The position numbers were made by a program, and so were the translations under genes. From Burkholderiaceae bacterium (GTDB taxonomy: Bacteria; Pseudomonadota; Gammaproteobacteria; Burkholderiales; Burkholderiaceae_C), in assembly GCA_026125795.1 (NCBI GenBank), contig JAHCKM010000002.1, positions 930,001-994,000 of the forward strand: a DNA stretch of 64,000 nt. The letters are read 5' to 3'. Below the pieces are notes generated by a model. It was not told where the DNA came from and made no database searches. It saw only the letters and a program-made list of their open reading frames with translations. Shown in pieces: positions 1-64,000 of this stretch (position 1 is its first letter; each line of letters opens with the position of its first letter).

Positions 1-342
1 CTCGAGTTCGCGCGTGGCCCGCACGGTCGCCAGACCTTCATGGCCGATGTGGATTCGCGTGGTCGCGTCATCGAGTTCGAGCAGGTGCTGGACGTGCGAC
101 GGTTTGCCCTGGTAACACCCGGCGCCACGCGGGATGGCGTCCTGCGCACGATCGGACAGCCGTCGGACCGCGCACCCTTGCGCGACGGCGAGTTGTGGGC
201 GTGGCGTTATGCGAACAGACATTGCGTCTGGTACCAGATCGAGCTCGACCCCAATGGGGTGGTCAGGGCCGCGGGCTACCAGCCGGAGCCCGGATGCAAC
301 GAGATGGCCGGTGCTCCAGCGCGGCGCGCAGGGGCTGGTTGA
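1..342 (+). CDS. BamE/SmpA-like outer-membrane lipoprotein, C-terminal part (5' end missing)
   Basis: The frame is open to the left edge, so the gene begins outside the window; the ATG at 40 is internal. The visible residues hold a pattern typical of the BamE (SmpA/OmlA) fold: a G-P-H-G-R-Q-T-F stretch, then D-x-x-G-R-V-x-x-F-E-Q-V-L, then 'PGATRDGVLRTIGQPSDR', where a small domain sets up a beta strand. Such proteins are small periplasm-facing lipoproteins; BamE itself helps outer-membrane protein assembly. The signal peptide and lipobox cannot be seen, so lipidation is inferred from the family. It could equally be a two-domain BamE-like protein of unknown role. It ends 79 bases before the dodecin gene. 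Confidence 0.6.
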   Translation, partial: LEFARGPHGRQTFMADVDSRGRVIEFEQVLDVRRFALVTPGATRDGVLRTIGQPSDRAPLRDGELWAWRYANRHCVWYQIELDPNGVVRAAGYQPEPGCNEMAGAPARRAGAG

Positions 343-420
343 CGCACTTGCATCTCATCCGATCCCGGAGTGCAATGGCGCTTCTCCCCGTCCACAACAA
401 CGCACCCAGGAGACAAACCC

Positions 421-645
421 ATGGCCAAGAAGCCCACCGATACCGGCGTCTATCGCGTCACCGAGATCATCGGGACCAGCAAAACCTCTTGGGAGGATGC
501 AACCAAGAACGCGGTGGAAACAGCCGCCAAGTCGCTGCGCGACCTGCGCATCGCGGAGGTCACCAAGCTGGATGTCAAAGTCGAGGGCGGCAAGGTGATC
601 GCGTACCGCGCGCGCGTCTCGTTGTCCTTCAAGTACGACGGCTGA
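421..645 (+). CDS. Dodecin family flavin-binding protein
   Basis: A 74-residue protein matching the usual dodecin length of about 65-75 residues. Dodecins form hollow dodecamers that store and quench flavins (FMN, riboflavin or lumichrome) in the cytoplasm. The signature 'SKTSWEDATKNAV' near residues 20-32 carries the conserved Trp24 that stacks on the flavin, followed by the 'AKSLRDLRIAEV' helix and a strand ending in F-K-Y. The start at 421 is preceded by a good ribosome site (CAGGAGAC). It stands alone between a lipoprotein and a GFA-family gene on the same strand. Confidence 0.92.
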   Translation: MAKKPTDTGVYRVTEIIGTSKTSWEDATKNAVETAAKSLRDLRIAEVTKLDVKVEGGKVIAYRARVSLSFKYDG

Positions 646-658
646 CACGGTCGCGTTC

Positions 659-1099
659 GTGGCTGCGATCACCGGCCGCTGCCTCTGCGGGGCCGTGACC
701 ATCACGGTGGCAGGCCCGCACGATCCGCGTGTCGGCGCCTGCCACTGCCGCATGTGCCAGCGCTGGTCAGGGGGGCTGTTCCTGTGCTTCGACGCCGACG
801 TGTCTGCCGTCACCGTCACCGGCGAGGTCAGGCGCTACCGCTCCTCCTCCTTTGCCGAGCGCGCCTTCTGCCCGCGCTGCGGCTCGCACCTGTGGTTCAA
901 CGATGTCGATGCGGCCGGCAAGCCCCGGAGCTATGAGCTGATGCCCGGCCTCTTCGACGCAGCCCGCGGTTGGCCGCTTCGATCCGAGGTCTATGCCGAC
1001 CGGGCCATGGCTTCGGTCCATCTCGCCGGCGACCACCGCCGCAAGAGCCGGGCCGAGTACGAGGCCGGCAATCCGTTCGTCCCAGGCGACACGGAATGA
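659..1099 (+). CDS. GFA family (glutathione-dependent formaldehyde-activating-like) protein
   Basis: A 146-residue protein with the GFA/CENP-V zinc fold. Zinc ligands are visible in order: 'GRCLCG' near residue 6, 'CHCRMCQR' near residue 30 and 'CPRCGSHL' near residue 70. In the family, one bound zinc is structural and the Cys-rich site reacts with glutathione adducts such as S-hydroxymethylglutathione, but most members have no proven activity. The start is a GTG at 659, 13 bases after the dodecin stop, with no strong ribosome site, so co-transcription with dodecin is possible. Family call is firm; substrate unknown. Confidence 0.85.
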   Translation: MAAITGRCLCGAVTITVAGPHDPRVGACHCRMCQRWSGGLFLCFDADVSAVTVTGEVRRYRSSSFAERAFCPRCGSHLWFNDVDAAGKPRSYELMPGLFDAARGWPLRSEVYADRAMASVHLAGDHRRKSRAEYEAGNPFVPGDTE

Positions 1100-1207
1100 C
1101 GCCCACTCGGGCGTGGGGCCGCTAAAGCACGGTCAGTGGTGCGGGTGGCTCGAGCGACCCGCTTGATGCCTCCATATGGCATTCCTGCAATGCATGCGAC
1201 GTGCGCA

Positions 1208-1219
1208 AAACGATCGTTT
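1208..1219. promoter_or_regulatory. 12-bp perfect palindrome upstream of the GNAT gene
   Basis: The sequence AAACGATCGTTT is a perfect 12-bp palindrome in the 223-base gap between the GFA gene and the acetyltransferase, about 104 bases before the chosen start. It is AT-richer than its surroundings, as operators often are. No regulator is encoded next to it, so the assignment as a protein-binding site is speculative. Confidence 0.2.
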
Positions 1220-1322
1220 GCGGCGAAACCGATCCCGCTGGACGATAGCGCCGTTCATGCCACGGGTTTCGACGTTGGTTCTGCGTCCTGTGGCATGCCA
1301 TCCACGCATGGGAACGACCTTC

Positions 1323-2078
1323 ATGAACGCCATCGACCACGACCCCGGCCGCGCCGCACGGATGCCGCTGCCCGAGCCGCTCTCGCATCGCTGCGCCGGC
1401 CGCAGCGGCTACCCGAGCCACCTGGTCCACGCGATGACGTTGCGCGACGCAACGTCGCTGACGATCCGCCCGATCTGCAGCGACGACTACGCGCTCGAGG
1501 CCGACTTCATTCAAAGACTGTCCGCTCGATCCGGCTACCAGCGCCTGCTGTCGCCGCGCAAGCTCACCTGCCGCGAGATCCAGCGATTTGTGGACATCGA
1601 CTACTCGCGCGAGCTTGCATTGATTGCACTGGCCGTGGTCGACAACCAGGTGAGGCAGGTGGGCGTCGCACGCTACGCGCCCGAACCTGACGGCCTCAGC
1701 CACGACTTTGGCATCGTGGTGGCCGACGAGTGGCAGGGGCGTGGCCTCGGCGCGGCCTTGTTGAGCGCGCTAGTGAGCGCAGCGGCCCAGGCCGGCGTGC
1801 AGGAACTGACCGGTCTGACGCTGGCCGAGAACCACGCGATGCGCCAGCTTGCCCTGCGGTTGGGTTTTGACATCGAACGCGAATCCGGCGACGCCACCGT
1901 GGTGCGTCTGCGCCTGGCCTTGCGCGGCGAACCAGCCCGTCGACGTCGCTCGGCCCCATCGGCGCCGATCGTGCAGCCGCCTGCGCCACCGGTGGCGGCC
2001 CCAGCGCTGCCGTTCGCCTTTAGCGAAGACGACTTTCGGATTGGCCAGTGGGACGGCGCAGAGCGCCGGCGGTCTTGA
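1323..2078 (+). CDS. GNAT family N-acetyltransferase
   Basis: A 251-residue protein if the ATG at 1323 is used; the frame is open back to 1176, but the added sequence looks non-coding and contains a palindrome. The GNAT domain spans about residues 38-200: 'LTIRPICSDDY' opens the fold and 'DEWQGRGLGAALL' is the acetyl-CoA pyrophosphate loop (Q/R-x-x-G-x-G/A). The closest layout is the C-terminal acetyltransferase domain of protein acetyltransferases of the Pat/YfiQ type, without the ADP-forming ligase part. The tail is Pro/Ala-rich and ends in an acidic-basic segment. Acetyl acceptor unknown. Confidence 0.8.
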   Translation: MNAIDHDPGRAARMPLPEPLSHRCAGRSGYPSHLVHAMTLRDATSLTIRPICSDDYALEADFIQRLSARSGYQRLLSPRKLTCREIQRFVDIDYSRELALIALAVVDNQVRQVGVARYAPEPDGLSHDFGIVVADEWQGRGLGAALLSALVSAAAQAGVQELTGLTLAENHAMRQLALRLGFDIERESGDATVVRLRLALRGEPARRRRSAPSAPIVQPPAPPVAAPALPFAFSEDDFRIGQWDGAERRRS

Positions 2079-2127
2079 AACCGAGCGGCCCGGCGTGCTC
2101 GACCCCTGCACGGCGCCGGCCGATCAC

Positions 2128-3003
2128 TCAGCGCAGCGACTTCACGAAGCGGTCGCGCGCCGGATGGTCGACGTCGCCATGCCAGCTGACGAACACCTTG
2201 GACTCGAGCTGGACGCCGGCCAGCGGCCGGAACACCGCGCCGCGGATGCCTGAGCGGGCCAGCGGTGCCGGCACCACCGAGACGCCCATGCCCTGCGCCA
2301 CCACCGCCACCACCGAGAGCCAATGGCGCACCTCGTGGCGCACACGGGGGTAAAAGCCGGCTTCGTGGCACATGTCGATGATGCGCGCGTAGTAGTCGGG
2401 TGAGCTGCTGCGCGAGAACAGCACGAACGCATCGTCGGCCAGCGCGTCGAGCCGCACCGTGCGCCGGCGCGCCGCCGGATGCTGCTCGGGCAGGCAGGCC
2501 ACGAAACGCTCCACGTCGATCTGCGCGCAGGTGAGCGGCGCGGGCACGCGGTCGGTGTGGATGAACGCCAGGTCGAGATCCTCGCGGATCAGCGCATCGA
2601 TCTGCTCCTGCGAGTTCAGCTCGTGCAGCACCAGCTCGAGCCGCTCGTGGCTGGCCTGAAACCGCTGCAGCATCGTGGGCAGGCCGCGGAACAGCATCGA
2701 GCCGACGAAGCCGATGCGCAGATGGCCGGCGGCGCCGGCGCCCACCTCCTTGGCGAGCGCCTTGGCTTCCTCGGCCTTCGACAGCAGCGCCTGCGCCTGC
2801 GGCCGGAACGCCAGCCCCGCCGCGGTGAGGCTCACGCCCTTGCTGTTGCGCTCGAGCAGGCGCGCGCCCACCGCGTCTTCGAGCTGCCGGATGTTGACCG
2901 ACAGCGGCGGCTGCGACATGGCCAGCCGATTGGCCGCGCGCCCGAAGTGCAGCTCCTCGGCCAGCACGACGAAGCAGCGCAGGTGCCTGAATTCCATGCC
3001 CAT
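2128..3003 (-). CDS. LysR family transcriptional regulator (catabolic cluster)
   Basis: A 291-residue LysR-type regulator. The winged helix-turn-helix is at residues 1-62 ('FRHLRCFVVLAEELHFGRAA' then 'MSQPPLSVNIRQLE'), followed by the effector-binding domain from about residue 92. The helix sequence is of the CatR/BenM type, which bind aromatic acids or related metabolites. It is divergent from the acyl-CoA dehydrogenase gene 110 bases away, and a perfect LysR box (3018-3036) lies in the gap, so autorepression and activation of the dehydrogenase/CoA-transferase cluster are likely. The start could be the first or third codon (M-G-M). Confidence 0.9.
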   Translation of the reverse strand: MGMEFRHLRCFVVLAEELHFGRAANRLAMSQPPLSVNIRQLEDAVGARLLERNSKGVSLTAAGLAFRPQAQALLSKAEEAKALAKEVGAGAAGHLRIGFVGSMLFRGLPTMLQRFQASHERLELVLHELNSQEQIDALIREDLDLAFIHTDRVPAPLTCAQIDVERFVACLPEQHPAARRRTVRLDALADDAFVLFSRSSSPDYYARIIDMCHEAGFYPRVRHEVRHWLSVVAVVAQGMGVSVVPAPLARSGIRGAVFRPLAGVQLESKVFVSWHGDVDHPARDRFVKSLR

Positions 3004-3017
3004 CGCGGCCTCCGTGA

Positions 3018-3036
3018 CGATACGCGGCTTGTATCG
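3018..3036. promoter_or_regulatory. LysR-type operator (CGATAC-N7-GTATCG)
   Basis: A perfect 6-bp inverted repeat, CGATAC and GTATCG with seven bases between, giving the ATAC-N7-GTAT core and T-N11-A spacing classic for LysR regulators. It sits 15 bases upstream of the divergent regulator's start and about 78 upstream of the dehydrogenase start, matching a recognition site that represses the regulator and anchors activation. A GATAC half-site recurs at 3079-3083, closer to the target gene, where an activation half-site would be expected. Confidence 0.65.
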
Positions 3037-3113
3037 ATCATGCCGAAGATCGAATTGGACACGAATGGTGGCGGTTCCGATACTGGCCTCACACGCTGCC
3101 CGAGGAGACCCGC

Positions 3114-4841
3114 ATGCCAGCCACCCAGGAACACCCGGTGCCCGACCGCCACGGCAGCAGCCTGTTCGAGGCCGACCCCGAGCTGGCGGCGGTCGCGTCG
3201 CTGTACCTGCCGGCCGATCTGCACCGCCACCTGCTGTCGCACCTGCAGTCGCTGGGCGCGCTGGCCGGCGGCACGCTCGACGAGCTGGCGCTGACCGCCG
3301 ACCGTAACCCGCCCACGCTCGAGCACCGCAACCGCGCCGGCGTCGATGCGCAGCGCATCGTCAAGCACCCGGCCTACGTGGAACTCGAGCGCGTGGCGTT
3401 CGAGCGCTACGGGCTGGCCGCGATGTCGCACCGTGCCGGCGTGCTCGGCTGGCCCGCGCCGATGCCGCCGGCCGCCAAGTACGCGTTGTCGTACCTGCTG
3501 GTGCAAGCCGAGTTCGGCCTGTGCTGTCCGCTGTCGATGACCGACTCGCTGGCGCGCACGTTGCGCAAGTACGGTGCGCCCGCACTGGTGGACCGGCACC
3601 TGCCCGGGCTGGTGACGCAGGACTTCGACGCGCTCACGCAAGGCTCGATGTTCATGACCGAGCAGGGCGCCGGTTCCGACATCGCAGCCACCACGGTGCG
3701 TGCGGTGCCCGATGGCGACGCTTTCAGGCTGTACGGCGACAAGTGGTTCTGCTCCAACCCCGACGCCGGGCTGGCGATGGTGCTGGCGCGCATCGATGGC
3801 GCACCGCAGGGCATGGCCGGCGTCTCGCTGTTCCTGCTGCCGCGCCGGCTCGACGGCGGCCAGGCCAACGCCTATCGCATCATCCGCCTGAAGGACAAGC
3901 TCGGCACGCGTTCGATGGCCAGCGGCGAGATCCGCTTGGAAGGCGCGCGCGCCTGGCTGGTGGGCGAGGCCGGCCGCGGCTTCCAGCAGATGGCCGACAT
4001 GGTCAACAACTCGCGGCTCTCCAACGGCATGCGCGCCGCCGGGCTGATGCGGCGCGCCTGCACCGAGGCGTTTCACGTCGCGCGCAACCGCCGCGCGTTC
4101 GGCCGCCGCCTGATCGAGTTGCCGCTGATGCGCCGCCAGCTGCTGAAGATCCTGCTGGCCACCGAGCAGGCGCGCACGATGATGTTCCAGGCCGCCGATG
4201 CGATCCGGCGCGCCGACGCCGGCGAGCAGGGCGCCTATGCACTCACCCGCATCCTGACGCCGCTGATCAAGTTTCGCGCCTGCCGCGACGCGCGGCGCGT
4301 CACCGGCGACGCCATGGAGGTGCGCGGCGGCTGCGGCTACATCGAGGAGTGGAGCGATCCGCGCCTGGTGCGCGATGCGCACCTCGGCTCGATCTGGGAA
4401 GGCACCAGCAACATCGTGGCGCTCGACGTGATCCGCGCGATCCGGCGCGAGCGCTCGTTGCCGGCGCTGCGCGCACACCTCGCGGCGCTGCTCGATGCCA
4501 CGCCGCTGCAGGCGCCGGTGCGCGCGCGCATCGACGCGGCGATCGAGCGCGCCGCGGCGTTTGCCACCTGGGTCACCGAGGCCAAGGCGTCAGGCGAGCA
4601 CGAGGCGCGCCGCGCCGCGTCGGCGCTGTACCACGTGACCACTGCGGTGGCGATGGCGTGGGAGGCCGCGCGCCTCGATGCGCCGCGCCGCATGCAACTG
4701 GCGCAACTCGTGCTCAAGCACCGGCTGCTGCCGCAAGACCCGCTCGAGCCCGCCGACGAGCCGCCGTGGTTGCCCGCGCTGCTCGAGCCCGAGCGCACCG
4801 ACGCACCGCGCATCGGTGTGGCCGACGTCGCGCTGATCTGA
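3114..4841 (+). CDS. Acyl-CoA dehydrogenase family protein (AidB-like)
   Basis: A 575-residue flavoprotein, longer than the usual 380-400, as in AidB and long-chain acyl-CoA dehydrogenases. Visible motifs: 'MTEQGAGSDI' near residue 182, the FAD/substrate loop; the middle beta domain 'GDKWFCSNPDAG'; an Arg/Phe helix with 'NRRAFGRRL'; and 'SIWEGTSNIVALDV' near residue 428, where the Glu occupies the catalytic-base position. A C-terminal helical extension follows. It heads the cluster with the Bug receptor, CoA-transferase and a second dehydrogenase, so it probably oxidises an acyl-CoA from the same substrate family. AidB-type proteins can also act in alkylation response, so the role stays open. 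Confidence 0.85.
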   Translation: MPATQEHPVPDRHGSSLFEADPELAAVASLYLPADLHRHLLSHLQSLGALAGGTLDELALTADRNPPTLEHRNRAGVDAQRIVKHPAYVELERVAFERYGLAAMSHRAGVLGWPAPMPPAAKYALSYLLVQAEFGLCCPLSMTDSLARTLRKYGAPALVDRHLPGLVTQDFDALTQGSMFMTEQGAGSDIAATTVRAVPDGDAFRLYGDKWFCSNPDAGLAMVLARIDGAPQGMAGVSLFLLPRRLDGGQANAYRIIRLKDKLGTRSMASGEIRLEGARAWLVGEAGRGFQQMADMVNNSRLSNGMRAAGLMRRACTEAFHVARNRRAFGRRLIELPLMRRQLLKILLATEQARTMMFQAADAIRRADAGEQGAYALTRILTPLIKFRACRDARRVTGDAMEVRGGCGYIEEWSDPRLVRDAHLGSIWEGTSNIVALDVIRAIRRERSLPALRAHLAALLDATPLQAPVRARIDAAIERAAAFATWVTEAKASGEHEARRAASALYHVTTAVAMAWEAARLDAPRRMQLAQLVLKHRLLPQDPLEPADEPPWLPALLEPERTDAPRIGVADVALI

Positions 4842-4894
4842 CCCGCACACCGGGCGGCCGTCCCGCGCCGCCCTGACCCCACCAGGAGACATCC

Positions 4895-5872
4895 ATGACC
4901 CTTTCACGTCGCCATTTCCTGCAAGGCAGCGCCCTTGTTGCCGCGCTGCCGTCCATGCACGCCGCGCGTGCGGCGGAGTTCCTGTCGCAGCCGGTCAGCT
5001 TCGTCGTGCCGTTTGCGCCCGGCGGTCCCACCGACGCGATGGCGCGGATGCTTGCGGCCGAACTGAAGTCGGTGCTCGGCCAGACGGTGCTGGTGGAGAA
5101 CAAGGCCGGCGCCGGCGGCAACATCGGTGCCGAGGCGGTGTCGCGCGCCACGCCCGACGGCAACACGATCCTGTTCGGCACCTCCGGCCCGCTGGCGATC
5201 AACCAGTACCTGTACGCCAAGACCGGCTACGACCCGATCGCCAGCTTCACGCCGGTGATCCAGGTGGGCTACTTGCCCAACGTGCTGACCGTCAACGCCG
5301 CGCAGCCGATCCACAACGCCAAGGAGCTGATCGCCAAGGCGAAGGCCGGCCCGATGACGTTCGCGTCGTCCGGCAACGGTGCCTCGTCGCACCTGGCGGG
5401 CGTGATGTTCAATCGCGCGGCCGGCACCGACATCACGCACGTGCCGTACAAGGGCACCGGCCCCGCGCTGGTCGACCTGCTGGCGGGCCAGGTCGACATG
5501 ACCTTCACCGACGTGCTGACGGCGCTGCCGCACATCAAGAGCGGCAAGCTGCGCGCGCTCGGCGTGACCACGCTCAAGCGCTCGGGCGCGCTGCCGACCG
5601 TGCCGACGTTGGCCGAGCAAGGACTGCCGGGCTTCGATGTCAGCGTGTTCTTCGGCGTGGTCGCGCCCGCGGGCACGCCGGCGCCGGTGGTGGGGCGGCT
5701 CAACGGCGCCTTTGCCGAGGTGCTGCGCCGGCCCAAGGTGCGGGAAAGCCTGGCCGCGCAAGGCCTGGAACCCCCGCCCGACACCAGTGCCACCCAGCTC
5801 GCCGGCTACATGCGCAGCGAGTCGGAGCGCTGGAAGGACGTGGTGCGCGCCTCGGGCGCACGCGCCGACTGA
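4895..5872 (+). CDS. Bug family periplasmic solute receptor (tripartite tricarboxylate transport-like)
   Basis: A 325-residue secreted binding protein. The N-terminus 'SRRHFLQGSALVAALP' is twin-arginine-like with a cleavage region near 'HAARAAEF'. The mature part shows family motifs 'VVPFAPGGPTDAMARMLA' and 'VENKAGAGGNIGAEAV'. Bug proteins bind carboxylates or aromatic acids in the periplasm; many Burkholderiales copies have no dedicated membrane partners, and none is encoded here. It lies 53 bases after the dehydrogenase and 17 before the CoA-transferase, so it likely captures the substrate activated by those enzymes. A good ribosome site (AGGAGAC) precedes the ATG. Confidence 0.93.
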   Translation: MTLSRRHFLQGSALVAALPSMHAARAAEFLSQPVSFVVPFAPGGPTDAMARMLAAELKSVLGQTVLVENKAGAGGNIGAEAVSRATPDGNTILFGTSGPLAINQYLYAKTGYDPIASFTPVIQVGYLPNVLTVNAAQPIHNAKELIAKAKAGPMTFASSGNGASSHLAGVMFNRAAGTDITHVPYKGTGPALVDLLAGQVDMTFTDVLTALPHIKSGKLRALGVTTLKRSGALPTVPTLAEQGLPGFDVSVFFGVVAPAGTPAPVVGRLNGAFAEVLRRPKVRESLAAQGLEPPPDTSATQLAGYMRSESERWKDVVRASGARAD

Positions 5873-5889
5873 GGAAAGGCTCGAACACC

Positions 5890-7052
5890 ATGTCCACTCA
5901 AAGCCAGCCTGGCACCGGCGCCCTCAGCGGCGTCCGCGTGGTCGACGCGTCGCGCATCCTGGGCGGGCCGCTGTGCGGCCAGATCCTCGGCGATCACGGC
6001 GCCGACGTGCTCAAGGTCGAACCGCCGCAAGGCGACGACACGCGGCAATGGGGGCCGCCGTTCACCGACCGCGGCGTGGCGTCGTACTACCTCGGGCTCA
6101 ACCGCAACAAGCGGCTGCTGTCGCTCGACCTCGCGGTGCCCGCCGGTCGCGACGCGCTGCTCGCGCTGCTGGCCGACGCCGACGTGCTGATCGAGAACTT
6201 CAAGACCGGCACGCTGGAGAAGTGGGGCATCGGCCACGAGACATTGGCCGAGCGCTTTCCGCGCCTGATCCATTGCCGCGTGAGCGGCTTCGGCGCCGAC
6301 GGTCCGCTCGGCGGCCTGGCCGGCTACGACGCTGCGGTGCAGGCGCTGACCGGGCTGATGAGCGTGAACGGCGAGGCCGGCGGCGACGCGCTACGTGTCG
6401 GCCTGCCGGTGGTCGACATGGTGACCGGTATGAACGCCGCGATGGGCGTGATGCTGGCGCTGCTCGAGCGCGCACGCAGCGGCCGCGGCCAGTTCGTGGA
6501 GGCGGCGCTGTACGACTCGGGGCTGTCGCTGCTGCATCCGCATGCCGCCAACTGGTTCGTCGACGGCAAGTCGCCGCGCCGCACCGGCAATGCGCACCCG
6601 AACATCTATCCGTACGACAACCTGCGCACCGGCACCGAGCCGGTGTTCTTCGCGGTCGGCAACGATCGCCAGTTCCAGATCCTGTGCCGCCACATCGGCG
6701 TGCCTTGGCTGGCGGAGGACCCGCGCTACGCCACCGCCGGGGCGCGCTCGTCGAACCGCGAGGCGCTGAAGGAGGCGCTCGAGCGCCAGCTGGCGCGCTT
6801 TGATGGCCACCAGCTTGCTGGCGAGCTCGTCAACGCCGGTGTGCCGGCCGCCGTGGTGATGAGTGTGCCGCAGGCGCTGCAGCACGCGCACACGCAGCAT
6901 CGCGGCATGGTGGTCGAGCTGCCGGGCGGCTACCGCGGCGTGGGCGCGCCGGTGAAGCTGTCGCGCACGCCTGCCACTTATCGCTTCGCGCCGCTCACCG
7001 AAGGCGCCGAGTTTCTGCCGCGCGACGCCGAACCCGATGGAGACCGGACCCG

Positions 7053-7056
<4 letters not shown>
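5890..7056 (+). CDS. CaiB/BaiF family (class III) CoA-transferase
   Basis: A 388-residue protein of normal length for formyl-CoA-transferase-like enzymes, which move CoA between carboxylic acids through an aspartyl anhydride. The start '[20 protein letters not shown]' matches the family, and the expected nucleophilic Asp is at about residue 147 in '[13 protein letters not shown]'. Its stop overlaps the start of the glutaryl-CoA dehydrogenase gene by 4 bases (ATGA), implying translational coupling. With that partner the likely substrate is glutarate or a related dicarboxylate, activated from succinyl-CoA or another donor. That substrate is inferred from context. Confidence 0.9.
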
Positions 7057-8231
<1,175 letters not shown>

Positions 8232-8265
8232 GCTCGAGGGTGGTGCCTCTCGCCGTCGCGGGACG

Positions 8266-9249
8266 TCACGCCGCGCGCGATGCCGTCGGCTGGCGGGCGC
8301 TGCCACGCTTCGCGCGCGGCGCTCTCGCCGGAGGCGACGCAGCAAGGTCCCACGGGTCGCGCGTGCCGTCGCCATACGTGGTGCGCAGAGCTTCGATGCA
8401 CGCCTTGACCTTGGCGGCGAGAAAACGCCGATGCGGGTAGATGGCGTACACATGGAGCGCCGGCAGCACGGTCCAATCGGGAAGCAGGCGCTGCAGTCGG
8501 CCGGCGGCGACGTCGGTGCGCGTGACGAAACTCGGGGCGATGACCACGCCGGCACCCGCGGCACCTGCCGCAGACAGCGCCGCACCGAAATTGCTGGTCA
8601 TGAATCCATCGAGCTTCACGCGCACCGACCGGGCGTCGCGCTCGAACATCCACTCGTCGCGCAGGCGGGGCTCCAGGAACACCAATGCGCGGTGCCGTGC
8701 CAGCTCCTCCGGCTTGCGAGGGCACCCGTACTGGCGCAAGTAGGCCGGCGCGGCAAAGACGCCGGCGCGCGCCAAGGCCACCGGCCGCGCCACGTAGCGC
8801 CCGTCGAGCGACGCGGCCACGCGCAGCGCCAGGTCGATGCCTTCCTCGACGAGATCGACGGGCCGGTTGGACAACTGCAGTTCGATGCGCAGCTGCGGAT
8901 GCGCGTTCATCAGGCGCGCGATGATCGGCGCCAGGTCGTTGCCGAGATCGACCGGCGCGGCAATGCGCAGCAGGCCCTTGGGCTCGTGGGATAGTGCGCT
9001 GATCGACGCATCGGCGTCGTCGAACGCCTGCAGGCATTCGAGGCACCGGTCGAGATAGACGCGCCCCGCTTCGGTGAGGCCGACGCGCCGCGTGGTGCGA
9101 TCGAGCAGGCGCGCGCCGACGCGCGCTTCCAACGCCGCAACCTGCTTGGTCACCGAGGCCGGTGACAGGCTCAGATCGCGCCCGGCCGCGGCAAAGCTGG
9201 CGCGCTGCGCCACCCGCACGAAGACCTTCATGGTTTGCAGCGTGTCCAT
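8266..9249 (-). CDS. LysR family transcriptional regulator
   Basis: A 327-residue LysR protein of the 'MDTLQTMKVFVRVAQRASF' type (CrgA/AaeR-like group), with helix-turn-helix at residues 1-60 and an effector domain from about residue 92. The C-terminal 25-30 residues are an Arg/Ala/Pro-rich tail beyond the usual family end. It converges on the gcdH gene (34-base gap) and is divergent from the methyltransferase 117 bases away, which is its more likely target. Confidence 0.88.
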   Translation of the reverse strand: MDTLQTMKVFVRVAQRASFAAAGRDLSLSPASVTKQVAALEARVGARLLDRTTRRVGLTEAGRVYLDRCLECLQAFDDADASISALSHEPKGLLRIAAPVDLGNDLAPIIARLMNAHPQLRIELQLSNRPVDLVEEGIDLALRVAASLDGRYVARPVALARAGVFAAPAYLRQYGCPRKPEELARHRALVFLEPRLRDEWMFERDARSVRVKLDGFMTSNFGAALSAAGAAGAGVVIAPSFVTRTDVAAGRLQRLLPDWTVLPALHVYAIYPHRRFLAAKVKACIEALRTTYGDGTRDPWDLAASPPARAPRAKRGSARQPTASRAA

Positions 9250-9264
9250 GTTGGCTTTCTAGCA

Positions 9265-9279
9265 TTTCCGTGCGGGAAA
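9265..9279. promoter_or_regulatory. Inverted repeat TTTCC-N5-GGAAA in a divergent gap
   Basis: A 5-bp inverted repeat with five central bases, 16 bases upstream of the LysR start and about 88 before the methyltransferase start. The ATTTCC half recurs at about 9286-9291. Spacing and position suit a LysR recognition element, but the match is short and the T-N11-A core is not clean. Confidence 0.3.
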
Positions 9280-9366
9280 GAATCCATTTCCCGGCTCGTG
9301 CATTTACATCGCCGCGCGGCTCGATAACCTCCGAGGCCATCGATGACGACGCCCCGGAGACCAACG

Positions 9367-10173
9367 ATGAACCTTCCCAGCTATGCCATGGACCAGGCGA
9401 GCTTTCCGCAGATGTACGAACGCTGGCTCGTCGTCCCGCTGTTCCGGCCATGGGCCGAGACGACCGTGGAGGAGCTGGGCCTGTCCGCCGGCGATCGTGT
9501 GCTCGACATCGCGTGCGGCACCGGCATCGTGGCGCGCGTGGCGCAGCAGCGGGTCGGCGCGGGCGCCCGCATCGTCGGCATCGACATCAGCCCGGGAATG
9601 CTGGAGGTCGCGCGCGCCGCGGCGCCGGGCATCGACTGGCGCGAGGGCAATGCCACGGCGCTGCCGCTGCGTGACGCCGAGCAGTTCGACGCCGTGATCT
9701 GCCAGCAAGGCCTGCAGTTCTTTGCCGACAAGCCGGCCGCGGCGGCCCAGATGCGGCGCGCGCTGGCGCCCGGCGGCAAGCTGGCTGTATCGACGTGGCG
9801 CTCGGACGACGAGATCCCGTTCTTTCGCGAGCTGCGCCTGGTAGCGCAGCGCCACCTGGGTCCGATCGACGATCAGCGCTACGGCTACGGCGACGCGGGC
9901 CCGCTGGAGGTGCTGTTGCGCGACGCCGGATTCCGCGACGTGCGGTCAAGCAGGCAGACGCGCACCATGCGCTTCGAAGACGGCGAGTCGTTCGTGCGCA
10001 TGAACTCGATGGCGTTGGTGGGCATGAGCGCCGCCGGCAAGACGATGGACAGCGCTGAACGCCAACGCATCCTGCAGGCCATCGTGAGCGACAGCGCGCC
10101 GGTGCTGCGGGCGTACACCGACGCGTCTCTCGTGTTCGAGCTCAGCACCAATCTGGCCATGGCCGGAGGGTAA
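9367..10173 (+). CDS. Class I SAM-dependent methyltransferase
   Basis: A 268-residue methyltransferase. Motif I is 'VLDIACGTGIVARVA' near residue 48, the acidic ribose-binding loop is 'IVGIDISPGMLEVARAA', and the post-motif is 'FDAVICQQGLQFF'. It resembles UbiE/COQ5-like small-molecule methyltransferases; the acceptor cannot be told. The ATG at 9367 follows CGGAGACC at a normal distance; an upstream in-frame ATG at 9343 has no ribosome site. It is divergent from a LysR regulator and ends 6 bases before a convergent SnoaL-like gene. Confidence 0.85.
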   Translation: MNLPSYAMDQASFPQMYERWLVVPLFRPWAETTVEELGLSAGDRVLDIACGTGIVARVAQQRVGAGARIVGIDISPGMLEVARAAAPGIDWREGNATALPLRDAEQFDAVICQQGLQFFADKPAAAAQMRRALAPGGKLAVSTWRSDDEIPFFRELRLVAQRHLGPIDDQRYGYGDAGPLEVLLRDAGFRDVRSSRQTRTMRFEDGESFVRMNSMALVGMSAAGKTMDSAERQRILQAIVSDSAPVLRAYTDASLVFELSTNLAMAGG

Positions 10174-10179
10174 GGCCGT

Positions 10180-10743
10180 TCATCCACGGCTCACGCCGCG
10201 AGCAAGAGCCGACAGCTGCTCCAGCGAGATGCGACGCACCAGTGCGTCGGCGTGCCGGTGCACCAGCTCCCAGTCGGACCCTGCCTTGCGATAGACCTCC
10301 GTGACGCGCAGCGACCAGTCCTGCTCGGGCAGTCCACCCACCTCGCCGGTCTGCCGTTCGATCATCACCAGCACGGTGAGATCGTTGGAGGCGTACGTCT
10401 TTGCCACCTCCAGCTCGGTCTTGCCGTTGCGAAAGTAGCGGCTCATCTCGGCCAGCCGCTCGGGGCTGCTGTCGAAGCCGTGGCTGGCCGGTCCGCCAAA
10501 CGGTTGCATCAGCGTGAAGTCGGGCGCAATGCGCACCAGCTGCGCCCAACGCTGCATGTCGCCGCGCATGAAGGCGGCGTTCTTTGCGGCGGCGCGCGTG
10601 ATGAGTTCTGCGGTGGCATCGTTGCCGCCAGCCGGCTTGGCGGCCAACGGCATGGCCAGCGCCGCGGCCAGCGCTGCGCGTCGGGTGGTGGACGATGCCG
10701 GGGCTTCGTGGCCCTCGGCTTCCTGGCGTGCTGACACTTGCAT
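10180..10743 (-). CDS. Secreted SnoaL-like/NTF2-fold protein with Tat-like signal
   Basis: A 187-residue protein. Residues 20-42 hold 'TTRRAALAAALAMPLA', a twin-arginine-like signal peptide. The rest ('LITRAAAKNAAFMRGDMQRW' ... 'FTLMQPFGG' ... 'WELVHRHADALV') fits the cone-shaped NTF2/SnoaL (DUF4440-like) fold, which serves isomerases, hydrolases and binding proteins alike. It has a ribosome site (GGAGAG in the reverse sense) and is divergent from a LysR gene 77 bases away. Function unknown. Confidence 0.7.
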   Translation of the reverse strand: MQVSARQEAEGHEAPASSTTRRAALAAALAMPLAAKPAGGNDATAELITRAAAKNAAFMRGDMQRWAQLVRIAPDFTLMQPFGGPASHGFDSSPERLAEMSRYFRNGKTELEVAKTYASNDLTVLVMIERQTGEVGGLPEQDWSLRVTEVYRKAGSDWELVHRHADALVRRISLEQLSALARGVSRG

Positions 10744-10820
10744 CTCTCCTGTTCGCAGTGGCGATGGGCGAGATCGTCCGTGCTCCGGCCCGCTGAATCC
10801 AGTGGTATGTTTTCAGCGAC

Positions 10821-11774
10821 ATGCTGAACGTTCTTCAACTGGCACGGGTCGACATCAACCTGCTCGTGCTCTTTCACGTGGTGCTCGAAGAGGGCCACGT
10901 CGGGCGTGCCGCAGAACGATTGCGCCTCACGTCGTCGGCGGTCAGCCATGGCCTCGCGCGGCTGCGCCGCCTGCTCGACGATCCGTTGTTCCTGAGGACG
11001 CCCAAGGGCATCGTGCCCACGGCGCGCGCGCTGGCCCTGCGCGCGCCCGTGGGCGAGATCCTGTCTCTGGTGCTGGGGGTGCTGCACACCGCGGCGCCGT
11101 TCGATCCGGCCACCAGCAGCCGCCGTTTCGTCATCGGCGCGCCCGACGCCGTGCTGGCCTCCGCCGCATCGACGCTGCTGGAGCACATCGGCGCCGCGGC
11201 GCCTCGGGTCGACCTGGGGTTGGTGCATCTGATGCCGCAGCAGCACGAGCGCACGAAGGGCAAGCCCTGGGCAGCGTGCTTCGACCAGATCGAGCAGCGC
11301 GAGATCGACGTCGCGCTGCTGCCGGTGCGTGAGGTGCCGCCGCGCTTCGAGGCACATTGGCTGTACGACGAGGACTTCGTGGTGGCGATGAAAAAGGGCC
11401 ACGCGTTCGCGCGCTCGCCCACCGAGATCAGCTTTTGCGCCGCCAAGCATCTGCTGGTGGCCTCCGGCGGCGACCCGCACGGCTTCGTCGACGAGGTGCT
11501 CGGCAAACGCGGCCGCACCCGCCGCGTGGCGTTGACAGTGCCGTCGTTCGCGATGGCGCTGGAATACGTGGCGCACAGCGATCTGCTTGCGGCACTGCCG
11601 CGCCGGTTCGCGCGCCGGCATGCCGCCCGCTTTGGCCTGGCCCTCGCCGAGCTGCCGTTCAAGCGCAAGGCCGACTCGATCCAGGTGGTGACGACCCGGG
11701 CGGCGATGCTCGATGCCGGCGTGGCCTGGCTGGTGGGGACGCTGGTGCGTCTCTTCGCGGCCAGAAACGGGTGA
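10821..11774 (+). CDS. LysR family transcriptional regulator (NodD/PcpR-like)
   Basis: A 317-residue LysR regulator of the subgroup beginning 'L-x-x-V-D-x-N-L-L-V-x-F', typical of NodD/LinR/PcpR-like proteins. The helix-turn-helix 'HVGRAAERLRLTSSAVSHGL' is followed by 'LARLRRLLDDPLFLR'. No ribosome site is obvious, and a TATGTT element lies only 10 bases before the ATG, so translation may be leaderless or nearly so. An imperfectly spaced repeat GCTGAA-N14-TTCAGC (10792-10817) overlaps this promoter region. The divergent SnoaL-like gene is the natural target. Confidence 0.87.
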   Translation: MLNVLQLARVDINLLVLFHVVLEEGHVGRAAERLRLTSSAVSHGLARLRRLLDDPLFLRTPKGIVPTARALALRAPVGEILSLVLGVLHTAAPFDPATSSRRFVIGAPDAVLASAASTLLEHIGAAAPRVDLGLVHLMPQQHERTKGKPWAACFDQIEQREIDVALLPVREVPPRFEAHWLYDEDFVVAMKKGHAFARSPTEISFCAAKHLLVASGGDPHGFVDEVLGKRGRTRRVALTVPSFAMALEYVAHSDLLAALPRRFARRHAARFGLALAELPFKRKADSIQVVTTRAAMLDAGVAWLVGTLVRLFAARNG

Positions 11775-11808
11775 CACAGTCGCCGCGGCTTCTCGCGAGC
11801 GATGGCGC

Positions 11809-12846
11809 TCAGCCCTCGCGGCGCAGGGTCAAGCTCTCGTGGGACGCTGGCGCGTGCAGGGGCCGTTCCGGCTTGCGACTGCGCGGTTGGCTCTTTTCAT
11901 CGGCGCGCTGGCGGATCGCGCCGTTGAGCTCGGCGCCGAGGATCAGCGTGGCCGCGCTGATATAGAGAAAGACCATCGTTGCCACGCTCCCGGCGAGCCC
12001 GCCGTAGATCAGCACCAGCTTGCCCAGGCTGCGAAAGCTCGCCGACAGCAGCAGCGCCGCGCCGATCCACAGCAGCGCGCCGACCACGGCGCCCGGCACG
12101 ATCGAGCGCCCGCGCAGCGCGCGGTCGGGCAGCCAGGCGTACAGCACGGCATACAGCAGCGTGAGCACGATGAACGCCGCAGCGTGGCGCACGCCGGCGC
12201 GCATCCACATCAGCGTCTCGCCGTCTGGCGCACTGCGGTTCAGCAGCTGCAGCAGGTGGGGCATCACCACCACGGAGCTGAACGTGACCAGCATGCCCAC
12301 GCCGACCAGCACGGTGAGCAGCGTGACCTTGATGCGCGCCTTCCAGAACGGCAGGCCGTGCTCGATGCCGTAGGCGCGGTTCAGCGCGGTGCGCACGGCC
12401 TGCATGCCCGACGAAGCCGTCCACACGGTAGCAAACGCGCCCAGTGCCAGCAGCGCCTGGCTGCGGTGCCCCAGCACCCGCGTCACGGCCGACTCGAGCA
12501 CATCGCGCACCACCGGCGGGGCATAGCTCAGCACGCGCATCACCAACTCGGCGGCGTCGCCCGGCCGCCCGACGAAGCCGGCCGCCGCGGACAGCAGCAG
12601 CACCAGCGGAAACATCGAAAGCAGCCAGGAGAACGCCACGCTGCCGGCCTGATTGGCGCTCTGGTGCGCGATGTAGTTGCGCATCGCGAGCACGGCCACC
12701 GGCACGCCGGGGATCGCCCGCACGGCAGCCCATACCTGCTTCAATCGGTCGCGCAACGGCACCGGCTCGTCCCTCCTGAGGATTGGCGGCACGGGGAAGT
12801 CGCCGCCGCGCCTGGCCAACCTGCGCCAGGGCAACCGGTGTTCCAC
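11809..12846 (-). CDS. YihY/virulence factor BrkB family inner-membrane protein
   Basis: A 345-residue polytopic membrane protein with about six hydrophobic segments between residues 65 and 310, including 'AGSVAFSWLLSMFPLVLLL' and 'IYGGLAGSVATMVFLYISA', both hallmark stretches of the YihY/BrkB (formerly 'RNase BN') family. The N-terminal 45 residues and C-terminal 40 residues are charged and cytoplasmic. The molecular function is unsettled; members have been linked to envelope stress and serum resistance. It is followed 15 bases upstream by the diguanylate cyclase gene on the same strand, so an operon is possible. Confidence 0.9.
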   Translation of the reverse strand: MEHRLPWRRLARRGGDFPVPPILRRDEPVPLRDRLKQVWAAVRAIPGVPVAVLAMRNYIAHQSANQAGSVAFSWLLSMFPLVLLLSAAAGFVGRPGDAAELVMRVLSYAPPVVRDVLESAVTRVLGHRSQALLALGAFATVWTASSGMQAVRTALNRAYGIEHGLPFWKARIKVTLLTVLVGVGMLVTFSSVVVMPHLLQLLNRSAPDGETLMWMRAGVRHAAAFIVLTLLYAVLYAWLPDRALRGRSIVPGAVVGALLWIGAALLLSASFRSLGKLVLIYGGLAGSVATMVFLYISAATLILGAELNGAIRQRADEKSQPRSRKPERPLHAPASHESLTLRREG

Positions 12847-12861
12847 CGCAAGGCTCAGGCG

Positions 12862-14493
12862 TTATGCCGCCTCACGCCTCAGCTCGGCCTTGTGCCGATA
12901 CATCGCCACGTCGCCGCGATGCAGCAAGGTTTCCAGCGTGTCGCCCGGCTGCGACTGCACCACCCCCAGGCTGACGGTGACGCTGAGCCCCGCGGAGAGA
13001 TCGGACCACCTGTGGTCGGCCACCGCGCGGCGCACGCGCTCGCAGATCTCACCGGCCGTCGTCGGGTCGGTCTGCTGCAGCAGCAGCACGAACTCGTCGC
13101 CCGCGAGCCGCGCCGCCAGGTCGTTTGCACGGATGTGCTCGGTGAGCAGCGCAGCGATGACCTGGAGCACCTTGTCTCCCACCAGGTGACCGTGCCCGTC
13201 GTTGACCTGCTTGAAGCGGTCGACGTCGATCAGCGCCAGGCACAGCCTGCGCCCGCCGAGGTCCTGGTCGGTGCGCAGGCTTTGTGCGGCCACCTGCTCG
13301 AAACAGCGGCGGTTGGCGATGCCGGTCATCGGATCCTCGAGCGCCAGCCGCTCCAGCTGCTGCGCCGACACCTGCAGCGCGCGGCGCGATTCTTCACTGC
13401 GGCGCATCTCGAGCTGCCACGACACCACGGTGCTCCGGCTGGCCAATGACTCCGATCGGATGCGGCGCTCCTTGGCGGCCAGATGCTTGAGTTGGGCCAG
13501 CGCCAGGTGAGCCTTGCCCTGCATCTCGTACACGCGGCTCAGCATCAGGTGTCCCACCAGGGCGGTCTGCTCGCGCCCGGTTCGTTCGGCCAGCTCGATC
13601 ATGCGAGCAGCGGCCCGTTGCGCGCCAGACCAGTCGCCCTGGGCCTGCGCGACTTCGCATACCACCAGCGCCTCCAGGCTCCTCGTCGAGGGCGCCAGCT
13701 CGTGCCCGTCAAGCCAGCGGCGCACCGCCTCCAGCTCGCTGCAGGCTTCTTCCACGCCGCCCATCCAGCAGTGGGCGGCACTGGACACCAGCCGCCACGT
13801 GGCCTGCAACGGCTGCTCGCGGGGGTGGGTGCGGGCGATGTCATGGCGCCGCTCGAAGTCGGCATGCAGCTCCAGCAGCACCAGCAGGTTGTGCAGCGAG
13901 GGGATGCGGCCGGTCTCATGCCGCTCGGTGATGTAGCGCATGACTTCGCAGACACCCTCGACCACGATGCTGGTGAACACCTCGAGCACCGACGAGCCCA
14001 CTTGCGCCTGGCTGCGGGCTTCGCGCAGATGCTGCCGGGCGGCATCAAAGCAGCCGGCGTGGAACAGCGCCTTGCCCAACTGGCTCTGGGCATCGGTGCG
14101 CTCGGCCGCATCGCCGCTGCGCCGGGCCAGCTCCAGGCCCAGCAAGGCGGCCTCGATGGCCTGCTCGTTGCGGCCTAGCGCGCTCGACGCCCGGCACAAG
14201 ACCGCCAGGGCCTTGCTTTCCTCACGGAAGTCCCCCACCGATTGCAGCAACGGCAGCGCCCGCAGGCTCAGCTCGTACGAATGCACGCTGTTGTCCAGCA
14301 GGCTCTCGCACTGCGACAGCAAGGTCAGCACCCGACCTTCGAGATGACGGTCAGCCCTGGCGGCGGCCGACTGCAAGACGGGCAGCGCCATCTTCTTGGC
14401 CGCCCTCGGGTCCTGCTGACGCATCGCCAGCGCCAGTCGTTCTTCGTCGCTGCCCAACTGCCACGCTCCGGTTGCCTGCATTGCGCGTGGCAT
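12862..14493 (-). CDS. Diguanylate cyclase with TPR-like sensory region (GGDEF)
   Basis: A 543-residue protein. The frame is open far upstream, but real coding begins at the ATG at 14493 (or 14481), after which the helical, TPR-like region starts. Residues about 20-380 are repeated helices without membrane segments; residues about 380-543 are a GGDEF domain: 'ALIDVDRFKQVNDGHGH' and the active-site loop 'RLAGDEFVLLLQQ', an AGDEF variant still common in active enzymes. The product-inhibition I-site R-A-N-D lies exactly five residues before it. It should make cyclic di-GMP in the cytoplasm in response to a protein or ligand bound by the TPR region. Confidence 0.88.
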   Translation of the reverse strand: MPRAMQATGAWQLGSDEERLALAMRQQDPRAAKKMALPVLQSAAARADRHLEGRVLTLLSQCESLLDNSVHSYELSLRALPLLQSVGDFREESKALAVLCRASSALGRNEQAIEAALLGLELARRSGDAAERTDAQSQLGKALFHAGCFDAARQHLREARSQAQVGSSVLEVFTSIVVEGVCEVMRYITERHETGRIPSLHNLLVLLELHADFERRHDIARTHPREQPLQATWRLVSSAAHCWMGGVEEACSELEAVRRWLDGHELAPSTRSLEALVVCEVAQAQGDWSGAQRAAARMIELAERTGREQTALVGHLMLSRVYEMQGKAHLALAQLKHLAAKERRIRSESLASRSTVVSWQLEMRRSEESRRALQVSAQQLERLALEDPMTGIANRRCFEQVAAQSLRTDQDLGGRRLCLALIDVDRFKQVNDGHGHLVGDKVLQVIAALLTEHIRANDLAARLAGDEFVLLLQQTDPTTAGEICERVRRAVADHRWSDLSAGLSVTVSLGVVQSQPGDTLETLLHRGDVAMYRHKAELRREAA

Positions 14494-14624
14494 TGTCCCG
14501 AGGCGACCGGGTGGTCCAGGCCGGGCGTGGCGGCCCGGTACACGAGACCGAGGCAAATTGCATGCTTTGCCGCGCTTCGTGCATGGGGTTCGCACTGCAT
14601 CGGCAAGCCCGGGCCGCCCAGGGC

Positions 14625-15857
14625 TCAGGCCGGTGCGGCCACCACCTGCCGCCGCGGCAGCCGCGTGAAGGCCAGCGCCGACAGGAAGGCGCCGATGCCC
14701 AGCGCGAACGCGCCGATGAACAGCCACGCATAGCTGGAGAACGTGTCGTAGATCAGGCCGCCCACCACCGGCCCCAGCGCCATGCCGAGGCTGCTGGCCA
14801 TCGTGGTGCTGCCGATCACCGTGCCCATCATGCGCAGCGGAAAGTTCTCGCGCGCGATCACGGCAAACAGTGGCATCACGCCGGCGTAGGTGAAGCCGAA
14901 CAGCGCCGCCACGGCGTAGAAGCTGCCGAGCTCGCGCGCGCCGACGTACCCCAGCGCCACGATCGCCTGTGCGAGCAGCGCCAGCACCAGCACGCGCGCG
15001 GCGCCGAAACGATCGCCCAGCAGCCCGAACACGAGGCGGCCGCCCATTCCCGCGAGCCCTTCGAGGCTGTAGATCGACACCGCGGCCATCAGCGGGATGC
15101 CGCAGGTGACGGCGTAGCTCACGGTGTGAAAGATCGGCCCGGAGTGCGTGGCGCAACTCAGGAAGCTGGTCAGCACCAGGATCGCGAACGGTGCCGAGCG
15201 CAGCGCCTGGCCGAGCGACAGGGCCGGCTCGTGCGCCGCGCCCGGCGCCGCGGCGGCGGCCGCTTGCGCCAACGCGGGCGGCCGCCGCACCAGCAGCGCC
15301 GCCGGCACCATGATGGCCGCCACCAGCGCCGCGACGATCTGCAGCGAGGTGCGCCAGTCGTTGCCTTGCACCAGCCACGCGGCCAGCGGCGACATCGTCA
15401 TCGGCGCCATGCCCATGCCGGCCGACACCAGCGACACCGCCAGGCTGCGCCGCGTGTCGAACCATCCGGTGACGCACGCCATCATCGGCGCAAAGATCGC
15501 CGCGGCGCTGACGCCCACGACCACGCCGAACCACAGCTGGAAGGCCGCGAGCGATGTGGCCAGGCTGGCCAGCGCGAGGCCGACGGTCAGCAGCACCGAG
15601 CCCGCCAGCACCACGATGCGCGGACCGAACCGGTCGGACAGGTGACCCCAGACGATGCTGCCGAGCGCGAGCGCGATGAACGCGAACGTCATCGCGCTGG
15701 AGATCCCCGTGGTGGACCACCCCGTGTCCTGCGCGATCGGCCGCAGGAACACCGGCAGCGAGAACAGCCCGCCGATCGCCACGCAGCCGAGCAAGCCGCC
15801 GGCGGCCACGATGATCCAACGGTAGTGCGCCTGCAGCGCGTTCGTCCAGGAAGTCAT
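14625..15857 (-). CDS. MFS transporter
   Basis: A 410-residue major facilitator with 12 predicted membrane helices, split by a cytoplasmic loop near residues 185-205. The loop 'GHLSDRFGPRIVVLAG' between helices 2 and 3 is the family motif A, repeated in the second half as 'GLLGDRFGAARVLVLAL'. The pattern is that of the oxalate/formate-antiporter-like or monocarboxylate-type carriers. The start at 15857 has an AAAGGA site; the upstream in-frame ATG at 15872 lacks one. A 9-bp inverted repeat lies about 90 bases upstream. Confidence 0.88.
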   Translation of the reverse strand: MTSWTNALQAHYRWIIVAAGGLLGCVAIGGLFSLPVFLRPIAQDTGWSTTGISSAMTFAFIALALGSIVWGHLSDRFGPRIVVLAGSVLLTVGLALASLATSLAAFQLWFGVVVGVSAAAIFAPMMACVTGWFDTRRSLAVSLVSAGMGMAPMTMSPLAAWLVQGNDWRTSLQIVAALVAAIMVPAALLVRRPPALAQAAAAAAPGAAHEPALSLGQALRSAPFAILVLTSFLSCATHSGPIFHTVSYAVTCGIPLMAAVSIYSLEGLAGMGGRLVFGLLGDRFGAARVLVLALLAQAIVALGYVGARELGSFYAVAALFGFTYAGVMPLFAVIARENFPLRMMGTVIGSTTMASSLGMALGPVVGGLIYDTFSSYAWLFIGAFALGIGAFLSALAFTRLPRRQVVAAPA

Positions 15858-15947
15858 GGCCGGTCCTTTCATCGTCCGTGCTTGTCTGCCGTCAGGCTAA
15901 GTGCGGCCGCGCGACGGCGTGAGTAACAACAGTGGCGGGATTCGTGG

Positions 15948-15972
15948 GTCGTTCGTATCCATGACGAACGAC
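15948..15972. promoter_or_regulatory. Perfect inverted repeat GTCGTTCGT-N7-ACGAACGAC
   Basis: Two 9-bp arms match perfectly around seven bases, about 91 bases upstream of the MFS start and about 120 before the small-RNA promoter. The length and spacing suit a dimeric repressor operator (TetR or MarR type). It could also fold as a stem-loop, but no T-run follows on either strand, so a terminator is less likely. No adjacent regulator gene explains it. The rest of the gap (15858-16092) shows nothing else clear. Confidence 0.4.
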
Positions 15973-16092
15973 GAGCGGCCGGATCGACAAACCGCGCTCG
16001 CCAGGCCGTTGGGTGTGACCGCACGGCACCGATGCATCGTTGAAGCGCCGCGGCGGATGCAATTGCGCCGCGCCCTGGCGCGCGGGCCGCGC

Positions 16093-16122
16093 TGGTCAAG
16101 GCGGCCGGAAAGCGTGTACGCT
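16093..16122 (+). promoter_or_regulatory. Candidate sigma-70 promoter of the small RNA
   Basis: A -35-like TGGTCA (16093-16098) and a -10-like TACGCT (16117-16122) are separated by 18 bases. Initiation would fall near 16129, about 26 bases before the micro-ORF start. The match is moderate but the spacing is good, and the unit downstream is compact and ends in a terminator. Confidence 0.45.
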
Positions 16123-16141
16123 ACAGGCTCCGATCAACTAC

Positions 16142-16154
16142 GAAAGGAGGTGAT
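16142..16154 (+). promoter_or_regulatory. Thirteen-base perfect Shine-Dalgarno
   Basis: GAAAGGAGGTGAT is the exact reverse complement of the bacterial 16S rRNA tail ATCACCTCCTTTC, whereas normal genes in this window match 4-6 bases. Only four bases separate GGAGG from the ATG, shorter than the usual 6-8. Such an over-strong site may hold ribosomes rather than promote efficient escape. Confidence 0.75.
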
Positions 16155-16199
16155 ATGTCTAAGACGTCTAGGTTTGGGGCGGAGCCCTACCTCTTGTAG
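16155..16199 (+). CDS. 14-residue micro-ORF inside the small RNA
   Basis: ATG to TAG encodes MSKTSRFGAEPYLL, directly after the perfect Shine-Dalgarno sequence. The peptide is neither strongly hydrophobic nor Cys-rich, so it does not look like a membrane toxin or a leader for an adjacent operon; no gene follows it on the same strand. Its last codons (TAC CTC TTG) contain ACCTC, which can pair with GAGGT in the Shine-Dalgarno. The ORF may be translated, or its codons may be conserved only because they form RNA structure. Confidence 0.4.
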   Translation: MSKTSRFGAEPYLL

Positions 16200-16218
16200 T
16201 TGGTTCTGTAGCCAGACC

Positions 16219-16253
16219 CGCGGGCGCTCCACACTTCGGTGGGAGCGCCCGCG
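16219..16253. terminator. UUCG-capped hairpin terminator
   Basis: Twelve base pairs (CGCGGGCGCTCC with GGAGCGCCCGCG) are followed, after one bulged A, by three more (CAC/GTG) closing a C(UUCG)G tetraloop, an exceptionally stable cap. On the plus strand a short T-containing run (TCATTTCC) follows. The hairpin abuts the stop codon of the minus-strand cytochrome gene, so it probably serves both transcripts. Confidence 0.75.
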
Positions 16254-16628
16254 TCATTTCCGGGCACGCGCGTGTTGCGTGTCTTGCGCGTGCGGCGCTC
16301 GCGCCGTCGGCTGGGCGAAACGATAGATGCTCTGGTTGAGGTGGCGCGTGACCTCGGCGATGTCGTCTTCGGTCCACGACAGATGGGCTCGGCCCTGCCA
16401 CAGCCGCACCTGCTCCCTGAGGCTGTTCAAGTCGGTGGCGCGGCGTTGGTCGCGCCAATGCACCTGCTTGTCGTGACAGGCGATGCAATGGGTGGTGTAG
16501 AGCAGTTCGCCGCGCGATTGCGCCGATGCGGCTCCCGCCACGACCAACAGCCCGGCGAGCACGCTGCAGGGTCTCACGGCGTGCCGGCCGCCGGCCCGCA
16601 CGATGGTGGCGATCGGGGCTGCCATCAT
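16254..16628 (-). CDS. Small secreted c-type cytochrome
   Basis: A 124-residue protein with a signal peptide ('SVLAGLLVVAGAASAQ' ending near residue 37) and one haem-attachment motif C-I-A-C-H near residue 48. A possible distal Met is not obvious; 'HLNQSIYRF' lies where the sixth-ligand loop would be, so haem coordination may be atypical. Its ATG overlaps the stop of the DUF2314 gene by 4 bases, so the two are translationally coupled. It likely carries electrons in the periplasm; partner unknown. Confidence 0.8.
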   Translation of the reverse strand: MMAAPIATIVRAGGRHAVRPCSVLAGLLVVAGAASAQSRGELLYTTHCIACHDKQVHWRDQRRATDLNSLREQVRLWQGRAHLSWTEDDIAEVTRHLNQSIYRFAQPTARAPHAQDTQHARARK

Positions 16629-17038
16629 GGCTTTGCTCTGGAGGTGAAGTGGCCCATGGTCTTTCCGGTCTTTTCGTCGACGTACTTCCAGTCGGCGACC
16701 TGCGAACGGCCGAACCTGACGATCTCGCCGGCCTTCACGCTGCGCACCAGGCGAGGTTCGTCCTGGATCCTCCCCGTGAACGAGCCATCGGACCAGGTGA
16801 ATTCGTTGACCCAGAAGTACTCGGTGCCGTGGCCGTCCTGGATCTTCACCTTCAGTGCGTAGCCGCTGGTGCCGGCGGGCTGCTGCTTGGCCTTGGTGAG
16901 AAAGTCGTCCAGCGTGGCCTGCGCCAGCTCGCTGTACGGGCTTGTCGCGCCGTCGTTGCGGGCGCGCTCGGTGAGGGGCTGGCTGCAGGCCAGAACCGAA
17001 AGCAGAACCAGCGCGGCGGCGATGCGGTGGTGTTGCAT
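16625..17038 (-). CDS. DUF2314 (YegJ-like) lipoprotein
   Basis: A 137-residue protein with a lipoprotein signal ('LVLLSVLACSQP', lipid-bearing Cys near residue 18). The DUF2314 pattern follows: 'ALKVKIQDGHGTEYFWV', 'SFTGRIQDEPRLV' and 'VADWKYVDEKTGKTMGHFT'. The family has no known biochemical role. It is the first gene of a two-gene unit with the cytochrome and may be anchored in the inner or outer membrane facing the periplasm. Confidence 0.82.
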   Translation of the reverse strand: MQHHRIAAALVLLSVLACSQPLTERARNDGATSPYSELAQATLDDFLTKAKQQPAGTSGYALKVKIQDGHGTEYFWVNEFTWSDGSFTGRIQDEPRLVRSVKAGEIVRFGRSQVADWKYVDEKTGKTMGHFTSRAKP

Positions 17039-17091
17039 GTCAGATATGGCGCTGCATGTCGGACAACCGGATCACCGAGTGGACGCCCTGT

Positions 17092-17499
17092 TCAGGCCTG
17101 CGACCGGCCACCCACCGGCGGACGGTTCTTTCGATAGGAGTTCTTGAGCGCGATCTTGCCGTCTCGAAACGTGAACACATCACAGCCGTGCACTTCCACG
17201 CGGGCACCGTCCACGCGCGTTCCGGTGAAGGTCCACTCCGACACGCCGCGATCGCCGACGACGAAGTGGCGCGCATCGCCCCAATGGGCATCGGGAAAGG
17301 TGGCAAAGACCTCCGCGAATCCGGCGCGGACCGCCTCGCGGCCCTGGTAGCGCGTGCCGCAGACGTCGGGGCCCGCGGACGCTTCGAAGACGCAGCGGTC
17401 GTTCATGAACGACATGAGGGCATCGACATCGTGGCGGTTCCACGCATCGGCGAAGGCTTGCAGCATCTCGATGCTCGCTGCGGCAATGGCGTTGGACAT
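17092..17499 (-). CDS. SnoaL-like/NTF2-fold protein
   Basis: A 135-residue cytoplasmic protein of the SnoaL/DUF4440 group: 'LQAFADAWNRHDVDALMSFM' opens the fold, then 'YQGREAVRAGFAEVFATFPD' and the sheet 'VEVHGCDVFTFRDGKIALK'. This matches the 'nuclear transport factor 2 family' proteins common in soil bacteria. Ligand and reaction unknown. A ribosome site (GGAGAC in reverse sense) precedes the ATG. The 53 bases to the DUF2314 start hold no obvious terminator. Confidence 0.8.
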   Translation of the reverse strand: MSNAIAAASIEMLQAFADAWNRHDVDALMSFMNDRCVFEASAGPDVCGTRYQGREAVRAGFAEVFATFPDAHWGDARHFVVGDRGVSEWTFTGTRVDGARVEVHGCDVFTFRDGKIALKNSYRKNRPPVGGRSQA

Positions 17500-17532
17500 C
17501 CGAGGTCTCCTTTTCGGCGCGCCCGGCCGTGA

Positions 17533-18138
17533 TCATGCCCGGTTGGAAAGCCCTGCGTGATCAGCGCGGCCACTGCGCGGTTCCCACTCACGCCGGAGCA
17601 GCCCGTACACCCAGGTATCCGACACGTCGCCCTCCACGATGCAGTCTTCGCGCAGCATGCCTTCGCGCGCGAACCCAAGCTTTTCCAGCACGCGGCTCGA
17701 AGCCGTGTTGCGTGTGTCGGTCTGGGCGTGGACCCGGTTCAGGTCGAGCGCGTGGAATGCCCATTGCAGCAAGGCGGCAGCGGCCTCGGTGGCAAACCCG
17801 TGGCCCCATGCCGCCTCGTCGAGGCAGTAGCCCAGCGTGGCGCTGCGATAGTCGGGATTCACCTGGACCAGGCAGCACCAGCCGATGAACACGCGGTCGG
17901 CGGCGCGATCGACGGCCAGCCGGACGCCGGCGCCTTCTTGCTCCATTTGCCTGCAGACCGCGATGAAACGATCGGCCCGCGCGCGCTCCTTCCACGGCGG
18001 TGAATCCCAGTAGCGCAACACACGCGGGTTGCTCTGCAACGCGTAGATCGCGTCGGTGTCGGCTGGCGTGAACGGGCGCAACAGCAGGCGGCTGGTGTGC
18101 AGCGTCGGGGCGTGCAAAGGCATCCGCGCAGTGTGCAT
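17533..18138 (-). CDS. GNAT acetyltransferase, RimJ/RimL-like
   Basis: A 201-residue protein of the ribosomal-protein N-acetyltransferase type. 'LHTSRLLLRPFTPADTDAI' opens the domain, 'GYCLDEAAWGHGFATEAAAA' is the acetyl-CoA loop, and 'ASSRVLEKLGFAREGMLRED' is the typical closing helix and strand. Acceptors in this group range from ribosomal proteins to small amines and antibiotics. It starts 6 bases after the DHFR-like gene ends and is probably co-transcribed with it. The ATG at 18123 is an alternative start. Confidence 0.87.
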   Translation of the reverse strand: MHTARMPLHAPTLHTSRLLLRPFTPADTDAIYALQSNPRVLRYWDSPPWKERARADRFIAVCRQMEQEGAGVRLAVDRAADRVFIGWCCLVQVNPDYRSATLGYCLDEAAWGHGFATEAAAALLQWAFHALDLNRVHAQTDTRNTASSRVLEKLGFAREGMLREDCIVEGDVSDTWVYGLLRREWEPRSGRADHAGLSNRA

Positions 18139-18144
18139 CAGGGA

Positions 18145-18816
18145 TCAGCCTGCCTCGCGCGCCAGCCTGGCGCGCCGCTCGAGTTCCTTGGCGCTCGGCT
18201 CGGCGTGCGCGAACGATCCGGCCGGAATGTCCCCGGCCGGCACATAGGTGCTCATGACGACACCGGTGCTCGAGGCTCGTGTTGACGCGAGGCGCAGCAT
18301 GCCGGCCCTGGCGCCGGCCTCGAACAGCCGCTTGCCGCGCCCGATCACCACCGGAAAGGTCCACACGTTGTATTCGTCGATCAGCGTGGAGGCCTGCAGC
18401 GTCTGGATCAGTCTGCCGCTGCCGATGATCTGCAGGTCAAGTCCGGACTCCTGCTTCAGCGCCGCCATGGCTGCGACCACGTCGCCGCGCAGCAGCGTGG
18501 AGTTGTTCCATTGCAGCGGCGCTTTCAGCGTGCGCGAGGCCACGTGCTTGCGTGCCGCGTTGAGCGTGCGCGCGATCGGGCTGTCGGTCGGCTGGTACGG
18601 CCAATACGCCTCGAAGATTTCGTAGGTCAGGCGGCCCAGCACGATCTCGCGGTCCTTGCCGTCGAGGCCGCGCATGTCGCGACTGGAATCGTCGTCCCAG
18701 AAGGGGAACGACCAGCCGCCGAACGCGAAGCCGCCGGTGCGATCTTCTTCGGGGCCGCTGGGCGCCTGCATGACGCCATCGAGCGAGACCATGGTGGTTG
18801 CGATCAGTTTTCTCAT
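18145..18816 (-). CDS. Dihydrofolate reductase-like (RibD C-terminal domain) protein
   Basis: A 223-residue protein beginning 'MRKLIATTMVSLDGVMQAPS', the standard opening of the stand-alone RibD-C/DHFR-like family, with 'IVLGRLTYEIFEAYW' and 'LQIIGSGRLIQTL' further on, the latter forming the NADPH-binding glycine turn. These proteins are presumed reductases; few substrates are known. The sequence after about residue 190 is an Ala/Arg-rich extension. It is first in a unit with the downstream GNAT. Confidence 0.86.
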   Translation of the reverse strand: MRKLIATTMVSLDGVMQAPSGPEEDRTGGFAFGGWSFPFWDDDSSRDMRGLDGKDREIVLGRLTYEIFEAYWPYQPTDSPIARTLNAARKHVASRTLKAPLQWNNSTLLRGDVVAAMAALKQESGLDLQIIGSGRLIQTLQASTLIDEYNVWTFPVVIGRGKRLFEAGARAGMLRLASTRASSTGVVMSTYVPAGDIPAGSFAHAEPSAKELERRARLAREAG

Positions 18817-18981
18817 GGGTGCGACTTCGTGGGTGGATGGGTGTCATCTCGACGACGAGCGAGGCCTGCGGGTTTCGACGCCCGAGCGTCGGACAGTTCC
18901 GACACGACGTAAAGCGATGCAGATCCCAGGCACGCACCGTGCCGCTCACGGCATGACAGCAACTCCGAAAGAGGTGATCAG

Positions 18982-19332
18982 ATGATGTCGAAAACCCCGT
19001 TCATCCTGGGCGCGACTCCCGTCGCACTGTTGGTTCTGGCCGGATGCTCCCATACGACCAAGGAGGTCGTCACCCCGGTGCCGGTCACCACGGCGGCGCA
19101 GCCTTCGGTGGTGGTGACCCACGCGCCGCCTCCGGCACCGCCGGTTGAAGCGCGACCGCCCGCACCGGGCGCAGGCTATGTGTGGCAGGACGGTTATTGG
19201 ACCTCGAGGAACGGCCAGTACGAATGGGTGCCGGGCCATTGGGAAGCCACGCGCAGCGGCACCACACGGATGCCGCGGCACTGGGGCCCCGATGGCGCGC
19301 CAACGATGACGCCCCCCGGCGGTCCGAACTGA
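18982..19332 (+). CDS. YXWGXW-repeat-like lipoprotein
   Basis: A 116-residue lipoprotein: signal 'PVALLVLAGCSH' with the lipid Cys near residue 22, then a Val/Pro/Ala-rich linker to residue 62, then two aromatic strands 'YVWQDGYW' and 'YEWVPGHWE' like the YXWGXW repeat family. Such proteins are small surface lipoproteins of unknown function. A strong site (AGAGGTGATCAG) precedes the ATG. It stands alone between two minus-strand units. Confidence 0.75.
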   Translation: MMSKTPFILGATPVALLVLAGCSHTTKEVVTPVPVTTAAQPSVVVTHAPPPAPPVEARPPAPGAGYVWQDGYWTSRNGQYEWVPGHWEATRSGTTRMPRHWGPDGAPTMTPPGGPN

Positions 19333-19358
19333 CAGCCGCTTCTTCTGACCGAATCGGC

Positions 19359-19982
19359 TCAGCCCGCTTCTGCGGCATCCTCTCCGATCACCAATCGCGT
19401 CGCACTGGCGTAGCGGTGAGGCGGAATCTCCAGGTTGCTGGGGGCGGGCTTGTTCTTGAAGGCGCGACCGGCGCCGTCAAATGTGGAGCCGTGGCACGGG
19501 CAGTAGAAGCCGCCCGGCCAATCGGGCGGCACCCCGGCGTGGCTCGCACCCTTGGGCACCGCGGTGGGCGAGCATCCCAGGTGGGTGCAGATGCCCACCG
19601 CCACGAACACGTCGTCACGCAGTGAACGTGCCGTGTTGGCGGCATAGGGCGGTTGTTGCTCGCGGCGCGACCGCGGATCGACCAGGTCGGCCTCGTGTCC
19701 CGCCAGTGCGGCAATCATTTGGGGCGTGCGACGCACGATCCACACCGGCTTGCCGCGCCACTCCACGGTTTTGCTGCTGCCCGGCGCGATGTCGCCGATC
19801 TCCACCTCCACCGCTCCACCGGAGGCCTTGGCGCGCTCGCTGGGCGCGAGGCTGCTGACCAACGGCACCGCGGTGCCGACGGCTGCCACGCTGCCGGCCG
19901 CGCCGGTCAGCAGCAACCAACGCCTGCGTTCGTCATCGGGGTCGTCGCCGGCAGCGCAGCCAGGATTCAGTGCATGTTCCAT
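19359..19982 (-). CDS. Orphan Rieske [2Fe-2S] protein (ubiquinol-cytochrome c reductase type)
   Basis: A 207-residue Rieske protein. Residues 19-45 ('DERRRWLLLTGAAGSVAAVG') form a Tat-type signal-anchor, as in bc1 Rieske subunits. The cluster ligands are in 'CTHLGC' near residue 133 and 'CPCHGS' near residue 162. It should pass electrons from quinol at the periplasmic face, but no cytochrome b or c1 gene follows. It is instead last in a unit with DUF3149 and DUF2892 proteins, opposite a quinone-reductase-like flavoprotein. An alternative is a Rieske partner of another oxidase or sulfur enzyme. Confidence 0.88.
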   Translation of the reverse strand: MEHALNPGCAAGDDPDDERRRWLLLTGAAGSVAAVGTAVPLVSSLAPSERAKASGGAVEVEIGDIAPGSSKTVEWRGKPVWIVRRTPQMIAALAGHEADLVDPRSRREQQPPYAANTARSLRDDVFVAVGICTHLGCSPTAVPKGASHAGVPPDWPGGFYCPCHGSTFDGAGRAFKNKPAPSNLEIPPHRYASATRLVIGEDAAEAG

Positions 19983-19988
19983 GGCGGC

Positions 19989-20147
19989 TCACCTGCGCGG
20001 AGCCGCCTGGGCCTGTCGCTGCGACTCCTCCCGTATGTGTCGCAAGAAGAAGCGCACGAAGTACACCGCCATTCCCACCATGAAGGCGATCGCGGCGACG
20101 CTCAAGAGTCCCACGTCGGTACTGAACAACTCCTTCCATGCATGCAT
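19989..20147 (-). CDS. DUF3149 small membrane protein
   Basis: A 52-residue protein beginning MHAWKELFSTDVGLLS, with one membrane helix at about residues 14-36 and a basic, Gln/Arg-rich tail. The 'LFSTDVGLLS' opening and the 'FVRFFLRH' end of the helix match the DUF3149 family of betaproteobacteria, short single-span proteins of unknown function. A ribosome site (GGGAGTCG) precedes the ATG, and the gene ends 6 bases before the Rieske start, so they are co-transcribed. It may be an accessory subunit of a membrane redox complex. Confidence 0.75.
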   Translation of the reverse strand: MHAWKELFSTDVGLLSVAAIAFMVGMAVYFVRFFLRHIREESQRQAQAAPRR

Positions 20148-20159
20148 TGCGACTCCCTT

Positions 20160-20351
20160 CTACTTTGTGACCCCGCAGGTATTGATGCCCAACACGGTGT
20201 AGAGCGGACACCAGCCGAGCGCAGAGGTCAGCAGCGGAACGACACCGATCCATCCCCACGGGCCGATGGCGCCCGCCAGCGTGGCGCCGATCAACACCAA
20301 ACCCACGATGCCGCGCACCGCGCGATCCAGGCTTCCTTCGTTGCGAGTCAT
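20160..20351 (-). CDS. DUF2892 (YgaP-like transmembrane domain) protein
   Basis: A 63-residue protein of the DUF2892 family: 'NEGSLDRAVRGIVGLVLIGA' then 'GWIGVVPLLTSALGWCPLY' and 'GINTC' at the end. Two short membrane segments. The same domain forms the membrane part of the rhodanese YgaP, and stand-alone copies often sit in sulfur-oxidation loci. It is first in the unit DUF2892-DUF3149-Rieske and divergent from the flavoprotein gene. Confidence 0.88.
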   Translation of the reverse strand: MTRNEGSLDRAVRGIVGLVLIGATLAGAIGPWGWIGVVPLLTSALGWCPLYTVLGINTCGVTK

Positions 20352-20395
20352 GGGACCTCCTGTCCTGACAGAGAAAAAACTTGAACTGGGACAAG

Positions 20396-20423
20396 CATGC
20401 CCCTGGGCCGCGCCGCGGGCATG
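20396..20423. promoter_or_regulatory. Inverted repeat CATGCCC-N14-GGGCATG
   Basis: Two 7-bp arms in the 128-base divergent gap between the DUF2892 gene and the flavoprotein gene. It could be an operator for a shared regulator or a stem-loop in the flavoprotein leader. The 14-base gap is wider than most simple operators. Confidence 0.3.
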
Positions 20424-20479
20424 ATGCAGATCAAGCCGTTTTGCGCTCGCATCGGTTCAATCGAAGGCCCTTTGGCTAC

Positions 20480-21613
20480 ATGAACCCCAACCGCATCACC
20501 GTTGTGGGGGCCGGCTTTGCCGGCCTCACCGCGATCCGCCGGCTGCGCGAGTCGGACGCGCAGGCCGAGCTCACGCTGGTCGCGCCGCTGCCCGAGCTGC
20601 ACTATCTGCCGGGGATCATCTGGATCCCGAGCGGGCTGCGCACGCGCCAAGACCTGATCGTGCCGCTGCACAATTTCCTGGAGCGCCAGCGCGTGCGTTT
20701 TGTCGCCGCCGAGGCCACCGGCGTGGGCGAGAACGGCCGCGTGCTGCACACCACCGAAGGCGACATTGCCAACGACGGCCTGGTCATCGCCACCGGAGGT
20801 CGTTTCCTGAAGAAGCTGCCGGGCATCCTGCACAGCATCACGCCGTGTGAAGGCATCGCCGCCGCCGAGCGCATCCGCGATCGGCTGCGCGCGCTGCAGG
20901 GCGGCGTCATTGCCGTCGGATTCGCCGGCAACCCGCAGGAGCCGAGCTCGATGCGCGGCGGGCCGATGTTCGAGTTCCTCTTCGGCATCGATCGGCAACT
21001 GCGCCGCGAGGGGCGGCGCGATCGGTTCAAGCTGGTGTTCTTCAGCCCCGCCGCAGAACCGGGCAACCGGCTCGGCCAGGCGGCCGTGCAGCGCCTGCTG
21101 CGCGAGATGCAGCGCCGCGGCGTGGAAACGCACCTGGGCCACAAGCTCGTGCGCTTCGAGGCCGACAAGGTGGTCACCGAGGGCGGCGAGATCACGGCCG
21201 ACATGATCCTGTTCATGCCGGGGCTCACCGGCGCTGCCTGGCTCGATGGCACCAGCCTGCCGCGCTCGCCCGGCGGCCTGCTGCAAGGCGATGCGCAGTG
21301 CCGGGTGCCGGGCTGGCGCCACGTCTACGTGGCCGGTGACGGCGGCAGCTTTCCAGGCCCCGATTGGATGCCCAAGCAGGCCCACATGGCCGACCTGCAG
21401 GCCGCCGCAGCGGCCGAGAACCTGCTGGCCGAGTTGCGCGGCCAGAGCGCCACGGCCACCTTCAAGGTGGAGCTCGCCTGCATCGTCGATGCGCTGGACC
21501 GCGGCATGCTGGTGGTGCGCACGCCCACGCGCAATCTCGTGCTGCCGGCGATGCGGCCGTTGCATTGGGCCAAGCGCGGCTTCGAAAAGCTGTACCTGCG
21601 CCAATACCGCTGA
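20480..21613 (+). CDS. Sulfide:quinone oxidoreductase-like FAD oxidoreductase
   Basis: A 377-residue flavoprotein of the NDH-2/SQR fold. 'ITVVGAGFAGLTAIRRL' is the FAD ADP-binding loop, 'NDGLVIATGGRF' the second nucleotide-fold motif, and 'VYVAGDGGSF' the FAD-ribityl motif. Only one Cys ('HSITPCEG', near residue 119) falls where an SQR redox Cys is expected, so true sulfide oxidation is uncertain; a flavocytochrome- or persulfide-type enzyme is possible. It would hand electrons to quinone at the inner membrane. The ATG at 20480 begins the conserved domain; the in-frame start at 20381 adds unrelated sequence. Confidence 0.8.
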   Translation: MNPNRITVVGAGFAGLTAIRRLRESDAQAELTLVAPLPELHYLPGIIWIPSGLRTRQDLIVPLHNFLERQRVRFVAAEATGVGENGRVLHTTEGDIANDGLVIATGGRFLKKLPGILHSITPCEGIAAAERIRDRLRALQGGVIAVGFAGNPQEPSSMRGGPMFEFLFGIDRQLRREGRRDRFKLVFFSPAAEPGNRLGQAAVQRLLREMQRRGVETHLGHKLVRFEADKVVTEGGEITADMILFMPGLTGAAWLDGTSLPRSPGGLLQGDAQCRVPGWRHVYVAGDGGSFPGPDWMPKQAHMADLQAAAAAENLLAELRGQSATATFKVELACIVDALDRGMLVVRTPTRNLVLPAMRPLHWAKRGFEKLYLRQYR

Positions 21614-21689
21614 GGCCCACGGTCCCGAACCGAGGCCCGCGCTGGCCGGGCATTCGCATTGCCCGTCATGGGCGTTGCCGGAGACGAAC

Positions 21690-22097
21690 ATGCATGAGCA
21701 GACTGATCGGGTGAGGCGCCACAGCGCGGCGCAGGTGCTGCGCCGCATCGATGACACCACCGTCGCGAGCCTCACGCGCTGCGCCGCGTCGCCCGCAGCG
21801 ACCGAACGGCGGCTCGCCGAACTTGACCGCGAGTGGGACACCGATCGCGCGGTCGAAGCCGAAGCGGCGCTGACGGGCCTGATCGGACTGGGACTGGGAG
21901 CGTTCGTGCGAGCGCAGTTTCTGGTCGTGCCCGCCGTGGTGGCCGGCGCCGTGCTGTTGCATGCGACGACCGGGCGCTACCCGCTGATGCCGCTGTTCCG
22001 GAGGCTCGGGTTGCGCAGTGCCAGGGAGATCGCACGCGAGCGCTACGCCTTGAAGGCGCTGCGCGGCGACTTCGACGACAACGGGAGCCCGTCATGA
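21690..22097 (+). CDS. DUF2892-type YgaP-like membrane protein, copy 1
   Basis: A 135-residue protein with an N-terminal helical region, a pair of membrane segments (about residues 60-95) and the C-terminal signature 'PLFRRLGLRSAREIARERYALKALRGDF'-type helix (shared block about residues 98-128). It is a clear paralogue of the next gene, with which it overlaps by 4 bases (ATGA). A ribosome site (CGGAGACG) precedes it. Probably part of the sulfur/redox module; function unknown. Confidence 0.72.
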   Translation: MHEQTDRVRRHSAAQVLRRIDDTTVASLTRCAASPAATERRLAELDREWDTDRAVEAEAALTGLIGLGLGAFVRAQFLVVPAVVAGAVLLHATTGRYPLMPLFRRLGLRSAREIARERYALKALRGDFDDNGSPS

Positions 22098-22573
22098 CTG
22101 TTGCCGACCGCTTGCCCCCCACCGCCCATCGGGTCGAGCTGCACACCGCGCCCCGGATCAACCATGAGATCCGGCAGCGCACGCAAGCGGAGGTCAGTCG
22201 GCTCGAGGAGGCACCGGCCGCCGAGCTGGACCAGGGCCTGCGCGCCCTGGCGCGCGAATGGGACGTCGAGCGGGTGCTTCAGACCAATGCCTCGATCATC
22301 GTGTTGGTGGGCTTGGCGCTGGCGACTCTCGTCAATCGGAAATTTATTCTGCTTCCTGCCGGCGTGTTCGGCTTCTTCGCCCAGCATGCGTTGCAGGGCT
22401 GGTGTCCTCCGATCCCGGTGTTCCGTCGCCTGGGCGTGCGCACGCGGCGCGAGATCGAGCGAGAGCGCCATGCCCTCAAGGTGTTGAGGGGTGACTTTCA
22501 CAGCGTTGCGACGGCATCCGACGCGGGCATCAACGAGCGCGTGCGCGCCGCGTTGGACGCGGTCGACAAATAG
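22094..22573 (+). CDS. DUF2892-type YgaP-like membrane protein, copy 2
   Basis: A 159-residue paralogue of the preceding protein. It begins 'MTVADRLPPTAHRVELHT', contains the family core 'REWDVERVLQTNASIIV' and 'QHALQGWCPPIPVFRRLGV', and ends its conserved part with 'RERHALKVLRGDF'. This copy keeps the G-W-C-P-P motif typical of DUF2892; copy 1 has T-G-R-Y-P instead, so only copy 2 retains the Cys. Translation is coupled to copy 1. Confidence 0.78.
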   Translation: MTVADRLPPTAHRVELHTAPRINHEIRQRTQAEVSRLEEAPAAELDQGLRALAREWDVERVLQTNASIIVLVGLALATLVNRKFILLPAGVFGFFAQHALQGWCPPIPVFRRLGVRTRREIERERHALKVLRGDFHSVATASDAGINERVRAALDAVDK

Positions 22574-22587
22574 CCCAGGAGATTGGG

Positions 22588-23382
<795 letters not shown>

Positions 23383-23438
23383 CGACGACTGGGCATCGGC
23401 GCACGCGCCTCCGTGCGTGCGTCGCAAGGGAACGCGGC

Positions 23439-24068
23439 TTGCCGCGCTGGGTCGTGGACGTTGCACCTGTCGATCTGGTGATCGCGGCCGCGGCCCTCGC
23501 GGCGGCCATCGTGCGTCGGCCCTGGCGGGCGCTGCATCGGGCCGGCCCGCCGTGGTCTTGGGTGCTGGCGTGGGCCTTGCTGCCGCTGCTTTGGAGCATC
23601 GATCGCCAACTCGGCGTCGCGGCGCTGCCGGCGCTGTCGGGCGCCGCGTTGCTGGTGTTGATGACGGGTTGGCCGTTGGCCGTGCTGGCGTGTGTGCCGA
23701 TGGGCGTGATCGCGGTGCTCGGCGGGCCGCTCGATGCGCACGACGCGCTGCACCGCGCTGTGTGGCTCGGCATCGTGCCGGCCACGCTGGCCTGTGCCAT
23801 CGGCGGCGCGGTGCGCCGCTGGCTGCCGTTGCACGTGGGCGTCTACGTCTTCGCCGGTGGGTTCATTGGCTCCGGTGTTGCGGTGTGGCTCGCCGGCACG
23901 CTCGGCGCCGCGCTGGCTGCGGCACCGGCTACCGCGGATGCGAACGTGGCACGCGTGATGATGTCGCTGGGCGAGGCCGCCGTCACGGGTGCGGTGGTCA
24001 CGCTGCTGGTGGCCCACCGGCCGGAGGCGTTGGCCAGCTACTCGGACCGGGTGTACCTGGCTCGGTGA
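23439..24068 (+). CDS. Polytopic membrane protein, possibly CbiM-like energy-coupling permease
   Basis: A 209-residue membrane protein with about five or six hydrophobic helices. A TTG start at 23439 is used, preceded by AAGGGA. It resembles proteins annotated in Burkholderiales as 'energy-coupling factor ABC transporter permease' (the 'LLVLMTGWPLAVLACVPMGV' stretch), which relate to the cobalt/nickel component CbiM, but the N-terminal His-containing metal site of CbiM is absent. No ECF ATPase is nearby. The call is tentative. Confidence 0.5.
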   Translation: MPRWVVDVAPVDLVIAAAALAAAIVRRPWRALHRAGPPWSWVLAWALLPLLWSIDRQLGVAALPALSGAALLVLMTGWPLAVLACVPMGVIAVLGGPLDAHDALHRAVWLGIVPATLACAIGGAVRRWLPLHVGVYVFAGGFIGSGVAVWLAGTLGAALAAAPATADANVARVMMSLGEAAVTGAVVTLLVAHRPEALASYSDRVYLAR

Positions 24069-24242
24069 CGCGCATCCAAAAGCGCCGCAGGCGTGGCCGT
24101 TCAGGTGTCCTGCTAGGGTCACTCCCACCCTCACACGAGGGATCGATCCGTGGTGCCTGCCGGCAACAGACCCGCAGACGAGGGGTGGCCTCCAGGCGCA
24201 TGCAGCGCGCAAATGGCGCTCCCGCCGGTATGAGGGGTCACC

Positions 24243-24476
24243 ATGTCGCAGGCTGCTTCGATGCCTTTCAAGCCCGAGTTCGAGGTGCACTTCCGCTCGC
24301 TGCTGCGGCGTGGTTTCGAGCTGATCTTTCCGTGCGACCGCGATGGCCGCGTGAACCTCGACGAACTGAGCGAGCGCGCGAAGGCCGACTATCTGTTCGC
24401 CCGCGCCATGGTCGGTCGCGAATACGCCGGCCCGGCCGTCTGCCCGAGTGCGACGTGCCGCAACGCAGGGCGCTGA
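24243..24476 (+). CDS. Hypothetical protein (77 aa)
   Basis: A small acidic-basic mixed protein with no membrane segment; features include 'FEVHFRSLLRRGFELIFPCD' and two Cys in 'AVCPSATC' near the end, which could bind metal. I do not recognise the family. A good ribosome site (GAGGGG) precedes the ATG, and the next gene starts one base after its stop, so the two form an operon. The 174-base gap upstream has a short CCCTC/GAGGG stem but no recognised element. Confidence 0.6.
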   Translation: MSQAASMPFKPEFEVHFRSLLRRGFELIFPCDRDGRVNLDELSERAKADYLFARAMVGREYAGPAVCPSATCRNAGR

Positions 24477-24477
24477 C

Positions 24478-25011
24478 ATGTGGACGCGCCGAACCGAGCA
24501 GGTTCCGGTCACCACATGCTGGCGGGCCGACGAGATCGTGGTCACGCAGGGCGCGGCGCGGATCGATCATCTGCGTGCCGGCGACATCGAGCGTGTGACG
24601 CTGATTCACGCCGGCGCGGGTGAATCGCCCGGCGAGGTGCGCGCCGCGCTGTTCGAGTTGACCGAGCGCGCCGTGTGGCTCGGAGCCACCTCGGGCATAA
24701 CCGGCAGCGTGTTGTTCGAGCGCCAGGCCTACTGGTCGCACCGCGACTGCATCTATTGGGTCAGAGAAGGGTCCGTCGCGTGGCCGTCGGCGGTGGGTGC
24801 CACGCGCTGGCCGTTCGGCCGCGCCGCGGTCGCGCAGCACCAGACGCTGTCGCGCGCGGACGCCGCGCTGCTGTTCGATCGCGCCGCGGTGACCGGGCCG
24901 CACACCTGGGACCAGCGCAAGCAGTACCGCATCGAGCGCCGCCGCCCGTTCCCCGGCTTCATGTCGCACCACGGGCGCGCGGTGGATGCACGCCCCACCG
25001 CAGCGGTCTGA
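24478..25011 (+). CDS. Hypothetical protein (177 aa)
   Basis: A soluble protein of unknown family starting 'MWTRRTEQVPVTTCWRADEI'. It has two mixed beta-strand regions ('IVVTQGAARIDHL', 'IERVTLIHAGAGESPGEV') and a C-terminal half rich in Trp, His and Arg. No catalytic motif is evident. It begins one base after the preceding stop, so co-translation is likely, and the pair probably works together. Confidence 0.55.
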   Translation: MWTRRTEQVPVTTCWRADEIVVTQGAARIDHLRAGDIERVTLIHAGAGESPGEVRAALFELTERAVWLGATSGITGSVLFERQAYWSHRDCIYWVREGSVAWPSAVGATRWPFGRAAVAQHQTLSRADAALLFDRAAVTGPHTWDQRKQYRIERRRPFPGFMSHHGRAVDARPTAAV

Positions 25012-25029
25012 GCGCGATCAACGGCGGCG

Positions 25030-25263
25030 TCACGTTGCCGCTGTGTCGTTCTTCCTGGCGCCGCGGATGTTGATCGCGGCCAACGCGAACTGCAGGACCA
25101 CCAGCGCGTACGCATGGGCGCTCCAGCCCCAGGCGATCCACAGGACGTTGCTCGACAGGAAACACCAGAAGCCCAGCTTGCGGCGGCGGGCCGAGCGCGC
25201 TCCCACCAGCCACGCGGCCAGCACGGTGACGGCCATCGCAGGCCACTGAAGCAGGTCGATCAC
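25030..25263 (-). CDS. Small multi-span membrane protein (77 aa)
   Basis: Begins at a GTG with an AGGA site five bases upstream: V-I-D-L-L-Q-W-P-A-M-A-V. Three membrane helices are visible with the pattern 'GFWCFLSSNVLWIAWG', similar to small PnuC-like or 'amino acid transporter'-annotated fragments of unknown function. The frame is open upstream; an ATG at 25314 would add 17 residues. It follows the uup gene on the same strand by about 95 bases. Confidence 0.6.
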   Translation of the reverse strand: MIDLLQWPAMAVTVLAAWLVGARSARRRKLGFWCFLSSNVLWIAWGWSAHAYALVVLQFALAAINIRGARKNDTAAT

Positions 25264-25358
25264 GCGTCCTGTGGGCAATGGGCATGCCACAAGAGGGCGC
25301 CGGCGGGACGTCATGTCTGGCGTGCGCCCGTGCATCGACCGCCGGCTCGACATCGCCG

Positions 25359-27257
<1,899 letters not shown>

Positions 27258-27339
27258 GGGCCGGATTGTCCTTGCCATCTTGCGCGCTGCGAACCCAGGT
27301 GTCGCGCTACGGGCCGGCGGTGCGGGATCCGACCGGGGC

Positions 27340-27354
27340 TGAAATTTCATTTCA
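27340..27354. promoter_or_regulatory. Palindrome TGAAA-N5-TTTCA, copy 1 (candidate RpiR operator)
   Basis: TGAAATTTCATTTCA lies within the larger perfect palindrome CTGAAAT-TTC-ATTTCAG (27339-27355), about 103 bases before the binding-protein start. The architecture matches operators of RpiR-family regulators such as HexR (TGTAAT-N3-ATTACA), and an RpiR gene is fourth in this operon. It is strikingly AT-rich in this genome. Confidence 0.55.
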
Positions 27355-27426
27355 GTGCAGCACCACGGATTGCGGGTTCACCCGGGTCGCGTGGTCCGGG
27401 CGACGTGTCTTACCCTTGCGCCGATC

Positions 27427-27441
27427 TGAAATCCGCTTTCA
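27427..27441. promoter_or_regulatory. Palindrome TGAAA-N5-TTTCA, copy 2 (candidate RpiR operator)
   Basis: TGAAATCCGCTTTCA has the same arms and spacing as copy 1, with its centre 87 bases downstream, ending 15 bases before the ATG at 27457 and next to its ribosome site (GGGAGGGC). Two equal sites flanking the probable promoter suggest repression by looping or by blocking. Confidence 0.5.
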
Positions 27442-27456
27442 CGTGGGAGGGCAGAC

Positions 27457-29007
27457 ATGTCAATCGTTGTCCATCGTCGCCGCGTCACAGCCTTGGCCGC
27501 ACTGGCGGCGGCCATCGCGCTCGCCGTGCCCGTGCCGGGCCGTGCGCAGAACAAGTCGGCCCTCAATCTGGCCATGGTCGCCGAACCGCCCACGCTCGAC
27601 GTGCAGTCCACGCCGGCCGACCTGGTGTGCATCATCATGCAGCACGTCTACGAGACGCTCTACACGTTCGATGCCAACGCCAACCTGGTGCCGATGCTCG
27701 CCGACGGCATGCCCAAGGTCTCGGCCGACGGCAAGCTCTACGGCATCACGTTGCGCAAGGGCGTCAAGCTGCACAGCGGGCGCGACCTCGACGCCGAAGA
27801 CGTGGTGGGCAGCCTGAAGCGCTGGATGGAGGTGTCGCCGCGCGGCAAGTCGGTCAGCGCGCAGGTGCAGAGCCTGACGGCCAAGGGGCCGCTCGCTGTC
27901 GAGATCGCGCTGAAGAGCGCCTACGCGCCGCTGCTGGCGCAACTCGCGATGCCGTCGGGCATGGCGGCCATCATGGCCAAGGAAACGCTCGCGCAGCCGC
28001 TCAAGGAGTACGTCGGTACGGGGCCGTACCAGTTCAAGGAGCGCAGGCCCGATCAATACGTGTTGCTCGCCCGCTTCAACGACTACTCGGCGCGCCAGGA
28101 GCCGGCCAGCGGCTACGGCGGCAAGCGCGTGGCGTCGGTGGACGAGCTGCGCTTCGTGCCCGTGCCCAACGCCAACACGCGGGTCGAGGGTGCACTGGCG
28201 GGCCAGTTCCACTACGCCGATCTGCTGCCCATCGAGGCGCTGGGCCGGCTGGAGAAAGCGCAGGGCAAGGTGGTGCCGCTGCTCACGCCGTCGTTCGGCT
28301 TCCCGTACCTGGTGTTCAACACCAAGGAGGGCTCGATGTCGCAGCAGGGCGTGCGCCAGGCGGCACAGATGGCCCTGGGCCCCGGCGAGATGCTGGCCGG
28401 CGGCTTCGGCGATACGCGCTTCTTCATCGTCGAGGGCAACCACTTTCCCAAGGGCACGCCGTTCTATTCGGACGCCGGCACCGCGAGCTACAACGAGCGC
28501 GACGCCAAGAAGGCCAAGGCCGCCGCGGACAAGGCCGGCTACAAGGGCGAGCCGGTGCGCATCCTGACCAGCCGGCAGTACGACTTTCACTACAACATGG
28601 CGCTGATCATGGCCGAGCAGTTGAAGCGCGCCGGCTTCAAGGCCGAGCTCAACGTGGTGGAGTGGGCCACGCTGCTGCAGCGCCGTGCCGACCCGAAGCT
28701 GTGGGACATCTACATCACCCACTCCGGGCTGTTCCCCGAGCCGATGCTCTCGCCGCCGCAGCTCGGCGACGGCGCGCCGGGCTGGTGGAGCTCGACGGCC
28801 AAGGCACAGGCCCTGGCTGCGCTGAACCAGGAACCCAATCCCGCCAAGCGCGGCCCGCTGTGGGCCAAGGTGCAGCAAGTGGTCTACGACGAGGTGCCCT
28901 ACGTTCACGTCGGCAAGTTCGCCAGCCTCTCGGCGCGCTCGCCGTCGCTGCAGGGCTACACCCCGTACACCTACCCGTTCTTCTGGAACACCACGCTCAA
29001 GAACTAA
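27457..29007 (+). CDS. Dipeptide/oligopeptide ABC transporter substrate-binding protein
   Basis: A 516-residue periplasmic protein of the SBP_bac_5 family (DppA/OppA). The signal peptide runs to about residue 30 ('AVPVPGRAQNK'). Mature features: 'LNLAMVAEPPTLDVQ' at the start, 'VYETLYTFDANANLVPMLAD', and 'KEYVGTGPYQFKERRPD', all family landmarks. It delivers peptides or similar N-blocked compounds to the two permeases that follow. The D-aminoacylase-like enzyme in the same operon suggests N-acyl-D-amino acids or D-peptides as ligand, by inference. Confidence 0.92.
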   Translation: MSIVVHRRRVTALAALAAAIALAVPVPGRAQNKSALNLAMVAEPPTLDVQSTPADLVCIIMQHVYETLYTFDANANLVPMLADGMPKVSADGKLYGITLRKGVKLHSGRDLDAEDVVGSLKRWMEVSPRGKSVSAQVQSLTAKGPLAVEIALKSAYAPLLAQLAMPSGMAAIMAKETLAQPLKEYVGTGPYQFKERRPDQYVLLARFNDYSARQEPASGYGGKRVASVDELRFVPVPNANTRVEGALAGQFHYADLLPIEALGRLEKAQGKVVPLLTPSFGFPYLVFNTKEGSMSQQGVRQAAQMALGPGEMLAGGFGDTRFFIVEGNHFPKGTPFYSDAGTASYNERDAKKAKAAADKAGYKGEPVRILTSRQYDFHYNMALIMAEQLKRAGFKAELNVVEWATLLQRRADPKLWDIYITHSGLFPEPMLSPPQLGDGAPGWWSSTAKAQALAALNQEPNPAKRGPLWAKVQQVVYDEVPYVHVGKFASLSARSPSLQGYTPYTYPFFWNTTLKN

Positions 29008-29058
29008 GGGCCGCATCGACACCGTTTCGAGTCGTCGACCATCGAGGCGCCTGCAGTG

Positions 29059-30000
29059 ATGTGGCGTTTCCTGCTCAAGCGCGTGGGCGGCATGCTGGTG
29101 GTGCTGTCGCTGGTGGCGGTGCTGGTGTTCACGCTCACGCGCGTGGCGCCCGGAGACCCGGTGGCCGTGCTGCTCGGCGACCAGGCCACGGCCGACGACA
29201 TCGCGCGCGTGCAGCGCGTGTACGGGCTGGACCGCTCGCTGCCGGAGCAGTTCGGCTTGTGGCTGGAGCAACTCGCGCACGGCAATCTGGGCGACTCGAT
29301 CTTCCTGCAGCGGCCCGTCACGCAGGCGCTGTGGGAGCGCGCCGAGCCCACCGCGCTGCTGGCGCTGATGGCGGTGGCGATCGCCACGCTGATCGGCGTG
29401 CCCTGCGGCGTGGTGTCCGCCGTGTTCCGCGGCGGCGCTTCGGACCAGCTGCTCACCGGGTTCGCGATGCTGGGCGCGAGCGTGCCGAGCTTCTGGTTCG
29501 GCCTGGTGCTGATGCAGATCTTCGCGGTGTCGCTCGGCTGGTTTCCGGTGTCGGGCTATGGCGAGCCCGGGGCATCGCTGGCGCAGCGGCTGCACGCGCT
29601 GGTGTTGCCCGCCACCGTGCTGGGCGTGCTGAACTCGGCATTGATCATCCGCTTCACGCGCGCTTCGATGCTCGACGTGCTGGGCGAGGACTATGTGCGC
29701 ACCGCGCGCGCCAAGGGCCTGCCGGAGCGGCGCGTGATCTTCAAGCACGCGCTGCGCAACGCGCTGGTGCCGATCGTCACGGTGATCGGCCTGACGGTGG
29801 CGCTGATGATCGGCGGTGCGGTGGTCACCGAGACGGTGTTCGGCCTGCCGGGCGTGGGCAACCTCGTGGTCACCGCGGTCACGCGGCGCGACTATCCGGT
29901 GATCCAGGGCGCGCTGCTCGTCGTGGCAGGGATCTACGTGGTGATCAATTTTCTGGTCGACCTGCTGTACACGGTGGTCGACCCACGGGTGCGGACGTGA
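29059..30000 (+). CDS. Peptide ABC transporter permease, DppB type
   Basis: A 313-residue inner-membrane permease with six helices. 'MWRFLLKRVGGMLVVLSLVA' is the DppB-type first helix, and 'EDYVRTARAKGLPERRVIFK' is the EAA loop that docks to an ATPase. A GTG at 29056 directly before the ATG is an alternative start. Its stop overlaps the GTG start of the next permease by 4 bases (GTGA). Confidence 0.93.
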   Translation: MWRFLLKRVGGMLVVLSLVAVLVFTLTRVAPGDPVAVLLGDQATADDIARVQRVYGLDRSLPEQFGLWLEQLAHGNLGDSIFLQRPVTQALWERAEPTALLALMAVAIATLIGVPCGVVSAVFRGGASDQLLTGFAMLGASVPSFWFGLVLMQIFAVSLGWFPVSGYGEPGASLAQRLHALVLPATVLGVLNSALIIRFTRASMLDVLGEDYVRTARAKGLPERRVIFKHALRNALVPIVTVIGLTVALMIGGAVVTETVFGLPGVGNLVVTAVTRRDYPVIQGALLVVAGIYVVINFLVDLLYTVVDPRVRT

Positions 30001-30851
30001 CGGCCGGCGTGCCCCGTTTGCCGCTGGCGGTGCGCAAGCTGTTTCGCCGCCGCATCGTGCTGATGGCCGCGGTGCTGCTGGTCGGCGTGGTTGCAGCCGC
30101 ACTGCTCGCCGGACCGTTGAGCGGGCTCGATCCCAATGAAACGGCGGTGTCGCAGCGGCTGCGCTGGCCGTCGGTGGCGCATTGGCTCGGCACCGACGAA
30201 CTGGGGCGCGACCTGTTCGCGCGCATTGCCTTCGGCGGGCGCTACTCGCTGGCCATCGCGGGGCTGACCGCGCTCGGCGCCGTCGCCGCGGGCACCGTGC
30301 TCGGCCTCGCGGCGGGGTACTTCCAGCGCCTCGATGCGATGCTGATGCGCCTGGTCGACGCGATGATGTCGTTTCCCGACATCCTGCTCGCGGTGGCGCT
30401 GGTGGGCATCCTCGGCGCATCGATGCTCAACGTGGTGCTGGCGCTGGTGCTGGTGTACACGCCGCGCGTGGCGCGCGTGGTGCGCGCCTCCACGCTGGTG
30501 GTGCGCGAGTTGTTGTTCGTGGAGGCCGCGCGTGCGCTCGGCGCGCCCACGGTGCGCATCCTGTGGCGCCACGTGCTGCCGAACCTGGTGTCGCCGATCA
30601 CCGTGCAGGGCACCTTCATCTTCGCGTACGCGGTGCTGGCCGAGGCGGCGCTGTCGTTCCTCGGTGTCGGCGTGCCGCCCGAGATCCCCACCTGGGGCAC
30701 GATGGTCGCGGGCAGCCAGGCCTATGCACACCAGGCGCTGTGGATCGTGCTGTTCCCCGGCCTGGCGATCATCGTCACCGCGCTGTCGCTGCAGGTGCTG
30801 GGCGACGGCATCCGCGACCTGCTCGATCCGCGGCTGCGCCGGTCGGCGTAA
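29997..30851 (+). CDS. Peptide ABC transporter permease, DppC type
   Basis: A 284-residue permease that pairs with DppB. It begins at GTG 29997 overlapping the previous stop. The early residues 'VRKLFRRRIVLMAAVLL' form the first helix; 'HWLGTDELGRDLFARIAFG' is a DppC hallmark, and 'VEAARALGAPTVRILWRHVL' is the EAA loop. No ATPase genes follow; the operon continues with a regulator and an amidohydrolase, so ATP-binding subunits must come from elsewhere. Confidence 0.92.
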   Translation: MTAGVPRLPLAVRKLFRRRIVLMAAVLLVGVVAAALLAGPLSGLDPNETAVSQRLRWPSVAHWLGTDELGRDLFARIAFGGRYSLAIAGLTALGAVAAGTVLGLAAGYFQRLDAMLMRLVDAMMSFPDILLAVALVGILGASMLNVVLALVLVYTPRVARVVRASTLVVRELLFVEAARALGAPTVRILWRHVLPNLVSPITVQGTFIFAYAVLAEAALSFLGVGVPPEIPTWGTMVAGSQAYAHQALWIVLFPGLAIIVTALSLQVLGDGIRDLLDPRLRRSA

Positions 30852-30867
30852 GGCGAGGGCGATTCGA

Positions 30868-31827
30868 ATGGACCGCACACGCGCCGCCGAACACCACGCG
30901 CCCACCGCCGGCCCGATGATGAGCCCGCGCGTGCGCGACCAGGTAGCCGCCATCATCGAGCGTGCCACCGCGTCGCGACGCAAGGTGCTCGAGCTGATCC
31001 TGGAGGATCCGCAGCGCGTGCTCGACGAGACGTTCGAGCACCTTGCGCAGCGCGCCGGCAGCTCGGTGCCCACCGTGATGCGCACCTGCCGCGACCTCGG
31101 GTACGCCGGACTGCGCGAGTTCAAGCTCGCGCTCGCGCAGGACCTCGCGGTGCGCGGCTCGCCGCTGAACCGCCGCGTGCGCATCACCGACGACGTGCGG
31201 CAGGTGATCGACAAGATCTCGCGCGGCGCCGCCGCGGTGGTGCACGGCGTGCAGGCGCAACTGTCGCCCGAGGCGGTGCAGGCTGCCGCCGACGCGCTGG
31301 TGAAGGCGGGACGGGTCGACTGCTACGGCGTGGGCATCACGTCGAACTTCATGGCGATGGATCTGCACGCACGGCTGTTCCGCCTCGGCGTGCTGTCCAA
31401 CACCTATCTCGATCCGCACGTTCAGCTGATCTCGGCGTCCACCATCGACCGCCGCGGCGTGGTGATGGCGATCACCCATGTCGGCGGCATGCCGTCGCTG
31501 CTCGAGGCGGTGGACGTCGCGCGCTCGCGCGGCGCGACGGTCATCGCGCTCACGCAGGGCGGTTCGCCGCTGGCGCGCATGGCCGACATCCTGCTCGCGA
31601 TCGAGGTGGCGCCCGACCCGGTGATGCCGGTCGGGCCGGAGGCCTATCTCGCGCACCTGACGGTGCTCGAGATCCTCACCGTGCTGGTGGCGCAGCGCCT
31701 CGGCGACAAAGCCGCGCGGCGCCTGGCGCACATCCAGCACATGCTGGCCACCCGCGGCGTGGACATGCACCCGCACCACGTGCTGCGCGAGGCGCACGCC
31801 GACGCCCGCAAGAGCCGCCGCCGATGA
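30868..31827 (+). CDS. RpiR/MurR family transcriptional regulator
   Basis: A 319-residue regulator with an N-terminal helix-turn-helix of the RpiR type (about residues 18-92: 'VLELILEDPQRVLDETFEHL', 'SVPTVMRTCRDLGYAGLREF') and a C-terminal SIS sugar-isomerase domain (about residues 130-265: 'VDCYGVGITSNFMAMDLHAR'). SIS domains usually sense phosphosugars; here the ligand may derive from the transported compound, perhaps a peptidoglycan-like amino sugar. It overlaps the next gene by 4 bases. Two palindromes upstream of the operon are its probable operators. Confidence 0.9.
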   Translation: MDRTRAAEHHAPTAGPMMSPRVRDQVAAIIERATASRRKVLELILEDPQRVLDETFEHLAQRAGSSVPTVMRTCRDLGYAGLREFKLALAQDLAVRGSPLNRRVRITDDVRQVIDKISRGAAAVVHGVQAQLSPEAVQAAADALVKAGRVDCYGVGITSNFMAMDLHARLFRLGVLSNTYLDPHVQLISASTIDRRGVVMAITHVGGMPSLLEAVDVARSRGATVIALTQGGSPLARMADILLAIEVAPDPVMPVGPEAYLAHLTVLEILTVLVAQRLGDKAARRLAHIQHMLATRGVDMHPHHVLREAHADARKSRRR

Positions 31828-33281
31828 CGACAGCCACGCTGCTGGAGCATGGCCGCGTCGTCGACGGCAGCGGCGAGCCGGCACGTGCCGACGACGTGCT
31901 GCTGCAGGGCGAGCGCATCATCGCCGTGGCGCCGAACCTGCGCACGCAGCTGCCCGCGGGCCTGTCGATGAGCGACGTGGAGGCGGTGGACTGCCGCGGC
32001 CTGGTGGTGGCGCCGGGCTTCATCGATGCGCACACGCACGACGATGCGATCGTGCTCGACGCGCCGGAGATGACGCCCAAACTGACGCAGGGCATCACCA
32101 CCGTCGTCACCGGCAACTGCGGCCTGTCGCTGGCGCCGTACGTGGTGGACGAGCCGCAGGGCGCGCTGACGCTGCTCGGCCGGTCGTTCCGCTTTGCATC
32201 GATGGCCGCGTACGTGCAGGCCGTGGCGCAGGCGCAGCCTGCGCTCAACGTGGCGCCGCTGGTGGGCCACACCACGTTGCGCCACGCGTGCATGGGCGAT
32301 CTGTCGCTACCGGCGAGCGAGGCGCAGCTGCAGGCCATGTGTGCGCTGCTCGAGCGCTGCCTGACCGAAGGCGCGATCGGCTTGTCGTCGGGGCTGTTCT
32401 ATGCCGAGGCGATGCCCGCGCCGGCCAGCGAGGTGACGGCGCTGGCGCGCGTGGTGGCGCGCCACCGCGGCGTGTACGCCACGCACCTGCGCACCGAGAT
32501 GGCCGACATCCTCGATGCGATGCACGAGGCGAGCGACACCGCGTTCGCCGCCGGCGTGCCGCTGATCCTCTCGCACCACAAGTGCGCCGGCCCGGCCAAC
32601 TGGGGCCGCACGCGGCAGACGCTGCCGCTGATCGACCGCCTGGCCGAGCGCCAGGAGATCGCGATGGACGTCTACCCCTACGTGGCCGGGTCCACCGTGC
32701 TGCGCGAGGATCTGGTCGACGGCGTGATCGACGTGCTGATCAGTTGGTCGGCGCCCCATCCGGAAGCAACGGGCCGGCTGCTGTCGGCGATCGCCGGCGA
32801 GTGGGGCGTCACGCAGCGCGAGGCCTGCCTGCGGCTGAAGCCCGGCGGCGCGTGCTACTTCCAGATGCACGAAGACGACGTGCGGCGCGTGCTGTCGCAC
32901 GCGCGCAGCATGGTCGGCTCCGACGGACTGCCGCACGACCGGCACCCGCACCCGCGCCTGTGGGGCACGTTTCCGCGCGTGCTGGGGCGCTACTGGCGCG
33001 AGCAGCGGCTGTTCACGCTCGAGCAGGCGGTGCACAAGATGACCGGGCTGACGGCGCGCCACTTCCGCTTGGACCAACGCGGCGAGGTGTGTGCCGGATG
33101 GTTTGCCGATCTGGCGGTGTTCGACCCCGCGCGCGTGCACGACCTCGCCACCTATGAGCAGCCGCTGCAGCGCAGCGTCGGCATCGAGCAGGTCTACGTC
33201 AACGGGCAACTCGCCCTGACCGCAAGCGATGCGTCGTGCCGGCAGCGCGCGGGTCGGGTGCTCGGGCGCACCAACGGGTAA
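31824..33281 (+). CDS. N-acyl-D-amino-acid deacylase (D-aminoacylase) family amidohydrolase
   Basis: A 485-residue amidohydrolase. Metal ligands are seen in order: H-x-H in 'GFIDAHTHDD', the metal-bridging Cys in 'VVTGNCGLSLAPY', His in 'YATHLRTEM' and 'ILSHHKCAGP', and Asp in 'MVGSDGLPHD'. D-aminoacylases hydrolyse N-acyl-D-amino acids to D-amino acid and carboxylate; dihydroorotase-like relatives cleave cyclic amides. Coupling (ATGA) to the RpiR gene and the upstream peptide transporter supports use of imported N-acylated or D-amino-acid peptides. Confidence 0.9.
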   Translation: MTTATLLEHGRVVDGSGEPARADDVLLQGERIIAVAPNLRTQLPAGLSMSDVEAVDCRGLVVAPGFIDAHTHDDAIVLDAPEMTPKLTQGITTVVTGNCGLSLAPYVVDEPQGALTLLGRSFRFASMAAYVQAVAQAQPALNVAPLVGHTTLRHACMGDLSLPASEAQLQAMCALLERCLTEGAIGLSSGLFYAEAMPAPASEVTALARVVARHRGVYATHLRTEMADILDAMHEASDTAFAAGVPLILSHHKCAGPANWGRTRQTLPLIDRLAERQEIAMDVYPYVAGSTVLREDLVDGVIDVLISWSAPHPEATGRLLSAIAGEWGVTQREACLRLKPGGACYFQMHEDDVRRVLSHARSMVGSDGLPHDRHPHPRLWGTFPRVLGRYWREQRLFTLEQAVHKMTGLTARHFRLDQRGEVCAGWFADLAVFDPARVHDLATYEQPLQRSVGIEQVYVNGQLALTASDASCRQRAGRVLGRTNG

Positions 33282-33384
33282 AGCCGACGACGCCACCGTC
33301 GGCCGACGGCCCGTGGCCGTTGGCGGGACGGCGGTCCACCACGTCCGGAATCCAACCGCGCTTGCGTGGTGCGAGCCGAGGCGG

Positions 33385-33843
33385 ATGACTCTTCAAGCCA
33401 CCGACATGGCGAACATCGACTGGAATGCATTCACCCCGGCCAGCGCGTTGGCCGGAGGCGTGCTCATCGGAGCCGCTGCGGCCGCGTTCTTGCTGCTCAA
33501 CGGGCGCACCGCCGGCGTCAGCGGCGTGATCGGCGGCCTGTTGCGGCCATCGCGCGGCGACGTGATCTGGCGCGTCGCCTTCCTGGCCGGACTCGTCGCC
33601 GCACCGCAGGCCTACGCGTGGTTCTCCGTTGCGCCGCGGTTGAGCATCGCCGCGGATTGGGACGCATTGATCTCAGCCGGCCTGCTGGTGGGCATCGGGA
33701 CCCGATTCGCGTCCGGCTGCACCAGTGGCCATGGGGTCTGTGGCGTCGCGCGACTGTCGCGGCGCTCGTGGGTGGCAACGTTGATCTTCACCGCCGCCGC
33801 CTTCGTGACGACGTTCTTCATGCGGCACGTGCAGGGAGCGTGA
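33385..33843 (+). CDS. YeeE/YedE family membrane protein, first half
   Basis: A 152-residue protein with four membrane helices, corresponding to half of a full-length YeeE-type (sulfur transport) protein. The signature 'GTRFASGCTSGHGVCGVAR' near residue 110 carries the conserved Cys residues thought to relay thiosulfate or a related sulfur compound. GAGGCGG precedes the ATG at 33385; a second ATG at 33406 is possible. The partner half follows after 3 bases. Confidence 0.88.
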   Translation: MTLQATDMANIDWNAFTPASALAGGVLIGAAAAAFLLLNGRTAGVSGVIGGLLRPSRGDVIWRVAFLAGLVAAPQAYAWFSVAPRLSIAADWDALISAGLLVGIGTRFASGCTSGHGVCGVARLSRRSWVATLIFTAAAFVTTFFMRHVQGA

Positions 33844-33846
33844 ACG

Positions 33847-34290
33847 ATGGCAACGGTCACGGCGTTGTTGTCCGGCCTGGTGTTCGGCATCGGCCTGCTG
33901 TGGTCGGGCCTGGCCAATCCGGCCAAGGTTCTTGGCTTTCTCGACATCGCGGGTCGATGGGATCCTTCCTTGGTGCTGGTCATGACGGCGGCCGTCTCAA
34001 CCGCGATGCTGGGTTTCGCCGCCGCGCGACGGCGCGTCACGTCCTACCTCGGCGTCACGCTGGACCTGCCTGCATCGAGCGCCATCGACGGCCGATTGGT
34101 GGGTGGCAGCGCCGTGTTCGGCATGGGCTGGGGGATCACCGGCTTCTGTCCCGGTCCAGCCGTGGTGGGGACCGGCGCCGGCGAGCTCAAGGCCGTCGTG
34201 TTCGTGGCGGCCATGGTGCTCGGCATGGCATTGTTCGAGCTGATCGAGCGCTTGAAGGCAAGCCCGGGCAGCGGCGACCCATGTCCCTAG
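33847..34290 (+). CDS. YeeE/YedE family membrane protein, second half
   Basis: A 147-residue protein with four helices, the second of a split pair (PmpA/PmpB arrangement). 'LVFGIGLLWSGLANPAKVLG' opens it and 'GWGITGFCPGPAVVG' near residue 95 is the matching Cys-containing re-entrant motif. Together the two halves should form one sulfur-compound channel in the inner membrane. Spacing of 3 bases indicates co-translation. Confidence 0.88.
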   Translation: MATVTALLSGLVFGIGLLWSGLANPAKVLGFLDIAGRWDPSLVLVMTAAVSTAMLGFAAARRRVTSYLGVTLDLPASSAIDGRLVGGSAVFGMGWGITGFCPGPAVVGTGAGELKAVVFVAAMVLGMALFELIERLKASPGSGDPCP

Positions 34291-34376
34291 CCTGTCGTCT
34301 TGCGGGCCGGACGGTCCGGTGGCACGCTGCGGCGGCGCGCGCATGTTGCGGCCGCGCGGACCCATCGGAGGAACCC

Positions 34377-34979
34377 ATGAAGCGGATGCTCTCGGCGTTG
34401 CCGGTTGTTGCGTCTCTTGCGTTGCCCACCGGCGCGCTCGCCAACGACGACCACCGCGACGACGTGCGCTCGGTGCGCGCGATCGCCCGCATCCAGGCCT
34501 GCGATGCCGCCGCCACCGGGCCGATCAGCGGCGTGGCGCGCCTGATCGAGCGGCCGTCGAGCGAAGGGGTCAAGGTGGTCGACGTCGCGATGCGCGTGCG
34601 CGGCCTGTCCGACGGCAAGCACGCGGTGCACATCCACGCGGTGGGTCTGTGTTCGCCGTGCAGCATGGCCGGCGGGCATTTCGATCCCGGCCCGAGCGGC
34701 AACCCGTCGCCCGATGGCAACCACCCCTTCCACTCGGGCGACCTGATCAACATCGACGTCAAGCGGGGCTTCGGCACGATGCGCACCACCACCAGCCGCG
34801 TCACGCTGTCGCCGGGGCCGCTGAGCGTGTTTGACGCCGATGGCAGCGCGTTCATCATCCACGTGCTGCCCGACACCTACTGCCCGGGCGGTGAAGTGGC
34901 CGGCTGCGCTGGCGGCGCACGCGCCGCCTGCGGCAGGATCGAGCTGGTGAGCGACGAGTCGGATTCCTGGTTCGACTGA
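34377..34979 (+). CDS. sodC: Periplasmic Cu-Zn superoxide dismutase family protein
   Basis: A 200-residue secreted protein with a signal peptide ending near 'GALANDD'. The copper and zinc ligands are readable: 'HAVHIHAVGLC' (H-x-H and the disulfide Cys), 'GGHFDP', 'NHPFHSGDL', and 'FIIHVLPDTY'. The paired Cys residues and 'GGARAACGRI' end fit bacterial SodC. It converts superoxide to peroxide and oxygen in the periplasm. GGAGGAA precedes the ATG. A hairpin lies 9 bases after the stop. Confidence 0.88.
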   Translation: MKRMLSALPVVASLALPTGALANDDHRDDVRSVRAIARIQACDAAATGPISGVARLIERPSSEGVKVVDVAMRVRGLSDGKHAVHIHAVGLCSPCSMAGGHFDPGPSGNPSPDGNHPFHSGDLINIDVKRGFGTMRTTTSRVTLSPGPLSVFDADGSAFIIHVLPDTYCPGGEVAGCAGGARAACGRIELVSDESDSWFD

Positions 34980-34988
34980 AGGCCGATC

Positions 34989-35019
34989 GCGATGGGCACG
35001 CTTCGGGCGCGCCCATCGC
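34989..35019. terminator. Hairpin between convergent sodC and SRPBCC genes
   Basis: GCGATGGGC pairs perfectly with GCCCATCGC over nine base pairs, with an inner CGC/GCG stem. It sits 9 bases after the sodC stop and 6 before the end of the convergent gene. There is no clear T-run, so it may act as a barrier in both directions or mark a Rho-dependent end. Confidence 0.5.
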
Positions 35020-35025
35020 AGGGCA

Positions 35026-35478
35026 TCAGCGTTCGCATAGCTCCTTGAGCTTGTCGAGCGCCGCGGGCCAGCCGTCGTTGAACATCGACTCCCACTGCGG
35101 GGACGTCACGATGTCGACGCTGAGCCGCGTCTTGCCGTCTTGCTCGGTGAACGTATAGCCCTCGGTGGTACCGATCCAGCCTCTGGCCATCTCGCTGTCG
35201 CGATCTTCACTGCCGTCGCCGTTGAGGACCGCGACATGCCGCGCCAGCACGTGTTCGTGGGGCCTGAGGTCGTCGATGGTGGCCAAGGTGCCGCCTTGCC
35301 CGTCGCTGCCGAGGAAGCGGATCGACGCATCCCGCTTCCATTCGCCGACATAACGCGATCCGGGCCAGGAGACACCGACCCACTCCTTGTACGACGCCGG
35401 CTCGAGCATCGTGGTCCACACCTTGTGGCGCGGCGCGCCGATGGTGACGCTGTACTGCAGGGCTTTCGTCGTGGGCAT
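35026..35478 (-). CDS. SRPBCC (AHSA1-like) domain protein
   Basis: A 150-residue protein with the START/Bet v 1-like fold: 'YSVTIGAPRHKVWTTMLEPA' then 'YKEWVGVSWPGSRYVGEW', ending in the long C-terminal helix 'GWPAALDKLKELCE'. The AHSA1-like subgroup binds hydrophobic ligands or acts as co-chaperone; bacterial copies are uncharacterised. A ribosome site (AAGGAGC in reverse sense) precedes the ATG. Confidence 0.85.
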   Translation of the reverse strand: MPTTKALQYSVTIGAPRHKVWTTMLEPASYKEWVGVSWPGSRYVGEWKRDASIRFLGSDGQGGTLATIDDLRPHEHVLARHVAVLNGDGSEDRDSEMARGWIGTTEGYTFTEQDGKTRLSVDIVTSPQWESMFNDGWPAALDKLKELCER

Positions 35479-35570
35479 GGTCGTGCTCCTTGCGGTGAGG
35501 TTGAACAGAGCAGGGCTCTGAAACCACGACGAGCGCGGCGGCGCGCTTTCGACATCGCGCCGCGCCGCGA

Positions 35571-36932
35571 TCAGCGGGCGTTGCGCGCGCTCGCGGGCTT
35601 GCGCGGCGCGCCGCGCAACGGCGCACGTTCACCGCTGCCACCGAAAGGCTTGTTCTTGCCGAAAGCCTTCTTGCCGAAGCCCGGCTTGCCGAACGACTTC
35701 TGACCCAAGGGCTTGGTCTGTGACTGCGGCTCGGACCGCTTGGGCTCCAGGCCCGCCACCACCGCGGCCGGGATGCGCTGCGTCGTGAAGCGCTGGATGT
35801 GGTGGATCATGGCGGCGTCGCGGCGCTCGGCCAGCGTGACCGCCAGGCCCGCGCGGCCCGCGCGGCCGGTGCGGCCGATGCGGTGCACGTAGTCCTCGGC
35901 CTTCATCGGAAGGCCGTAGTTGATGACGTGGCTGATGCTCGGCACGTCGATGCCGCGCGCGGCCACGTCGGTGGCCACCAGCACGCGCAGGTCGCGCGTG
36001 CGCAGGCCGTGCAGCACGCGGTTGCGCCGGCGCTGCGGCATGCCGCCGTGCAGCGACGCCACGCGGTGGCCCATCTCGTACAGGCGATCGGCCAGGCGGT
36101 CGGCGTCGCGTTGTGTGCTGGTGAAGACCAGCGCCTGGTCGACGTTGCGGTCGGTCAGCAGATGGTCGAGCAGCGCGTTCTTGTGCTGCAGGTCGTCGGC
36201 CCAGTGCAGGCGCTGCTCGATGTCGGCGTGCGTGTCGGTGTGCGAGTCCACCGCCAGGCGCTGCGGCTCGCGCAGCAGCGACTGCGCCAGTCGCCCCACG
36301 GGGCCGCCGAAGGTGGCACTGGTCATCAGGGTCTGGCGCGTGGGCGGCAGCGCCTGGCCGATGAACTGGATGTCGTCGATGAAGCCCATGTCGAGCATGC
36401 GATCAGCCTCGTCGAGCACCAGCAGCTCCACGTTGGCCAGGACCGCCTTGCCCGATTGCATGTGGTCCATCAGGCGGCCCGGTGTGGCGATCAGCAGGTC
36501 GAGCGGGCCGCTCAGCTGGCGCAGCTGCAGGCCATAAGGCACCCCGCCCACCACGGTGGCCACGCGCAGGCCACGCACGTGGCGGCCATAGCCCATGGCG
36601 GCTTTCGACACCTGGATCGCGAGTTCACGCGTCGGCACCAGCACCAGCACGCGTGGGCCGCGCGCCGGTGCGCGCGCCGGCCGCCCGGCCGGCGCCTCGT
36701 CGTGAGGCGGCCGTTGTGCGGCATCGTTGCGTGCCGCCAGCACGCGCATCAGCGCCGGCAGCACGAAGCTGGCCGTCTTGCCGCTGCCGGTGCTCGACGA
36801 CACCATCAGGTCGCGCCCCTGCAGTGCCAGCGGGATCGCACGCTGCTGGACCGCGGTGGCCTCGGTGTAGCCGGCGTCGCGCACGGCGGCGAGCAGGCTC
36901 GGGTGCAGGTTCAGGGATTCGAAGTTCATCAT
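35571..36932 (-). CDS. DEAD-box ATP-dependent RNA helicase (RhlE-like)
   Basis: A 453-residue helicase. Motifs in order: Q motif 'GYTEATAVQQRAIPLALQG', Walker A 'SSSTGSGKTASFVLP', 'PTRELAIQV', 'DEADRMLDMGF', 'TSATFG', 'VATDVAARGIDV' and 'HRIGRTGRAG'. The last 60 residues are Lys/Gly/Phe-rich ('KPGFGKKAFGKNKPFGG'), an RNA-binding tail typical of RhlE-type proteins in ribosome assembly and cold adaptation. ATGATG offers two start codons. A long leader with a strong hairpin lies upstream. Confidence 0.93.
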   Translation of the reverse strand: MMNFESLNLHPSLLAAVRDAGYTEATAVQQRAIPLALQGRDLMVSSSTGSGKTASFVLPALMRVLAARNDAAQRPPHDEAPAGRPARAPARGPRVLVLVPTRELAIQVSKAAMGYGRHVRGLRVATVVGGVPYGLQLRQLSGPLDLLIATPGRLMDHMQSGKAVLANVELLVLDEADRMLDMGFIDDIQFIGQALPPTRQTLMTSATFGGPVGRLAQSLLREPQRLAVDSHTDTHADIEQRLHWADDLQHKNALLDHLLTDRNVDQALVFTSTQRDADRLADRLYEMGHRVASLHGGMPQRRRNRVLHGLRTRDLRVLVATDVAARGIDVPSISHVINYGLPMKAEDYVHRIGRTGRAGRAGLAVTLAERRDAAMIHHIQRFTTQRIPAAVVAGLEPKRSEPQSQTKPLGQKSFGKPGFGKKAFGKNKPFGGSGERAPLRGAPRKPASARNAR

Positions 36933-37025
36933 CGGACTCTCTTGCTGGTCAGGCGCGCAACGGCACGCCGAGCGGCCCATGCGGGACGCTTGGGGACAGG
37001 TCACCGGGAGATCGGCTCGGGTCGA

Positions 37026-37046
37026 GCGCCGGCTCTCAGCCGGCGC
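37026..37046. other. Perfect 9-bp hairpin in the helicase leader
   Basis: GCGCCGGCT-CTC-AGCCGGCGC, a perfect hairpin with a three-base loop, 94 bases upstream of the helicase start. It may be a leader structure, consistent with autoregulation known for some DEAD-box mRNAs, or a second termination element for the upstream hydrolase gene. The rest of the 265-base gap holds the terminator at 37153 and no clear promoter. Confidence 0.35.
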
Positions 37047-37152
37047 GGCGCCACGGAACAGTCAAAGGCGACGGCATCGCCGCCGACCGCACCGCGTGCG
37101 GGGCCAGCGCCAATAAGAGCGCGTGGCTACAGGTCAGAGGGGATGAACGAAA

Positions 37153-37175
37153 CGGCCGGACGCAGCGTCCGGCCG
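37153..37175 (-). terminator. Rho-independent terminator of the hydrolase gene
   Basis: CGGCCGGA and TCCGGCCG pair around a short CGCAGCG loop (the repeat extends to 11 bp if the loop is strained). On the minus strand it is followed by TTTCGTT. It lies 22 bases after the hydrolase stop and upstream of the helicase leader, separating the two genes. Confidence 0.7.
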
Positions 37176-37197
37176 AGGCAGCGAGTATACCGTTGGT

Positions 37198-38418
37198 TCA
37201 ACCGAGCCAGCGCCGCAGCAGGTCGTGCACCTCGGCGCTCGACAGCAGATCGAGGTGTCCGGTGTCGTGCACCACCGCCTGGCGGCTGGCGATGAAGTCC
37301 AGGCGGCGATCGGGCTCGCGGTGCTGCCCGAGCGCGCTGGCCACCGGCACCAGGCCGTCGCCCAGCAGCTTGCCTTTCAGGTTGCCGGCGGCGCCCAGGC
37401 TGCCGGCGATGGCATGACACCGCGTCTTTTCCGGCAAGCCCACCTGCGGGCATTGGTGCGTGCCGTCGGCGCTGGCCGGGCCGCTCAGGATGTTGCCCAT
37501 GCGCAGGTCGTTGATGCCCGCGCTGCGCATCTTGCCCAGGCGCGCCAACGGCGCCGCATACGGCGCTGCGCTAAGCAGCAGGTCGACGCCATGCCCTGCG
37601 CGCTCCAGCGGTGCGCCCTGGTGCGGCGTGCCGAGGCACACCAGATCGTCCACGCGCCCCGGCCAGCGCAGGGCGCCGCGCTGGATCAGCGCCCCGTGCT
37701 GGATGGCGCTGCGCGCCACCAGGCCACCCATGCTGTGGCCGAGCATCACCAGCCGCTCGATCGCCACCGGCCAGGCGTCGTACAGGCGCTCCATCTGCTG
37801 CGCCAGGATGCGGCCGTTGGTGGAGACGCTCAGGCCGCTGTTGTAGTGCAGATAGACCGGCGTGTAGCCCAGCTCGCGCGCCAGCGCCTCGCCGTGGTCG
37901 TGGCCCTTGCGCTGCCATTGCAGGTCGTTCATGCACAGGCCGTGCAGCAGCACCAGCAGCTTCGGCGTCGCGCCCGGCAGGCGCGAACGCAGCGCAAACC
38001 GCTCCAGCGACAACGGCCGGCCGGCCTGGCGAAACGCCATCGTGATGGCCAGCGGGTTGTCGCTGACCGCCAGGTGGTCGCCCAGCACACCGTTGAGCGC
38101 GGCCACCACCGCCTCGCGCTCTGCATGCGGCGGCTGCAGCGGGTCCGACACGATCAATGCGGGCGCCAGCCAGGCCAGCAGGGCCTCGGCGCTGCCGCCC
38201 ACCACGTGCGTGACACCCCGCACCGTCTCGTACACCAGGCCGGTGAGGCCGCGCGTGCGCTCATCGTCCGGTGCCTCCGCCCCGGCGCCCGGCCGGCGCG
38301 GCAGCCTGGCGATGCGCGCGTGCATCGCCTCCACCAGGCTGGTGAGGCCGGCCACCGCATCGGTGGTCAGACGGGCGGCGCCGCGCAGGTCGGCGGCTTG
38401 CAGGAGCGGCTGGGTCAC
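37198..38418 (-). CDS. Alpha/beta hydrolase, lipase/esterase-like (PGAP1/DUF676 type)
   Basis: A 406-residue hydrolase if the GTG at 38418 is the start; the frame extends to a GTG at 38508, but no clear ribosome site marks either. An N-terminal helical region (residues 1-110) precedes the fold. 'LLVLLHGLCMNDL' forms the oxyanion loop, 'VMLGHSMGGLVARSA' holds the nucleophile Ser, and 'HDTGHLDLLSS' the catalytic His. The shape matches lipases of the PGAP1-like group. No signal peptide is evident, so a cytoplasmic or membrane-attached esterase is expected. Confidence 0.8.
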   Translation of the reverse strand: MTQPLLQAADLRGAARLTTDAVAGLTSLVEAMHARIARLPRRPGAGAEAPDDERTRGLTGLVYETVRGVTHVVGGSAEALLAWLAPALIVSDPLQPPHAEREAVVAALNGVLGDHLAVSDNPLAITMAFRQAGRPLSLERFALRSRLPGATPKLLVLLHGLCMNDLQWQRKGHDHGEALARELGYTPVYLHYNSGLSVSTNGRILAQQMERLYDAWPVAIERLVMLGHSMGGLVARSAIQHGALIQRGALRWPGRVDDLVCLGTPHQGAPLERAGHGVDLLLSAAPYAAPLARLGKMRSAGINDLRMGNILSGPASADGTHQCPQVGLPEKTRCHAIAGSLGAAGNLKGKLLGDGLVPVASALGQHREPDRRLDFIASRQAVVHDTGHLDLLSSAEVHDLLRRWLG

Positions 38419-38518
38419 AGGCGAGTGTGGCACATCGCGCGCCGGCTCTCGGCCGACGTGCTGCCGCGGGTGCGCCGTGGTGCTGTCGACCCAGGTGCAC
38501 TGAAGCACCGGCTAGGCC

Positions 38519-39319
38519 TCAAAGATAGGTCCACAACATCTTGGTCGCCAGCACGTAGAGCAGGGCGGCGAAGATGCGGCGCAGCGTGGCCACCGGCAGC
38601 CGGTGTGCGGCGCGCGCGCCCATCGGCGCGGTGAGCACGCTGCCCGCCACGATGCCCAGCAGCGCCGGCAGGTATACGAAACCCAGCGACAGCGGCGGCA
38701 GTTCCGGCACGCCCCGACCGCTGAACATGAAGCCGATCGTGCCCACGATGGCCACCGGCACGCCCAGCGCGGCGCCCGTGCCGATGGCGGTGGTCATCGT
38801 GAGGCCGCAATACAGCATGAACGGCACCGTGATGAACGCGCCGCCGGCCGACACGAGGCCGCAGACCACGCCGATCAGCAGCCCGACGACCAGCAGCGCG
38901 GGCATGTCGGGCAGCGCGCGCCCGGCGCGCGGCTTGCGGCCGAGCACGATCTGGGTGGCGCCCGCATACACGATCACCGCAAAAGCCAACGCGAGCGCGC
39001 GTTGCGGCACCCATCCCGACAGCGCCGTGGCGAGCAAGGTGCCCGCGACCATGCCGGGCCCCATGCGACGCACCAGCGTCCAGTCGACGCCGCCGAGCCG
39101 GTGGTGTGCGCGGACGCTGGCCGAGGACGTGAACACGATCGACGCCATGCCGGTGCCGAGCGCGAGGTGCACGGTGTGTTCGGGCGCGAACTGCTGCGCG
39201 GCGTACATGGCCGCCAGCACGGGCACCAGGGTCATGCCGCCACCGATGCCCAGCAGGCCGGCGAGAAAACCGACGAAAGCGCCGGTGGCAAAGTAGGCGA
39301 TCAGCCAGGTGACGAGCAT
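38519..39319 (-). CDS. TauE/SafE family sulfite/sulfonate exporter-like protein
   Basis: A 266-residue membrane protein with eight or so helices. 'GFLAGLLGIGGGMTLVPVLA' is the first family repeat and 'VCGLVSAGGAFITVPFMLY' the second. TauE/SafE proteins are proposed to export sulfite, sulfoacetate or other organo-sulfonates. With the YeeE pair 5 kb upstream it supports active sulfur traffic, though it is a separate transcription unit. Confidence 0.9.
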   Translation of the reverse strand: MLVTWLIAYFATGAFVGFLAGLLGIGGGMTLVPVLAAMYAAQQFAPEHTVHLALGTGMASIVFTSSASVRAHHRLGGVDWTLVRRMGPGMVAGTLLATALSGWVPQRALALAFAVIVYAGATQIVLGRKPRAGRALPDMPALLVVGLLIGVVCGLVSAGGAFITVPFMLYCGLTMTTAIGTGAALGVPVAIVGTIGFMFSGRGVPELPPLSLGFVYLPALLGIVAGSVLTAPMGARAAHRLPVATLRRIFAALLYVLATKMLWTYL

Positions 39320-39507
39320 CGGGCGCGAGTATCACCGCGCGCTGGCGCGTCCGCGCCGGCATGCCAGCTGTGCAGCGGCGCCGTGCCTCGATGAGCGCCT
39401 CGGCCATCGTCACATCGCAGTGGCCTTCCATCAGGCTTGCCGCGGCATGTGGCTTGCCCCCGATGCGTGCCGGCAACGTGCCGGCGTTCTTGCCGTTGGA
39501 GAACCTC

Positions 39508-39840
39508 ATGCAGATGAATCAAGTGCAGGACAGCCTGAAGCGCATCGAACAATGCGCCGACCAAGCCACCTCCGCCATGCAAAACGCATCGAGCCAGCCT
39601 CCCGAGGCGCTGCGCCGCTGCATCGACGACATGCACGCGCAGGCGCGCGAGGTGCGCGACATGGCGCAGCAATCAGCGGATCAGGGCCAACTGACCAGCC
39701 GCATCGACCGGCTGGAGCAGACGGGTGACCAGGCCAAGCGGGCGTGCCAGCAGGCGGGCTCGTCGGTGGACCCGCAGTTGCAGCAGGCGGTGATGAAGGC
39801 ACACGACGAGATCGCCAGCCTGAAGAAACAATTGCACTGA
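39508..39840 (+). CDS. Small helical, coiled-coil-like protein (110 aa)
   Basis: A Gln/Ala/Asp-rich protein, almost wholly helical: 'VQDSLKRIEQCADQATSAMQ', 'CIDDMHAQAREVRDMAQQSA', 'IDRLEQTGDQAKRACQQAG' and 'DEIASLKKQLH'. No signal peptide or membrane helix. Three Cys residues are spaced along one face. Similar short proteins are common but unnamed in Burkholderiales. A GGAG site precedes the ATG at 39508; the in-frame codons from 39361 read as intergenic sequence. Confidence 0.65.
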   Translation: MQMNQVQDSLKRIEQCADQATSAMQNASSQPPEALRRCIDDMHAQAREVRDMAQQSADQGQLTSRIDRLEQTGDQAKRACQQAGSSVDPQLQQAVMKAHDEIASLKKQLH

Positions 39841-39857
39841 TGCCCTCGCGTGGGACC

Positions 39858-39874
39858 GGGGCGCTCGGCGCCCC
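39858..39874. terminator. GGGGCGC-TCG-GCGCCCC hairpin
   Basis: A perfect 7-bp GC hairpin with a three-base loop, 17 bases after the helical-protein stop and 40 before the end of the convergent SYLF gene. No strong T-run; probably a shared transcription end. Confidence 0.5.
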
Positions 39875-39914
39875 GCCTCACGTCAGGCCTGCAAACGGCG
39901 CCGGCGGCGCGCGC

Positions 39915-40490
39915 TCACACCGGCTTGAAGTCGAACTTCTGGCCTCTCACTGCGGCCTCGTACATCAGTCCGCCCTTGACGATGGTGAAGATCGCCATAC
40001 CGTCGCGGTAGCCGCCCGCCAACTCGGCGGTGCCGGGCCCGACGCTCTTGCTGGCGGTGGTGCCGGCGGTCCCGGCCTCCGCAGTCGCGCCGGCGGTGAT
40101 CGCCACCGCGCTCGCCTCGGCACCGAGCTCGAAGCCGCCGCGCGTGAATTCGTCGAGCGCGCGCGCGTCCTTGAAGAAGATGATCTCGCTGAATGCCTGA
40201 CCACCGAGCTGTGCGCCCACCGACAGCTGGGTCAGCGTGGCCTCGCCGATCAGGCGGCCCTGTTCGTACACCCGGCCCTTGCCGTATGCGCCTCCCACCA
40301 CGATGCCGCCCTTGCCAACGGTGGGAAAGACGGCATAAGCGTGGCTGCGCGAGAAGTACGACTTGCTCTGGCTGGCGTTCTTGAAGAGCGCGATGGCGTC
40401 GTCGTACTCGTCGGCGTGCGCAGGCGCCGGTGCGGCGGCCAGCAGCAGCGGTGCCGCCAGCAGCAGGAACAGCCGTTTCACGGTCGACAT
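39915..40490 (-). CDS. Secreted SYLF-domain (Ysc84-like) lipid-binding protein
   Basis: A 191-residue protein with a signal peptide ('LFLLLAAPLLLAAAPAPAHA', residues about 7-26). The SYLF pattern follows: 'SYFSRSHAYAVFPTVGKGGI', 'VVGGAYGKGRVYEQGRLIGE', 'LSVGAQLGGQAFSEIIFF' and 'GFELGAEASAVAI'. SYLF domains bind phosphoinositides in eukaryotes; bacterial copies are periplasmic, membrane-associated proteins of unknown role. AAGGGGAT precedes the ATG at 40490. Confidence 0.85.
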   Translation of the reverse strand: MSTVKRLFLLLAAPLLLAAAPAPAHADEYDDAIALFKNASQSKSYFSRSHAYAVFPTVGKGGIVVGGAYGKGRVYEQGRLIGEATLTQLSVGAQLGGQAFSEIIFFKDARALDEFTRGGFELGAEASAVAITAGATAEAGTAGTTASKSVGPGTAELAGGYRDGMAIFTIVKGGLMYEAAVRGQKFDFKPV

Positions 40491-40545
40491 GGTCGATCCC
40501 CTTTCCGGCACCGTCCAGGCTGACGCGGCGGTGCATGCCTGGCAT

Positions 40546-40631
40546 GCGGCAAGCAACGTGCCGCGGCAGCCCGCGGCAAGCAAGGTGCCGCCCTGGCAGA
40601 TCGCAGCAATTTGCCGCAAGCGACGTGCCGC
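40546..40631. repeat. Three copies of a 19-bp palindromic repeat
   Basis: GCGGCAAGCAACGTGCCGC (40546-40564), GCGGCAAGCAAGGTGCCGC (40573-40591) and GCCGCAAGCGACGTGCCGC (40613-40631) share arms GCGGCA/TGCCGC around a 7-base centre. They lie in the 166-base gap between two minus-strand genes (SYLF and EcsC-like). They could be operator sites, RNA hairpins ending the EcsC-like transcript, or an intergenic repeat family. Confidence 0.55.
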
Positions 40632-40656
40632 GGCGGCGGCGTGCGTTCTTGTGCCG

Positions 40657-41157
40657 TCAGCGCCGCGGCGCGGGCAGCGCGAGCTGCCGCGACACCTCGA
40701 TGCACTGCTTGATGTGCTGCTCGCAGACGTACTTGAGCGCCGAGAACGTCAGTGCGGCCGACACCGCCTGGCCGGCGATCGGCACCACCTTGGCCGCCTG
40801 CTTGGTGGTCAAGCGGACGCCCACGGTCTTGAGCACCACCAGCAGCAGGTCGCGCGTGACCAGCCGGCCGATCAGCAGGCTGCCGCCGGCCGAGATCGCC
40901 TTGAACACGGCCACGCGCCGATCCGGCGCGAGCCGTTCGATCTGCTCGGGCGTGAGGCCGAACTTGTCGTTGATCTCGGGGATCACCTTCAGCAGCACGC
41001 CCACGTCGGTGAGCCAGTCGATGCCCGGCACCGGCACCGCGGCCACGCCGGCGGCCAGCAGCGCCCGCTGCGTGACGAGCTTGCGGCACTGCCGCGCCAC
41101 GGCGGCAATGTCTTCCGGCGTGTCGGGCACGACGGTCCAGCGGGCGGGCTCGGACAT
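40657..41157 (-). CDS. Conserved hypothetical protein, EcsC/DUF697-like
   Basis: A 166-residue protein with 'RCRKLVTQRALL'-type basic helix, 'VAAVPVPGIDWLTDVGVLLK' (amphipathic hydrophobic stretch), 'IGRLVTRDLLLVVLKTVGVR' and 'AAKVVPIAGQAVSAALTF'. The Pro-Gly-containing hydrophobic hairpins recall EcsC and DUF697 proteins, which are membrane-associated with unknown activity. No signal peptide. The call is by general resemblance only. Confidence 0.5.
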   Translation of the reverse strand: MSEPARWTVVPDTPEDIAAVARQCRKLVTQRALLAAGVAAVPVPGIDWLTDVGVLLKVIPEINDKFGLTPEQIERLAPDRRVAVFKAISAGGSLLIGRLVTRDLLLVVLKTVGVRLTTKQAAKVVPIAGQAVSAALTFSALKYVCEQHIKQCIEVSRQLALPAPRR

Positions 41158-41265
41158 GGTGCTGGCCACTGTAGCGCCTGGCGGCCGCAACGCTTCACTT
41201 TCTGGACTAGGCCGTGCGCGCGGCCGCCTGCAGCATGCGGCCGTCCAACATCACCGGAGAAAGCC

Positions 41266-42687
41266 ATGGCCCTGCGATTCAAGCAGCTCGACGGCGCGCC
41301 GATCGAGGTTTCCGATGCCGCGCTGCAGGCGTTCAAGGCGTCGTTCCGCGGCGCGCTGCTGACGCCGGAGGATCCGGCCTACGAAGAGACGCGCCAGGTG
41401 TGGAACGCGATGATCGATCGCCGGCCCGCACTGGTGGCACGCTGCAGCGGCAGCGCCGACGTGGTGCGCGCGGTGCAGTTCGCGCGCGAACATCGCATCG
41501 TCAACTCCGTGCGCGGCGGCGGCCACAACATCGCCGGGCTCGCCGTGTGCGATGGCGGCTTGATGATCGACCTGTCGCCGATGCGCGGCGTCTGGGTCGA
41601 TGCCGCCGGCCGCACCTGCCGCGCGCAGGCCGGCTGCACGCTCGGCGACGTCGACCGCGAGACCCAGCTGCACGGTCTGGCGGCAGTGATGGGTTTCGTG
41701 TCCGCCACCGGCGTGGCGGGCCTGACCGTCGGCGGCGGCTTCGGCTACCTCACGCGCCGCCACGGCTGGACCTGCGACACGGTGCTGTCGATGGACGTGG
41801 TCACCGCCGAGGGCCGCGTCGTGCGCGCATCGGCCGATGACAACGCCGATCTGTTCTGGGCGCTGCGCGGTGGCGGCGGCAACTTCGGCATCGTCACGTC
41901 GTTCGAGTACCGCCTGTTTCCCGTCGGGCCCGAGATCCTGGGCGGTGCCATCGCCTGGCGCGCCGAAGACAGCCGCAGCGTGTTGCACGCGTTCCAGGAG
42001 TTCAGCGCCAACGCGCCGCGCGAGCTGACCAGCGTGGCGGTGTTGCGCATCGCGCCGCCCGCTCCATGGCTGCCGAAGGAGGTGCACGGCAAGCCGATCG
42101 TGGCGCTCTTCATTTGCTACACCGGTGCGCCGGAGCGCGGCGAGGCTTTGCTCGCGCCGCTGCGCGCGCTCGGCCAGCCGGCGGCCGACATCGTGACGCG
42201 GCGGCCTTACACGCAGATGCAGAGCCTGCTCGACGCCACGCAGCCCAAGGGTCGGCGCTACTACTGGAAATCGCATTACCTGCCGCGCATCGACGCGCGG
42301 CTGATCGACACCGCCATCACGCACGCGGCTCGCATCCGGTCGCCGCACTCGGCGATCCTGATGTTCCACATCGGCGGCGCGCTGGGCGAACTGCCGGCCG
42401 ATCATTCGCCGGCGGGCAACCGAGACGCCGCCTACGTGCTCAACATCACCGGGTCGTGGGAGCGGCCCGACGACGACGAGGCCAACAAGCGCTGGGCGCG
42501 CGAGTGCTTCGAGGAGACACGCCCTTGCTCCACCGGAGGGACATACGTCAACTTCCTCACCGAGGAGGAGGGACGCGATCGCATCGAGGCCGCCTATGGC
42601 AGCGCCAATTTGCGCCGGCTGGCCGAGCTGAAGCGGCGCCTCGACCCCGACACGCTGTTCCGGCACACCAAGGGCGTGCTCGCATGA
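41266..42687 (+). CDS. FAD-binding oxidoreductase, berberine-bridge-enzyme-like
   Basis: A 473-residue flavoprotein of the PCMH/BBE family. 'HRIVNSVRGGGHNIAGLAVC' contains the His usually covalently linked to FAD; 'GVAGLTVGGGFGYLTRRHG' and 'FWALRGGGGNFGIVTSFEY' are the FAD pyrophosphate loops; 'TYVNFLTEEEG' near the end is the BBE domain. The usual second linkage Cys (in G-x-C near residue 130) may be 'AQAGCTLGDV'-like or absent. Members oxidise sugars, alkaloids or aromatic alcohols with oxygen. No signal peptide, so cytoplasmic. The HxlR regulator downstream may control it. Confidence 0.88.
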   Translation: MALRFKQLDGAPIEVSDAALQAFKASFRGALLTPEDPAYEETRQVWNAMIDRRPALVARCSGSADVVRAVQFAREHRIVNSVRGGGHNIAGLAVCDGGLMIDLSPMRGVWVDAAGRTCRAQAGCTLGDVDRETQLHGLAAVMGFVSATGVAGLTVGGGFGYLTRRHGWTCDTVLSMDVVTAEGRVVRASADDNADLFWALRGGGGNFGIVTSFEYRLFPVGPEILGGAIAWRAEDSRSVLHAFQEFSANAPRELTSVAVLRIAPPAPWLPKEVHGKPIVALFICYTGAPERGEALLAPLRALGQPAADIVTRRPYTQMQSLLDATQPKGRRYYWKSHYLPRIDARLIDTAITHAARIRSPHSAILMFHIGGALGELPADHSPAGNRDAAYVLNITGSWERPDDDEANKRWARECFEETRPCSTGGTYVNFLTEEEGRDRIEAAYGSANLRRLAELKRRLDPDTLFRHTKGVLA

Positions 42688-42747
42688 GGTCGCTGCGGCG
42701 CGTGCGCGCACAATCCCAGGCAGTGAGTCGGACGTGGGGTCGTCGCG

Positions 42748-43482
42748 ATGGAAGTCGGCTACGGGCAGTTCTGCACGGTGGCACGCGGTGCTGAGGTGCT
42801 GTGCGAGCGCTGGACGCCGCTGGTGGTGCGCGAGCTGCTGTGCGGCAGCCGGCGTTTCAACGATCTGCATCGCGGTGTGCCGCGCATGTCCACCAGCCTG
42901 CTGGCGCGCCGGCTGCAGACGCTGGAATCAGCCGGTGTCGTGAAACGCACCGCGGTCGGCAAGGTGTGGGAGTACAGCCTCACCGAGGCCGGCGAAGAGC
43001 TGCGGCCCATCGTGATGGCGCTCGGCCACTGGGGCGCCCGCTGGATCGGCAGCCGCTTGCGCGAGGACGAGCTCGATGCCGGCCTGCTGATGTGGGACAT
43101 CCGCCGTTTCGTGCGCCTCGAGGAGTTCCCGCCGCGCCCGGTGGTCATCCACTTCCAGTTGCCCGACGCGCGCGAAGGCGAGCGCTCGTGGTGGCTGGTG
43201 GTGGAGGACGGTGTGGCCGACTTGTGCCGTGACGACCCGGGCCGCGACGTCACGCTGTGCGTGGTGGCGTCGGTGCGTGCCCTCACCGAGATCTGGAGCG
43301 GCGATCTCACGCCGGCTCAGGCGCTGGCGTCGCGCGCCGTGCAGGTTGAAGGCGATCGGGCCGACGCGCAGCAGCTGTGGCGCATGCTGGGCACCAGCGC
43401 GTTCGCGCCCACGCGGCAGCAGGTCATGCGCAGCGCTGCGGGCGGCGCAGCCGCGCAGCCGCGCGCCGCGGGCCGACGGTGA
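42748..43482 (+). CDS. HxlR family regulator with C-terminal SCP2-like domain
   Basis: A 244-residue protein. Residues 1-100 are a winged helix of the HxlR type: 'CTVARGAEVLCERWTPLVVR' and 'MSTSLLARRLQTLESAGVV', with Cys9 and Cys19 as possible redox sensors. Residues 120-230 look like the sterol-carrier (SCP2) domain found in a subset of these regulators, which may bind a hydrophobic ligand. It follows the FAD oxidase by 60 bases on the same strand and converges on the kinase gene. Confidence 0.85.
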   Translation: MEVGYGQFCTVARGAEVLCERWTPLVVRELLCGSRRFNDLHRGVPRMSTSLLARRLQTLESAGVVKRTAVGKVWEYSLTEAGEELRPIVMALGHWGARWIGSRLREDELDAGLLMWDIRRFVRLEEFPPRPVVIHFQLPDAREGERSWWLVVEDGVADLCRDDPGRDVTLCVVASVRALTEIWSGDLTPAQALASRAVQVEGDRADAQQLWRMLGTSAFAPTRQQVMRSAAGGAAAQPRAAGRR

Positions 43483-43492
43483 AGGTCACGCA

Positions 43493-46400
43493 TCAATGCA
43501 CGCTGGGCGCCGCGCTACTCAGCAGCTCCTGCAGCCGGTGGATGTCGGCCGGCTTGACCAGGTGATGGTCGATGCCCGAGGCCGCAGCCTCGCGACGGTC
43601 GGTCTCCTGTCCCCATCCGGTCACCGCGATGATGAGCGGCCGGCGCTCCGGATGGCGTGATCGCATCGCGCGCGCCACCTCGTAGCCGTTCATGCCGGGC
43701 AGGCCGATGTCCAGCAGGACGACCGATGCCGCGCTGGCGCTGAACGCGTCGATGGCAGACGGGCCGTCGTAGGCCACCGTCACGGTGGCACCCAGCAGCT
43801 GCAGCAGCTGGCCCAGGCTTTCGGCGGCGTCGCGGTTGTCGTCGACGATCAGCACATGTTGCGGCATGCGCAGATCGGTGGGCTGGCGCCGCGCCTGCGG
43901 CGGCACGCGCGACGCTGCCATTGGCAAACGCACGATGAACTCCGATCCGAGGCCTTCGCCCGCGCTGTGTGCGTCGATCGTGCCGCCGTGCATCTCGGCG
44001 AGGCGGCGCGACAAGGTCAGCCCGATGCCCAGGCCGCCCTCGGCGGGCCCTCTGCCGCGGCGCTCGCGGCTGAACATGTCGAAGATGCGGCGCAGGGCGT
44101 CGGGCGCGATGCCGATCCCGTTGTCGCGCACCTTCAGCACCACCTGGTTGCGCTCGCGCTGCGCCGTGAGTGACACCAGGCCGCCCTCGGGCGTGTACTT
44201 GGCGGCGTTGTTCAGCAGGTTGGACACGATCTGCGCGAGCCGAACCGGATCGCCCTCGATCCACAGGGGCTCGTCGGGCAGCGCGACCTCGAGCCGATGG
44301 CGCCCGGCGCGGATGACCGGCTCGCTGGTCTCGGCGGCGTTGCGCACCACCGACGACAGCTCAACCGGCTCGCGCTTGAGCTCGAGCGATCCGCTGGTGA
44401 TGCGCGACATCTCCAGCAGGTCGTCGACCAGACGCACCAGGCTGTTGAGCTGGCGTTCCATCAGGTCGCGCGCGGAGGCCAGCGCGGGCGGGTTGTCGGC
44501 ATGCAGCCGGATCAGGTGCAGCGCATTGCGCAGCGGCGCCAGCGGGTTGCGCAGCTCGTGCGACAACGTGGCCAGGAACTCGTTCTTGCGCTGGTCGGCG
44601 GCGCGCAGCGCCTGGTGGCTCTGCTCGATCTCCTTGCGCGCCTGCACCTGCGCCGAGATGTCGCGGAAGTAGCACACCACGCCGTTGCGGCCGTCGGCCT
44701 GCGGAATGCGATCGACCCGCCATTCGTAGTACTCGACCACGCCACGATCGAGCCGCCGCTCGGCCTGCTCGGCGGTGACATGGGACTGCCCGGTGTCCAT
44801 GGTGCGGCGAAAGATCGTCACCAGCTCGTCGGCATACGCCTTGGGCCACAGGATGCGGATCACCTCTTCGAAGTCGCGCCCGACGACGCCGCCCGCGATG
44901 TCGCCGAACACCGGCAGCGCCACCGGGTTCATCTCGCGGATGCGGAAGTCGGCATCGACCAGGTACACGCCCAGCGGCGCGTGATCGAGCAACGCCTGCA
45001 CCTGCGCGCGGCTCTGGCGCAGCGCATCGAGGGCGCGCCGCCGGATGTCGTCGGCGCCGCGCAGTGCCGCCACGCGCCCCTGCAGCTCGCGCGCGCTGAA
45101 CGGCTTGACCAGGTAATCGTCGGCGCCGCGGCCCAGGCCTTCGAGACGCGACTCCTCGCCGGCGCGCGCCGACAGCAGCAGGACCGGAACGTCGCTCAGC
45201 GCCGGGTCCCGGCGCAGTTCGGGGATCAGCCCGAAGCCGTCGAGCCTGGGCATCATCACGTCCGACACGATCACATCGGGCCGGCGCGCACGCGCCGCCT
45301 GCAGCGCCGCCAGCCCGTCGGCCACCACCTGCACCTCGTAGTGCTCGGCCAGCAGGCGCCGCACGTAGTGGCGCAGGTCGGCGTTGTCGTCGGCCACCAG
45401 CACGCGGCCGCCGGGCGGCGCGCCGGCGGTGGGCTGCGGTTCGATGGCCGGCGCATCCGCCAGCCAGCCCATCGCCTCGGCCACATAGGCGTCGGCGCGG
45501 CCGCTGGCGGGCGACTCGGCGTGTTGTCGCAGGTGCTCGCGCGGCAGGTGCGCGTGTCCGGTCGGGAGCTCGACGGTGAACGTCGTGCCGCGCGCCAGTT
45601 GGCTGGCCACCGAGATCGTGCCGCCGTGCAGCTTGACCAGCTCGTGCACCAGCGCCAGCCCGATGCCGCTGCCTTCGTGGCTGCGGCCCGCGGCGCCTTC
45701 GATGCGCCGAAAGCGCTCGAACATGCGTGGCAGTGCGTCCTGCGCGATGCCGACGCCGGTGTCGGCCACCGTCAGGCAGACCTTGTGCGCGTCGCCTTGC
45801 ACGCGCACGGTGATGCCGCCTTGCAGGGTGAACTTGAAGGCGTTGGACAGCAGGTTGAGCACCACCTTTTCCCACATGTCGCGGTCTACCCAGGCGTGCG
45901 CCGGGCCCGTGCATGACACGTCGAGGCGCAGGCCGGCGCGATCGCAAGCGGCGCGGAAGTTGCTCGCCAGATCGGCGGTCAGTGCCGCGAGATCGATCTG
46001 CTGGTAGCTGGCCTGCGCGCGGCCGGCCTCGATGCGCGCGAAGTCGAGCAGCACGTTCACCAGCTTGAGCAGCCGCTGTCCGTTGCGCTGCACCGCCAGC
46101 AGCTGATCGCGCTGCGCCGCGTCGTCGCGCGCCAGCATTTCCTCCAGCAGGCCGAGGATCAGCGTCAGCGGCGTGCGGAACTCGTGGCTGACGTTGCTGA
46201 AGAACGCCGTCTTGGCCCGGTCCAGCTCGGCCAGTGCCTCGGCGCGCTTGCGTTCCTCCTCGTAGGCGCGCGCGTTGGCGATCGCGGTGGAGACCTGGCC
46301 CGCCACCAGCGCGAGGAACGCTTCGTACTGCGCGTCGCGCGGCCGCCGGGGGTTGAGGCCGAGCACCAACCGGCCGGCGGGGGCACCGCCGGCTCCGAGC

Positions 46401-47170
46401 AGCGGCAGTTCGGTCACGCGCGCCGGCTCGGCCTGCTGGTGCGCGCTGTGCGCGTCGGGTGTGCCGCACACCGGCGCCCCGTCGAGGTGGGCCAATGCGA
46501 ACGGCACCTCGTCCGGGTTGCGTGCCAGCACCTCCATGGCTTGCACACAGGCGTCGTGCGCCGTGCGCGCCGTGCTCTGGCCCGCCAGGTCCTTGAGCAG
46601 CGCGAGGCGGCGTTCGCCGACCACGCGCCCCGTGGTCTCGGCGACGATGCAGAAGACACCGCCGACCCGTCCGCTTTCGTCGCGCACCGGGTCGTAGGAG
46701 ACATCGAAGTAAGTTTCCTCCGGGTAGCCGTGGCGTTCCAGCGAGAACCGCAGATCGGTGGCCCAGAACGCCTCGCCGGTTTCCACCACGCCGCGCAGCA
46801 GCGGATGCAGCTGGCCGTCCCAGATCTCGCTCCAGGCGTCGCGTCCGGCCATTCCCAGCGCGTGCGGATGCTTGGCGCCGAACACGGGCCGGTAGGCGTC
46901 GTTGTAGAAGACGACGAACTCGGGACCCCAGAACAGCACGATCTGCGCCTTCGACGGCAGCAGCATGCTCAGCGCGCTGAGCAGGCTTTGCGGCCAGGTG
47001 TGGATCGGCCCCAGCGGGCTGGCCGCCCAGTCGTGCGCCCGCGTGCGCGCCGCCATCTCGCCGTTGCCGGCCAGGTAACCCAGCGCCCGTGCTTCCTCTC
47101 CCGGCCCGGCACGGGGCGTCGTACGGCAGCCCGGGCCGGCGCCCGGAAGACCTGACGCGTCGGCGCTCAA
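43493..47170 (-). CDS. Large hybrid sensor kinase (PAS-GAF-kinase-receiver-PAS-kinase-receiver)
   Basis: A 1225-residue soluble sensor with two complete kinase units. Approximate order: PAS (70-190), GAF (195-310), phospho-acceptor 'FFSNVSHEFRTPLTLILG' (330), ATPase (430-550), receiver 'VLVADDNADLRHYVRRLL' with 'IVSDVMMPRLDGFG' (600-715), PAS (735-860), second acceptor '[18 protein letters not shown]' (875), ATPase (980-1095, 'GGLGIGLTLSRRLAEMHGG'), receiver 'VLIVDDNRDAAESLGQLL' (1105-1225). No membrane helices. The start is a TTG at 47170 without a clear ribosome site; the ATG at 47056 is the fallback. No output domain, so the signal must pass to other proteins. Confidence 0.9.
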   Translation of the reverse strand: MSADASGLPGAGPGCRTTPRAGPGEEARALGYLAGNGEMAARTRAHDWAASPLGPIHTWPQSLLSALSMLLPSKAQIVLFWGPEFVVFYNDAYRPVFGAKHPHALGMAGRDAWSEIWDGQLHPLLRGVVETGEAFWATDLRFSLERHGYPEETYFDVSYDPVRDESGRVGGVFCIVAETTGRVVGERRLALLKDLAGQSTARTAHDACVQAMEVLARNPDEVPFALAHLDGAPVCGTPDAHSAHQQAEPARVTELPLLGAGGAPAGRLVLGLNPRRPRDAQYEAFLALVAGQVSTAIANARAYEEERKRAEALAELDRAKTAFFSNVSHEFRTPLTLILGLLEEMLARDDAAQRDQLLAVQRNGQRLLKLVNVLLDFARIEAGRAQASYQQIDLAALTADLASNFRAACDRAGLRLDVSCTGPAHAWVDRDMWEKVVLNLLSNAFKFTLQGGITVRVQGDAHKVCLTVADTGVGIAQDALPRMFERFRRIEGAAGRSHEGSGIGLALVHELVKLHGGTISVASQLARGTTFTVELPTGHAHLPREHLRQHAESPASGRADAYVAEAMGWLADAPAIEPQPTAGAPPGGRVLVADDNADLRHYVRRLLAEHYEVQVVADGLAALQAARARRPDVIVSDVMMPRLDGFGLIPELRRDPALSDVPVLLLSARAGEESRLEGLGRGADDYLVKPFSARELQGRVAALRGADDIRRRALDALRQSRAQVQALLDHAPLGVYLVDADFRIREMNPVALPVFGDIAGGVVGRDFEEVIRILWPKAYADELVTIFRRTMDTGQSHVTAEQAERRLDRGVVEYYEWRVDRIPQADGRNGVVCYFRDISAQVQARKEIEQSHQALRAADQRKNEFLATLSHELRNPLAPLRNALHLIRLHADNPPALASARDLMERQLNSLVRLVDDLLEMSRITSGSLELKREPVELSSVVRNAAETSEPVIRAGRHRLEVALPDEPLWIEGDPVRLAQIVSNLLNNAAKYTPEGGLVSLTAQRERNQVVLKVRDNGIGIAPDALRRIFDMFSRERRGRGPAEGGLGIGLTLSRRLAEMHGGTIDAHSAGEGLGSEFIVRLPMAASRVPPQARRQPTDLRMPQHVLIVDDNRDAAESLGQLLQLLGATVTVAYDGPSAIDAFSASAASVVLLDIGLPGMNGYEVARAMRSRHPERRPLIIAVTGWGQETDRREAAASGIDHHLVKPADIHRLQELLSSAAPSVH

Positions 47171-47487
47171 CTTGCGACGAACGGGTCAAACAAGGGATGG
47201 CGGCGCGGCGGATCTGCGCCGACGCGGGCGCGTAGCGAGGTAACGCTCATACGTCAGCCCTCTCACTGGAGAGCCGCTGCGGTGCAAGAAGCGTGCACGG
47301 GGTCGTGGGGTGAAGGACGGCCGCGATCCGAGGCGCATCGCACGCGCCGACGCTGCTGCGCGGCGGGACGTGGCGTGATTGACGGCAAAAAACACTTTCA
47401 GGACGCCGACCCGGGAGGATCGGCCGGCACCACCACCGCACGACCGGCTCGATGTAAGGTCGTCCGCCCGTCCGATGGAGGGAGCCC
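47171..47487. other. 317-base gap between a kinase gene and a PLP-enzyme gene
   Basis: Divergent promoter region for the hybrid kinase (minus) and the cysteine-synthase-like gene (plus). A TTGACG hexamer at about 47380 could be a -35 for the latter, but no -10 of good quality follows. No gene, tRNA or strong repeat is visible. Confidence 0.4.
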
Positions 47488-48403
47488 ATGGAGATCACGC
47501 ATCCGGCGCTCGGCGCGATCGGCAACACGCCGGTGGTGCAGTTGCAGCGCGTCGTCGCGGAGGGATCGGGCCGGGTGCTGATCAAGCTCGAATCGGCCAA
47601 CCCCACCGGCAGCATGAAGGACCGCGTGGCCCAGGCGATGGTGCAAGCCGCGCTGCGAGACCGCCGCTTGTTGCCCGGCGGCACGGTGGTCGAGTACACC
47701 GGCGGCACCACCGGCGTGTCGCTGGCCTATGTCTGCGCGGCGCTCGGCTTGCGCTCGCACTTTGTCAGCTCGGACGCCTTCAGCGAAGAAAAGCTGCGCA
47801 CGATTCGCGCGCTGGGCGGGGAGCTCACGCTGGTCCCGAGCGAAGGCCGCCGCATCACCCGCGGGTTGATCGAATCGATGATGGCGCGGGCGCAGGAGCT
47901 GGGCCGGCAACCGGGCCACTGGCTGTGCGACCAGCTCGGCAACCGCGACGGCGAGGCCGGCTACCACGCGCTCGGCGACGAGCTCTGGCGGCAGGCCGGC
48001 GGGCGCATCGATGCATTCGGCGCATTCGCTGCAGGGCACCGCCGCCGCACTGCGCCGCCACAACCCGGACGTGCGCATCGTGGCCGCCGAACCGGCGGAA
48101 AGCCCGGTGTTGTCCGGCGGTGCGCCCGGCGCCCATCGCATCGAAGGCATCGGCATCGGATTCGTTCCGCCGCTGTGGCGCCGCGACGAGATCAGCGAAG
48201 TGCAAAGCGCCAGCACCGAAGAATCGAACCGTATGGCGCGCAGGCTGGCGCGAGAGGAGGCCGTCTTCACCGGCACGTCGTCGGGCCTGAACGTGATCGT
48301 TGCGCTGCGCGTCGCGGCGCGGCTGGGCCCGGATGCCACGGTCGCGACGCTGGCCATCGACTCCGGTCTGCGTTACCTCAGCACCGACGTGTTCGCGCCT
48401 TGA
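47488..48403 (+). pseudogene. Cysteine-synthase-like PLP enzyme gene, frameshifted
   Basis: The first part reads as a cysteine synthase-family enzyme: 'LGAIGNTPVVQLQRV', the PLP Lys in 'NPTGSMKDRVAQAM', 'EYTGGTTGVSLAYVCAALG'. Near 48010-48020 the homologous frame shifts by +1; the second part (from 'HSLQGTAAALRRHNPDVRIV' to 'DSGLRYLSTDVFAP') continues in another frame to 48403. The family normally has a phosphate-binding G-T-A-G/H loop just there; the local repeat GCATTCG (in GATGCATTCGGCGCATTCG) suggests a short deletion. The unshifted frame runs to 48570 without homology. Either a real inactivation or a sequence error in a repeat. Confidence 0.75.
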
Positions 48404-48457
48404 GCACGTGCCGGCTCGCGCTGCACGGGCGCCGCTGCGTCGACACCGGCCGGGCGG

Positions 48458-48952
48458 TCAACCGCGCCGCGCCTTCTCGATCGTCGCGATGTCGATCTTG
48501 CCCATGTCCATCATCGCGTGGAAGGCGCGCTTGGCGGCCGCGCGGTCGGGGTCGGTGTAGGCCTCGGTGAGGGCGCGCGGCGTGATCTGCCACGACACGC
48601 CCCACCTGTCCTTGCACCAGCCGCACGCGCTTTCCTGCCCGCCATTGCCGACGATGGCGTTCCACAGGCGGTCGGTTTCGGCCTGGTCGTCGGTGGCCAC
48701 CTGGAACGAGAACGCCTCGGTCTGCTTGAATGCGGGCCCGCCGTTCAGGCCGAGGCACGGGATGCCCATCACGGTGAACTGCACCGTCAGCACGTCGCCT
48801 TCCTTGCCGGAGGGGTAGTCGGCGGGTGCGTGGTGCACGGCATCGACCGAGCTGTCGGGAAACGTCTTGGCATAGAACCGCGCGGCATCGAGCGCCGTGC
48901 CGTCGTACCACAGGCAGATGGTGTTCTTCGCGATCGTGTTCTTTGCGGTCAC
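48458..48952 (-). CDS. VOC family protein (PhnB-like)
   Basis: A 164-residue protein of the vicinal-oxygen-chelate fold, PhnB/'3-demethylubiquinone methyltransferase-like' group. Signature segments: 'ICLWYDGTALDAARFYAKTF', 'LTVQFTVMGIPCLGLNGGP' and 'CGWCKDRWGVSWQITPR'. The true start is the GTG at 48952, which follows TGGAGAAT. The function of this group is unknown; metal-dependent binding or isomerisation is inferred from the fold. Confidence 0.85.
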   Translation of the reverse strand: MTAKNTIAKNTICLWYDGTALDAARFYAKTFPDSSVDAVHHAPADYPSGKEGDVLTVQFTVMGIPCLGLNGGPAFKQTEAFSFQVATDDQAETDRLWNAIVGNGGQESACGWCKDRWGVSWQITPRALTEAYTDPDRAAAKRAFHAMMDMGKIDIATIEKARRG

Positions 48953-49096
48953 TTTGCATTCTCCAGGGGTGAAGGCCACGCGGGGCGCGGCAACGGACGT
49001 TCCCCGCATTGCGCGTTGAGGAAGTGGGCTCTCATTCCCACGACGATCGGCGATGCGGCCGATCGACAGCGGCGCAACAAAACGCGGGTAGCCGCG

Positions 49097-51928
49097 TTAC
49101 AGCAGCTCGGCCACGGCCGCCGGGTCGACCGGCTTGGTCATGTGCAGGTCAAAGCCGGCGGCAAAGGCGCGCTGCTTGTCGTCGTACTGCCCCCATCCGG
49201 TGATGGCGACGATGCGCACCGGGTGCCCGTGCAGCCGCTTGCGGATCTCCGCCACCGCCTCGTAGCCGTTCATGCGCGGCATGCCGATGTCGAGCAGCAC
49301 CAGATCGGGCCTGAACTCGGCGGCCACGTGCGCGCCCTCGACGCCGTCGTGGGCTTCGCGCACATCATGGCCGTGCATCTCGAGGTATTGCCGCAACGTG
49401 GTGACGACGTCGGCGTTGTCGTCCACCACCAATATCCTCCTGGGCCGCCGTGGTTCGCCGGGGCTTGCGCTTGCCGGGCGTTGTTCGGCCGCGGGGGCAC
49501 CCGCGGGATCGAGCGGCAGGCGCACGACGAATTCGCTGCCCTTGTCGAGGCCCGCGCTCAGCGCCCGCACGGTGCCGCCGTGCAGCTCCACCAGCCCGCG
49601 CACGATGGCCAGGCCGATGCCCAGGCCGCCTTCCGTGCGGTACAGCACCGGTGCCGGTTGCGAGAACATCTCGAACACCGTCTCCAGGTGCTCCGGCGCG
49701 ATGCCGGCGCCGGTGTCGCGCACGGTGATGACCGCGGTATCGTCCTCGCGCACCGCAGTGAGCGAGATCATGCCGCCCGGTGGCGTGAACTTGGCGGCGT
49801 TGTTCAGCAGGTTGACCAGCACCTGCACGATGCGCGTGGCGTCGACGTCGGCCTCCAGCGGATCGTCGTCGGGCACCACGGTGTGCAGCTGGTGGCGCCC
49901 GCCTTGCACCAGGGTGCTGGCGGATTCCACGGCCTCATGGATCAACGCGCGCAGCGACGTGCGCTCCTTGTGCAGCTGCACCTTTCTCAACGTGATGCGC
50001 GAGGCGTCGAGCAGATCGTCCACCAGCCGCACCAGGTGGCGCACCTGCCGCGACATGACGTCGCGCACCTTCTCGAGCCGCTCGGGCAGCGGCTTGACGG
50101 CGCCCATGATCGCCAGCGAGTTGCGGATCGGCGCCAGCGGGTTGCGCAGCTCGTGCGCGAGCGTGGCCAGGAACTCGTCCTTGCGGCGGTCGGCGGCCTT
50201 GAGGGCCTGCTCCGCGCGCATGCGCTCGATCAGGTCCACTGCGTGGCGCGCGTACAGGTCGAGCAGCTTCGCCTCGCGCGTCGACACCGCATGCGGCGAG
50301 CGGTGATGGGTGGACAGCACGCCCAACACCTGGCCGTGGTGCGAGCGCAGCGGCGTGACCTGCAGCGCGCGGTAGCCGGCCTGCTGTGCGAGCCCGACGT
50401 GCACGGCATGCTCGGCATCGCGCGTCACGTCTTCGATCACCACGCGCTGTTGTGTGCGCAGCGCGCGTGCGCTGGCCGCGGCTCGGTCATCCTCGCGCAC
50501 CAGCCTGAAGTGCTCGAGAAACGGCTCGCCGAAGCCGCGCTGCACGGCCACCTGCAGCCCGCCCGCGCTGCGGCTGTAGAGCTGGATGGCGCCGAAGTCG
50601 GCCTCGCACGACGCCATCGCGTTGTCCAGGATGTCGCGCAGTCCCGACTCCAGATCGCGCGTGGTCAGCAGCCGGCTGCTCAGCCCGTGCAGTCGCTCCA
50701 TGGACGAGAGTTCTGCGGCGAGGCGGCGTTCGCTGTCGCGCAGCCTCGATTCCGAGCCGCGGTAGCGCGCGCTGGCGCGGCGCATCCCCTGGCCGAGGCC
50801 GATGATGAAGGCGCACGACAGTGCGTACAGCGCGATCTGCAGCATCGCGCCGACGTCGCGCGGGACCAGGCTGCCGACCGGTTCGACCAGCAGCACGGCC
50901 ACGAAGGCAAAGCCCGTGACGGCGCACAACGTGCCCGGCAGCCAGCCGCCCAGCCACACCGAGAGCGCCACGGCGCCGTACAGCGTGATGTAGGTGGCGC
51001 TCTGCCCCAGCCAAGGGTGCATCGCCCAGCGCAGGAACACGGCCGCAAACGCCGCGGCGAGCGCGCCGGCGTAGGCCGCCACGCGCGGCAGCAGCGCCTG
51101 CGGCATCTGCTCGGCCGACTCCTTGGTCAGATAGACCAGCAGCAGGAACGCCGAGACGACGAAGCTGCCGCGCGCCGCATGCCAGCCGAGCGTGTAGCGC
51201 GAACCACCGAGGTTGCTCAGCACCAGGTCGGTGATGGCCGCCGCCAGCACCAGCGAGAGCCACAGGTACAGCGTGTCGTTGAAGAAGCGCTTCAGCAGCA
51301 CGAGGCCGAGCGCGGCAAAGTGCAGCAGTGCCGCGAGCCACGCCAACGTGTGGTTGACCGTGCTGAACCGTTCGCCTGCCAGCGCGATCGTCGCGAACCC
51401 GCTGGCCCAGACGGCTGCCAGCGCGCACGACGCCAGCGCCAGAGCGTGCGCCGCCGCGGCGTGGCCGACCCGCCGTGCAGGCGATCGGGCCGTGACGCCG
51501 GCCGCTTCCACCAGCGTGGCGGCGAGGTAGGTGATCGCCAGGCCGATGCGCCAGGCCAGGTAGAGCCAGGCCACGGTCTGTTCGCTGCCGAACAGCGGCC
51601 GCTCCAGGAGCGCGCCCGGATAGGTGGCGGCATGCGCCAGCGCCATGACGGCGCCGAAGGTGCTGCCCGCGGCCAGGATCAACAACGCCGGGCGGCCGGT
51701 GCGGCAGTACCAGTCGGTGAGCAGCAGCGCGCAGGCCAGGTTGACCAGCACGATGGCGCTGGCCACCATCACCACCACGCCCGGCTGCGTCGTGCCGGGC
51801 GAGCCGGCCCAAGGCGCGATGCTGACGAAGGCGACGAAGTAACCCGCGGCCAGCAGTGCGAACACCCGCCCGGCGAGGGCGGTGGGCGGGCGCAGGGCCA
51901 TGGGTGCGGATGTGGCGCCGGGGTCCAT
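49097..51928 (-). CDS. Membrane sensor kinase with MASE4-like region, GAF and receiver domain
   Basis: A 943-residue protein. About residues 20-260 form a seven- or eight-helix MASE4-like membrane sensor; residues 290-390 a second four-helix block of the DUF4118/KdpD-like type; then GAF (about 420-575), acceptor '[18 protein letters not shown]' (600), ATPase with '[17 protein letters not shown]' and '[19 protein letters not shown]' (700-815), and a terminal receiver '[18 protein letters not shown]' with '[16 protein letters not shown]' (830-943). The kinase and receiver closely resemble the second unit of the other sensor 2 kb away. Output partner not encoded here. Confidence 0.9.
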
Positions 51929-52140
51929 CTCGATGCGGGACCTTTGGATGCCGGGGGCCTCTTATACGCCATGCGCTCTGCGGGGATGGTGCCGGGCTCT
52001 TGTCCTACATCGGTTGCGACGCCCGGCCGACAACAGGTCGGGCTCGTTTCCGTCCAGGCGTACGACGCCAGCCCCTTACCGTCACGCCATCGCGGCGCGC
52101 CGCGCAGCGATGCGAAGACCATTCACAGAGGAGCGTCACG

Positions 52141-52305
52141 ATGCTGTACTACGCCGTTGTCTTTTTGATCATCGCGCTGATCGCAGGCGTGCTGGGCTTC
52201 GGCGGCATTGCCGCCGGCGCGGCGGGCATCGCCAAGATCCTGTTCGTCGTGTTCCTGGTGATGGCGTTGATCGGATTCATCGCCGGTCTTCTCAGGCGGT
52301 CGTAG
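52141..52305 (+). CDS. DUF1328 small membrane protein (YtjA-like)
   Basis: A 54-residue protein with two membrane helices: '[20 protein letters not shown]' and '[19 protein letters not shown]', ending R-R-S. This is the standard DUF1328 pattern. Expression of such proteins often rises under envelope or osmotic stress. AGAGGAGC precedes the ATG. Confidence 0.93.
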
Positions 52306-52315
52306 CGGGCCCCCC

Positions 52316-52420
52316 ATGGACCTGCTGATCGACCTGCTGGTGCTGCTGTCGCCGGCGGTCATCGGTATCCTGTGCATCGCGGCCGCGTCGCTGGCCCCGA
52401 TGTTCAGGAACCGGCGCTGA
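52316..52420 (+). CDS. 34-residue single-span membrane peptide
   Basis: Begins MDLLIDLLVLLSPAVIG and ends F-R-N-R-R: one hydrophobic helix with a positive C-terminus, as in genuine small membrane proteins. It starts 10 bases after the DUF1328 stop, suggesting co-transcription. The ribosome site is weak (GGGCC), so translation may depend on the upstream gene. Too short to match to a family by eye. Confidence 0.45.
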   Translation: MDLLIDLLVLLSPAVIGILCIAAASLAPMFRNRR

Positions 52421-52446
52421 CGCGCACGCGGCGCCCGCCTCGCGGC

Positions 52447-53121
52447 TCAGGCCTGCTCGGGGCAGCCGTGGATGCTGACGGCCTGTCCGGTCAGACGGCG
52501 CGCCGCGGGCGAGCACAGGAAGAGCGCGAGCGCGGCCGCGTCGTCCACCGCACCGGGCAGGATCGCGTTCACACGAATCCCGTGCGGGCCCAGCTCCCTC
52601 GCCAGCGACTTGATCAAGCCGACCACGGCGGCGTTGCTGGACGCGAACAGCGTGCGGTAAGCGGCGTCCGGGCGCCAGGCCATCGAACCGGTGGCGATTA
52701 GGCAGGGGCCGGCGAGCGACTGCTTGAGCAGCGGCACGGCACGTCGCGCGAAATAGAACTGGCTGTGCACGTTGACCGCGATCGTGCGTTCCCAGAAGCC
52801 GCCGTCGATGGCTTCGATGGGACCGATCGGTCCCGCGACGCCCGCGTTGCTGACCAGCACATCGAGGCCGCCGAGGGCGCCACGCACGTCGTCGAACACG
52901 CCGTCCACGTCGGCCGGAAACGAAGCGTCGGCCATGCTGCCCGTGATGCCCGGCGCAGCGGATGTCAGCCGATCGAGCGCGCTGCGGTCCACGTCGCACA
53001 CGTGCACGCGCGCACCGGCTTCGTGGAACGCGCGCGCGATCGCGGCGCCGACGCCGCCGGCGCCGGCGGTGACCAGCACGCGCAGGTTGGGCGGCGGGCG
53101 AAGGGTATCGAGGATCGACAT
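52447..53121 (-). CDS. Degenerate short-chain dehydrogenase/reductase
   Basis: A 224-residue SDR-fold protein, shorter than the usual 250-260. The NAD(P)-binding turn '[16 protein letters not shown]' and 'LVSNAGVAGPIG' are kept, as is Ser146, but the catalytic Tyr-x-x-x-Lys is Phe159-Ala-Ser-Ser-Asn163. After 'VNAILPGAV' the chain jumps to 'DDAAALALFLCSPAARRLTG', skipping about 35 residues of the substrate loop usual in the family. The reading frame is intact. It is therefore probably catalytically dead, perhaps a binding protein or a decaying gene. Divergent from the PucR-type activator. Confidence 0.8.
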   Translation of the reverse strand: MSILDTLRPPPNLRVLVTAGAGGVGAAIARAFHEAGARVHVCDVDRSALDRLTSAAPGITGSMADASFPADVDGVFDDVRGALGGLDVLVSNAGVAGPIGPIEAIDGGFWERTIAVNVHSQFYFARRAVPLLKQSLAGPCLIATGSMAWRPDAAYRTLFASSNAAVVGLIKSLARELGPHGIRVNAILPGAVDDAAALALFLCSPAARRLTGQAVSIHGCPEQA

Positions 53122-53305
53122 GAGGGCCGTCCTGCGGTGGTTCCGGTGGACACTGGCTGACCCGACCGCAAGCGCCAGCGCGCGAGTCTCGCCGTTGTGC
53201 GCCCGGATCCCTATGTGATCGGCGCACACCGGCGGCTGGGCTTCGATGTCACCGGCTGCCTGGCGGCGCGCCGATACGATCGCATCCAACCGCACCGCCA
53301 CGCCG

Positions 53306-55270
53306 ATGAACCATTCGCCGCAGCCCCATCCTTACGAGCAGATCACGCGCGATCTCGTCGAGCTGCTGCACCAGGGCGCGTCGGCCGACGAGTTCGCGCG
53401 CCGGCTGGCGCTGCTGGACGCGCTGCCGCCCGACGATCCCGCCAAGCCGGCGCTGGTGGAGACGGTGCGCATGGCGATGGCGGTGCGCAACCGGCTCGAG
53501 CTGCACCAGGAGCGCGAGCGCGGCCTGCTGGCGGTGATCGAGTCGGCGCAGGACCTGTCGAGCCGGCTCGACCTGCAGGGCCTGCTGGCGGCGATCGTCT
53601 CGCGTGCGCGCCAGCTGCTGGGCTCCGACGTCGCGTGGTTGACGATCTACGACGCCCAAGCGGAAACGTTCCGCGTCCTGGTCGCCGACGGCGCGCTGTC
53701 GCAGAAGACCTCGGCGATGGTGGCACGGCGCGATCGCGGCGTGGTCAGCATCGTGATGTCGACGCGCCTGCCGTTCACCACGCCCGACTACCTGCACGAC
53801 CGCCGCATCGCGCACGACCCCAAGCTCGACGACACGTTTCGCGAGGAGGGCATCGCCGCGCTGGTGGGGGTGCCGCTGATGACCGGCGGCGAGGTGGTCG
53901 GCCTGTTGTTCGTCGCCGATCGCTACCACCGCACGCACACCGCGCAGAGCACGTCGATCCTGTCGACGCTCGCGACCCATGCCGCGGTGGCGCTGAAGAA
54001 CGCGCAGGACTTCGAGCGCGCCAACGCCGCGCTCGCGCGCGCCGACCACGCGCGCGACGAGCTCGAGCGCCACCTGCGCAACGTGCAGGCCGCGATCGAT
54101 GCGCACGAGCAGATCACGTCGCTGCTGGCGCACGGCGCATCGCTGGCGACGCTGTGCCAGTCGGTGGCGCAGCAGCTCGGCGGCAGCATCCTGGTGCTCG
54201 ACGAGGCGGGCCTGGTGCTGAGCCGTGGTGCCGCGCCCGCGTACGACGGTGCGCTGGCGCAAGACCATGCGCCGCACGGCGAGCACGCCACCGAGCTCGG
54301 CCGTGCGCTGCGCAACGCGCGCGCCACCGGACGCTCCGACGTGGCCTACCGTGTCGGCGACGAAACGTGCCGCCTGCTGCCGGTGATCGGCGGCGACGGC
54401 ATCCTCGGCTCGGTGCTGTTGTTCCACCGCGGCGAGCTGCAGGAGATCGCGGTGCGCACCTTCGAGCGCAGCTCCAGCGTGATCGGCATCGTGCTGCTGT
54501 CGCAGCAGCGTCTGGAGGCGTCGCGCAACCGCAGCGCGGCCGCGCTGCTGCGCTCGCTGGTGTCGCCGCGCCAGGACGATCCGGCCGTGCTCGCCAACCG
54601 CGCCGAGCAGCACGGCGTCGACCTCACGCGTCCGCTCGCGCTGATGCTGGTGCAACCCGAAGGTCCCGGCGCAGACTATGCGGCGCGGCACTTCGCCAAC
54701 CTGAAGTCGCTGACCCCGGCGCTGGTCGACGACATCGACGGCGTTCTCGTCGTGCTGTGCAGCGCCACCGCGGCCGGCGAGGTGCGCCAGACGATTCAGC
54801 AGTGGATGCGCCACGACGTGCACGCCGTGTACCGCGGCGCGCTGTCGCGTCCGGTGGCGCGCGCGGCCGACATCCCGGCGCTGTATGCCACTTTGAAACG
54901 TGCGCTCGCGGTGCTCGGCCGCATCGGCGTGCAGGGGCAGATCGTCGGCCAGGACGAACTGGCCATCTACGCCACGCTGTTCGAGACGCACGATCGGGCG
55001 AGCCTCGCGGCGTTCCTGCAGACGACGATCGGGCCGCTGATCGCGCACGACGACCAGCGTGGATCGGACCTCGCCGCCACGCTGCTGGCCTACTTCGACT
55101 GCAACCAGAACGCCAAGTCCACCGCGCAGCGCCTGGGCATCCACGTGAACACCGTGCGGCAGCGGCTGGCCACGATCGAGGACCTGCTTGGCCACTGGGG
55201 ACAGGCGTCGCGCGCACTCGAGATCCACATCGCGGTGCGCCTGTGGAACCTGAGCGCGCCGCGCGCCTGA
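53306..55270 (+). CDS. GAF-PucR/CdaR type transcriptional activator
   Basis: A 654-residue regulator. GAF domain at about residues 75-235 ('LLGSDVAWLTIYDAQAETF', 'GVPLMTGGEVVGLLFVADRY'), a central coiled linker, a second sensory region (about 280-400), a CdaR GGDEF-like region (about 430-560), and a C-terminal PucR helix-turn-helix 'NQNAKSTAQRLGIHVNTVRQ' (about 610-650). Such proteins activate aromatic or aliphatic catabolic genes. The 184-base divergent gap with the dehydrogenase and the esterase gene 140 bases downstream make both likely targets. Start at 53306; the in-frame codons from 53246 read as promoter. Confidence 0.88.
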   Translation: MNHSPQPHPYEQITRDLVELLHQGASADEFARRLALLDALPPDDPAKPALVETVRMAMAVRNRLELHQERERGLLAVIESAQDLSSRLDLQGLLAAIVSRARQLLGSDVAWLTIYDAQAETFRVLVADGALSQKTSAMVARRDRGVVSIVMSTRLPFTTPDYLHDRRIAHDPKLDDTFREEGIAALVGVPLMTGGEVVGLLFVADRYHRTHTAQSTSILSTLATHAAVALKNAQDFERANAALARADHARDELERHLRNVQAAIDAHEQITSLLAHGASLATLCQSVAQQLGGSILVLDEAGLVLSRGAAPAYDGALAQDHAPHGEHATELGRALRNARATGRSDVAYRVGDETCRLLPVIGGDGILGSVLLFHRGELQEIAVRTFERSSSVIGIVLLSQQRLEASRNRSAAALLRSLVSPRQDDPAVLANRAEQHGVDLTRPLALMLVQPEGPGADYAARHFANLKSLTPALVDDIDGVLVVLCSATAAGEVRQTIQQWMRHDVHAVYRGALSRPVARAADIPALYATLKRALAVLGRIGVQGQIVGQDELAIYATLFETHDRASLAAFLQTTIGPLIAHDDQRGSDLAATLLAYFDCNQNAKSTAQRLGIHVNTVRQRLATIEDLLGHWGQASRALEIHIAVRLWNLSAPRA

Positions 55271-55410
55271 CGCGCACCGGGCCCCCAAGGGTTTTCGCGG
55301 TGGCCGCCGAACACATCGGCCACCCGGCGTGAGTGTGCGGTCTCCACATTGAAGCGCGCGATGGCGCTGCCGAGACTTGCTTCGCTCTCAAGAACGCACA
55401 GGAGACAGCC

Positions 55411-58400
55411 ATGGGCATGTCGAACGCCGCGCTGCGCGCAGGCTTCGCCGTTTTGGTCACGCTGGGGTTGGGCGCTTGTGGTGGAGGCGGCGATGACGAG
55501 GAGTCGACAGCGCTCGCCGAAGACGAGAACGATCGCGAGCTCGCCTTGCACCATGCCGGGCCGAAGACCTGCGCACAAATGGTCGGCTTGACCGTGCCCG
55601 CGGCGCGCATCGGCTTGCCGACGCGCGGCGCAACGGTCACCTCTGCGGCGCCGGTGGCAGCCTCGGGCAGCGGCGCGAGCGCGCTGCCCGAGTACTGCCT
55701 CGTGAACGGCAGGATCGCGCCGATCGACACCACGGCACCCGACATCCTGTTCCGCGTCGCGCTGCCGACCGTCTGGAACGCCAAGGTCGTGATGTTCGGC
55801 GGCGGCGGCTTCGACGGCAGCATCCCGAACGTCGCCGGCAACGTGCCGATGGGCCCCACCGACCAAACGCTGCCGCTCGGCCGCGGCTATGCCACCTTCG
55901 CCAGCGACTCCGGCCACCAGGCCGGCGCACTGGGCTCGCAGGACGGCACGTTCATGATGAACGACGAAGCGCTGCGCAACTGGGGCGGCGAGGCGCTGAA
56001 GAAGACGCGCGACGCGTCGGTCTACATCGTCAAGTCACGTTATGCGCGCTCGATCCGCAAGGCGTATTTCGCCGGCGGCTCCACCGGCGGACGCGAGGCG
56101 ATCCAGTCGATCACGCGCTGGCCGAAGGACTGGGACGGCGCGATCGTCGCCTATCCGGCGTGGAACCAGGCCTCCGCGATGCTCGGCGGGCACCGCGTCA
56201 ACCGCGCGCTGGCGCGCGCCGGCGCCTATCCGAGCGTGCCCAAGCGCGCGCTGCTGCTGAAGGCGTCGCTGCAGGCCTGCGACCACCTCGACGGCGTGGC
56301 CGACGGGCTGATCAGCGACCAGAACCGCTGCAACGCGGTGTTCGATCCCGCCACCGCGATGGTCGACGGCGCGCCGCTGCGCTGCCCCGGAGGCGAGGAC
56401 ACCGGCGACGGCTGCGTGTCCGACCTGCAGATCGACACCTTCAAGGTCGTCAATACCGACGCGCACTTCAACTTCAAGCTCGCCAGCGGCGAGGATCACT
56501 ACCCGGGCTACAACATCTGGGGCGCCGACCTCGGCATCGCGACGAACCCGTCACCGCTGCAGCCGATCGTCACCTTCCTCGCGTTCGGCACGTCGCAGCC
56601 GACGATCCCGATGCCGCGCACCGCGCCGTACATCAGCGTGCAGGTCGATCAGGGCGTCCAGTACGGCATCACGCGCACGCCGGGCTACGACTCGCTGTCC
56701 ATCGATCCGGAGAACCCGGGGCAATGGGGCCCGCGCTTCAGCGAGCTGAGCGCGATGATCGACCAGCCGGTGAACCTGGACACCTTCGCGGCCCGTGGCG
56801 GCAAGCTGCTGCTGGTGCATGGCCTGACCGACATCCTGGTGAGCAGCCGCGCCACCGCGGAGTACTACGAGCGCCTGCAGCGCCGCATGGGCCGCCATGC
56901 GGTGGACCGCTTCGTGCGCTATTACGAGGTGCCGGGCTTCGGCCATGCGCTGAGCACGATCTTCAACGCGTCGTGGGATTCGCTCACCACGCTGGAGAAA
57001 TGGGTCGAGCACGGCCGCGCACCGGGCCGGCAGACCGTGGCCGACACGGTCGGCGTGCCGGGCCGCACGCGGCCGCTGTGCGAATACCCCGAGTGGCCGC
57101 GCTACAAGGGCCACGGCGACGTCAACGCGGCCTCGTCGTTCGTCTGCACCTCGCATTCGCCGAAGGCGCCGACGCAGCGCGAGACCGATCTTGGCACGGT
57201 GATCGGCACCGATCTGAGTGCGACGAGCGGCACCTACGCGTGGAAGGGCGTGCCCTACGCCAGGCCGCCGGTCGGCGAGCTGCGCTGGAAGCCGCCGGTC
57301 GAACCCAGGCCGTGGCTGTCGCCGAAGTACACGCAGCAGTTCGGCAACGCGTGCGTGCAGAACGGCCGTCTCTACGGCCCCGGCCTCAACAACCGCTACG
57401 ACGCCACGATCGGCGCCACGCTGGGGCAGCCGGTGGGCTCCGAGAACTGCCTGTACCTCAACGTCTGGCGGCCGGCCCACCCGGCAGGGCACCTTCCGGT
57501 GATCGTGTGGGTGCACGGCGGCAGCAACATCACCGGCTACACCGCCGACCCGGTGTACGACGGCGCCAACCTCGCGCGCACCGCCAACGCGGTGGTGGTG
57601 TCGGTGAACTACCGGCTCGGCATGTTCGGCTTCATGAACGCCAGCGTGCTGAAGAACGGCGATCCGGTCAACGACTCGGGCGACTTCGCGATCCTCGACA
57701 TCATCGAGGCGCTGAAGTTCGTCAAGGGCAACATCGCGAGCTTCGGCGGCAACCCGAACAACGTGACGTTGATGGGCGAATCGGCCGGCGCGGTCAACGT
57801 GTACGCGGTGATGACCTCGCCGCTGGTGGTGAACGCCAAGCGGCCGCTGATCCATCGCGCGATCCCGATCAGCGGCGGCATCTCGCTGGCCAGTGAGCTG
57901 CCGGCCGGCAGCATCGCGGCGCTGGCGCCGGCCTCGGCTTTCGCCGGGCAGTGGGGACTGCTGATCGTCTACATGGTGATCGACGACGGGCTGGCGATTG
58001 ACATCCCGTCGGCCCAGACCTATCTGGCGACACAGACGCCGGAGCAGATCGCCGCCTACATGCGCGGCAAGAGCGCCGAGTTCATCCTCAAGACGATCAT
58101 CACGCGCCTGGCGCCGCTCGGTGCGTCAGGGTCCGGGCCGATCCCTGACGGCCACGTGGTGCCGGTGAGCCCGATCAACGCGATCAAGGCCGGCCAGTAC
58201 ACCAAGGTGCCGGTGCTGATCGGAAACACGCGCGACGAAGGCAAGCTGTTCCCGACGCTGTTCCCGTTCGCCGGCGGCGTCGGCAGCGGCCGCCTGCTCA
58301 ACGACGCGCAGGTGTTCTCGATCGCGTTCAACTACGACCCCGACGCGCCGCCGCAGACGACGCTGGAGCAGTGGATTCCGTCGAACTACCTGCCGGTGAC

Positions 58401-58815
58401 GACGCCGACCACCGGCTTCAACGCGGTGGCCGACAAGCTGAACCAGATCTTCTTCGGCATCGGGCGCGAGCAGGTGGCGGCGGCGCTGACTTCGCAGCAG
58501 CGCGACGTCTGGGCCTACCGCTTCGACTGGGACGAGCTGCCGGCACCGTTCGACGACATCTACGGCGCGGCACACAGCTTTGACCTGGCGTTTGCGTTCG
58601 GCAATTTCGGCCCGGCGCTGTACTCGAACATCTCCTACACCACGGCCAACCGGCCGGGGCGGCTCGCCCTGTCGGACGCGATGATGCGCAGCATCGGGGC
58701 CTTCGCCCGCACCGGCGACCCCAACCACGCCGCGCTCGGCGTCCACTGGCCGACGTGGCCCTCGGTGTTGCGCTTCGACGCGACGCCGGCGGCCAAGGCG
58801 ATTTCGGTGCAGTAG
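55411..58815 (+). CDS. Lipoprotein fusing a tannase/feruloyl esterase domain and a type-B carboxylesterase
   Basis: A 1134-residue protein. The lipoprotein signal ends at Cys23 ('TLGLGACGGGG'), followed by an acidic linker. Residues about 70-580 are a tannase-family (feruloyl esterase, MHETase-like) hydrolase with a likely triad Ser224 ('AGGSTGGREA'), Asp474 ('HGLTDIL') and His512 ('GFGHAL'). Residues about 585-1134 are a complete carboxylesterase: 'ENCLYLNVWRP', Ser791 ('GESAGAVNVY'), Glu943 ('NTRDEGKLF') and His1055 ('GAAHSFDLAF'). Both halves look active. It probably hydrolyses aryl or polymeric esters at the cell surface. AGGAGAC precedes the ATG. Confidence 0.9.
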   Translation: MGMSNAALRAGFAVLVTLGLGACGGGGDDEESTALAEDENDRELALHHAGPKTCAQMVGLTVPAARIGLPTRGATVTSAAPVAASGSGASALPEYCLVNGRIAPIDTTAPDILFRVALPTVWNAKVVMFGGGGFDGSIPNVAGNVPMGPTDQTLPLGRGYATFASDSGHQAGALGSQDGTFMMNDEALRNWGGEALKKTRDASVYIVKSRYARSIRKAYFAGGSTGGREAIQSITRWPKDWDGAIVAYPAWNQASAMLGGHRVNRALARAGAYPSVPKRALLLKASLQACDHLDGVADGLISDQNRCNAVFDPATAMVDGAPLRCPGGEDTGDGCVSDLQIDTFKVVNTDAHFNFKLASGEDHYPGYNIWGADLGIATNPSPLQPIVTFLAFGTSQPTIPMPRTAPYISVQVDQGVQYGITRTPGYDSLSIDPENPGQWGPRFSELSAMIDQPVNLDTFAARGGKLLLVHGLTDILVSSRATAEYYERLQRRMGRHAVDRFVRYYEVPGFGHALSTIFNASWDSLTTLEKWVEHGRAPGRQTVADTVGVPGRTRPLCEYPEWPRYKGHGDVNAASSFVCTSHSPKAPTQRETDLGTVIGTDLSATSGTYAWKGVPYARPPVGELRWKPPVEPRPWLSPKYTQQFGNACVQNGRLYGPGLNNRYDATIGATLGQPVGSENCLYLNVWRPAHPAGHLPVIVWVHGGSNITGYTADPVYDGANLARTANAVVVSVNYRLGMFGFMNASVLKNGDPVNDSGDFAILDIIEALKFVKGNIASFGGNPNNVTLMGESAGAVNVYAVMTSPLVVNAKRPLIHRAIPISGGISLASELPAGSIAALAPASAFAGQWGLLIVYMVIDDGLAIDIPSAQTYLATQTPEQIAAYMRGKSAEFILKTIITRLAPLGASGSGPIPDGHVVPVSPINAIKAGQYTKVPVLIGNTRDEGKLFPTLFPFAGGVGSGRLLNDAQVFSIAFNYDPDAPPQTTLEQWIPSNYLPVTTPTTGFNAVADKLNQIFFGIGREQVAAALTSQQRDVWAYRFDWDELPAPFDDIYGAAHSFDLAFAFGNFGPALYSNISYTTANRPGRLALSDAMMRSIGAFARTGDPNHAALGVHWPTWPSVLRFDATPAAKAISVQ

Positions 58816-58823
58816 CGGCGCTG

Positions 58824-59087
58824 ATGAGGCGGGGCGCACCATCGAGAGAGCGCGCGGCGACGCTGCAGGTGCTCGTGCAGCTGCGCGTGGCCGCCGGCTT
58901 CAACCAGACCGCGCTCGCGGCCCGCCTCGGCATCACGCAAAGCGAGGTCAGCAAGTTTGAGCGCGGGGAGCGCTCGCTCGACGAGCGGCGCCTGCGCGCG
59001 TGGCTGGCCGCATTGAACGTCGATGGGACGTCGTTCGTGCGGGAGCTCGATCGCGTTGTGGGTCGGGCCGAGGCTTGTATGGATTGA
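58824..59087 (+). CDS. XRE-family helix-turn-helix protein (87 aa)
   Basis: A small protein with a Cro/C1-type helix-turn-helix: 'LRVAAGFNQTALAARLGITQ' and 'SEVSKFERGERSLDERRLRA'. It starts 8 bases after the esterase stop, without a good ribosome site, so it may be translated by coupling. Such single-domain proteins bind DNA as dimers; target unknown. A Cys near the C-terminus is unpaired. Confidence 0.75.
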   Translation: MRRGAPSRERAATLQVLVQLRVAAGFNQTALAARLGITQSEVSKFERGERSLDERRLRAWLAALNVDGTSFVRELDRVVGRAEACMD

Positions 59088-59091
59088 CGCC

Positions 59092-59259
59092 CTATTCGCC
59101 TTCGATCGGCACCTGACGACGCTTGTCGTCATCGGGCTGCTGCGGCGGCTGCTTTGAAGTTCCGCCGCGGCGCTCGGGTTGGCGCGGATGCGGCTGGTCC
59201 TTCGGGTCGCGTGGCTGGGTGATGCCCGGCTTCTGAGGGTTGAGCTTTTCCTGTTGCAT
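59092..59259 (-). CDS. Small disordered Pro/Gln/Lys-rich protein (55 aa)
   Basis: Begins MQQEKLNPQKPGITQPRD and ends D-K-R-R-Q-V-P-I-E-G-E. The composition (Pro, Gln, Asp, Lys; no hydrophobic core) marks it as intrinsically disordered, like short proteins often left unnamed in Burkholderiales. The ribosome site is poor, and a 9-bp hairpin lies just upstream. It converges on the XRE gene with a 4-base gap. It could be a spurious frame. Confidence 0.5.
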   Translation of the reverse strand: MQQEKLNPQKPGITQPRDPKDQPHPRQPERRGGTSKQPPQQPDDDKRRQVPIEGE

Positions 59260-59272
59260 CGCGGTCTTTCGG

Positions 59273-59296
59273 TTTCGTCGGCGTGTACCGACGAAA
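59273..59296. promoter_or_regulatory. Perfect inverted repeat TTTCGTCGG-N6-CCGACGAAA
   Basis: Nine-base arms around six bases, 14 bases upstream of the small disordered protein's start. On the minus strand it would be a leader hairpin almost touching the start codon; as DNA it would be an operator. The rest of the 244-base gap to 59504 shows no gene or other element. Confidence 0.4.
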
Positions 59297-59503
59297 GGCA
59301 CACGGCAAACCGCATGCCGTGGCGTGCGACGCCGACTGCGGCCTGCGACACGACCGATGTCGCGCCTTCTCGCGGCGCGGCATGCGGGTTTCACTCGTGC
59401 CGCGGGCGGGAACCTCGCGCGGCAGCGCGTGTCACAGCGGCGTCGTCCGGGCGCGCGCGCCGCGGCGTCGAACGAGGTCCGTCCGTTCAGATGGAGGCGC
59501 AAG

Positions 59504-59986
59504 ATGACACCAGACACGTCCCCTTGCCGGCTGTGCCAGGGCCGCATGACCTTGAGAGACGTCGATCGCATCGAGGGCGAGGAGCACGGCGTGCACCTGT
59601 GCATCCAGGGCATGCCCTCGATGGCCTGCGCGCAGGGGCATCGGCGCCTCGTGGCCCCGACGTTTGCCAGCGAGATGCTCGACACGCTGCTGGCCGACCC
59701 GCTGCTCGTGCCGCTGGAGCCGGCTGGACGCCGGGGTCTGCTGCGCAAGCGCTTCGCCTGCCCCGGGTGCGGCGCCGCGCTCGATGGCGGCGCGAGCGGC
59801 CGCGTGGAGTCGCATCGCACGATCGCAGTTGGCGGTGAGCACGCGTTCGACGTGCAGCTGGAGATGCCCACCTTCCGCTGCGCCGCGTGCCAGCGCGAGT
59901 GTGTGGAGCCCGTCGATGCCGTGGCCGCCGACCTGATGAAAGCGTCGGCGCGCGCCTTCCGCACGGCGCAGCTGGCGGTGGCCTGA
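59504..59986 (+). CDS. Zinc-ribbon protein (160 aa), unknown function
   Basis: Three Cys pairs are visible: 'CRLCQGRM' (residues 8-15), 'CPGCGAAL' (near 88) and 'CAACQREC' (near 126), with extra Cys/His between, suggesting two zinc ribbons. Between them are helical segments such as 'FASEMLDTLLADPLLVPLEP'. No membrane part. I do not recognise the family. A strong GGAGG site precedes the ATG. Confidence 0.65.
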   Translation: MTPDTSPCRLCQGRMTLRDVDRIEGEEHGVHLCIQGMPSMACAQGHRRLVAPTFASEMLDTLLADPLLVPLEPAGRRGLLRKRFACPGCGAALDGGASGRVESHRTIAVGGEHAFDVQLEMPTFRCAACQRECVEPVDAVAADLMKASARAFRTAQLAVA

Positions 59987-60117
59987 GCCCGGAGGCTGTG
60001 GATGGGCCGTGCCCGTGCAGGGCAGGGCAGGGCGGTCAAAGGCTGTGCCGGCTCGTGCCCAACCGGCGATGCGCGATGATGGGCGCCATGTTCCATCCTT
60101 GGCAGAGGTCGCAAGCC

Positions 60118-60564
60118 ATGATTCGTCGTCTGGCCGTTTCCCTTGCTGCGCTGTTCGCTAGCGCCGCTCAGGCGCAGCAGTGGGTGCAGCTGTCCGATCA
60201 GCTCGCATTCGACAAGATTCCGCCCATCTGGTGCAACGCCGCGCGCTCTGCATGCATCATCAGCCGGCAGCCGTATGGCGCCAGCGGCGCCCTGCGTGTC
60301 GCGCTCACCGTCAACGGCACGCCCGACTGCAAGCAGCGGCGTCCGCGCTACGTGTACGTTCGCAACAGCGGCGAGCGCGACGGTGACCTGAGCCGGGTGC
60401 AGGAGGTGATGGGCAGCACCTGCCTGCTCGACATCCCGATGACCCAGATCGACGGCACGCGGCTCCTGCGCTTCTCGGTGCCGATGCTGACGCAGGATTC
60501 GGTGGTGATGGAGCTGTCGCTCGAAGGACTCGACATCAACCGGCTGGCGGCCAACCGCTCCTGA
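60118..60564 (+). CDS. Secreted hypothetical protein (148 aa)
   Basis: The signal peptide is clear: 'IRRLAVSLAALFASAAQAQQ', cleaved near residue 21. The mature 127 residues contain four Cys that could form two disulfides and beta-rich segments such as 'GALRVALTVNG' and 'VVMELSLEGLDINRL'. Several upstream ATGs exist (60088, for example), but 60118 begins the signal peptide and has AGAGGT upstream. Family not recognised; periplasmic location is expected. Confidence 0.65.
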   Translation: MIRRLAVSLAALFASAAQAQQWVQLSDQLAFDKIPPIWCNAARSACIISRQPYGASGALRVALTVNGTPDCKQRRPRYVYVRNSGERDGDLSRVQEVMGSTCLLDIPMTQIDGTRLLRFSVPMLTQDSVVMELSLEGLDINRLAANRS

Positions 60565-60621
60565 GCCGGCACCGTCGCGCTTGTCGCCCGCGCGTGCGGC
60601 ACGCGCGGCGCCGTGCCCCGA

Positions 60622-62790
60622 TCAATAGAGCCGCACGGCGTCCTGGAAGTACCACGTGCGCCGGATCTCGATCACGTCGTAGTCGCGCGCCAGCGCCGGC
60701 GGAAACGCCGGGTAGTTGGCATGGCTGTGCACGATGCGCCGGACCTCCTCGTCGATCTCCGCCACGCCGCTGGACAGATGGAAGGTCACCGACTCTATCG
60801 AGCCGTCGCTGCGCACCGCCACCGTCACCATGGGCGTGGTGTGGGGTCGCGTCGCGATCTGGCGCACCAGGTCGATCGGCGTGTTGAAGTGGATCTTGCG
60901 GGCCCACGCCTCGGCGTACTGGATCAGCTCGGCGTTCGGATCGGTGCGGCCCCACAGGCGGACCCGGCGCGCGGTGCTCAGCGACAGCGGCAGCGTCGAG
61001 GTCGCGCGCGCGGCGGCCTCGCGCCGCGCGGCCTCTTCATCGAGCTGGCGTCCGTAGGCGCGTCGCGCCGCTTCGCGCCGCTCTTCTTCCGCCTGCTTCT
61101 CCGCCGCAAGGCGCGCGGCCTCCTGCCGCGCCGCGGCCAGCCGCTCCGCTTCCTGGCGCTGCGCCTCCAGCCGCGCGGCTTCTAGCCGAGCGGCTTCGAG
61201 TCGGGCGGCTTCGAGTCGCGCCGCTTCGAGTCGCGCCGCTTCGAGTCGCGCCGCTTCAAGTCGCGCCGCTTCAAGTCGCGCCGCTTCAAGTCGCGCCGCT
61301 TCAAGTCGCGCAGCTTCCTGTCGATCGGCCTCCAGTCGTGCAGCTTCCTGTCGAGCAGCCTCCAGTCGAGCAGCTTCGAGTCGCGCAGCTTCCTGTCGAG
61401 CAGCCTCCAGTCGAGCAGCTTCGAGTCGCGCTGCTTCCTGTCGAGCGGCCTCCAGTCGAGCAGCTTCGAGTCGCGCTGCTTCCTGTCGAGCGGCCTCCAG
61501 TCGAGCAGCCTCCAGACGCGCGGATTCGGCGCGCTCCGCTTCGCGGCGCTCGAGCTCGAGGCGCTGCGCTTGAAGTTGCGCCGCTGCGGCGCGCCCCGCG
61601 GCTTCCTGGCGCTCGGCGTCCAGCCGCGCCGCCTCGGCACGCGCAGCTTCCTCGCGCGCAGCCTCTCGTTGCTCGGCTTCGAGCTGTGCTGCCGCAGCCT
61701 GTCGCGCGGCCTCCTGGCGCTCCGCCTCCAGGCGCGCGGCTGCCTGCCGTTCAGCCTCGAGACGCTCGGCTTCGAGCCTTGCCGCTCGAGCACGATCGGC
61801 TTGCGCGCGAGCGGCCTCCACTCGAGCCGCCTCCTGTCGAGCGATCTCGAGCCGCTGCGCTTCCAACCGCTCGGCCTCCAGCCGCTGTGCCTCCAACCGC
61901 TCGGCCTCCAGTCGCTGTGCCTCCAGCCGTTGCGCCTCCAGTCGCTGCGCCTCCAGCCGCTGCGCCTCCAGTCGCTGCGCCTCCAGTCGCTGCGCCTCCA
62001 GTCGCTCGGCCTCCAGTCGCTCGGCCTCCAGTCGCTCGGCCTCCAGTCGCGCGATCTCGGCGCGCGCCGCCTGCTCGCGTTCGGCTTCGATGCGTGCGGC
62101 CTCGACCCGGGCGGCCTCCAAGCGGTCGGCTTGCCGTTGCGCCTCGAGCCCGGCATCTGCAAGAGCCGGTGTCGCGCGCTCGGGAACCGACGCGCTCGGC
62201 GCGATCGCAATGACCGCTGCCGGTGCGGGGGGCACGGCCGGCGCCTGCGCCGGGGGCTCGGCCGGCGCCACGTCGACCACGGCGGGCTTCGGCTCGGTCG
62301 CGGGCGCCGGCGGCGTGGGCGCCGTGGCGGTCGGCCCGCGGGCAACCGGCGGCGGCTCGACCGGTGGTGGCGGCGTCTCGACCGGTGGCACCGGCCGCTG
62401 CTCGACCTGTGGCACCGGCCGCGGCTCAACCGGTGGCACCGGCGGCGGCTTGACCGATCGCAGCGGCGGCGGCTCGGTCGCCGGCGGGGTGACCGCGGGC
62501 GCCGGTGGGACCCGAGCGGGAACGATCACGACACGCAGGTCGGGCACTTGGATGCGCCGCTCTTCCCAGGGGAAAGCAAAGCCCGGCAACCCGGGGCCGT
62601 GACCGCCGATGGCCAGGCTCAACAACAACGCGTGGATCAGGCACGAGACGAGCAGCGCAATGGCGAGCGGCTTGCGCTCGCGCGGGTTCAGCGCTGGAAG
62701 TTCCTCCGGCCAGGGTTCCCGCGGCTCTGGCAGGTCCGCAGGACCCAGCTCGACCGCTTTGGAGACGCTGGCAATCCGCATGCGGGCCAT
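60622..62790 (-). CDS. TonB-like energy transducer with long RLEA-repeat stalk
   Basis: A 722-residue protein of TonB/TolA layout. One membrane helix near residues 42-62 ('[20 protein letters not shown]'), then a Pro/Val/Glu-rich stretch (about 85-195), then some 390 residues of Ala/Glu/Arg/Leu repeats ([15 protein letters not shown]), and a C-terminal TonB-like domain ('[20 protein letters not shown]', '[14 protein letters not shown]'). The repeats predict a rigid helical rod spanning the periplasm. No ExbB/ExbD genes adjoin. Start at 62790, with an alternative at 62781. Confidence 0.8.
61185..61530. repeat. 15-nt repeats (RLEAA) with 45-nt higher-order copies
   Basis: On the plus strand a 15-base unit (CGCCGCTTCGAGTCG and variants) repeats in near-perfect tandem from about 61185 to 61315. 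From 61349 a 45-base unit repeats at exact spacing (starts at 61349, 61394, 61439 and, partly, 61484), differing at two or three positions. It encodes R-Q/L-E-A-A repeats of the TonB-like stalk and is prone to length change. Confidence 0.85.
61855..62060. repeat. 15-nt tandem repeats ([10 protein letters not shown])
   Basis: About fourteen copies of a 15-base unit (GCCTCCAGTCGCTGC and variants) encode R-L-E-A-Q and R-L-E-A-E in the membrane-proximal part of the TonB-like stalk. Third-position differences among copies show they are older than the RLEAA tract. Confidence 0.85.
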
Positions 62791-62876
62791 TGCGTCGATT
62801 CTCGACGCTCGCGGCAACCGCTCGCGGCCGGAACCGCCCCAAACCCCCGGAATGGGGCGCGCGCGTGCATCGCGCG

Positions 62877-64000
62877 CTACGCCATGCGCACCAGCAGCGC
62901 AGCGCCGGTGTCGCCCGCCGCACAACCGGTGAACAGGCCGATGCCGCCGCCGCGCGCTCGCAGCGCCTGCACCAGCTCGGCGATGGCGCGCAGGCCGGTG
63001 GGTCCTTGCGGGTGGCCGTAGACCAGGCTGCAGCCGTACGGGTTCATGCGTTCGAGCGCAAAACCGGTCTGCTGCGCAAACCACAGGTCGTTGACGGCGA
63101 ACGGGTTGTGCGTCGTCACGACATGCACGTCGGCGATGCCGACGCCGGCGGCATCGAGCGCGCGTTGGGCCGCGGTGGTGGCGGCCTTGGGCATGCGCGC
63201 CTTCTCGGCTCGCGCAAAACCGGCCGACAACAGCCGAACGACGCCATCGGCGCCGGCCTCGGTGCGCGCGGCGTCGTGGTCGAGCACCAGCGCGCCGGCG
63301 GCGCCATCGGCCGGATGCGTCTGGCTGCCGGACGTGACGACACCGCCTTCGTGCGCCGGCTTCAGCGCGCGCAGGCCGTCGGCGCTGGTCTCGTGCACGC
63401 CTTCGTCGCGATCGATCTCGAGCCGCGAGCGTTTCTGCTCGATCAGAACCGGCTGCAGGTAGGCGCGTTGCACGCGCCGCTCGTCGGCCAGCGCGCTGCG
63501 GTACTGCTGGTGCCGCAGCAGCGTGAGCTCGTCGAGCGCCTGCCGCGACATGTCGCCCTCGCGCGCCACCGCCTCCGCGGTGTGCACCATCGAGTGGTCG
63601 GTGCCCGGGTCCGACGCGAAGTTGTCGAGCACCCAGTTCTCGGTGAGCGCGCTGCCGCCCATCGCGCGCGAGCGCGGGTAGACCAGCAGCGGGCCGTTGC
63701 TGGTGCGATCGGCAGTGACGACGAGCGCGCACGACGACGCCGCGGCCTCCACCTGCGCGGCCGCCGCGACGATGCAGGCCACCGACGTGGCACAGGCCTG
63801 CGCCACGTGCGGCCCGGTGACGCCCGGCATGTCGAGCCGCGCCGCGATCCACGGCACCGCGTAGAAGCTGCGCGGCTGCGGGATCGTGGTGCCCAGCACC
63901 AGCTGATCGATGCGCGCCGGATCGATGCGGCGCGCGGCGAGTGCGTCGCGCGTCACCGCCACCGCGACATCGAGGCTCGACACGTCGGCCAGGCGGCCCT
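62877..64000 (-). CDS. Thiolase family acetyl-CoA acyltransferase (5' end beyond the window)
   Basis: The frame runs through the right edge (upstream residues G-R-L-A-D), so the N-terminal 20 or so residues are missing; the GTG at 63983 is internal. The nucleophile Cys is in '[17 protein letters not shown]', the His in '[15 protein letters not shown]', and the second Cys in '[17 protein letters not shown]', a C-A-A-G-D-T-G variant of the usual C-x-G-G-G-x-G. Thiolases cleave 3-ketoacyl-CoA or join acetyl-CoA units. The variant and '[17 protein letters not shown]' suggest a subgroup with an unusual substrate. It is a separate unit from the TonB-like gene. Confidence 0.85.

What the first reader, a model, noticed from the sequence alone, without database searches (positions are those of the whole stretch)
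16093..16255. Compact small RNA carrying a 13-base perfect Shine-Dalgarno
In 160 bases there is a promoter, GAAAGGAGGTGAT (exact complement of the 16S rRNA tail), a 14-codon ORF, and a UUCG-capped terminator, with no gene downstream on that strand. The unit seems built to bind ribosomes. I recall an Rfam family of betaproteobacterial toxic small RNAs with such a feature and think this is a member; its physiological role is, to my knowledge, unclear.
Basis: partly seen in the sequence, partly recalled or inferred. Interest (0 to 1): 0.75.

Follow-up and report, generated by a model that had tools for sequence, protein, structure and literature searches.

The report
Small RNA with ribosome-docking mini-gene
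This is an unclassified small bacterial RNA gene with an unusually perfect ribosome docking site, a tiny reading frame that ends near the tip of a predicted hairpin, and a terminator-like hairpin; relatives exist in related bacteria, but whether it is made and what it does are unproven.

Summary
In detail: GAAAGGAGGTGAT (16142-16154) is an exact 13-nt complement of this genome's 16S tail, followed directly by a 14-codon ORF and a UUCG-capped hairpin, with no supported same-strand gene behind. The recalled identity is wrong: nothing here matches RF02278, whose model carries an anti-SD-like stretch, the opposite polarity; the genome has a genuine RF02278 copy elsewhere. I found 19 copies of an RNA family with no Rfam 15 match at this site: 17 of 399 sampled genomes of the bacterial family, plus two named contigs. 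Order (399) and class (369) samples gave only the window's copy. The layout is fixed: SD, 4 nt (6 in one), start codon, a conserved GGT at +17 that opens a covarying hairpin arm, then the terminator stem. The in-frame stop lies within 6.5 nt of a predicted hairpin apex in 18 of 19; the peptide is not conserved. The full-length minimum-energy fold shows that hairpin from +17 in only 12 of 19, not in the window's copy. Compared flanks are unrelated. Best reading: a stand-alone, attenuator-like RNA in which translation, not the peptide, sets the fold; a ribosome trap is the main rival. Expression and function are untested.

The parts
16117..16122 (+). probable -10 box TACGCT; the -35 is unclear
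   Evidence: TA(C/A)(G/C)CT in 18 of 19 copies, partly by construction; no conserved -35 hexamer
16128..16131 (+). CUCC that can pair with the GGAG of the SD
   Evidence: helix 1, 90.8% of cells paired; SD closure at or beyond the 5% tail of shuffles in only 4 of 19 copies
16142..16154 (+). extended Shine-Dalgarno GAAAGGAGGTGAT, 13-nt complement of the 16S tail
16155..16199 (+). mini-ORF of 14 codons plus stop (MSKTSRFGAEPYLL)
16171..16218 (+). hairpin P2: 5' arm inside the ORF, apex at the stop codon, 3' arm untranslated; opening GGT at +17 of the start codon
   Evidence: covariation; GGT spacing in 19 of 19; stop near apex; P2 from +17 is in the full-length minimum-energy fold of 12 of 19 copies, not of this one
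16219..16259 (+). UUCG-capped terminator-like hairpin and short U-rich tail

Best explanation
A roughly 130-nt autonomous RNA of a family not in Rfam 15. SHOWN by sequence: a near-perfect 16S complement placed 4 nt from a start codon; a conserved GGT at exactly +17 that opens the 5' arm of a covarying hairpin (P2), which is about where the leading edge of an initiating ribosome should lie (toeprint distance, recalled); an in-frame stop near the hairpin apex; a terminator-like stem directly after; no conserved peptide; no supported same-strand gene behind. INFERRED: 30S subunits are captured very efficiently, a ribosome runs 12-15 codons into the 5' arm of P2, melts it and terminates at its apex. 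So the RNA has alternative states that depend on ribosome passage, and would act as a free-standing version of an amino-acid-operon attenuator leader, responding to translation capacity, with the released RNA (its free 3' arm, or its stability) as the output in trans.
For: Fixed geometry: GGT at +17 and GACC abutting the terminator stem in 19 of 19 copies; SD-to-start gap 4 nt in 18, 6 nt in L023. In-frame stop within 6.5 nt of a predicted apex centre in 18 of 19, against 3 and 5 of 19 for the other two frames; in L024 and L029 this is the loop of an extra inserted hairpin. P2 covaries: 6 of 19 pairs with two-sided changes on the model-fitted alignment of 19 and 6 of 19 on a MAFFT alignment of 16 (6 of 500 shuffles reach that). 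Peptide not conserved: in the six most similar copies 4/5/6 variable columns at codon positions 1/2/3 and 49 nonsynonymous against 22 synonymous pairwise codon differences; SRFGAEP in one group, SWSERDL in another. SD pairing -18.7 to -22.6 kcal/mol in all 19.
Against: No transcript or ribosome-profiling evidence. P2 opening at +17 is in the full-length minimum-energy fold of only 12 of 19; the window's copy, L034, L016, L024, L029 and L030 fold otherwise and L021 uses a duplicated GGT. In P2 one pair fails in 11 of 19 sequences and the count of pair types does not exceed shuffles (264 and 459 of 500); RNAalifold on its own kept only part of P2. No run of regulatory codons, no same-strand downstream gene, no established antiterminator. 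No trans target was sought. Copies are related, so counts are not independent. SD closure: 0.15 unpaired against 0.27 in shuffles on average, but only 4 of 19 copies at or beyond the 5% tail, and L020 and L029 are more open than most of their shuffles. In L024 and L029 the complement shrinks to 11 nt although the 16S tails of their genomes read CCTCCTTTCT.
Confidence: 0.38

Rival explanations
1. Ribosome trap: the extended SD holds 30S/70S complexes at the start codon and the hairpin at +17 slows their advance, so the RNA lowers the pool of free subunits (growth brake, dormancy or toxin-like).
For: Exceptional SD strength and the hairpin arm beginning at the ribosome's leading edge in 19 of 19.
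Against: One copy per genome is unlikely to titrate thousands of ribosomes unless extremely abundant (inference); the stop near the apex suggests that ribosomes pass the start; a pure trap needs no placed stop.
Confidence: 0.2
2. Dual-function RNA or mini-mRNA: the short peptide is the product.
For: A start codon with strong SD and an in-frame stop in 19 of 19; L018 has a 3-nt longer ORF in frame.
Against: No sign of purifying selection on the peptide, radical peptide changes between groups.
Confidence: 0.12
3. Ordinary trans-acting sRNA whose GGAGG-containing region pairs with CU-rich RNAs; the ORF is incidental.
For: Structured orphan unit ending in a terminator-like hairpin.
Against: The frame-specific stop and fixed +17 spacing are unexplained; no long U tail as in Hfq-type sRNAs.
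Confidence: 0.14
4. Small non-autonomous mobile element (terminator-linked cassette) whose RNA features serve its own spread.
For: One match per genome at E<=0.01 in the 17 genomes but no shared flanking proteins beyond one 31% pair; G400 keeps the MFS neighbour with another gene beside it and has its RNA on another contig; in genus g170 a blastn search with L025 hits the RNA in 2 of 21 genomes, in different surroundings, while G794, and G617 at a contig edge, keep the L025 neighbour gene without it.
Against: No multi-copy expansion; by eye the RNA sequence types group by genus (no tree was built); no match in viral contigs with two patterns and only weak local hits in plasmids and phages. Transposases and target-site duplications were not searched for.
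Confidence: 0.13
5. Member of Betaproteobacteria toxic small RNA RF02278.
Against: No RF02278 match at E<=5; opposite polarity of the key motif.
Confidence: 0.01

Closest known systems
Amino-acid-operon attenuator leaders and their released sRNA (Sinorhizobium rnTrpL/peTrpL; passages of PMC7298713 seen)
   Same: A short leader ORF of 14 aa and a terminator, with terminated RNA and peptide both reported to act in trans. Coding region in one arm, stop in the loop and terminator next is the E. coli trpL layout (recalled).
   Different: No same-strand operon downstream, no regulatory codon run, peptide not conserved, extended SD (the 5' end of rnTrpL is its ATG), unrelated genomic positions.
Betaproteobacteria toxic small RNA RF02278
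   Same: Small, hairpin plus terminator, Burkholderiales; both concern the SD/anti-SD system.
   Different: RF02278 carries an anti-SD-like strand (CUCCUCCACC), its model is 64 positions, and it does not score at this site.
30S-associated sRNAs with overlooked small ORFs (RyeG of E. coli, OsiS of Pseudomonas; passages of PMC8545117 seen)
   Same: Annotated as small RNA yet expected with 30S because of a small ORF.
   Different: No sequence relation was tested; those ORFs are proposed to make proteins.
Extended SD:anti-SD initiation sites of Staphylococcus aureus (passages of PMC13009471, abstract included, seen)
   Same: Start-proximal extended pairing with the 16S tail.
   Different: There a general property of mRNAs; here one orphan unit in a genome whose 46 scored gene starts use much weaker pairing.

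Membership tests
RF02278 Betaproteobacteria_toxic_sRNA | covariance-model score at or above 50 bits | tested here: not met
   no match at gathering nor at E<=5; positive control: own-genome copy on contig C5, 64.3 bits
RF02278 Betaproteobacteria_toxic_sRNA | CU-rich anti-SD-like 5' stretch | tested here: not met
   model consensus UGUCUCCUCCACC; here an SD, GAAAGGAGGUGAU
RF02278 Betaproteobacteria_toxic_sRNA | growth inhibition in E. coli | not testable with these tools
   needs experiment
Translation-coupled transcription attenuator | leader ORF in the 5' arm, stop near the hairpin apex, terminator next | tested here: met
   stop within 6.5 nt of an apex centre in 18 of 19; adjacency of arm and terminator stem 19 of 19; but P2 from +17 in the full-length minimum-energy fold in 12 of 19 only
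Translation-coupled transcription attenuator | same-strand regulated gene downstream | tested here: not met
   16 of the 18 copies with downstream sequence have a convergent gene with a Pfam match over its cut-off, at 12 to about 610 nt; L014 (under cut-off) and L024 (no family) have a convergent ORF without such support. The four same-strand or plus-strand ORFs tested have no Pfam match: window 16239, L022, L023, L025. L029 ends inside the terminator.
Translation-coupled transcription attenuator | mutually exclusive alternative structure | tested here: inconclusive
   in the own copy, L034 and L016 a long SD:ORF-end helix replaces P2 in the minimum-energy fold; not seen in most other copies
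Translation-coupled transcription attenuator | run of regulatory codons | tested here: not met
   19 peptides listed
Dual-function (peptide-coding) sRNA | conserved peptide | tested here: not met
Dual-function (peptide-coding) sRNA | ORF translated | not testable with these tools
   needs ribosome profiling or toeprint

The most novel reading that the evidence does not exclude
A free-standing, position-wandering RNA that gauges translation-initiation capacity: a 13-nt 16S complement captures a 30S, a hairpin at the ribosome's leading edge and a stop at its apex make the fold depend on ribosome passage, and the RNA reports in trans instead of controlling a gene in cis. That would be an attenuator without an operon.
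Probability: 0.27. Interest if true: 0.78.

Novelty: new variant of a known kind. Interest (0 to 1): 0.5.

Why it matters
If the reading holds, a tiny RNA responds to ribosome loading without serving a downstream gene, for which I know no clear precedent (recalled, not an exhaustive search), and its roughly 130-nt size makes it directly testable in vitro. At minimum it is an RNA family that Rfam 15 does not recognise at this site, with covariation and a fixed ribosome-scale geometry, in Burkholderiales, several of them metagenome-assembled (record titles).

Tried and rejected
RF02278 membership: rejected. Other weak Rfam hits near the site (Burkholderiales-2 17.9 bits against a cut-off of 67.9, ALIL, Ms1, CC2171): all far below cut-off, rejected. 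L031/G714: a partial match of 28 bits inside a sulfate-permease coding region, dropped as false. Plasmids and phages: only short local hits at E 0.1-0.5. Viral contigs: none with two patterns. The bare 16-mer GAAAGGAGGTGATATG occurs only in the own genome among 399 of the order. Model R2 found only the own copy in the order sample (1 of 399; 387 of these are of other families) and in the class sample (1 of 369); these searches used stricter filters that lose weak matches. Co-evolution of the SD's 5' end with the 16S tail: not supported; the tails found in 8 of 16 genomes all read CCTCCTTTCT, including the two whose SD departs. An exact empty site was not obtained: in G400 the order differs by a rearrangement, with a 2.2-kb stretch (RNA and four genes) missing between the MFS and RibD_C orthologues, and a 58-nt piece of the intergenic region lying behind RibD_C.

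Full report
What is there. The window holds, on the plus strand, a compact unit between two minus-strand genes, an MFS transporter (14625-15872) and a small cytochrome-like protein (16254-16628; Pfam hit of 20.7 bits, under its cut-off of 27). A plus-strand ORF of 207 aa (16239-16862) overlapping the minus-strand genes has no Pfam match and I take it as spurious. The unit comprises a -10-like TACGCT (16117-16122), an extended SD GAAAGGAGGTGAT (16142-16154), ATG 16155, 14 codons, TAG 16197-16199, and a GC-rich hairpin with a UUCG loop (16219-16253). The 16S gene of the same genome ends ...GGATCACCTCCTTTCT, so the 13 bases are its exact complement. The genome has two exact copies of the 13-mer, this one and the 16S tail read on the other strand, and three with one mismatch. 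The predicted duplex, -22 kcal/mol, compares with a best of -13.0 and a median of -7.55 among 46 credible gene starts of the window, scored generously. The RNA folds 5.4 standard deviations better than shuffles.

What it is not. No Rfam family reaches its cut-off in the window, and a permissive scan of the site gives only low scores. Its consensus begins UGUCUCCUCCACC, an anti-SD-like stretch. Burkholderia cenocepacia copies are described as CU-rich double hairpins of unknown function (passages of PMC4603805 and PMC5688073). The recalled feature was therefore of the wrong polarity.

The family. blastn finds the element in 5 of the 6 held genomes of the genus, own included. A covariance model from those 5 copies finds 18 of 399 genomes of the bacterial family at E<=0.01. 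I dropped one (L031/G714, 28 bits, inside a sulfate-permease gene), leaving 17 genomes in 8 genera, one match each at that threshold. Two further copies came from named contigs (L034, a Piscinibacter MAG; L036, a Proteobacteria MAG); the other four rows are contigs already counted. That makes 19 distinct copies. In the order and class samples only the own copy was found (1 of 399; 1 of 369), under filters that lose weak matches.

Conserved architecture. In 19 of 19 copies a GGT that opens the 5' arm of hairpin P2 stands at +17 counted from the start codon, and the GACC that closes it abuts the terminator stem (L029's contig ends inside that stem). The SD-to-start gap is 4 nt in 18 copies and 6 in L023, which starts with GTG. 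Fourteen of 19 carry GAAAGGAGGTGA(T/C) followed directly by ATG; L021 and L027 have one A-to-G change that can still pair; L023 differs after GGTG; L024 and L029 keep 11 matching bases. P2 covaries: 6 of 19 pairs show two-sided changes both on the model-fitted alignment of 19 and on a MAFFT alignment of 16 (L021, L024 and L029 left out for large insertions or truncation), where 6 of 500 shuffles reach that count. Against this, the number of pair types does not exceed shuffles, one P2 pair fails in 11 of 19 sequences, RNAalifold alone keeps only part of P2 on the MAFFT alignment, and the full-length minimum-energy fold contains P2 from +17 in 12 of 19 copies only. L021 uses a second GGT from an internal duplication, and L014 (the window's copy), L034, L016, L024, L029 and L030 fold otherwise.

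Reading frame. The in-frame stop falls within 6.5 nt of a predicted apex centre (fold of the P2 region alone) in 18 of 19; L030 is the exception. The other two frames do so in 3 and 5 of 19. In seven copies (L014, L015, L034, L036, L017, L018, L020) the stop lies just 3' of the loop, in the closing helix, not in the loop proper. In L024 and L029 an extra hairpin is inserted and the stop lies in its loop. By contrast the peptide changes freely: in the six most similar copies 4/5/6 columns vary at codon positions 1/2/3, with 49 nonsynonymous and 22 synonymous pairwise codon differences; two smaller groups give 29 against 5 and 5 against 3. I conclude that the act of translation, and where it ends, is more likely under selection than the peptide. 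The copies are related, so these are not independent counts.

Position. Within the DNA held (mostly 1.5 kb each side), ORFs of the different copies match each other only across the element itself, apart from one pair at 31% identity (L020 and L021, both beside DctM transporter genes). G400 has the orthologous MFS gene with a different neighbour and its RNA on another contig. In genus g170 the L025 blastn search hits the RNA in 2 of 21 genomes, in different surroundings. G794 keeps the gene that adjoins L025's RNA without an RNA beside it, and G617 keeps the end of that gene, at a contig edge, without one. By eye RNA sequence types follow genera; I built no tree. The gene therefore wanders or is repeatedly lost and regained. 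Of the 18 copies with downstream sequence, 16 have a convergent gene with a Pfam match over its cut-off, at 12 to about 610 nt; L014 and L024 have convergent ORFs without such support. In L022 an unsupported same-strand ORF lies between. In L025 the convergent thioredoxin-like frame runs on across the RNA.

Mechanism. Shown: 16S complementarity, fixed geometry, covariation, stop placement, lack of peptide conservation. Inferred: efficient 30S capture, melting of P2 by the ribosome, termination at the apex, and a ribosome-dependent fold whose output is in trans. This resembles an attenuator leader cut loose from its operon (rnTrpL is the nearest known parallel; passages of PMC7298713). The chief rival is a ribosome trap: the same SD with a hairpin at the leading edge. 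SD closure in the free RNA is predicted in 18 of 19 copies (unpaired 0.31 or less; L029 0.70), but only 4 of 19 reach the 5% tail of shuffles and L020 and L029 are more open than most of theirs (mean 0.15 against 0.27), so I do not rest the case on it. The 5' end of the SD does not follow the 16S tail in the two departing genomes.

Verdict. A real, unclassified RNA family with an attenuator-like design and no operon. Function and even expression remain to be shown.

Noticed in passing
G000 contig C5:158314-158375 (L008) and C2:794043-794105 (L012): Genuine RF02278 toxic sRNA (64.3 bits) and a weak second one (33 bits, under cut-off) in the same genome, outside this element.
   Followed up: partly
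window 15941-18148: A 2.2-kb stretch (RNA, cytochrome-like, DUF2314, SnoaL-like and GNAT genes) is absent between the MFS and RibD_C orthologues in G400, where pieces of it lie elsewhere.
   Followed up: partly
L021:1432-1611: A tandem duplication (unit of 32 nt by the GGT offset) inside the mini-ORF shifts the frame, yet the new frame still ends with a stop at the P2 apex.
   Followed up: partly
L024:1501-1678 and L029:1501-1659: Variant subfamily with an extra hairpin inserted in P2; the stop codon has moved to the loop of that new hairpin.
   Followed up: partly
window 16219-16253: The terminator stem keeps its sequence (GCGGGCGC) more strictly than a plain terminator should need, unlike P2; unexplained.
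   Followed up: no
window 16254-16256: The stop codon of the convergent cytochrome-like ORF lies directly at the foot of the terminator stem.
   Followed up: no
L020 and L021: Two copies of one genus both lie beside DctM transporter genes that are only 31% identical.
   Followed up: no
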